Origin: a virus | Length of the DNA: 25,965 nucleotides | Virus record (IMG/VR): IMGVR_UViG_3300037635_000509 | Location: 1 to 25,965 of that record | Strand: one strand, 5' to 3' | Shown here: positions 1 through 25,965 of the stretch, piece after piece | Layout of the letters: every line of letters begins with the position of its first letter | Position numbering within the stretch: the stretch's first letter is position 1 | Position numbers and translations under genes: made by a program | The notes under the pieces: generated by a model | The model's database searches: none | What the model was told of the DNA's origin: nothing | Seen by the model: only the letters and a program-made list of their open reading frames with translations

Positions 1-76
1 TAGCTGTCACATATTCAGAGCCATCACCCTTGATTGTTTTGGCATTATTGCCAACACCTAGTATCTGATAAGTCAT
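1..76 (-). CDS. Partial phage protein of unknown function (N-terminus only)
   Basis: Only the first 25 codons are in the window. The protein begins MTYQILGVGNNAKTIKGDG and is still open at the left edge. The ATG overlaps the TAA of the upstream minus-strand gene in a TAATG junction, which implies translational coupling. The N-terminal pattern (LGVG-NAKT-KGDG-EY-TA) resembles, from memory, the beginning of a phage protein family of unknown role common in marine and vibrio phages. That is recollection and not a search result, and 25 residues are too few to assign it. Confidence 0.6.
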   Translation of the reverse strand, partial: MTYQILGVGNNAKTIKGDGSEYVTA

Positions 77-348
77 TACACCCACTCCATATCATAAGCA
101 TCTTCCAGCCAACGCATAGCTGTAGCTATGTCACTGGCACCACAATCCATGCAAGCATTGATTGCACGGTCTTCCTGCTCACGCTCCCAGCGCAAGTCAT
201 CCTCTAGGGATTGCTGTAGCATAGCTACTTCCCACTCAAGGTCAGTCACTGACCAACGGTCATAGTCCATGCCTCTAGGCCGTACACCGTGTACATCCTT
301 GAACAAATCCCACAATGTTTGTATCAATTCATCTTTACGATTTTGCAT
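76..348 (-). CDS. Conserved phage hypothetical protein, acidic, 90 aa
   Basis: A 90-residue acidic, Trp- and Glu-rich protein. A GGAG motif lies about 8 bases before the ATG at 348. The block LWDLFKDVHGVRPRGMDYDRW followed by an alpha-helical, charged stretch (residues about 33-60) resembles a small helical phage protein family of unknown function (recollection). The C-terminal half has a CMDC pair (about residues 66-69), which on its own is too little for a zinc site. Its stop overlaps the start of the next minus-strand gene, so the two are probably cotranscribed. Its leader carries the AGTCCAA palindrome and a strong inverted repeat. Function unknown. Confidence 0.8.
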   Translation of the reverse strand: MQNRKDELIQTLWDLFKDVHGVRPRGMDYDRWSVTDLEWEVAMLQQSLEDDLRWEREQEDRAINACMDCGASDIATAMRWLEDAYDMEWV

Positions 349-367
349 ATCAAACTCCGTTTGGTTA

Positions 368-383
368 AGTCCAACCTTGGACT
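368..383. repeat. AGTCCAA-CC-TTGGACT palindrome, copy 1
   Basis: Perfect 7-bp inverted arms with a 2-base centre, located 20 bases upstream of the ATG of the minus-strand gene that starts at 348. The same palindrome with CA in the centre is found at 1049-1064 (inside a gene) and at 1739-1754 (non-coding). A CACTTAA site on the minus strand (386-392) lies immediately beside it. Confidence 0.75.
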
Positions 384-400
384 AGTTAAGTGTTGTATAA

Positions 401-439
401 GTAATATATACTTTCACTAAAGTATCAAGTATATATTAC
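401..439. promoter_or_regulatory. Perfect 13-bp inverted repeat with an alternative nested hairpin
   Basis: GTAATATATACTT (401-413) is the exact reverse complement of AAGTATATATTAC (427-439). An alternative hairpin, ATACTTT (408-414), CACT loop, AAAGTAT (419-425), shares bases 408-413 with the long form, so the two cannot both fully form. The element lies in the 99-bp space between two minus-strand genes. It could be an operator, an attenuator or an RNA-processing site. No U-run follows the long stem on the minus strand, so a simple intrinsic terminator is less likely. Confidence 0.6.
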
Positions 440-447
440 GTTACACA

Positions 448-666
448 CTAAAGCAAGCTGTCAAGTATTGCCAAGGCATCAGCCTTGTCTTTTGCCTTGC
501 GGTATGTATCCAGCATGGCATCAGCTTGACCTGTCACATAGCACCTAAACTCAGGCCGTGTCTCAGGCTCATAGCTACGGCTATAGGCCATGCTATCCAT
601 GCTACGCCAGCTAGAGCCTACGGCTTTGTGACGACCCATATCAATGATTGCACCACGTTTAGCCAT
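448..666 (-). CDS. Hypothetical protein, 72 aa
   Basis: A 72-residue protein with no recognised domain. The N-terminus is basic (MAKRGAIIDMGRHKAVGSSW), the middle is rich in Ser/Tyr/Arg, and the end is helical and Ala/Asp-rich (KAKDKADALAILDSLL). A clear ribosome-binding site GGAG lies 8 bases before the ATG at 666. The gene overlaps the end of the upstream minus-strand membrane-protein gene by 8 bases, supporting one operon. A plus-strand ORF across the same bases is a shadow without a ribosome-binding site. Confidence 0.7.
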   Translation of the reverse strand: MAKRGAIIDMGRHKAVGSSWRSMDSMAYSRSYEPETRPEFRCYVTGQADAMLDTYRKAKDKADALAILDSLL

Positions 667-853
667 TACGATTCTCCAAATTGTATGCTACAATTCCCCA
701 GCCACATATTAAGCACCATGCACTGCAACCAAACATTGTCCATGATAGCCAAGTCATGTAGCCAATGCCATGAAGTGATAGCATAGCTAGTCCAAAGAAT
801 ATAGCGACCATTAGCATAGCTACCAAGAACAAATCTAACATTTCAAATTTCAT
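659..853 (-). CDS. Small two-helix membrane protein, 64 aa
   Basis: The preferred start is the ATG at 853, not the in-frame ATG at 886, because GGAG sits 8 bases upstream of 853 and the 886 ATG lies in a hairpin overlapping the previous stop codon. The 64-residue protein has two hydrophobic segments (about residues 6-27 and 38-57) and short charged ends. The second segment holds three Cys residues (GCSAWCLICGW). It could be an early membrane-active protein, a superinfection-exclusion factor or a holin-like protein. None of these is proven; only membrane location is well supported. Confidence 0.65.
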   Translation of the reverse strand: MKFEMLDLFLVAMLMVAIFFGLAMLSLHGIGYMTWLSWTMFGCSAWCLICGWGIVAYNLENRNG

Positions 854-877
854 TTGAATATCTCCAAGCAGGTTAGA

Positions 878-896
878 CTGCAGCATTAAGCTGCAG
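878..896. promoter_or_regulatory. Hairpin across a stop/start junction
   Basis: CTGCAGC (878-884), five-base loop, GCTGCAG (890-896). On the minus strand the stop codon of the 886-1479 gene and an overlapping ATG fall in the loop. The position suggests a role in mRNA processing or translational coupling. It also argues that the next gene starts further downstream, at 853. Confidence 0.55.
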
Positions 897-1479
897 CCTT
901 TGTGTTAGCGGCATCCAGCATCTCAAGTTGCTCTTTCAGAGCCGCAAGGAAAGACGCTTTAGAGATGCCATTCATCTCGCAATCAAGCAACGCTTGCATT
1001 GCAATGTCTGAAGCAGACTTTGTTTCAGCCTGTTCAGCTTCGCTGTCTAGTCCAACATTGGACTTGTCATCAGCCTCTGGCTGTACAGGCTTGTCAGCCT
1101 TCGGCTTTGGGTCAGCTTTAGGCTTCATAGCAGATTGTAAAGCTGTGAGACTGGTAAAGCCTTTCTTTGAGGCTTTGATGAAGTCACGACAAGCTGTCTC
1201 GTTTTCAACGAACCACAAAGCCTCTGAACGACGACGTTTGTCGATACCGTCAATGCCACAGTCTTTCAACCTTTGGGTTGAGATACGCTCACCGCCTTCG
1301 GCTTTCAGCTTTTGCATCAGCTTTCCAAGCCGTGTATCAAAGCCATCAGCCTTCGTTGCTTTGGTGAAACGAGCCTTATCACCTTTGGTGATTTGCTTGT
1401 ATTCTTTGGCAAGAGCAAAGCCTTCGGCTTCAAGAGTATTGTTTACAACAACCAGTGATTTTGAGATTGAGTTTTGCAT
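886..1479 (-). CDS. Basic, Ala/Lys-rich hypothetical protein, 197 aa
   Basis: A 197-residue protein with AGAGGAA ahead of the ATG at 1479. Residues about 1-120 look like a globular, Lys/Arg-rich domain (KGDKARFTKATKADG, then STQRLKDCGIDGIDKRRRSE) compatible with nucleic-acid binding. Residues about 117-155 are a low-complexity linker of Lys, Pro, Ala and Asp. The last 40 residues are helical. No family is recognised. It is the first gene leftwards from the divergent control region, so an early or regulatory role is plausible (inference). The DNA contains at least seven small perfect hairpins and one copy of the AGTCCAA palindrome, which encodes SNVGLD in the linker. This suggests structural selection or insertion on top of coding. 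Confidence 0.75.
   Translation of the reverse strand: MQNSISKSLVVVNNTLEAEGFALAKEYKQITKGDKARFTKATKADGFDTRLGKLMQKLKAEGGERISTQRLKDCGIDGIDKRRRSEALWFVENETACRDFIKASKKGFTSLTALQSAMKPKADPKPKADKPVQPEADDKSNVGLDSEAEQAETKSASDIAMQALLDCEMNGISKASFLAALKEQLEMLDAANTKAAA
1035..1430. repeat. Cluster of mini-hairpins inside the 886-1479 gene
   Basis: Seven short perfect hairpins: CAGC-TTC-GCTG (1035-1045), CAGCC-TCT-GGCTG (1071-1083), AGCC-TTC-GGCT (1096-1106), CAACC-TTTG-GGTTG (1267-1280), GCC-TTC-GGC (1294-1302), ATCACC-TTT-GGTGAT (1378-1392) and AAGCC-TTC-GGCTT (1418-1430). On the minus strand the TTC loops read GAA closed by C-G, the geometry known for unusually stable DNA mini-hairpins. Some come from Ala-Glu-Gly codons, so part of the pattern may be coding bias. 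Confidence 0.55.
1049..1064. repeat. AGTCCAA-CA-TTGGACT palindrome, copy 2 (in coding DNA)
   Basis: A perfect 7-bp inverted repeat inside the linker-coding part of the 886-1479 gene. It is identical over 16 bases to the copy at 1739-1754 and differs by one base from the copy at 368-383. Confidence 0.75.
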
Positions 1480-1503
1480 TTCGGTTCCTCTTATCTATCT
1501 TTA

Positions 1504-1561
1504 GGTTTTATAGGGATATACCCCTTTCACTTACGTTCAAGGGGATATATCCCGTAAAACC
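1504..1561. promoter_or_regulatory. Long imperfect inverted repeat upstream of the leftward operon
   Basis: The left arm 1504-1526 (GGTTTTATAGGGATATACCCCTT-like) pairs with the right arm 1539-1561 through about 20 matched positions interrupted by small bulges, around a 12-base loop. The central block GGGATATA/TATATCCC is perfect. It lies 25 bases upstream of the ATG at 1479, in the leader of the minus-strand operon, which suits an operator or an RNA regulatory hairpin. Confidence 0.55.
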
Positions 1562-1589
1562 GTAAGAAGATAGTTAAGGTTTTGGGTTT

Positions 1590-1686
1590 GCCTCGCCTGA
1601 TCCCCGGCGCAAGCGTTTCCATGTGATTGCAAGAAACTTTTAAGTTTCTGAAATACCTGCGCTGAAATCGCAATGCATAGCGAGGC
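1590..1686. ncRNA. Candidate structured RNA with possible pseudoknot
   Basis: GCCTCGC (1590-1596) pairs with GCGAGGC (1680-1686) to close a 97-base segment. Inside, GCGCA (1607-1611) pairs with TGCGC (1658-1662) and AGAAACTT (1632-1639) pairs with AAGTTTCT (1642-1649). ATTGC (1626-1630) can pair with GCAAT (1670-1674), which would cross the GCGCA stem and form a pseudoknot. No known RNA family is recognised and the transcribed strand is unknown. Confidence 0.3.
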
Positions 1687-1738
1687 TTTCGGTTTGGTGG
1701 TGGCTCGTATGACTATCACCTTCAGTGATAGGGGGTGT

Positions 1739-1754
1739 AGTCCAACATTGGACT
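1739..1754. repeat. AGTCCAA-CA-TTGGACT palindrome, copy 3
   Basis: Identical 16-base palindrome to the one inside the gene at 1049-1064, here in non-coding DNA within the hairpin array. Confidence 0.75.
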
Positions 1755-1933
1755 TGTGGTTCACCTTTGGTGAAAAGATTAGATGCATCAACCTTGTAAC
1801 TTCGTTACAAAGCTGTATTGTTGACCTTTTACAATCATACTTCGTATGGCAACTGATACCATAACAGTTGTTTACAACTGAATTGCCGGATTACTTACTG
1901 CATATTCTATGCAATATCAAGGGCTTACTCAGA

Positions 1934-2010
1934 TGGCTCCCTAATGAGGCGGCTGGTTGCGCATAATGCAGAGGCATACACGCCTTAGATGAGGGGGTAG
2001 GCAGGAGCCA
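1934..2010. other. Nested stem structure in GC-richer patch
   Basis: TGGCTCC (1934-1940) pairs with GGAGCCA (2004-2010). Within it AGGCG (1947-1951) pairs with CGCCT (1981-1985), and the centre contains GCAT-A-ATGC. The three stems nest in one hairpin-like fold of 77 bases. The patch is more GC-rich than the AT-rich DNA to its right. It may be a small RNA or an origin element; no family is recognised. Confidence 0.3.
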
Positions 2011-2182
2011 CCGGGGGGTAGCGTAGATATGTATACACATAAATACACAGATCAGGTAAATTGACTGTTAACCACAAGAGCAACTGTCAATACCTATATG
2101 CACAAGCATTGTGCAACTGCCTAAATAATAGGCAACTGTAAGGGGGTGTATGGACCATTTGAACTATTTTGCAAAAGGGGGG

Positions 2183-2211
2183 TTGACAGCCTATAAAAAA
2201 TCTGTTATAAT
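2183..2211 (+). promoter_or_regulatory. Perfect-consensus sigma70 promoter for the rightward genes
   Basis: TTGACA at 2183-2188, a 17-base spacer, and TATAAT at 2206-2211. Both hexamers match the consensus exactly. Transcription would start near 2218 and run through a leader of about 190 bases with repeated CACTTA motifs to the first gene at 2412. It implies use of host RNA polymerase. Confidence 0.85.
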
Positions 2212-2227
2212 TATGTATAACTAAACA

Positions 2228-2361
2228 CACTTAAAGTGATACACTTAAATGTTATATAATAATTCTTAAAAAACTTATTAACTATAACACTTAAATGTAC
2301 ATAAGTTAGTCCCTACTAAATTTTCTTTGTTAATGCACTCTAAGTGATAACACTTATAGTG
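2228..2361. promoter_or_regulatory. CACTTA repeats, candidate operators
   Basis: CACTTAAAGTG (2228-2238), CACTTAAATG (2242-2251), CACTTAAATG (2288-2297), then TAAGTG-ATAA-CACTTA (2341-2356) and CACTTATAGTG (2351-2361). They lie just downstream of the strong promoter, where a bound protein would block elongation or initiation. Related half-sites occur at 386-392 and in the inverted repeat at the capsid promoter (16608-16644). Confidence 0.6.
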
Positions 2362-2411
2362 TATCCCTACGTGCAAAGATTATCCGTGCTATACAAAGAA
2401 AGTTCTTGACA

Positions 2412-2624
2412 ATGGCAAAGAAATCTGTAAAACTATACACAGATAATGTTCTTGAAGCATTCTACGATGCTATTCGTAACAATTCATTAGACCGACTGCA
2501 TATACCTCATAGTGATGTATTCTATGTGCGTAGTGCAGTCGAAGCCCATTACGGGCGTTCATTTACTTTGAAGCACGTAGAAGATGCTATGCGAGCAGAG
2601 GGATGGACAGAGAAAGATGAATAA
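2412..2624 (+). CDS. Small conserved-looking phage protein, 70 aa
   Basis: First gene of the rightward run. The ATG at 2412 is chosen over the in-frame TTG at 2406; a purine-rich AAAGAAAG lies about 9 bases upstream of it. The 70-residue protein is mostly helical (KLYTDNVLEAFYDAIRNNSL), followed by a pattern suggesting a small helix-turn-helix-like fold: AVEAHYGRSFTLKHVEDAMRAEGW at about residues 41-64. A DNA-binding or early regulatory role would suit its place directly behind the promoter and the repeats, but no family is recognised. It is coupled to the next gene through TAATG. Confidence 0.75.
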   Translation: MAKKSVKLYTDNVLEAFYDAIRNNSLDRLHIPHSDVFYVRSAVEAHYGRSFTLKHVEDAMRAEGWTEKDE

Positions 2625-2836
2625 TGGTTTCACTCTTCTTATACCTATCCGTAATCATAACTCCTGCTGGTGAAGTAAAAGCCTTCAGCGATGTTGTACA
2701 GGAATGCCCTAGCACAGAATATGTGATACAGTACCATGAGGCAATGGTAGATGCTGGCGATATAGTTGACTGGCGAGCAAGGTGTACTAAGGTTGACTTA
2801 GATATGGCTATGCCAAAAGATAAGGTAGGGGTATAA
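2624..2836 (+). CDS. Small putative exported protein with two Cys, 70 aa
   Basis: A 70-residue protein with an N-terminal hydrophobic segment, MVSLFLYLSVIITPAGEVKA, that looks like a weak signal peptide with a possible cleavage site near residue 20. The mature part is acidic, with Cys at about 28 and 54 that could form one disulfide outside the cytoplasm. The start overlaps the previous stop (TAATG) and its own stop overlaps the next start the same way. The layout resembles two other small proteins in this window (5420-5611 and 5980-6174). Function unknown; envelope modification or superinfection control are possible. Confidence 0.65.
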   Translation: MVSLFLYLSVIITPAGEVKAFSDVVQECPSTEYVIQYHEAMVDAGDIVDWRARCTKVDLDMAMPKDKVGV

Positions 2837-3129
2837 TGGCAATACCTGAACGTGTCAAAAACAAAATGAAAGAAGAAGGTCTGTCTGGCGTTAACAAACC
2901 CAAACGGACACCCAAGCACCCAACTAAGTCACACTGCGTGATGGCATCAGAGGGTGGCAAGTATAAATTTATACGCTTCGGTCAGCAGGGCGTAAGTGGT
3001 GCTGGCAAGAATCCTACAAGTGCTAAAGACAAAGCACGTAAGAAGTCATACTACGCACGACATAATGCGCAGGGTAAACCTACCACTAAGCTGTCTGCGA
3101 AATATTGGTCACACAAAGTTAAATGGTAA
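2836..3129 (+). CDS. Small basic conserved marine-phage protein, 97 aa
   Basis: A 97-residue, strongly basic protein. The central motif KSHCVMASEGGKYKFIRFGQ, followed by GVSGAGKNP and a Lys/Arg/Tyr-rich part (KARKKSYYARHNAQGK), resembles a protein type I recall from marine cyanophages and pelagiphages, where the role is unknown. High charge and small size suit a nucleic-acid-binding or virion-packaged protein (inference). The start overlaps the previous stop in TAATG. Confidence 0.75.
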   Translation: MAIPERVKNKMKEEGLSGVNKPKRTPKHPTKSHCVMASEGGKYKFIRFGQQGVSGAGKNPTSAKDKARKKSYYARHNAQGKPTTKLSAKYWSHKVKW

Positions 3130-3145
3130 TATAGGAGATATACCG

Positions 3146-3520
3146 ATGGGACTATCAAAATTATTAAGGGCAGCATTAACGGTTAATCCTTTAGCTAGAA
3201 CTAATAATGCTAAAAAGTTAGCTACTACTAGAACGCAGCTTGAAAAAATTTTACAGGAAGGTAGTGAGGCTACTGCTGCCGAAAAAAAGAAAGCACGTGC
3301 TAAACTTCAGCAAATGGATAAAGTAGAAGCTGGTGAAAATGTGCAACGTCAAGCAAAGCAATCTAAAGCTGCTCCAGAGGGCGCAACAAAAAAGAAAAAA
3401 CTAGCACCACCAAGTTTAAAAAGTTTAGAAGGACTACCTGATAACTTTAGTATAGGTGGTATGGCTACCAAAAACTATGTGAACCCAGTTAAAATTGTAG
3501 ACAATAGAAAGAAAAAGTAA
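3146..3520 (+). CDS. Lys/Ala-rich protein with a GGM motif, 124 aa
   Basis: The ATG at 3146 is chosen because AGGAG lies 8 bases upstream; the longer in-frame ORF back to 2996 would overlap the previous gene and lacks such a site. The 124-residue protein has a central helical, Lys/Ala/Glu-rich segment (about residues 25-80, coiled-coil-like) and a C-terminal basic tail with SIGGMATKNYV. The GGM motif is shared with several other proteins in this window. Function unknown; a virion-internal or nucleic-acid-binding role is conjecture. Confidence 0.7.
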   Translation: MGLSKLLRAALTVNPLARTNNAKKLATTRTQLEKILQEGSEATAAEKKKARAKLQQMDKVEAGENVQRQAKQSKAAPEGATKKKKLAPPSLKSLEGLPDNFSIGGMATKNYVNPVKIVDNRKKK

Positions 3521-3900
3521 TGGCTGATAAACTATCTGACAAATCTACGTCCCAACTAAATGCTATGTTAAATAAAGGTAGCGGTGCGTCACAAAAAGAA
3601 GTACGTGCTGCTATTACCGAATTAAAGAAGCGTGGTGAAGATACACCGCCGCCTTCTCTTGTAATGGGTGGGCGTAGAGAAATGTCTAAGGGCGGCAAGG
3701 CTACCAAGAAAGTACCTGTCATCTCTATCGGTATAGGCATGGCTGAAATGCCTAAAGGCAAAGCTAAGATGATGCGTGGCGGTATGTCAGGTGGCAAGGA
3801 ACATATGTACGCAGCAGGTGGTATGGTTAAAGATAACCCCGGCCTGAAGGCACTCAAAGCTGCCAGCCCAGAGGCGTACAAAAAAATTACTGGCAAGTAA
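3520..3900 (+). CDS. RGGM-motif basic protein, 126 aa
   Basis: A 126-residue basic protein coupled to the previous gene by TAATG. The N-terminal helical part (residues 1-42) contains the segment SQKEVRAAITELKKRGE. The remainder is a flexible Gly/Lys/Met-rich region with repeated motifs: MGGRREMSKGGK, MMRGGMSGGKEHMYAAGGMV, and a short final helix ending KKITGK. At DNA level the MMRGG codons (from 3769) match those in the 4418-4723 gene. The motif is typical, in my recollection, of small proteins in marine phages, role unknown. Confidence 0.75.
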   Translation: MADKLSDKSTSQLNAMLNKGSGASQKEVRAAITELKKRGEDTPPPSLVMGGRREMSKGGKATKKVPVISIGIGMAEMPKGKAKMMRGGMSGGKEHMYAAGGMVKDNPGLKALKAASPEAYKKITGK

Positions 3901-4431
3901 ATGCATCCAGTAGAAGCTGACATACGTAAGTGGTCGCACGACTTCCTAGAAGTATCAAATAAAAAACTTAACGGTCTACCACCCTGCCCCTATGCTAAAC
4001 AAGCGTGGTTAGATGATAAGGTATCCTTCAGTATCAATACAGGGCTGGAAGGTTTAATAAAAGAAGTGACCATCTTTGAACTGCACGACTACGACATAGT
4101 AGTGTGGGCAAATCAATACCTACCTGACATGGAATACCTAGATGGATATTGTGATGGCATAAACGAAGCCATGTCCATAGCAGGTAAAGATATGCACCTC
4201 ATGGTGTTTCATCCAGACTATGACGCTGAAGAGGCGGGTCTGGATTTCCTAATTGATGAGGATGCAACAGATGAAGGTCTTGTGTACTGCATGGTGTTTG
4301 TACAGAGACTGTCTACACTAGACGATGCAGCATTAAGTCTGGAGAAGTCTGGGTATTACGAACACTTTCCAGAGGAAGTGTATAAGAGTCTAGTATTAGA
4401 TAGAAGGGAACTTAGAAATGGCACAAGATAA
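3901..4431 (+). CDS. Conserved phage protein with CPYAKQAW motif, 176 aa
   Basis: A 176-residue acidic globular protein that begins one base after the previous stop. The N-terminus has KWSHDFLEVSNKKLNGLPPC followed by PYAKQAW. This vaguely recalls the LNLCPFAK pattern of the DUF1415-type family, though the match is too short to assign. The rest is mixed alpha/beta with many Asp and Tyr residues and no catalytic signature I recognise. Its acidity contrasts with its very basic neighbours. It overlaps the following gene by 14 bases. Confidence 0.75.
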   Translation: MHPVEADIRKWSHDFLEVSNKKLNGLPPCPYAKQAWLDDKVSFSINTGLEGLIKEVTIFELHDYDIVVWANQYLPDMEYLDGYCDGINEAMSIAGKDMHLMVFHPDYDAEEAGLDFLIDEDATDEGLVYCMVFVQRLSTLDDAALSLEKSGYYEHFPEEVYKSLVLDRRELRNGTR

Positions 4432-4723
4432 AAATGATAGTGTTGGCGCACGTATTCGCCGTGAAATGAAAGAAATGGAATCACGGTTAAAGGATCAAGG
4501 TTTTGATAGAATGGAAATTCAACAATTGATGCGTGATTACTTTGCTAAAGCTACACCAAAGAAAAAACAGCCAGTTAAAAAAATGACTGCAGCAAGAGGC
4601 GGCATGGCTAAAAAGAAAATGATGCGTGGTGGCTCAGTACAGCCAAAGCGTATGCGTGGTGGTGGTATGGCTAAAATGGCTAAAAAGAAAATGATGCGTG
4701 GCGGGGCTGTCAAAAAGAAATGA
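4418..4723 (+). CDS. RGGM-motif histone-like tail protein, 101 aa
   Basis: A 101-residue protein with AAGGGA about 8 bases before the ATG. Residues 1-45 form an amphipathic charged helix (RIRREMKEMESRLKDQGFDR). Residues about 46-101 are almost entirely Lys, Arg, Gly, Met and Ala, with four RGG motifs, such as AARGGMAKKKMMRGGS and KMMRGGAVKKK. This is a short-period peptide and DNA repeat. The charge and low complexity suit DNA or RNA binding or packaging into the virion. Function unproven. Confidence 0.75.
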   Translation: MAQDKNDSVGARIRREMKEMESRLKDQGFDRMEIQQLMRDYFAKATPKKKQPVKKMTAARGGMAKKKMMRGGSVQPKRMRGGGMAKMAKKKMMRGGAVKKK

Positions 4724-4845
4724 GAAAGCAAGCAGTAAAATATTTTGGATGGGCTTTGCTCTATATGGGTAAACCCTTTACCCGTGTAGGCAACTGGTTT
4801 TGGAAGATGCACAAGCGTGTATTAGACTGGAACGATAATGCCTGA
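4720..4845 (+). CDS. Tiny membrane-associated protein, 41 aa
   Basis: A 41-codon ORF that fills the space between two genes exactly. Its ATG overlaps the preceding TGA (ATGA), and its own stop lies 8 bases inside the next gene. The sequence is aromatic and basic: MRKQAVKYFGWALLYMGKPF, then NWFWKMHKRVLDWN. It looks like a short amphipathic or membrane-anchoring peptide. The precise couplings on both sides are the main support for it being real. Confidence 0.6.
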   Translation: MRKQAVKYFGWALLYMGKPFTRVGNWFWKMHKRVLDWNDNA

Positions 4846-5203
4846 TCTTAGTGTATCTAAATTTACCACGGAAAGTAAAACAATAACTAGCACCTCTGCT
4901 GATGCAAGTGCTGACGTTGTTTATACTGTGCCGGATAACTATAGTGCTATTGTTAGATTTTTACATCTAAGCAATGGTACTAATAGTAGTAAGAAAGCAT
5001 ATCTACAGTTTTATCATAACGATGATACATCATATCATTATCTTATAAATGGTTTAAGTATGTCCGGTCATTCAACCCATGATGTAGTGTCTGGTAACTT
5101 TTTTACACTTCATCAAAAAGATAAATTGTTAGCATATAGAGATAGTGGTATGACTTTAGATGTTACAGTATCTGTAGAAGAATATTTTGATCCGGCAAGG
5201 TAG
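4838..5203 (+). CDS. Putative beta-rich virion protein, 121 aa
   Basis: A 121-residue protein with no hydrophobic segment. It is rich in Ser, Thr, Asp and Tyr, with alternating hydrophobic patterns typical of a beta-sandwich (ADVVYTVPDNYSAIVRFLHL, AYLQFYHNDDTSYHYLINGL, KLLAYRDSGMTLDVTVSVEE). Small beta-rich proteins of this type are common as head-decoration or tail-attached proteins in phages, and the recurrence of YHND-like text echoes the fibre at 21380. The assignment is inferred from fold pattern only. Confidence 0.7.
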   Translation: MPDLSVSKFTTESKTITSTSADASADVVYTVPDNYSAIVRFLHLSNGTNSSKKAYLQFYHNDDTSYHYLINGLSMSGHSTHDVVSGNFFTLHQKDKLLAYRDSGMTLDVTVSVEEYFDPAR

Positions 5204-5208
5204 TAATT

Positions 5209-5436
5209 ATGGCACCTAGAAAAAAAGCAGCACCTGCAAAGAAAAAAGTACGTATGTCAAAAGGCGGTTCTACCGTAAACGCTGCAGGTAACTACACAAA
5301 ACCTGCAATGCGTAAGCAGCAGTTCCAACGTATTAAAGCTGGCACTAAAGGCGGCGGCGCAGGTCAGTGGTCAGCACGTAAAGCGCAAATGCTTGCGTCT
5401 GCTTATAAGAAGGCTGGCGGTGGCTACAAGTCTTAG
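5209..5436 (+). CDS. Basic protein with GQWSARKAQ...GGGY motif, 75 aa
   Basis: A 75-residue, very basic protein. Its conserved-looking parts are SKGGSTVNAAGNYTKPAMRK, an arginine/lysine helix, GAGQWSARKAQMLASAYKKA and a C-terminal GGGYKS. I recall this signature from many cyanophage and marine phage proteins and a domain of unknown function in large DNA viruses (possibly DUF5872; not verified). A Lys-rich leader (APRKKAAPAKKKVRM) suggests nucleic-acid binding. It overlaps the start of the next gene. Confidence 0.8.
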   Translation: MAPRKKAAPAKKKVRMSKGGSTVNAAGNYTKPAMRKQQFQRIKAGTKGGGAGQWSARKAQMLASAYKKAGGGYKS

Positions 5437-5611
5437 CGTTGTAATGTTCTGCGTCATAACTGCTAATGCAGTAGAGGTAGAAACAAAAGTGCATGACACC
5501 CATGCGTGGCTGTCTAAATGCCACATGGCATTGACAGAGCATGGGTTTGACAACACAAGGGAAGAGTGCTTTTGCACAACAGTGACACCAAATGCCAACG
5601 AAACTCAATGA
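5420..5611 (+). CDS. Small secreted Cys-containing protein, 63 aa
   Basis: The GTG at 5420 is preferred: AGAAGG lies 6 bases upstream, and from there the protein has a compact signal peptide, MATSLSVVMFCVITANA, with an ANA-type cleavage site. The mature peptide is about 46 residues with Cys at 34, 50 and 52 (ECFC). An upstream in-frame TTG at 5393 would make the N-terminus longer and more basic. No lipobox is evident, so a lipoprotein spanin is not supported. It overlaps both neighbouring genes. Confidence 0.65.
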   Translation: MATSLSVVMFCVITANAVEVETKVHDTHAWLSKCHMALTEHGFDNTREECFCTTVTPNANETQ

Positions 5612-5987
5612 GAATACAGAGGTTGCATTACCTCTACGTAATATCATAAGCATGGTCGCTGCCGCATCTGTGGCAACGTGGGCATACTTTGGTATTATAG
5701 AAAGGCTGAATCAGTTAGAGACTAACATCACTATGATGAAGGCTGACTTGGAACAGAATACAGAGTTCCGCATTAAGTGGCCTCGTGGTGAGATGGGTAG
5801 CTTACCAGCAGACAGTGAACAGTTTATGTTGATTGAGCATATAGCTAGTGAACTAGAAAAGTTGCAGAATGAGATAGAAGGTGGCAAAGCACCGTATGAC
5901 CAGCAACAAAAACTAACGCTAGAGTTTTATGAGAAACGGATTACTAGTCTTGAAGAGAATATAGAGAAGTTGCGGAACGGTGGTTGA
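5592..5987 (+). CDS. Membrane-anchored coiled-coil protein, 131 aa
   Basis: A 131-residue protein with one transmembrane helix (about residues 14-36: PLRNIISMVAAASVATWAYF), then long charged helices with heptad character (IERLNQLETNITMMKADLEQ and a C-terminal YEKRITSLEENIEKL). Between them lies RIKWPRGEMGSLPADSEQFM. The topology (short cytoplasmic end, one helix, periplasmic coiled coil) resembles an inner-membrane spanin. I also recall similar proteins in marine cyanophages with no assigned function, so the spanin idea is only one option. Confidence 0.75.
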   Translation: MPTKLNENTEVALPLRNIISMVAAASVATWAYFGIIERLNQLETNITMMKADLEQNTEFRIKWPRGEMGSLPADSEQFMLIEHIASELEKLQNEIEGGKAPYDQQQKLTLEFYEKRITSLEENIEKLRNGG

Positions 5988-6174
5988 ACTTACTTTTGTT
6001 TTATTATTGGTAATGAATGGTGAGAAGGTTGAATACACACCGTACCCTTCGCTTTCCGAATGCCTTTCTATCCGAAGAAAGATACATCGTAATGTAGGCT
6101 ATTCAGAAAAATGGTCTTGCAAAGAATTAAAAGTTAAAATAGAAGATGGTAATATATTGGAGATTGTAGAGTAA
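5980..6174 (+). CDS. Small exported or membrane-anchored two-Cys protein, 64 aa
   Basis: A 64-residue protein starting at GTG 5980 (an in-frame ATG at 6013 would remove most of the hydrophobic segment, so it is disfavoured). A short hydrophobic N-terminus (VELTFVLLLVM) is followed by a soluble part with Cys at 28 and 47 in the pattern SLSECLSIRRKI...WSCKEL. It overlaps the coiled-coil gene by 8 bases. Size, export signal and paired cysteines match the small proteins at 2624 and 5420. Role unknown. Confidence 0.7.
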   Translation: MVELTFVLLLVMNGEKVEYTPYPSLSECLSIRRKIHRNVGYSEKWSCKELKVKIEDGNILEIVE

Positions 6175-6177
6175 GCT

Positions 6178-7248
6178 ATGGCACCACGTAATCATAAAGA
6201 CTGGACAAAGAAACCTAAAGTAGAACACATCAATTCGCTTATATATTCTGACCACAGCCTATATGAGCAGGAGCAAGAAAACATATTTTCCAAAGTATGG
6301 GTGCCTATGTGCCACATCTCTGAGATGTACAACAAGGGTAACTTTAGAACAACGCAAATAGCAGGTGTAAATGTTATAGCATGGAACACAGGCGATGGCG
6401 TCAAAGCATATAGAAACCACACTATAAGTAAACCAAGTGGAACACTGGCTGTACCTATGGTATCACTTGAACCAGAACTACACTGCGAAATTAAACACGG
6501 CGGAATGGTGTGGGTGACACTAGACCCTAATCCAACACAAAGCGTAGATGAATGGACAGCAGGTGCGTTTGACTGTATTGCAAATGCAATTGATACTGAA
6601 GAGATGGAAGTGTTTCACTACCACAAGGCAGTAATAGACACTAACTACAAACTCTGGCACGATACTAACTCAGAGTTTTACCACGACTTTATGCATTACT
6701 TTAACCGTGTGTCAGGATTTAACGATGAGTACTTTGCTAGAAAAAATATCCCATTTGATAACGGACACGTCAACGTCAGTAGCTTTACAGTTAACTACGA
6801 AGAGTACGATGGTTTTGAAGACAGAGGAGAACTTAGTTTCCCTAACCTTCCACCTAACCAGTGGTATATGGTAGACTTGTTTCCCGGCTATAACTTTAAC
6901 CTACGTGGCAGTGCATATCGCAGTGACAGCGTAACACCGCTAGGACCAAACAAAGTACTGATTGAGTTCCGTGGCTATGGCCTAAAGAAAGATACCCCCG
7001 AAGAAAGACAGACACGTATCAAACACCACAACTCAATCTGGGGGCCGTTTGGTAGAAACTTACATGAAGACCTGATTGGTGTCGCAGGTCAAGGCACTAC
7101 AATGCGAGAAGGTACAGAACCCCGTAACATCTTGCATGGACGACATGAGAATAGCACAATCCACGATGAAGTAGGTATGCGCCACTACTACGCAGAGTGG
7201 TCTAAGTGGATGCAACTGGATGCTAGTAATCCCGCACTGGCAGCGTAA
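6178..7248 (+). CDS. Ring-hydroxylating oxygenase alpha-subunit homologue lacking the Rieske cluster ligands
   Basis: A 356-residue cytoplasmic protein. Residues about 15-118 match the N-terminal framework of Rieske oxygenase alpha subunits (LYEQEQENIFSKVWVPMCHI, then GNFRTTQIAGVNVIAW, GDGVKAYRN, GTLAVP, GGMVWVTLDPN). The expected C-x-H...C-x2-H cluster segment is absent: the chain goes from AYRN (77-80) to GTLAVP (88-93) with HTISKPS between them, a loss of roughly 30 residues relative to the family. The catalytic domain keeps a ligand motif, D162-x3-E166-x2-H169-x3-H173, and a candidate third iron ligand at E297/D298 in HEDLIGVAGQG. The last His spacing is one residue shorter than usual. 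No ferredoxin or reductase gene is nearby. It may be an enzyme with a different electron source, or a repurposed fold; substrate unknown. Confidence 0.8.
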   Translation: MAPRNHKDWTKKPKVEHINSLIYSDHSLYEQEQENIFSKVWVPMCHISEMYNKGNFRTTQIAGVNVIAWNTGDGVKAYRNHTISKPSGTLAVPMVSLEPELHCEIKHGGMVWVTLDPNPTQSVDEWTAGAFDCIANAIDTEEMEVFHYHKAVIDTNYKLWHDTNSEFYHDFMHYFNRVSGFNDEYFARKNIPFDNGHVNVSSFTVNYEEYDGFEDRGELSFPNLPPNQWYMVDLFPGYNFNLRGSAYRSDSVTPLGPNKVLIEFRGYGLKKDTPEERQTRIKHHNSIWGPFGRNLHEDLIGVAGQGTTMREGTEPRNILHGRHENSTIHDEVGMRHYYAEWSKWMQLDASNPALAA

Positions 7249-7283
7249 ACAAATGACTATCAACCAACCAATGAGGAACAGAG

Positions 7284-7757
7284 ATGATTGCAGAAGCCCT
7301 TGCGGGTATCGCACTGGTAAAGAGTGCCGTAGATGGTATTAAATCTACCATCAATACCGCCAACGATATTGGCGACATCGCAAAGTACGTAGACAATCTA
7401 CTTGAGGGCGAAAAGCAAGTACAGCAACAAAGGGCTAAGAAATCTGGTAACAGTCTAGGCGACCAGTTTGGAATACAATCTGTAGCACAAGAAGTTATAG
7501 ATGCTAGATTAGCGCAAGAAAAAATACAAGAGATGCGCACTATGATTGACTTACGTTTTGGCCCCGGTACGTGGCAAAGTATTGTAGATATTAGAACCAA
7601 GCGTATACAAGAAGCAAAAGAAGCTGCGCTGCAAGCAAAACGTGAAGCAATAAAGCGTCACAATGAAATGATGGAAAACGTAAAGATTGCCGCAGGTATA
7701 GGACTAATAGCTGCTATAGGTATAGGTCTTTTAATTTTTCTCTTGACAATTGTGTAG
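7284..7757 (+). CDS. Helical protein with C-terminal membrane anchor, 157 aa
   Basis: A 157-residue protein with GAGGAACAGAG upstream of the ATG. The N-terminal part is amphipathic (AEALAGIALVKSAVDGIKST). A long charged helical middle (about residues 75-130) is followed by a strong C-terminal transmembrane helix (about residues 133-157: IAAGIGLIAAIGIGLLIFLL). A tail-anchored protein with a coiled coil could be a virion-internal membrane-interacting protein or a lysis accessory. I recall related proteins in marine phages without known function. The promoter for the lysis genes lies across its last codons. Confidence 0.75.
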   Translation: MIAEALAGIALVKSAVDGIKSTINTANDIGDIAKYVDNLLEGEKQVQQQRAKKSGNSLGDQFGIQSVAQEVIDARLAQEKIQEMRTMIDLRFGPGTWQSIVDIRTKRIQEAKEAALQAKREAIKRHNEMMENVKIAAGIGLIAAIGIGLLIFLLTIV

Positions 7758-7771
7758 GATAATGGTATAAC
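7743..7771 (+). promoter_or_regulatory. Strong sigma70-type promoter ahead of the lysis cassette
   Basis: TTGACA (7743-7748), 17-base spacer, TATAAC (7766-7771), with TGG directly before the -10 (extended -10). It overlaps the end of the upstream gene. A start about 7 bases after the -10 falls at 7778, which is exactly the ATG of the next gene, so its mRNA from this promoter would be leaderless. Confidence 0.7.
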
Positions 7772-7777
7772 TTATTC

Positions 7778-8026
7778 ATGGCATTAAAATCACCACAACA
7801 AAGTTTAAAGAACTGGACGAAGCAAAAGTGGAGAACCAAGAGTGGGAAACCTTCCGCCAAAACAGGTGAGCGTTACTTACCAGAGGCTGCTATCAAATCG
7901 CTTTCGCCGCAAGAATACGCCGCCACCACTCGTGCTAAAAGAGCAGGAACTCGTGCTGGTAAGCAATTCGTCAAGCAGCCTAAAAAGATACAAAAGAAAA
8001 CGGCGCAGTTCAGACGGGGATCATAA
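7778..8026 (+). CDS. Basic conserved marine-phage protein, 82 aa
   Basis: An 82-residue, highly basic protein: SLKNWTKQKWRTKSGKPSAK, then TGERYLPEAAIKSLSPQEYA, then a Lys/Arg tail (AKRAGTRAGKQFVKQPKKIQ). I recall this layout (SL-WTKQKWRT-SGK-S, TGERYLP, LS-QE) from a widespread cyanophage and pelagiphage family of unknown function. No membrane segment. It lies immediately downstream of a strong promoter with no space for a ribosome-binding site on that transcript, though read-through mRNA from upstream could also supply it. It is joined to the holin gene through TAATG. Confidence 0.8.
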   Translation: MALKSPQQSLKNWTKQKWRTKSGKPSAKTGERYLPEAAIKSLSPQEYAATTRAKRAGTRAGKQFVKQPKKIQKKTAQFRRGS

Positions 8027-8409
8027 TGCTTAATTTACTTATTGGACCTATTGCTGAACTTGCTGGCACATGGATGTCAGGCAAGGTAGAAGAAAAGAAA
8101 GCCCAAGCAAAGACACGTGTAGCCAAAGCAGAAGCGGAAGCTATCGTGATGCAGAAAAAAGCTACGGGTGAAATTGACTGGGATTTGGAGATGGCTAAAG
8201 GTAGCGCATCTTCGTGGAAGGATGAGTGGCTTACTATTCTATTCAGCATCCCGTTAATACTAGCATTTATTCCCGGTATGGAAGAGGTGGTAGCAAATGG
8301 ATTCCTACAGTTACAAGCAATGCCTGAGTGGTATCAATATTCCTTGGGCGTTATCGTTGCCGCTTCTTTTGGGGTACGTTCAGCTACAAAATTCTTTGGT
8401 AAAAAATGA
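8026..8409 (+). CDS. Holin-like protein of the 3-TM (GTA holin) type
   Basis: A 127-residue protein. The N-terminal hydrophobic/amphipathic segment (residues 3-17) is followed by a charged helical stretch rich in Lys, Ala and Glu (20-48), then WDLEMAKGSASSWKDEWLTI and two transmembrane helices (about 68-84 and 103-118). This order and the SWKDEW motif match, in my recollection, holins of the 3-TM family found in gene transfer agents and marine phages. It would form the membrane lesion that releases the lysozyme encoded two genes later, and start/stop overlaps link the cassette. Confidence 0.8.
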   Translation: MLNLLIGPIAELAGTWMSGKVEEKKAQAKTRVAKAEAEAIVMQKKATGEIDWDLEMAKGSASSWKDEWLTILFSIPLILAFIPGMEEVVANGFLQLQAMPEWYQYSLGVIVAASFGVRSATKFFGKK

Positions 8410-8612
8410 CGTACACAATGGAAAAGATTCTAGCGTGGAAGCTGCTACCTAGAGCAATGATGTTAGCTATGACATTGATGGCTTATCAGGTAGTGCAGTG
8501 GTTCATGGAATTAGGTCCAGCAGCTACAACACAGCAGACTGCATTTGTATCTACCGTAGTTGGTGCCATGACTGGTGCCTTTGCTGTATGGATGGGGCAT
8601 GAACAAAAATGA
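8406..8612 (+). CDS. Second small membrane protein, putative holin or antiholin, 68 aa
   Basis: A 68-residue protein with two transmembrane helices (about residues 12-33 and 45-63) and short charged ends, typical of class II holins or antiholins. It overlaps the 3-TM holin gene by 4 bases (ATGA) and the lysozyme gene by 4 bases (ATGA). It lies between a holin and an endolysin, so a role in lysis timing is the natural reading. Its class is inferred from topology and position; no sequence family was recognised. Confidence 0.75.
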   Translation: MTYTMEKILAWKLLPRAMMLAMTLMAYQVVQWFMELGPAATTQQTAFVSTVVGAMTGAFAVWMGHEQK

Positions 8613-9094
8613 AATATCGCAGAGAACATTTTATTGATGAATTAATCAAGCACGAAGGCTTGAAGCTACAAGTGTACAAAGACACTCTTGGAATTGATAC
8701 TATTGGTATCGGACGAAACCTAGAAGACCGTGGTATTACAAAGCAGGAACTAGACGAATTAGACATCCCTAGTATTGACCATGTGTATGAGTATGGAATC
8801 ACCGAAGCTGATGCGGTCTATCTAGCAACAAATGACGTGCAGATTGTCGAAGAAGAACTGGTACGTGCGCACCCTTGCGTGGACAGGTTGGACTCTGTAC
8901 GTCAACTTATAGTTATGGATATGGCTTTCAATATGGGCGTACCTAGACTTTGTAAGTTTAAAAAGATGTGGGCTGCTATCCACGAAGAAAAATATGACAT
9001 TGCAGCAAAAGAAATGCTTGACAGCAGGTGGGCAAATCAGGTAAAATCACGTGCAGTGAAATTAGCTAACGCAATGCACAATGGGGAATTTTAA
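8609..9094 (+). CDS. T4-type lysozyme (endolysin, GH24)
   Basis: A 161-residue protein close to the 164 residues of T4 lysozyme and collinear with it. The catalytic triad is visible: E16 in IKHEGLKLQVYKD, D25 in YKDT, T31 in DTIGIG, with the same spacing as E11, D20 and T26 in T4 lysozyme. The C-terminal lobe also matches (LIVMDMAFNMGVPRLCKF, SRWANQVKSRAVKLAN). It cleaves the glycan bond between N-acetylmuramic acid and N-acetylglucosamine. No signal peptide is present, so it should depend on a holin for access to the wall. It is a complete, apparently active enzyme. Confidence 0.95.
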   Translation: MKYRREHFIDELIKHEGLKLQVYKDTLGIDTIGIGRNLEDRGITKQELDELDIPSIDHVYEYGITEADAVYLATNDVQIVEEELVRAHPCVDRLDSVRQLIVMDMAFNMGVPRLCKFKKMWAAIHEEKYDIAAKEMLDSRWANQVKSRAVKLANAMHNGEF

Positions 9095-9273
9095 TGGGAT
9101 ACGTAACAAAATCAACTAAAGGTTCATCCACTGTAAAGCAGTATCATACAGGCACAAATCCTAATAAAAAATCTATAGCTGAAAAAATTAGTTTTGGAAC
9201 AGGTAAAAAGAATAAACAATCATCCGGTTTTTTTGATATGGTTGTGAATTATGTAAAGGAAAAATTAGACTAA
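9094..9273 (+). CDS. Small basic hypothetical protein, 59 aa
   Basis: A 59-codon ORF that exactly fills the gap between the lysozyme and the terminase small subunit and overlaps both neighbours through TAATG junctions. The protein is Lys/Ser/Thr-rich at the N-terminus (GYVTKSTKGSSTVKQYHTGT) and ends in a short amphipathic helix (FFDMVVNYVKEKLD). No family is recognised. Support comes from the double translational coupling. It has no cysteine and no membrane segment. Confidence 0.7.
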   Translation: MGYVTKSTKGSSTVKQYHTGTNPNKKSIAEKISFGTGKKNKQSSGFFDMVVNYVKEKLD

Positions 9274-9647
9274 TGGCTAGAGAACTTACAGAAAAGCAAC
9301 AAGCATTTTTAAACGTCCTGTTTGAAGAAGCAGGTGGCGATATGGTAATGGCAAAAAAGATGGCAGGATATGCTGACACTTCTAGCACTTCGGAAATTGT
9401 TAAAGGTCTTAAAGAAGAAATCCTTGAGGCAACACAAATGTACATGGCTCGTAATGCGCCGAAAGCTGCGATGGCGATGACAGGTGCTTTGTATGACCCG
9501 ACTGAGTTGGGTATTCGTGATAAGATGTCTGCAGCTAAAGAACTGCTTGACCGTGTGGGTCTGGTAAAGACAGAGAAGATGCAGGTAGAAGCAAGTGGCG
9601 GCGTTATGCTTATGCCACCTAAAGCTGTAGTGGAAGACGATGACTAG
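9273..9647 (+). CDS. terS: Terminase small subunit (putative)
   Basis: A 124-residue protein with an N-terminal helical region resembling the DNA-recognition domain of small terminases (LTEKQQAFLNVLFEEAGGDM, then MAKKMAGYADTSSTSEIVKG). A central helix (APKAAMAMTGALYDPTELGI) could serve oligomerisation, and the C-terminal tail is acidic (VVEDDD). It would recognise the packaging site and present DNA to the large subunit. The identification rests on the K-Q-x-F-L...GY...S pattern, its length and its position upstream of terL. It overlaps the next gene by 8 bases. Confidence 0.8.
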   Translation: MARELTEKQQAFLNVLFEEAGGDMVMAKKMAGYADTSSTSEIVKGLKEEILEATQMYMARNAPKAAMAMTGALYDPTELGIRDKMSAAKELLDRVGLVKTEKMQVEASGGVMLMPPKAVVEDDD

Positions 9648-10041
9648 AAGCATAGGCAAGTGGAAGCTACCACAGCCAACAGACATCAAAGAAGAAAACG
9701 AATGGATACCCATCCCACGTATTGCACGTACTGTACCATTCGGATATAAACAGGATGATGAAGACCCCGACATTCTTCAACCTATCCAAATTGAATTGGA
9801 CTTGTTAGAGAAAGCTAGACAGCACGTAAATCAATACAGCTACCGTGAAGTAGCTAATTGGTTAAGTACACAGACTGGCAGATACATCTCGCACGTAGGT
9901 TTGAGGAAACGATTAAATAATGAGCGAAGACGTAAGAATCAAGCTGCAAGCCTCCGCAAGTGGGCAGAATATGCGAAAACGGCAATCGCCAAAGCGGAAG
10001 AAATCAGCAACCAAAGAACAGGCTCTAAAGCCGAAGGTTGA
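9640..10041 (+). CDS. Helix-turn-helix protein between the terminase genes, 133 aa
   Basis: A 133-residue protein. A helix-turn-helix-like segment lies at about residues 66-93 (QYSYREVANWLSTQTGRYIS, then HVGLRKRLNNERR), followed by a basic helical tail. The N-terminus is Pro- and Trp-containing and is not recognised. Its place between terS and terL suggests an accessory DNA-binding factor for packaging or transcription. Its last 122 bases overlap the beginning of terL in another frame, longer than the few-base couplings elsewhere. Confidence 0.75.
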   Translation: MTRSIGKWKLPQPTDIKEENEWIPIPRIARTVPFGYKQDDEDPDILQPIQIELDLLEKARQHVNQYSYREVANWLSTQTGRYISHVGLRKRLNNERRRKNQAASLRKWAEYAKTAIAKAEEISNQRTGSKAEG

Positions 10042-11488
10042 GATACAGGAAACTGTATCACCTGAATATGACAGCAGCGAGATAGAACAACACGCTAATG
10101 TTTTGTTCAAGCCAAACGAAGGACCACAGACAGAGTTCTTAGCGGCGGCTGAACGAGAAGTACTGTACGGCGGTTCAGCAGGTGGTGGTAAATCCTATGC
10201 TATGCTTGCTGACCCACTACGTTACATGGGGCATCCACAGTTTAGTGGGCTTCTACTGCGACATACAACGGAAGAGTTACGAGAACTCATATTTAAGTCG
10301 CAGGAGTTGTACCCGAAAATCTGGCCCGGTATTAAGTGGTCAGAAAGAAAAATGCAGTGGACTGCGCCATCTGGTGCAAGATTGTGGATGTCTTATCTCG
10401 ACAGAGATGATGATGTATTGCGCTATCAGGGTCTAGCCTTTAGCTGGATAGGCTTTGACGAGTTAACACAATGGGCCACACCATACGCATGGAATTATAT
10501 GCGTTCTCGTCTACGGTCTACTGCACCTGATTTGCCAATATTTATGAGGGCTACGACTAACCCCGGCGGAAGAGGTCATCACTGGGTCAAGAAGATGTTC
10601 ATTGACCCTTCGCCATATAATAGAGCCTTCGATGCAACAGACACAGACACAGGAGAAGTTCTCCGCTATCCAGCAGGACATAGTAAAGCTGGAAAATCTT
10701 TATTCAAGAGAAGATTTATACCCGCAAGACTTTCTGATAACCCATACCTTGCGAATGCAGGTGACTACGAAGCCATGCTCCTATCGCTTCCAGAACAGCA
10801 GCGTAGGCAGCTTCTTGAAGGCGATTGGGATATTAAAGAGGGAGCAGCCTTTACTGAGTTTGATAGGCGGGTTCACGTTGTTGAGCCTTTTAGGATTCCT
10901 AGCAACTGGGTTAAGTTTCGGGCTTGCGATTATGGCTACGGTAGCTTTAGTGGTGTTGTTTGGTTTGCCGTTGCGCCTTCTGAGCAACTTGTGGTATATA
11001 GAGAACTCTACGTTTCTAAAGTCCTTGCCACAGACTTGGCAGATATGATTCTGGATTTGGAAGCGGAAGATGGCAATATTAAGTACGGTGTTCTGGACAG
11101 TTCTCTTTGGCATAAGCGTGGTGATACTGGTCCTTCTCTTGCGGAGCAAATGATTAGCCGTGGGTGTCGCTGGCGACCCTCAGACAGAAGCAGGGGCAGT
11201 CGTGTAGCTGGTAAGAACGAGATACACCGTAGACTACAGATAGATGAATTTACAGAGGAGCCTAGACTTGTTTTCTTTGATACTTGCACAAACCTCACAG
11301 CCCAACTTCCCTCAATACCGTTGGACAAGAAAAACCCAGAAGACATTGACACAAAGAGTGAAGACCACTTGTATGACGCTCTTAGGTATGGTATAATGTC
11401 AAGACCAAGGTTTAGTATATTTGACTACGACCCAATGGGTAGACCCGGTAGTGGTATGCAAGTCGCAGACTCAACCTTTGGATACTAA
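9920..11488 (+). CDS. terL: Terminase large subunit (ATPase-nuclease)
   Basis: A 522-residue packaging motor. The N-terminal basic extension (residues 1-60) precedes the ATPase: Walker A GGSAGGGKS (84-92), Walker B FSWIGFDEL with D180/E181, and coupling motif ATTN (211-214). The nuclease domain follows with candidate metal ligands D337 (ACDYGYG), D393 (GVLDSS), and D482 and D486 (EDHLYDALRYG). It cuts concatemers and pumps DNA into the prohead through the portal encoded next. AGGAAA about 10 bases upstream supports the ATG at 9920. An in-frame ATG at 9971 is possible but has a weaker site. Confidence 0.95.
   Translation: MSEDVRIKLQASASGQNMRKRQSPKRKKSATKEQALKPKVEIQETVSPEYDSSEIEQHANVLFKPNEGPQTEFLAAAEREVLYGGSAGGGKSYAMLADPLRYMGHPQFSGLLLRHTTEELRELIFKSQELYPKIWPGIKWSERKMQWTAPSGARLWMSYLDRDDDVLRYQGLAFSWIGFDELTQWATPYAWNYMRSRLRSTAPDLPIFMRATTNPGGRGHHWVKKMFIDPSPYNRAFDATDTDTGEVLRYPAGHSKAGKSLFKRRFIPARLSDNPYLANAGDYEAMLLSLPEQQRRQLLEGDWDIKEGAAFTEFDRRVHVVEPFRIPSNWVKFRACDYGYGSFSGVVWFAVAPSEQLVVYRELYVSKVLATDLADMILDLEAEDGNIKYGVLDSSLWHKRGDTGPSLAEQMISRGCRWRPSDRSRGSRVAGKNEIHRRLQIDEFTEEPRLVFFDTCTNLTAQLPSIPLDKKNPEDIDTKSEDHLYDALRYGIMSRPRFSIFDYDPMGRPGSGMQVADSTFGY
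11369..11397 (+). promoter_or_regulatory. Candidate extended -10 promoter ahead of the portal gene
   Basis: TATAAT (11392-11397) preceded by TGG, with a weak -35 TTGTAT (11369-11374) at 17-base spacing, inside the 3' end of terL. It would start transcription near 11404, about 100 bases before the portal ATG. The weak -35 and the coding location lower confidence. Confidence 0.4.
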
Positions 11489-11499
11489 GGAAAAACGAT

Positions 11500-13641
11500 A
11501 TGAATGAAGATGAAATTATGATCGAAGACGATGCTATCGCACTGGAAGATAGCGACGATACATCTGTTTCAGACGTAGACGTAAGTAACATTATCCCGTT
11601 TGTGTTAGATCGTTATAAGCGATCTGAAGATTATCGTTATGATGACGAACAGCGTTGGCTAAAAGCCTACCGCAATTATCGTGGTTTGTATGGTCCAGAC
11701 GTACAGTTTACTGAAACGGAAAAATCTCGTGTCTTTATTAAAGTCACAAAAACTAAGACGCTGGCAGCATACGGGCAAATTGTTGATGTCCTGTTTGCTA
11801 ACCAGCGTTTTCCTTTATCTATTGAGCCTACTGAATTACCAGAGGGGGTTGTTGCCGATGTACATTTTGACCCTAAAGAGCCAGAACAATTACGTGGTGA
11901 AACTGCTCTTTCTAGTCCCTACGGTTTTGCGGGTGACGGCAAAGACTTACCGCCGGGAGCCACAGCGCAGTCCTTACAAGAAAAACTTGGGGTGCTGGAA
12001 GGCAAACTGGAACCTGTTGCTGACAAACTAAAAGAGGGGCCGGGTAAGACACCTACCTCTATTGCATTTAGCCCTGCACTAATTGCTGCAAAGAAAATGC
12101 AAAAGAAGATACACGACCAGTTAGAAGAATCTGGTGCCACTAAACATCTGCGTAATGCTGCATTTGAAATGGCATTGTTTGGTACGGGTGTTATGAAGGG
12201 GCCATTTGCTATTGACAAAGAGTACCCTAACTGGAATGACGATGGCGAGTATGACCCACTGTTCAAAACAATTCCACAAGTAAATCACGTATCTGTCTGG
12301 AACTTCTACCCAGACCCAGATGCTAACAATATGGATGAAGCACAATATGTGATTGAACGTCACAAGATGTCTCGTACACAATTACGTAACCTAAAGAAGC
12401 GTCCATACTTCCGTGGCGAAGTTATCAATGAAGTTATTGCTATGGGTGAGAACTACACCAAGCAGTATTGGGAAGATGACTTGGCAGACTATGCACCAGA
12501 GCATGGCGTTGATCGCTTTGAAGTGCTTGAGTATTGGGGCATGGTGGATACAGAACTGCTTGAAGAGCAGGGCGTAGATATTCCAAAAGAACTAAAAGAG
12601 TTTGATGAGTTGCAAGCTAATGTTTGGATATGTAACGGCAAACTAATGCGTATGGTTCTTAATCCATTCAAGCCATCTAAGATTCCATACTCCGCTGCAC
12701 CATATGAATTGAACCCATATTCATTCTTTGGTGTAGGTATTGCAGAGAACATGGACGATACGCAGACACTAATGAATGGCTTTATGCGTATGGCTGTTGA
12801 TAACGCTGTGTTGTCAGGCAACTTGATTGTTGAGGTAGATGAAACAAACCTAGTGCCGGGTCAGGACTTGTCATTGTATCCGGGCAAGGTATTCCGCAGA
12901 CAGGGTGGCGCACCGGGTCAAGCTATCTTTGGCACAAAGTTCCCTAACGTATCTTCTGAGAACATGATGCTATTTGACAAGGCACGTGTACTGGCAGATG
13001 AAAGCACAGGCTTCCCATCATTTGCGCATGGACAGACAGGTGTATCTGGTGTAGGCCGTACAGCGTCAGGTATCTCAATGCTTATGGGTGCTGCACAAGG
13101 TAGCACCAAAACAGTTATTAAGAATGTAGACGACTATCTGCTTCGCCCACTTGGTGAAGGTTTCTTCCGCTTTAATATGCAGTTTGACTTTGACCCAGAA
13201 ATCAAAGGCGACTTAGAAGTTAAGGCACGGGGTACAGAAAGTCTTATGGCTAATGAAGTGCGTAGCCAGCGTCTAATGCAGTTCTTGCAAATTGCAAGTA
13301 ATCCTGCACTCGCACCCTTTGCTAAGTTCCAGTATGTAATCCGTGAGATTGCAAAGTCTATGGACTTAGACCCCGACAAAGTAACCAACAATATGGACGA
13401 AGCTGCACTGCAAGCAGAAATTATGAAGGGCTTCCAACAGCCAATGCAACCAGAGCAGGGTGGTATGACACCACCGCCGGGTGCAGATGCAATGGACCCA
13501 ACAGGTGCAGGTGGTGGCAACGTAGGTACTGGACAGGTTCCTGTACCGGGTGAACAAGGATTTAGTGCGAATGGACAAGGAAATACTCAGCAAGCTGAAG
13601 GGGCTGGTCAGCAACAGCCGCCAATGGGACCACTTCAGTAA
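11500..13641 (+). CDS. Portal protein
   Basis: A 713-residue protein directly after terL. The N-terminus is acidic. A conserved-looking segment follows (YDDEQRWLKAYRNYRGLYGP, then VFIKVTKTKTLAAYGQIVDV), and a central portal-like core includes VWNFYPDPDANNMDEAQYVI and ESTGFPSFAHGQTGVSGVGR. The last about 75 residues are disordered, Gln/Gly/Pro-rich, with another GGM motif. Portals of short-tailed phages have similar size and place. It forms the dodecameric channel for DNA entry and the docking site for the tail adaptor. Identification is by position, length and overall pattern. Confidence 0.85.
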   Translation: MNEDEIMIEDDAIALEDSDDTSVSDVDVSNIIPFVLDRYKRSEDYRYDDEQRWLKAYRNYRGLYGPDVQFTETEKSRVFIKVTKTKTLAAYGQIVDVLFANQRFPLSIEPTELPEGVVADVHFDPKEPEQLRGETALSSPYGFAGDGKDLPPGATAQSLQEKLGVLEGKLEPVADKLKEGPGKTPTSIAFSPALIAAKKMQKKIHDQLEESGATKHLRNAAFEMALFGTGVMKGPFAIDKEYPNWNDDGEYDPLFKTIPQVNHVSVWNFYPDPDANNMDEAQYVIERHKMSRTQLRNLKKRPYFRGEVINEVIAMGENYTKQYWEDDLADYAPEHGVDRFEVLEYWGMVDTELLEEQGVDIPKELKEFDELQANVWICNGKLMRMVLNPFKPSKIPYSAAPYELNPYSFFGVGIAENMDDTQTLMNGFMRMAVDNAVLSGNLIVEVDETNLVPGQDLSLYPGKVFRRQGGAPGQAIFGTKFPNVSSENMMLFDKARVLADESTGFPSFAHGQTGVSGVGRTASGISMLMGAAQGSTKTVIKNVDDYLLRPLGEGFFRFNMQFDFDPEIKGDLEVKARGTESLMANEVRSQRLMQFLQIASNPALAPFAKFQYVIREIAKSMDLDPDKVTNNMDEAALQAEIMKGFQQPMQPEQGGMTPPPGADAMDPTGAGGGNVGTGQVPVPGEQGFSANGQGNTQQAEGAGQQQPPMGPLQ

Positions 13642-13786
13642 TTACTTAGATGTGCTTATTGCACAGCAACACAAAGTATTAGAACAATCTGAGAATATGA
13701 TTACTGTGCATAAGGCACAAGGTGCTGTTGAAGCACTGCGTAAGATAAGACGTTTACGTGAGGACGTAGCGCAAGCTGAAGGATAA
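13571..13786 (+). CDS. Small helical protein overlapping the portal end, 71 aa
   Basis: ATG 13571 is chosen because AAGGA lies 10 bases upstream; an in-frame GTG at 13550 is an alternative. The 71-residue protein overlaps the portal gene by 71 bases. It is almost wholly helical, with DKEILSKLKGLVSNSRQWDH and a Gln/Glu-rich helix (AQQHKVLEQSENMITVHKAQ) that may form a coiled coil. Its location between portal and the next virion gene suggests a small head-associated or assembly protein. Role unknown. Confidence 0.75.
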   Translation: MDKEILSKLKGLVSNSRQWDHFSNYLDVLIAQQHKVLEQSENMITVHKAQGAVEALRKIRRLREDVAQAEG

Positions 13787-13790
13787 TACT

Positions 13791-15575
13791 ATGGCTAAAC
13801 GTATGGCAGAACAAATGGAACTCTTTGAGCCTGTAGAACGTGGCTTCAACGAAGGTGGCCTTATGGATGAAGGCGGTATGGTTGACGAAGAGTCAGGCAA
13901 CGAAGTACCACCCGGTTCATTGCGTGAAGAAGTACGTGATGACATTCCTGCTCAGTTGAGTGAAGGCGAGTTTGTTTTTCCTGCAGATGTAGTGCGGTAC
14001 ATTGGCCTTGAAAACTTAATGCGTATGCGTCAAGAGGCAAAACAAGGCTTGTCGCAGATGGAAGCTATGGGTCAGATGGGCAATAGCGAAGAAGCTGTTG
14101 TGCAAGATGACTTGCCATTTGATATGTATGACCTTGACATTGATGATGAAGGCGAGTACAATAGTGATGAACTAAAGATGCAAGCAGGTGGTATGGTTCC
14201 TTCATACGATCCACGAACAGGTACGTATGCTATGCCGGGAACAGGTATAGCGGGTTTTCAACCAGCACAACAAATGCCTAATACTGGATATACTCCATAC
14301 ACAGGTACACAACCTTATATGCAACCTGTGCAATATACGGGGACACAATATACTACAGCAGATCAAACAACTAACATACCTACCTTTGGTCAAATGGTTG
14401 GTTCAGGCTATCAGGGTTCAGAGTTACGCACTTATGTAAATGATGCAGGTCAAGTATTACAGATACCTTTTGTAGATGGTAAACCTGTTTATCCTATTCC
14501 TGAAGGTTATCGTTCTATTGGCGACCAGACAGCATTGCCAGAAGAAGCACCCACCACTGTAACACCTACTGTTGGTCAGGCACAAGTGAGTGATGACGGT
14601 GGTAGAGATAATACTCTTTCAACAACTCCTACCACTAGTACTACATTAGGTAAAGTGGGTACGAGTTTATTTGGTCCTAGTACAGCGTATAATAAAGCTA
14701 AAGCAAAATTAGGTATGAATCAATTTGGAAGTACGAGCACAATTGCCGCTTTAGGGTCAACAGTTTTAGGTCTTGCTGAACCAAAAACAAAAGCAATAAT
14801 GGGCAATGTAGCAAGAGATACAGCAATAAATAATTTTGGTTTTGATTCGTTGGATAACGCTACTACAGAACAACTGGATGCTATCGGTTACACAATGGAT
14901 GCAGCAATGAATTTATCTGTAGAAAACACAAGTTTACTTCAAGCACTACAGTCTAAGACTGGTTTAAAAGCTGGTGCGCCTACAGCAGCAACTATTTCTA
15001 AATCAGCAGCTACTATTGCTGATTCATTAATTGGTTCGTATAAAGATGGAGACTTGTCTTTAGAAGACCTTAAAAATATTTCTGAAGTAGAAATAGATAG
15101 GGAAAGCGGTGCGTGGAAAGACCCGAAAGCGATAAAAGATTATGTAGATGCAGTGTTATCGCAAGAACTTAAAGATATTGAAGCTGGCGTAGTTGGAACT
15201 TCAAAAGAAAGCGGTCTTACTGCACAAGAGAAACGTGACAGAAAGTCAGCAGAAGTAAAAGAGGGTATTAAACAAGGTACATATGGATTTGATAAAGATG
15301 ACCCTTCAGACACAGGCGGTAGTGTAGGTATTGGCGGTGGTAAAACCAGCACTGGTGCAGCCGGAACTGGTGGATTAGGTCCGGGTGGAATGGGCGGCAC
15401 TGGAAGTAGCAGTACAGGTAAGGATAGCTACGGCGATAGTGGTGATTCAGCAACTGGTGCAAGTAGTCCTAGCGACAGGGGCGGCAAAAGCGGCAGCGGC
15501 GGTGGCGGCAGCAGCAGTAGTGGAACAGGCGGTTCTCATAGCAGGGGTGATACAGGAAGAAATACTGCTAGATAA
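13791..15575 (+). CDS. Large structural-type protein with GGM motifs and Gly/Ser-rich tail, 594 aa
   Basis: A 594-residue protein. Residues about 1-140 are an acidic, conserved-looking N-terminus (GGLMDEGGMVDEESGNEVPP, then DDIPAQLSEGEFVFPADVVR, YIGLENLMRMRQEAKQGLSQ), with a GGM motif repeated near residue 130 (MQAGGMVPSYD). The middle (about 140-230) is Tyr/Thr/Gln/Pro-rich and unstructured. Residues about 290-460 are more globular and helical. The C-terminal about 90 residues are almost only Gly, Ser, Thr and Asp. I recall similar N-termini in marine phages, unassigned. The place between portal and scaffold suggests a virion or assembly protein. Confidence 0.8.
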   Translation: MAKRMAEQMELFEPVERGFNEGGLMDEGGMVDEESGNEVPPGSLREEVRDDIPAQLSEGEFVFPADVVRYIGLENLMRMRQEAKQGLSQMEAMGQMGNSEEAVVQDDLPFDMYDLDIDDEGEYNSDELKMQAGGMVPSYDPRTGTYAMPGTGIAGFQPAQQMPNTGYTPYTGTQPYMQPVQYTGTQYTTADQTTNIPTFGQMVGSGYQGSELRTYVNDAGQVLQIPFVDGKPVYPIPEGYRSIGDQTALPEEAPTTVTPTVGQAQVSDDGGRDNTLSTTPTTSTTLGKVGTSLFGPSTAYNKAKAKLGMNQFGSTSTIAALGSTVLGLAEPKTKAIMGNVARDTAINNFGFDSLDNATTEQLDAIGYTMDAAMNLSVENTSLLQALQSKTGLKAGAPTAATISKSAATIADSLIGSYKDGDLSLEDLKNISEVEIDRESGAWKDPKAIKDYVDAVLSQELKDIEAGVVGTSKESGLTAQEKRDRKSAEVKEGIKQGTYGFDKDDPSDTGGSVGIGGGKTSTGAAGTGGLGPGGMGGTGSSSTGKDSYGDSGDSATGASSPSDRGGKSGSGGGGSSSSGTGGSHSRGDTGRNTAR

Positions 15576-15581
15576 AGCTGC

Positions 15582-15607
15582 GTGAGGGGCTTGTAAAACA
15601 ACCTCAC
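15582..15607. promoter_or_regulatory. Hairpin between structural genes
   Basis: GTGAGG (15582-15587), then GGC bulge, TTGT (15591-15594), AAA loop, ACAA (15598-15601), CCTCAC (15602-15607): a 10-bp stem with one bulge and a three-base loop. No T-run follows, so it is more likely an mRNA processing or stability element than a terminator. Confidence 0.5.
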
Positions 15608-15676
15608 AATTAGTTGGCCTACCCATCCCCCACCCCGGCGTGGCTACGTTGGCCCCAACAAAAGGAAGTACAAACA

Positions 15677-16555
15677 ATGGCAGAACAAGCTATTATGGCT
15701 GAAGAAATGAAGCCTGAAAAGAAGATTGCGTTTGCAAATCGTAAATATAGTAACGAAGAAAAACGCAAGATGGAAGAAGAAGAACTAGAACAGTTGATGA
15801 AAGAACAAAAGGGTGAGGTAGAGCAAGAGGCTACTGCTGAACCTGAAGAAGCTGAACCTGCAAACGCAGAAGAGAAAACATTTAAGAAGCGTTACTCTGA
15901 TTTGCGTAGGCACCAGCAACAACAGGCTGAAGAGTTAAAGAAAGAGATTGAATCACTTAAATCTCAACTCAGCCAAGCTGCACAGAAAGAAATGAAACTG
16001 CCTAAGTCTGACGAAGACATTGAACAGTGGGCAGCAGACTATCCTGATGTAGCAGCTATCGTTGAAACAATTGCTATGAAGAAGGCACGTGAACAGTCAA
16101 CAGCACTGGAAGAACGTATGAAAGCAATTGATGAGTTGCAGAATAGTGCCACTAAAGAAAAAGCTGAAGCAGAACTAATGCGGTTACACCCTGACTTTGG
16201 TGACATCCGTGACAGTGATGAGTTCCACGAGTGGGCAGAAGAACAGCCTAAGTGGGTACAAGATGCACTGTATGATAATGACAATGACGCACGTTCTGCT
16301 GCTAGAGCCATTGATTTGTACAAAGCTGACATGGGCATTAGTAAAGACAAGCCCAAGACAGATAAAGCTGCAGCTAAGTCTGTATCGACAAAAGATTCAC
16401 GTAGTAAGCCGCAGCAAAATGAGGCAACTACATATCTAAAAGAATCACAGGTACAAAAAATGTCGCCGCAAGAATACGAAAAGCGGTCTGACGAAATCAT
16501 GGAAGCTATCCGTTCTGGTAAGTTTATCTATGATGTATCTGGCTCTGCTAGATAA
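15677..16555 (+). CDS. Capsid scaffolding protein (putative)
   Basis: A 292-residue, acidic and highly helical protein. The ATG at 15677 has AGGAAG about 9 bases upstream; extension back to 15614 is not supported. Residues about 30-120 are a Glu/Lys/Gln-rich coiled coil (KRKMEEEELEQLMKEQKGEV, RRHQQQQAEELKKEIESLKS). The C-terminus has a compact helical part (QKMSPQEYEKRSDEIMEAIR) typical of coat-binding ends. It precedes the major capsid gene, as scaffolds do. It would direct prohead assembly and then leave or be degraded; no protease gene is evident in the window. Confidence 0.85.
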   Translation: MAEQAIMAEEMKPEKKIAFANRKYSNEEKRKMEEEELEQLMKEQKGEVEQEATAEPEEAEPANAEEKTFKKRYSDLRRHQQQQAEELKKEIESLKSQLSQAAQKEMKLPKSDEDIEQWAADYPDVAAIVETIAMKKAREQSTALEERMKAIDELQNSATKEKAEAELMRLHPDFGDIRDSDEFHEWAEEQPKWVQDALYDNDNDARSAARAIDLYKADMGISKDKPKTDKAAAKSVSTKDSRSKPQQNEATTYLKESQVQKMSPQEYEKRSDEIMEAIRSGKFIYDVSGSAR

Positions 16556-16570
16556 AAGTGTAAAAAAAGG

Positions 16571-16598
16571 TTGACAAGCAGTTATTTTTACATATAAC
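16571..16598 (+). promoter_or_regulatory. Sigma70-type promoter for the major capsid gene
   Basis: TTGACA (16571-16576), 16-base spacer, TATAAC (16593-16598), in the 245-bp space before the capsid gene. The -10 matches that of the lysis promoter. The 11-bp inverted repeat at 16608-16644 lies at and just after the expected start. Confidence 0.7.
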
Positions 16599-16607
16599 TA
16601 TAGTCAG

Positions 16608-16644
16608 ATAAGTGTAACTGAGATAGCTACTTGGTTACACTTAT
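16608..16644. promoter_or_regulatory. 11-bp inverted repeat at the capsid promoter, candidate operator
   Basis: ATAAGTGTAAC (16608-16618) and its perfect reverse complement GTTACACTTAT (16634-16644), 15 bases apart. It contains the CACTTA half-site also found downstream of the promoter at 2183. It could be bound by a regulator or form a 5' hairpin that stabilises capsid mRNA. The rest of this leader (16645-16790) shows no further clear signal apart from TGGCC/GGCCA arms near 16688-16713. Confidence 0.6.
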
Positions 16645-16800
16645 GATCAGCAAACAACAATAACCCTTTCGGATTACCTGATAAACATGGCCTGTTGAAT
16701 AGTTGGGTGGCCACCTAACTAGAATACACACCCTACGTTGTTCAGCCTCTGCTAAGACTTGTAATGTTTGCATCTGTAAAGCTAATAACAGGAGATGGAA

Positions 16801-17871
16801 ATGGCTTTTACTTCCGCTGCTGGATATGGGAACCTGCCTAATGGTAATTTCTCACCAGTAATTTACTCCAAACAGGTGCAACTTGCTTTCCGCAAGGCCG
16901 CTGTTTGTGAGGCAATCACCAACTCTGATTACTTTGGTGAAATCGCTTCAATGGGCGATTCAGTTAAAATCATCAAAGAACCAGAGATTACAGTTAAGGC
17001 ATATGAGCGTGGTACTACAATCACTCCTCAAGACCTTGATGACGAAGACTTCAACCTGACAGTTGACAAAGCTAACTACTTTGCATTTAAGGTTGACGAC
17101 ATTGAAGAGGCACACTCACACGTAAACTTCCAGTCACTGGCAAGCGACCGTGCTGCGTATCGCCTTGCTGACCAGTTTGACCAAGACGTTCTTGGTTACT
17201 TGTCAGGTTACAAGCAGTCTGCAATTCACGGCACACCAGACACAGTTAACACAACTGTAAACGGTTCTGTCGCTGTTTCAACTGCAGGTACAGACGAACT
17301 GTTGACATCAATGAAGTTGACAGGTACGGACTTCAACGATGGCGGTGGTACGCTGACAGGTGGCGAGGCAATCGCTATCAGCCCACGTACAGGTGCAGGT
17401 GCTGCTCCTTCAACTGCTGGTGACGCTAACCCACTGCAGGTTATCGCCCGTATGTCACGTTTGCTGGATCAGCAGAATGTTGACACACAGGGTCGTTGGC
17501 TTGTTTTGGACCCAGTGTTCATGGAAATCCTGAAAGACGAAGACTCACGTCTGTTTGATGCTGACTTTGGCGGTTCTGGTTTGCAGAATGGCGTTGTAAG
17601 CAACAACATTCATGGCTTTACCGTGTACTCGTCTAACAATCTGCCAGCCCTTGGTACAGGTCCATCCTTTGCGGGTGCCAACTCTGCTGCCAACTTTGGT
17701 GTGATTGTTGCTGGTCATTCATCTGCTGTTGCAACTGCAGAGCAGATTAACAAGACCGAAACCTACCGTGACCCTGACAGCTTCGCTGACATTGTTCGTG
17801 GTATGCATTTGTACGGACGTAAGATTCTGCGTCCAGAGGCACTTGTTAACGCCTCTTACCACTTAGCATAA
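16801..17871 (+). CDS. Major capsid protein (putative)
   Basis: A 356-residue protein. The start at 16801 is preferred over ATG 16795, which sits directly against the GGAG ribosome-binding site (16791-16794), whereas 16801 has a 6-base spacing. Sequence blocks include AFRKAAVCEAITNSDYFGEI, VKAYERGTTITPQDLDDEDF, KVDDIEEAHSHVNFQSLASD and a C-terminal YGRKILRPEALV. They fit the HK97-fold coat proteins of podoviruses: N-arm, spine helix at about 110-140, then beta-rich domain. It has its own promoter and leader, as expected for the most abundant virion protein. The fold assignment is inference. Confidence 0.9.
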   Translation: MAFTSAAGYGNLPNGNFSPVIYSKQVQLAFRKAAVCEAITNSDYFGEIASMGDSVKIIKEPEITVKAYERGTTITPQDLDDEDFNLTVDKANYFAFKVDDIEEAHSHVNFQSLASDRAAYRLADQFDQDVLGYLSGYKQSAIHGTPDTVNTTVNGSVAVSTAGTDELLTSMKLTGTDFNDGGGTLTGGEAIAISPRTGAGAAPSTAGDANPLQVIARMSRLLDQQNVDTQGRWLVLDPVFMEILKDEDSRLFDADFGGSGLQNGVVSNNIHGFTVYSSNNLPALGTGPSFAGANSAANFGVIVAGHSSAVATAEQINKTETYRDPDSFADIVRGMHLYGRKILRPEALVNASYHLA

Positions 17872-17884
17872 GGGAGAATAGATT

Positions 17885-18400
17885 ATGGCTGCTGGAACAA
17901 TTACCACACTTAAATCTGTCGCCCGTGGTGTAGGCGCACGTGGTCGTCAACCGTACATGGTACAGCAAGAAATTGACTTGGCTGCTGCAGTAACCGCAAA
18001 AGGCGGTGTACTTGAAGCTGGGGAAATTATTCAGGCTATCACAGTACCCGCTGAAACACTCATTCTTACCGCAGGGTTTGAAATGACTGCTTCTGTACAA
18101 ACGGCTGCTGATGGTTGTACTGCTAACCTTGGTGTTACTGGTGTAGATGTTACTCGTTTTGTGTCATCTTTTGACATTGACGATGACTCTGCTTCTTTGA
18201 CATCTGGTGTTGGCTATGCAACTATGGCTGATGCATCTGCTCCAATCTTCATCGAAGCTGAAGACACAATTGACTGGGAACTTCAGGCAGCAACCACTGC
18301 TCCAACTGAAGGTAAAGTCCGTGTGTTCGCAGTTCTGATGAACATGGCAGACACAGGTGACATGGCTGCTAACGAAGTAGATCGTGACACACTTGCCTAA
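17885..18400 (+). CDS. Putative head decoration or minor capsid protein, 171 aa
   Basis: A 171-residue protein directly behind the capsid gene, with GGGAGA upstream. It is rich in Ala, Thr, Val and Asp, with alternating patterns of beta strands (GEIIQAITVPAETLILTAGF, APIFIEAEDTIDWELQAATT, KVRVFAVLMNMADTGDM) and no Cys-rich or membrane regions except one Cys near residue 79. Position and composition suit a capsid-decorating protein. A terminator-like hairpin follows, so capsid and this protein may form one high-level transcription unit. Confidence 0.7.
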   Translation: MAAGTITTLKSVARGVGARGRQPYMVQQEIDLAAAVTAKGGVLEAGEIIQAITVPAETLILTAGFEMTASVQTAADGCTANLGVTGVDVTRFVSSFDIDDDSASLTSGVGYATMADASAPIFIEAEDTIDWELQAATTAPTEGKVRVFAVLMNMADTGDMAANEVDRDTLA

Positions 18401-18409
18401 ATAGTTGAG

Positions 18410-18443
18410 GGGGCAGGGCAACTTGCCCCTTCACTTTTCTTTT
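18410..18443 (+). terminator. Candidate terminator between head and tail genes
   Basis: GGGCA (18416-18420), ACT loop, TGCCC (18424-18428), followed by pyrimidine-rich CTTCACTTTTCTTTT. An alternative register pairs GGGGCA (18410-18415) with TGCCCC (18424-18429). The T-tract is interrupted, so termination may be partial. Confidence 0.45.
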
Positions 18444-18455
18444 GAGGAAACATAG

Positions 18456-19184
18456 ATGGCTACGACATTTTTACAATTAGTAAATCAAGTAAACAGACGT
18501 TTGAATGAAGTTGAATTAACTTCTGCAAACTTTGCAAGTGCGACAGGTTTTTATGCACACGCAAAGGACGCTGTTAATGCATCTATTAGATATATAAATC
18601 AATCTGAATTTGAGTGGCCTTTTAACCATAATGTAGAAGAATTAACACTAACGGCTAATCAGAGCCGTTATTCTTTTCCTGCTGATTGCAAGGTAATTAA
18701 CTTTGATACTTTTAGAATTAAAGAAAATAGTTCACTAGGTAATTCTACAACTCGTATATTACCTATGACATATGAAGAATACTTAGATAAATTTGTAGCA
18801 CAAGAATATAACAACACTAGTTTCCAAGGTGTTCCCACTCGTGTAATACACGCCCCTTCCCTTGAGTTTATTTTATCCCCAGAACCAAATGCTGCATATG
18901 AGTTAGTATATGAGTACTTTAACTTTACTGCTGACTTATCTGCAAACACTGATACAATAGTAATACCTGATAGGTTTGTTCATGTGATTGTAGATGGTGC
19001 TATGCACTATGCATACTTGTTCCGTGGTAATACACAAGATGCGTTGGTAATGAAAGAAAAGTTTGATGAAGGCATTAAATATATGCGTTCAATGTTGATT
19101 AACCGTACACGGTATGTGCGTTCTTATATGATTCCGCAAAACACAGGTGGTGGCCTTAGATACGGATATTCTTCAATAACATAG
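18456..19184 (+). CDS. Tail adaptor protein, T7 gp11-like (tail tubular protein A)
   Basis: A 242-residue protein with GAGGAAA upstream. Typical features are visible: an N-terminal helix (TFLQLVNQVNRRLNEVELTS), a second helical part with AVNASIRYINQ, a beta segment (LTANQSRYSFPADCKVINFD), and PDRFVHVIVDGAMHYAYLFR towards the C-terminus. These match the layout of head-to-tail adaptors of T7-like podoviruses, which attach to the portal and receive the nozzle protein encoded next. The call is from pattern, length and position. Confidence 0.8.
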   Translation: MATTFLQLVNQVNRRLNEVELTSANFASATGFYAHAKDAVNASIRYINQSEFEWPFNHNVEELTLTANQSRYSFPADCKVINFDTFRIKENSSLGNSTTRILPMTYEEYLDKFVAQEYNNTSFQGVPTRVIHAPSLEFILSPEPNAAYELVYEYFNFTADLSANTDTIVIPDRFVHVIVDGAMHYAYLFRGNTQDALVMKEKFDEGIKYMRSMLINRTRYVRSYMIPQNTGGGLRYGYSSIT

Positions 19185-19193
19185 GGGTAATTT

Positions 19194-21374
19194 ATGGCTG
19201 ATGCATGGAAAACCTATGCCGTTGAGTTTCGTGGTGGTCTTATAAGTAATCTGTCACCTTTGCAGCAGGGTATTAACGCACCGGGTAGCGCAAGAATACT
19301 ACGTAACTTTGAACCGTCTGTTGAGGGTGGCTATCGTAGAATTGAGGGCTACGACAAATATGACAGTGATATAATTCCGCCATATGGCGCACCAAAGGTA
19401 CATGGTGGTAGTCAAAGTGGTACATCACTTACAATAGCAAATATACATCAAACACCTGTTGCGGGTGACCTGTTGACATTTACAGGTGGTGCAGTTGCAG
19501 GTGCGGCGCAGACAGGTACATCACTAGACGTAGACGGATTAGATGTAGCCCCATCTGCAAATGATACATTTACTATAGCAGGTGACACAACTGTATACAC
19601 AGTAAGCGCAGCAACGGCTCTTGTAGGTACAGCATCTACTCTTACAATAACACCAGAGTTAGCAGTTACTCCTGTAGACAACGCTGTTCTTAGTTTCAGA
19701 TATACTATAGCCACAGGCGGCGTGAGTTTTTCTGCAGGTGTAAACAGAGCAACATTAACATTTGACCAGACAATGGTGGTCAATCCGTCAGATCAAGATG
19801 ACATTACGTTTGTATCTACCGTACTAGACTACCTTGCATTAGGCGTAGCAAGCTGGGAAAGCCAATCTATTGTTGCTAAAAATGATGACATATACAGCAC
19901 TACAGGTACTGGCTATACTAAAATAAATGTGCCTAGTTATGGTACTGTATTAGTAAATGGTGGAAGCCAAACAGGTTCGTCATTAGCGGTAGATAGTTTA
20001 GACGCTACTCCACAGGCACAAGACCAGTTTACTATTGCTGGTGTAGACTTAATATATACAGTCACAGCAGCACCTAGCGTTACTTCTGGTGCAGCAACTA
20101 TAAGCATAGACCCGGCACTTAACTCTAGCCCAGCAGATAATGCCGCCATTACATTTATATCTACCAGTAGAGAAGGTGCATCACGTACCCGGTTTGCTAA
20201 ATACAACTACGATGGTACGCAGAAGATTGCTATAGTTGACGGTGCCAATGCACCAGCCACATATGATGATAGCATATTTACGGCACTGAACGATGCTCCA
20301 GCAGATGTAAAAGGTGCATCTTTTGTAAGCAACTTTAAAAATGCTTTGTTCTTTGGTAAAGGAACTAACCTTAATTTTACTGCACCATATACAGACAATG
20401 ACTTTTCAGTAGCTAATGGCGCAGGTGCAATCAATGTAGGCTCACCCATTACTGGACTAGAAGTATTTCGTGACCAGTTAATTATTTTTACTGAAGTATC
20501 TATACAAAGATTAGTTGGTAACACTATCGCAGACTTTACATTGCAGCCAGTAACAAATGATATTGGCTGTATTGAAAGTGACACCATTCAAGAAGTCGGT
20601 GGTGACATTATGTTCTTAGCACCTGACGGTCTGCGACTGTTAAGTGCAACAGATAGACTAGGTGACTTTGGATTAGGTGTTGTATCTAAGATAATACAGG
20701 ATAACTTAACAACATTTATTTCAGCGAATACAAATTTTTCAAGCTGTGTTATTAGAGAAAAGTCGCAGTATAGAATACTTGGATACAATAATAACATTAC
20801 ACAGGAAAATGCTCAAGGTATTATTGCTACGCAGTTTGCGGTGCAGGGCGGTGAAAATATGCAGTATGCAGAAACAAGAGGCATACGAGCATATGTAGCA
20901 GACAGTAACTACCACTTAAATACAGAAGTCGTAGTCTTTGCTAATAATGATGGCTACTTGTATCAAATGGAATCAGGCAGTGATTTTGATGGTACACCAA
21001 TACAAATTACTTTTGCTACACCATTTATTCCTATTGAAGACCCACGTGTACGAAAAACTTTTTACAAGATATTTTTGTATACAGACCCACAAGGTAGTGT
21101 GGCATTTGATTTAAGTTTAAAGTTAGATTTTGACGAATCAGGTATAATACAACCAGCACCTATTAACATTCAAAACACACAGGGTACTGTTGGTTTCTTT
21201 GGACAAGGTACATTTGGTGTAACATCCTATGGAGCCAAGCTAGTTAAGCTATTTGAAAGCCAAGTTGTTGGTTCAGGATTTGCAGTTTCATTCTTGTTTG
21301 ATTCTGCTACAGAGGCACCGCCGTTTTCCCTTGACGCATTAACGGTAGAATATGCCACTAACTCAAGAAGGTAA
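19194..21374 (+). CDS. Tail nozzle protein, T7 gp12-like (tail tubular protein B), with inserted repeats
   Basis: A 726-residue protein next to the adaptor gene. The N-terminus FRGGLISNLSPLQQGINAPG, then ARILRNFEPSVEGGYRRIEG, is typical of nozzle proteins, and SNFKNALFFGKG with GLEVFRDQLIIFTEVSIQRL belongs to the propeller-like core. Two copies of a 70-residue beta-rich module are inserted (about 104-170 and 255-323), plus a partial copy (about 70-100). They share the pattern GGSQTGSSL...TP..QDQFTIAG...YTV. The modules probably project from the tail and could touch the cell surface. Confidence 0.85.
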   Translation: MADAWKTYAVEFRGGLISNLSPLQQGINAPGSARILRNFEPSVEGGYRRIEGYDKYDSDIIPPYGAPKVHGGSQSGTSLTIANIHQTPVAGDLLTFTGGAVAGAAQTGTSLDVDGLDVAPSANDTFTIAGDTTVYTVSAATALVGTASTLTITPELAVTPVDNAVLSFRYTIATGGVSFSAGVNRATLTFDQTMVVNPSDQDDITFVSTVLDYLALGVASWESQSIVAKNDDIYSTTGTGYTKINVPSYGTVLVNGGSQTGSSLAVDSLDATPQAQDQFTIAGVDLIYTVTAAPSVTSGAATISIDPALNSSPADNAAITFISTSREGASRTRFAKYNYDGTQKIAIVDGANAPATYDDSIFTALNDAPADVKGASFVSNFKNALFFGKGTNLNFTAPYTDNDFSVANGAGAINVGSPITGLEVFRDQLIIFTEVSIQRLVGNTIADFTLQPVTNDIGCIESDTIQEVGGDIMFLAPDGLRLLSATDRLGDFGLGVVSKIIQDNLTTFISANTNFSSCVIREKSQYRILGYNNNITQENAQGIIATQFAVQGGENMQYAETRGIRAYVADSNYHLNTEVVVFANNDGYLYQMESGSDFDGTPIQITFATPFIPIEDPRVRKTFYKIFLYTDPQGSVAFDLSLKLDFDESGIIQPAPINIQNTQGTVGFFGQGTFGVTSYGAKLVKLFESQVVGSGFAVSFLFDSATEAPPFSLDALTVEYATNSRR

Positions 21375-21379
21375 AAACT

Positions 21380-23950
21380 ATGGGAACAGGATACACTAGA
21401 AACGATACAGCTAATAATATTGCTGACGGTAACGTAATTAACGCTGCTGACTTTGATGGCGAATATGATGCCATTGAAGCAGCCTTTAATGCTACCACAG
21501 GACATACACACGATGGTACTGCTGCAGAAGGTGGTCCAATTACTGTGGTTGGTCCTGTGCAAGATGTGGTTGTGTCGTCTACAGAAATGCGTCCTAAGAC
21601 GACTAACACACTAGACCTTGGTACATCTTCTCTTGAGTATAAAGACCTTCACCTTGCTGGTACAGCTAATCTTGTAAATGCAACAACAACAGGCGATATA
21701 ACACTTACAGGTGCTGCATATAATGTTGTATTTGATGCAAGTGATAATGCTCTTGAGTTTGGAGATAATGCTAAAGCTGTATTTGGAGATAGCGATGATT
21801 TGCAAGTTTACCACAACGGAACAACAAATTATGTATACGCATTAGCAGATATAAACATTAATGCTAATACAGGCGTAAATATTCAAGCTAAAAATGGTGA
21901 AGATAGCATAGTTGCAGTTGCAGATGGTGCAGTAGAACTTTACCACGATAACAGTAAAAAGTTTGAAACAACAGCAACGGGCGTTACAGTTACTGGCTCA
22001 CTAGCTGTAGATAGTTTGCATCTTGACGACAGTGAAAAACTTACGTTTGGTAATAGTGTTTCTCCTGATTTAGAGATGTACCATGATGGCAGTAACAGTT
22101 TTATTTCGGACATCGGAACTGGTTCTTTAGTAATAAGCAGCAATGATTTAAAAATTCAAAATGCTGCCAACAATGAAATTTTAGCCCAGTTCACTCAAGA
22201 TGGTACCGCAACACTATTATATGATAACAGTACTAAACTGGCTACGGATGCAGATGGTGTAGATATTACTGGTCAGCTTGATGTTAGCACAGATGTTAAT
22301 ATTACAAGTAACTTGGACGTTGGTGATGATGTTACTTTATCGTCAGATTCTGCTGTTATTAACTTAGGTGCAGGTAGCGAAGTAAATATTACACACGTAG
22401 CAGATACAGGCGTAACACTAAATGTAGAAAACTCTACAACCAATGCTGTAACTGATGTTCTTAAACTACAAGCACAAAGTAGTGGTACACCTGCTGTCGG
22501 CATCGGTACTGGCGTTGAGTTCTCCACTGAAACTGCTTCAGATAACTTAGAAATTGGTGGCGTTATTGAGTCATCAGCCAGCGGTTTAACACCTACATCT
22601 GAAGAGTTTGACATGATATTCAAAACCATGTCAACTGGTACTGCTGCTGCAGAACGCTTGAAGCTGAATGGTTCAGGTGCTACTGTTGGTAATGTCAATG
22701 TAGATGGCAACACTGTTAGCAGCACAGATACTAACGGCGATATTAACCTGTCACCAAATGGAACTGGTACAGTTGTAATTAATACAGACCTTGATGTTGA
22801 TAATATTAATATTGACGGTAATGCTATTACAAGCACAGATGCTAACGGTAACATTGCACTTACACCTAATGGTACAGGTGAAGTTGATATTACCAAAGTA
22901 GACATCGACAGTGGTGCGATTGACGGTATTACTTTAGGTACAAACAGTGCTGTTACGGAAGCGCAGATTGATAATATTAATATTGATGGCAATGCTATCA
23001 CGTCTACCGATACAAACGGCAACATTGCACTGACACCGAATGGTACAGGCGAAGTAGATATTAGTAAGGTTGATATTGATGCAGGTGCTATTGACGGTGT
23101 AACTATTGGTACAAACAGTGCCGTTACAGAGTTGCAAGTTGACAACCTGAATGTTAATGGCAATTCTATTGTAAGCACAAATACGAATGGTAATATTACT
23201 CTTACTCCTGCAGGAACAGGTAATGTTGATGTAGGTGTATTTACTTTTGACGCAGATCAAAGTATAGGTGCAGGTCAAGATAATTATGTGTTGACATATG
23301 ATAACACTGGTGGTACAATACAGCTTGAAGCATTACCGGGAACAAGTATATCAAGTGATACATCACCTGCTCTTGGTGGTACACTTACTGCAGATGGCTT
23401 TAACATTGAGTTTGATGACAGTGGTGCAGCAACAGATGATCGCTTGCGGTTTGGTACAGGTAATGACCTAGAGATTTATCACGATGGTACTGACAGTATT
23501 ATTGATAATGCTACAAGTGAAGGTAGCATCAAGATTCAAGATACTTCATCTACTGTATTAGAGATTGGTGCAGATGAAGTTACTGTAACAGGACGTGCAT
23601 TAAGTACAGATGGTACTAATGCTGTGACAGCAGTAACAGAAACGGGATCGCCTTTAGTTGCTACACTTGATCTATCCTCAAATACCAACTTCTCACTCGC
23701 ACCTAGTGCTAGTAATGATTTTGAATTGACTTTTAGTAATGTTGTGGCTGGGCAATCCGGGAATATTAAATTGGATAATTCAAATGGTGTAGCTATTACT
23801 GCCAATGCTGTAGTTGCGATGAATGCATCAGCACTAACTGCTATACAAACAGCAGGAGTGTATCACTTAGCCTATTATACAGTGGGTACATCAGGAACAA
23901 GCGATGTGCTATTATCTGTATCAGGTTCACTAACATCACAAGGTGTGTAA
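21380..23950 (+). CDS. Tail fibre protein with repeats
   Basis: An 856-residue protein right after the nozzle gene. The N-terminal part (GTGYTRNDTANNIADGNVIN, DFDGEYDAIEAAFN, GHTHDGT) resembles fibre attachment regions in marine podoviruses. The remainder is Asn/Asp/Thr/Gly-rich, with beta-helical character and recurrent DLQVYHNGTTN, VELYHDNSKKF, DLEMYHDGSNS and DLEIYHDGTDS blocks at irregular distances. A 57-residue repeat (NINIDGNAITSTD... GAIDG...GTNSAVTE) occurs about 2.5 times between about residues 438 and 620. No C-terminal chaperone domain is visible. Likely a trimeric receptor-binding fibre. Confidence 0.85.
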   Translation: MGTGYTRNDTANNIADGNVINAADFDGEYDAIEAAFNATTGHTHDGTAAEGGPITVVGPVQDVVVSSTEMRPKTTNTLDLGTSSLEYKDLHLAGTANLVNATTTGDITLTGAAYNVVFDASDNALEFGDNAKAVFGDSDDLQVYHNGTTNYVYALADININANTGVNIQAKNGEDSIVAVADGAVELYHDNSKKFETTATGVTVTGSLAVDSLHLDDSEKLTFGNSVSPDLEMYHDGSNSFISDIGTGSLVISSNDLKIQNAANNEILAQFTQDGTATLLYDNSTKLATDADGVDITGQLDVSTDVNITSNLDVGDDVTLSSDSAVINLGAGSEVNITHVADTGVTLNVENSTTNAVTDVLKLQAQSSGTPAVGIGTGVEFSTETASDNLEIGGVIESSASGLTPTSEEFDMIFKTMSTGTAAAERLKLNGSGATVGNVNVDGNTVSSTDTNGDINLSPNGTGTVVINTDLDVDNINIDGNAITSTDANGNIALTPNGTGEVDITKVDIDSGAIDGITLGTNSAVTEAQIDNINIDGNAITSTDTNGNIALTPNGTGEVDISKVDIDAGAIDGVTIGTNSAVTELQVDNLNVNGNSIVSTNTNGNITLTPAGTGNVDVGVFTFDADQSIGAGQDNYVLTYDNTGGTIQLEALPGTSISSDTSPALGGTLTADGFNIEFDDSGAATDDRLRFGTGNDLEIYHDGTDSIIDNATSEGSIKIQDTSSTVLEIGADEVTVTGRALSTDGTNAVTAVTETGSPLVATLDLSSNTNFSLAPSASNDFELTFSNVVAGQSGNIKLDNSNGVAITANAVVAMNASALTAIQTAGVYHLAYYTVGTSGTSDVLLSVSGSLTSQGV
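22691..23240 (+). repeat. 171-bp in-frame direct repeats within the fibre gene
   Basis: Units begin at 22802, 22973 and 23144 (each 171 bp, 57 codons, apart), with a related partial unit at 22691. Sequences are alike but not identical, with many synonymous changes, which suggests old duplication with continuing selection on the protein. The third unit is incomplete and merges into unique sequence near 23240. Confidence 0.8.
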
Positions 23951-23957
23951 TTAAAAT

Positions 23958-25965
23958 ATGAGTATTGTAAAAGGAAATCATGCTGGACTAGGCGGTGCGG
24001 GTGCGCCGGGTGGACCGTTAGGTGGTGGTGGCGCACCTTTAGGTAGTCACGCTGTTGCTCAGTCTCTGCGGTTTGATGGTTCTACGGCTTACCTTACTAA
24101 ATCTGATTTTGGTACAGCAACAGACACATCTAAACGAACTTTTTCAACGTGGGTAAAAAGAGGAGACACTGAAGGGGTAGCCGCCTACAATCACATTATT
24201 GGTGCGGGTTCTAGTGCTATTGATGGTTTTGGTTTTCAGAGTGGAACGGGCAAACTACAGTGGATTCAAGGTGGAAGTGCTGTTAAGGACGGTGTTAGAG
24301 AATTAAGAGATACAAGTGCGTGGTATCATTTTTTTACGACTTGGAATGCCACTGACAATGAATTGTTTATTTACGTTAATGGTGAGCTAGATTATTCTGA
24401 CACTGGAGGCCTATCGGCTTTGGCTAAACTTGGCAATACAGGTCATACTACTTATCTTGGCAAACGTAGTAACGCAGATACATATATACACGGCTACCTA
24501 GCCGAAACAGTGTTTCTTGATGGTACTATTGGCGATATAAACGATTTTGGTGAGTTAGTTAGCGGTATCTGGGTGCCAAAAACAATTAATACAAGCAGTA
24601 TAACTTTTGGTAATAACGGTTTCTATTTGCCTTACTCACAAGATTTTACAGCAGGAAATAGTATAAACTTTGGAACAGGACGCACTGCCAAAGTTACCTA
24701 TTCAGATTCTGCTTCTTTTGACATTGGAGCATCCGATGATTTTACTATTGAATATTTTTTTAAAACACAAGACGTAGGTGCTAATTATGGCAACTGGATA
24801 GGTGATTACGCAACAGGTGGCCCACATCATTTGATAAGTTATGACTTTAGGTCTTCAACTAGAGACGTGTATTTTTATTCTAATAACGGTCAAGCATTGA
24901 AATGGTCTGTTGCTGGTGACGTTACTCTGTCTAGTGGTGCTTGGCATCATGTAGTATTTCAAAGAGATGGCACAGTGTTACGAGCATATATAGATGGCAC
25001 ACGTTTAACGTCTGTTTCAAATACATCTTCTAGTTGGTCACTATCAGACGGTAAAGCAACAAACTTTAATAAGGCTTATAATTTAAGCAAAATTATTCTA
25101 GGCGACCCGAACGGACAGGGCATGAGTGGTTCATTAAGTAACATTAGATATGTAATTGGTGACACCGTTTATGCGGATGATGACAGTGACATTACTGTAC
25201 CAACAGAAACTTTAACAGCAGTTACTAACACTAAGTTACTGACAGCGGTTAATAGCACACTTGGTGATGACATTAGCACGGAAAACAATGATGGTACTAC
25301 AAGTGGTTCACCTACACTAAGTTATGATAGCCCATTTACAACTGAAAACTTTTTTGATGATGCGTCTGGTAATGGCAATGACTTTACTGCAAACAACCTA
25401 TCCGCAACCGATGTCGTGCCGGATAGCCCGACTAGTAACTTTGCTACCATCAATTCGGTTCATCGGCACTTTAATATGACCTTTAAAGAAGGCAATTTGC
25501 GGCATGAAACAGCAACAAACAATCGTGGTGTTGTAGGTAACTTTTTGTTGCCTAAGTCTGGTAAGTGGTATTGGGAGCATTGGTCAAAGTCGTTTAATTA
25601 TGCAACAGATGATGAAATGCACGCTGTTGGAATTAACACACCTAATGTTGACTTAGACGGAAGCAGAGGTGGTTGGGGTACAGGTATAACTCTTTCGTCA
25701 AGCACCGGTCAAAAGAATGTTGAAGGAACTAGAACAGCATATGATTCAATAACAGGCTGGGCTGAAAATGAAGGTTGTGCTGTTGTCTATGATGCCGATG
25801 CTGGAACTATTGCTTGGGCGGTAAATGGTGGGGCCTTAGGTAGCACTGTATCTGTACCAGACGAGGACTGGATACCATTTGTAGGTATGGGCGGTGGCTC
25901 TAGCACAGAAGTGGGCTTTTTTAACTTTGGGCAAGATGGCACATTTGCTGGTGAAACAACCTCTG
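23958..25965 (+). CDS. Large adhesin-like protein with LamG-like and SPRY-like domains (3' end outside window)
   Basis: Open from ATG 23958 to the right edge, 669 codons without a stop. It starts with a Gly/Pro/Ala-rich segment (GGAGAPGGPLGGGGAPLGSH). A first concanavalin/LamG-like domain spans about residues 35-205 (SLRFDGSTAYLTKSDFGTAT, WYHFFTTWNATDNELFIYVN, GYLAETVFLDG). A second spans about 245-405 (FDIGASDDFTIEYFF, WHHVVFQRDGTVLRAYIDGT). Then comes NFFDDASGNGNDFTANNLSA and a SPRY-like domain (GKWYWEHWSK, AVNGGALGS, FVGMGGG). Such modules bind carbohydrate or protein surfaces. It probably acts as a second receptor-binding or fibre-associated protein. Confidence 0.85.
   Translation, partial: MSIVKGNHAGLGGAGAPGGPLGGGGAPLGSHAVAQSLRFDGSTAYLTKSDFGTATDTSKRTFSTWVKRGDTEGVAAYNHIIGAGSSAIDGFGFQSGTGKLQWIQGGSAVKDGVRELRDTSAWYHFFTTWNATDNELFIYVNGELDYSDTGGLSALAKLGNTGHTTYLGKRSNADTYIHGYLAETVFLDGTIGDINDFGELVSGIWVPKTINTSSITFGNNGFYLPYSQDFTAGNSINFGTGRTAKVTYSDSASFDIGASDDFTIEYFFKTQDVGANYGNWIGDYATGGPHHLISYDFRSSTRDVYFYSNNGQALKWSVAGDVTLSSGAWHHVVFQRDGTVLRAYIDGTRLTSVSNTSSSWSLSDGKATNFNKAYNLSKIILGDPNGQGMSGSLSNIRYVIGDTVYADDDSDITVPTETLTAVTNTKLLTAVNSTLGDDISTENNDGTTSGSPTLSYDSPFTTENFFDDASGNGNDFTANNLSATDVVPDSPTSNFATINSVHRHFNMTFKEGNLRHETATNNRGVVGNFLLPKSGKWYWEHWSKSFNYATDDEMHAVGINTPNVDLDGSRGGWGTGITLSSSTGQKNVEGTRTAYDSITGWAENEGCAVVYDADAGTIAWAVNGGALGSTVSVPDEDWIPFVGMGGGSSTEVGFFNFGQDGTFAGETTS

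Follow-up and report, generated by a model that had tools for sequence, protein, structure and literature searches.

Perfectly paired mini-hairpins of conserved shape and variable sequence in the early region of phages related to HMO-2011

The DNA described here (the window) is a contig of viral origin, 25,965 bases in length, which is kin to Puniceispirillum phage HMO-2011 and to the Roseobacter phages CRP-345 and CRP-1. Its early genes lie on the minus strand at positions 1–1480, next to a divergent control region (1480–2400) and to the late-side genes, which run rightward from 2406 towards the terminase (9920–11488) and the portal (11500–13641). HMO-2011 has the same gene order in the opposite sense. 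The first early gene, gp01 (886–1479, minus strand), encodes a protein of 197 amino acids that belongs to no known family. HMO-2011-type phages have been described as a dominant and broadly distributed group of marine viruses (PMC9038755), and a text search of this main genomic survey of the group found no mention of the hairpins that are the subject of this work.

The late-side operon has a sigma-70-type promoter on the plus strand (2183–2211, TTGACA-17-TATAAT), which matches the consensus at 12 of 12 positions and is kept in relatives. Just downstream of it, at 2224–2365, are about five iteron-like copies of ACACTTAAAGTG / CACTTAAATG, whose place is taken in relatives by palindromic variants; an origin or a site for a regulator is conceivable here. 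Before gp01, at 1495–1575, there is a long interrupted hairpin (CTATCTT..AAGATAG, GGTTTTA..TAAAACC, CCCCTT..AAGGGG), which appears to covary in relatives, being for example GTTACAC..GTGTAAC in CRP-345. Repeated TGTGATCACA palindromes occur in the control regions of the HMO-type phages CRP-1 and CRP-345 and also in the array-less CRP-603, at the end of its record.

The control region had been noted in the initial annotation for about ten perfect mini-hairpins at 1632–2134, and a count against shuffled sequence bears this out: 11 perfect stem-loops (stem of at least 5 bp, loop of 3–5 nt) are found in this interval against 1.46±1.21 after shuffling, and none of 500 dinucleotide shuffles reaches 11. 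Restricting the count to stems of 6 bp or more leaves 9 against 0.42. The interval itself proved too narrow, since the mostly coding early DNA at 1–1480 contains 25 hairpins of the same kind against 4.2 expected, again unmatched in 500 shuffles. The array stops before the late promoter, and on the late side (2400–5500) the count is near background, with 2 stems of at least 6 bp against 2.0 expected. The array is therefore real and larger than first described. Sigma-70 promoters and terminators were also considered as a source of the dyads and rejected, a pattern scan having turned up nothing beyond the late promoter, a single weak promoter-like site and a single terminator at chance level. In the record of HMO-2011 (GU557055), two annotated “hypothetical proteins” (53665–53928 on the plus strand and 53776–53907 on the minus strand) overlap on opposite strands inside the hairpin array and are probably not genes.

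Loci of relatives were collected via the first late-side protein, the anchor GGCAACTGATNCCATAACAG and gp01. A conserved block, GGCAACTGATACCATAACAGTTG (1848–1870, plus strand), served as the anchor; HMO-2011, CRP-345, CRP-1 and the window each have it just once, and the exact pattern was found in 90 viral stretches. In some other contexts (L123, L139, L146 and L265) the 20-base anchor GGCAACTGATNCCATAACAG has no helix A (described next) at its side. Among these is a MAG contig labelled Candidatus Aminicenantes, the one contig hit by the pattern in bacterial genomes, which has neither the array nor gp01. When the control regions of relatives are aligned, hairpins appear at the same places with other stems, beside strongly conserved blocks.

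The clearest case is hairpin A (CATAC-TTC-GTATG, 1836–1848), which adjoins the invariant GCAACTGAT. Directly before this sequence, about 24 different perfect stems are found among the relatives. In the 13 distinct forms with 6-bp arms and a 2-base loop, 100% of the cells are paired, each of the 18 changes affects both sides of the stem and none only one side, and the covariation amounts to 0.722 against 0.160±0.052 in shuffles. Hairpin D (AGAAACTT-TT-AAGTTTCT, 1632–1649) is flanked by conserved TTGCA and GAA; it could be located from the anchor in 46 of 81 relatives, where it takes about 23 different stem and loop forms, every one of them perfectly paired over the arm. Hairpin C (TTGTAAC-TTC-GTTACAA, 1794–1810) is represented in relatives by TTACAAC/GTTGTAA, TTGTATC/GATACAA, CTGCAAC/GTTGCAG, CTGTAAC/GTTACAG and others.

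Other members behave in a similar way to a varying degree. The hairpin CTATCAC-CTTCA-GTGATAG (1713–1731) is present in close relatives, and near its place the loci L050 and L049 carry other stems, such as CAACAGT..ACTGTTG. TTCACC-TTT-GGTGAA (1760–1774) has TACCCT-GTA-AGGGTA at the aligned place in HMO-2011, while TGCATA-TTC-TATGCA (1899–1913) corresponds to CTACATC-TT-GATGTAG in HMO-2011 and to AGCATT-TTC-AATGCT in the locus L026. CAGTTGT-TT-ACAACTG is located at 1865–1880, and the weakest member, TATGT-ATAC-ACATA, at 2028–2041. The sequences of the last two hairpins, TGCACAA-GCA-TTGTGCA (2099–2115) and TGCCTA-AATAA-TAGGCA (2118–2134), are largely conserved. The proposal that the conserved feature is the shape is thus strongly supported, as it passed both tests that the initial annotation had named for its refutation, by the shuffle count and by the compensatory stem changes that a comparison with related phages revealed in helix A, helix D and hairpins within the coding sequence of gp01.

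One palindrome of the control region, AGTCCAA-CA-TTGGACT (1739–1754), is of a different kind. The stems had been described as all different, but this stem has further copies, AGTCCA-ACCT-TGGACT at 368–383, upstream of the minus-strand ORF 76–348, and AGTCCA-ACAT-TGGACT at 1049–1064, inside gp01. In most relatives, palindromes of the form GTCCR-N(2-4)-YGGAC are present in 2–8 copies per genome against a chance expectation of 0.02 per locus, nearly all of them between the control region and +4 kb. The variable half-site base is uniform within a genome, being A throughout in 19 genomes and G throughout in 17, with no mixed genome. The three sites of the window are therefore members of a repeated, dispersed and genome-uniform family, which is separate from the hairpins that share only their shape. 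Uniform half-sites are the behavior of operators that co-evolve with a phage repressor, like stoperators, and these palindromes are probably operators of a repressor that define two specificity groups. The stoperators of mycobacteriophage L5 and cluster A, as described in PMC6550527 and PMC9283540, are likewise dispersed repressor sites with a sequence specific to the immunity group; however, they are asymmetric, while the sites at 1739–1754, 1049–1064 and 368–383, to which alone the likeness applies, are palindromic and have only a putative repressor. It is very unlikely that the whole array consists of binding sites for such a sequence-specific dimeric regulator, as what holds for this one family does not extend to the other hairpins, which share no sequence: among 917 distinct hairpins there is no conserved flanking base or stem motif.

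The geometry of the array was examined in 46 non-redundant loci by counting distinct hairpins against shuffles. Perfect hairpins are enriched 5.1-fold in the control region, 6.2-fold in the first 1.5 kb of the early genes, 2.1-fold in the next 3 kb and 1.0-fold on the late side. In the same order, hairpins with one G·U pair on the early-sense strand reach 1.25-, 1.13-, 1.35- and 1.02-fold and those with one A·C pair 0.88-, 0.99-, 0.97- and 1.07-fold, and hairpins with one other mismatch are at 1.0-fold or below (1.0 in the control region, 0.9 in the proximal early region). The excess, 5–10-fold in these relatives, is confined to perfect hairpins. It is also confined in size, with enrichment of 4.6–5.4-fold for stems of 6 bp, 6.2–10.4-fold for 7 bp and 5.7–7-fold for 8 bp, but just 1.3–1.7-fold for 5 bp; stems of 9 bp were seen 1 and 0 times and stems of at least 10 bp never. 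Loops are only 2–5 nt long with a peak at 3, and the hairpins follow each other with a median gap of 43 nt and no strong period.

The loops have a preferred sequence when read on the early-sense (minus) strand. The window had been reported to carry TTC loops on the plus strand, that is GAA on the minus strand, closed by C-G at 1794–1810 and 1836–1848, and this reading is correct: both hairpins are C(GAA)G on the minus strand. A third TTC loop, at 1899–1913, is closed by A-T. The C(GNA)G motif is known to form a stable minihairpin in DNA, and the suggestion that the GAA loops belong to this class gains support across the relatives, where triloops are the commonest class of loop in the control region, GNA loops make up 33% against 1.4% in shuffles, and the closing pair is C-G in 64% against 18%. 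The loops are also rich in A. Nearest-neighbor DNA or RNA parameters in ViennaRNA give no strand difference in hairpin stability, and the preference for the early-sense strand is thus one of loop sequence alone.

The array is strongly one-sided. In a profile based on the anchor, the enrichment reaches its maximum of 10.8-fold between 500 and 1000 bp on the early side and then declines along early transcription for about 4–5 kb; on the late side, background is reached at 500 bp. The same one-sided decay is seen in the complete genomes of HMO-2011, CRP-345 and CRP-1. In 41 loci anchored on gp01, the enrichment is 11.7-fold in the 500 bp before the gene and 15.9-fold in its first 500 bp. The values that come next are 10.0, 6.6, 3.6, 4.1, 4.0 and 2.0, and at +4.5 kb about 1.3 is reached; here too the late side is at background.

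Inside gp01, whose coding sequence itself bears compensated hairpins, a codon alignment shows that these are held in place by synonymous paired changes, e.g. TTGTCCC..GGGACAA versus TTATCCC..GGGATAA, and also by paired changes that alter the protein, as in ATCGTT-GAA-AACGAT versus GTTATC-GAA-GATAAC. In pairs with more than 90% identity, the third-position divergence is 0.041 in stems and 0.098 outside, with loops matching the outside, and at 80–90% identity it is 0.147 and 0.279, a constraint of which template switching combined with protein-level selection could mimic a part. Single changes in stems lead about equally often to G·U and to A·C (9:7, 52:36 and 200:202), and both-sided Watson–Crick changes are common even above 90% identity (23 versus 34 one-sided). 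Such an equality speaks against RNA and favors either a structure that depends on both strands or an exact rewriting of the stem.

This bears directly on the possibility that the hairpins act as RNA, in a long structured leader and in hairpin-studded early mRNAs that would control stability, translation or antitermination. Such a role is in line with the folding of the control region, on average about 33 kcal/mol below shuffles, with the A-rich loops and slight G·U excess on the early-sense strand, and with the drop in hairpin density along the early operon. However, G·U hairpins are barely in excess where perfect ones are 5–6-fold enriched, G·U and A·C single changes are equal, both strands fold equally well, and GNRA and UNCG tetraloops are absent from the control-region hairpins. 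No Rfam family matches at its gathering score, and below it the matches are at chance level. Compensatory change through G·U intermediates on one strand, as expected of a structured RNA, was essentially absent; helix A has no one-sided changes at all. RNA is thus a quite unlikely explanation of the array, although in the distal early region the weak excess of G·U hairpins (1.35-fold) leaves room for some contribution at the level of mRNA. RNA processing sites, one of the alternatives offered in the initial annotation, are disfavored because G·U pairs are hardly tolerated. The covarying helices also suggested a large structured non-coding RNA. The large non-coding RNAs of phages have hundreds of bases, many helices and covariation, but the array has no Rfam match or tolerance of G·U, its energies favor neither strand, and it continues through protein-coding genes, and this candidate was set aside as the main reading.

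A comparison with the promoters of the virion RNA polymerase (vRNAP) of phage N4 had been proposed as well. The promoters P1–P3 of N4 are likewise small DNA hairpins of the early region, with a GNA-type three-base loop closed by C-G. The array contains hairpins of the same size (5–7 bp stem and 3-nt loop) and GNA loops, although loops of 2, 4 and 5 nt also occur, and the structural work on N4 describes a sheared G:A pair in the loop and stem bases that are free provided that the pairing is kept (PMC4496689). The N4 promoters nevertheless have fixed bases (-8G, -10G, a purine at -11 and +1C), are three in number, and are read by the vRNAP from a hairpin on the template strand. The array has no fixed bases: the N4 core GC(GRA)GC occurs in 0 and 1 of 145 distinct triloop hairpins of the control region on the two strands, no flank is conserved, and dozens of hairpins lie within coding sequence. 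Its GNA loops are on the early-sense strand, opposite to those of N4. The same procedure recovered, as a positive control, P2 and P3 of N4 (557–573 and 4546–4562), whose loops read TCC on the early-sense strand. Searches of Pfam, PHROG and PDB and pairwise comparisons with the large virion proteins of HMO-2011 and its relatives gave no match to RNA polymerases or to the N4 vRNAP; the window itself is incomplete. On the grounds of sequence and strand, and with no polymerase detected in these searches, the analogy fails, and N4-like promoters are a scarcely credible explanation.

The left (early) ends of N4 (L182, 1–4500) and of the N4-like roseophage DSS3P2 (L184, 1–4500) show a milder excess of perfect hairpins, about 2–5-fold, which extends beyond the known promoters; T7 shows no hairpin excess. 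A weak form of the array may thus be more widespread.

The way in which the stems change points to template switching inside the hairpin. Where two hairpins have the same arms and matching flanks, their loops are often reverse complements of each other, for example CTGTCT-TT/AA-AGACAG; of the loop pairs that differ at all positions, inversions account for 9 of 14 with two bases and 5 of 16 with three. Homogenization of the arms and inversion of the loop are footprints of template switching (PMC8604942, PMC8794818), and the array has both. Such a process explains how stems can be replaced without visible intermediates, and it is supported that the stems are rewritten partly in this way. Quasi-palindromes perfected by template switching are, like the hairpins of the array, perfect short inverted repeats that also occur in coding sequence (PMC8604942, PMC8794818); by expectation they are unconstrained in geometry and position, whereas the array is dense, is limited to a narrow range of sizes, keeps its positions throughout the clade and decays to one side, none of which belongs to that picture.

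It is conceivable that the array is only a neutral hot zone, where the polymerase, near the start of early transcription or replication, often turns back onto the nascent or displaced strand and makes and perfects short inverted repeats of no function. The all-or-nothing perfection of the hairpins, the concerted double changes between loci above 90% identity, the loop inversions and the decay from the control region would all be accounted for, and quasi-palindrome mutations become more frequent where DNA is highly transcribed (PMC3820800). Taken alone, template switching leaves three features unaccounted for: the sharp limit on size, the lack of decaying hairpins and the constancy of position. 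A neutral zone should have no hard ceiling at about 8 bp, yet stems of 9 bp or more are almost absent; decaying hairpins with one mismatch are not in excess, third positions diverge less in stems, and hairpins exactly adjoin invariant blocks in distant relatives. Moreover, the array is absent or weak in sister phages that share the core replication genes (core genes as in PMC9038755). We regard a purely neutral origin as unlikely, if far from negligible. That selection sets the surviving geometry is supported by the near absence of stems of at least 9 bp and by third-position change in coding stems at about half the outside rate.

The distribution of the array follows a clade that carries gp01. 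All 60 loci with a detectable gp01 have at least 5 hairpins per kb, where shuffles have about 1, and five loci without it have 1.4–5.0; one of these, L093, still has 5 hairpins per kb. Among relatives the density varies about four-fold. Sister phages that have no gp01 are for the most part without the array, and of the sister HMO-type phages CRP-603 has almost no hairpins and CRP-9 few. The AlphaFold2 model of gp01 is all-helical, with a pLDDT of 70.8. A structure search with it gave no PDB fold match with E below 1 and no recognizable nucleic-acid-binding fold, sequence searches gave no Pfam family with a convincing score and no PDB sequence match, and the sole strong match in BFVD is the unnamed S4S2E1. 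By this co-occurrence gp01 is possibly the partner of the array, which is an association and not proof, and the link could be one of simple clade inheritance.

Taken as a whole, the comparison of sequences suggests that selection acts on the array as a set of DNA structures, which owe their perfection in part to template switching, in the zone where early expression or replication starts; we give this reading about an even chance. Perfect stems of 6–8 bp with loops of 2–5 nt would form mini-hairpins or small cruciforms in the phage DNA, with their shape and not their sequence preserved over the early/late control region and the initial few kilobases of the early genes. They would act as DNA in the zone that is opened first, for early transcription, for the start of replication or for both, as sites for a structure-specific protein, for which gp01, a phage primase or helicase and the host SSB or HU are candidates. 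Our best guess for the function is accordingly that of a substrate in this zone for a structure-specific protein, possibly gp01.

Origins of the G4 type have a few sequence-conserved hairpins. These single-strand initiation sites for primase, and other ssDNA origins, resemble the array in having several small hairpins of one strand near a possible replication start, but here tens of hairpins of free sequence extend over kilobases of genes. More tentatively, and in our view somewhat doubtful, dozens of non-identical hairpins of 6–8 bp over coding and non-coding early DNA may constitute a code of DNA shape, read by a dedicated structure-specific protein (possibly gp01) with the task of marking, opening, protecting or priming the genome's early half.

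If the origin is neutral, the phages have a template-switch hot zone that is able to reshape several kilobases and that imitates the covariation usually counted as proof of RNA structure. If the DNA hairpins are selected, they imply an unknown structure-reading factor, and a dense array defined only by shape, with exact pairing kept even by the choice of synonymous codons, would give phage DNA a further level of information that gene annotation misses.
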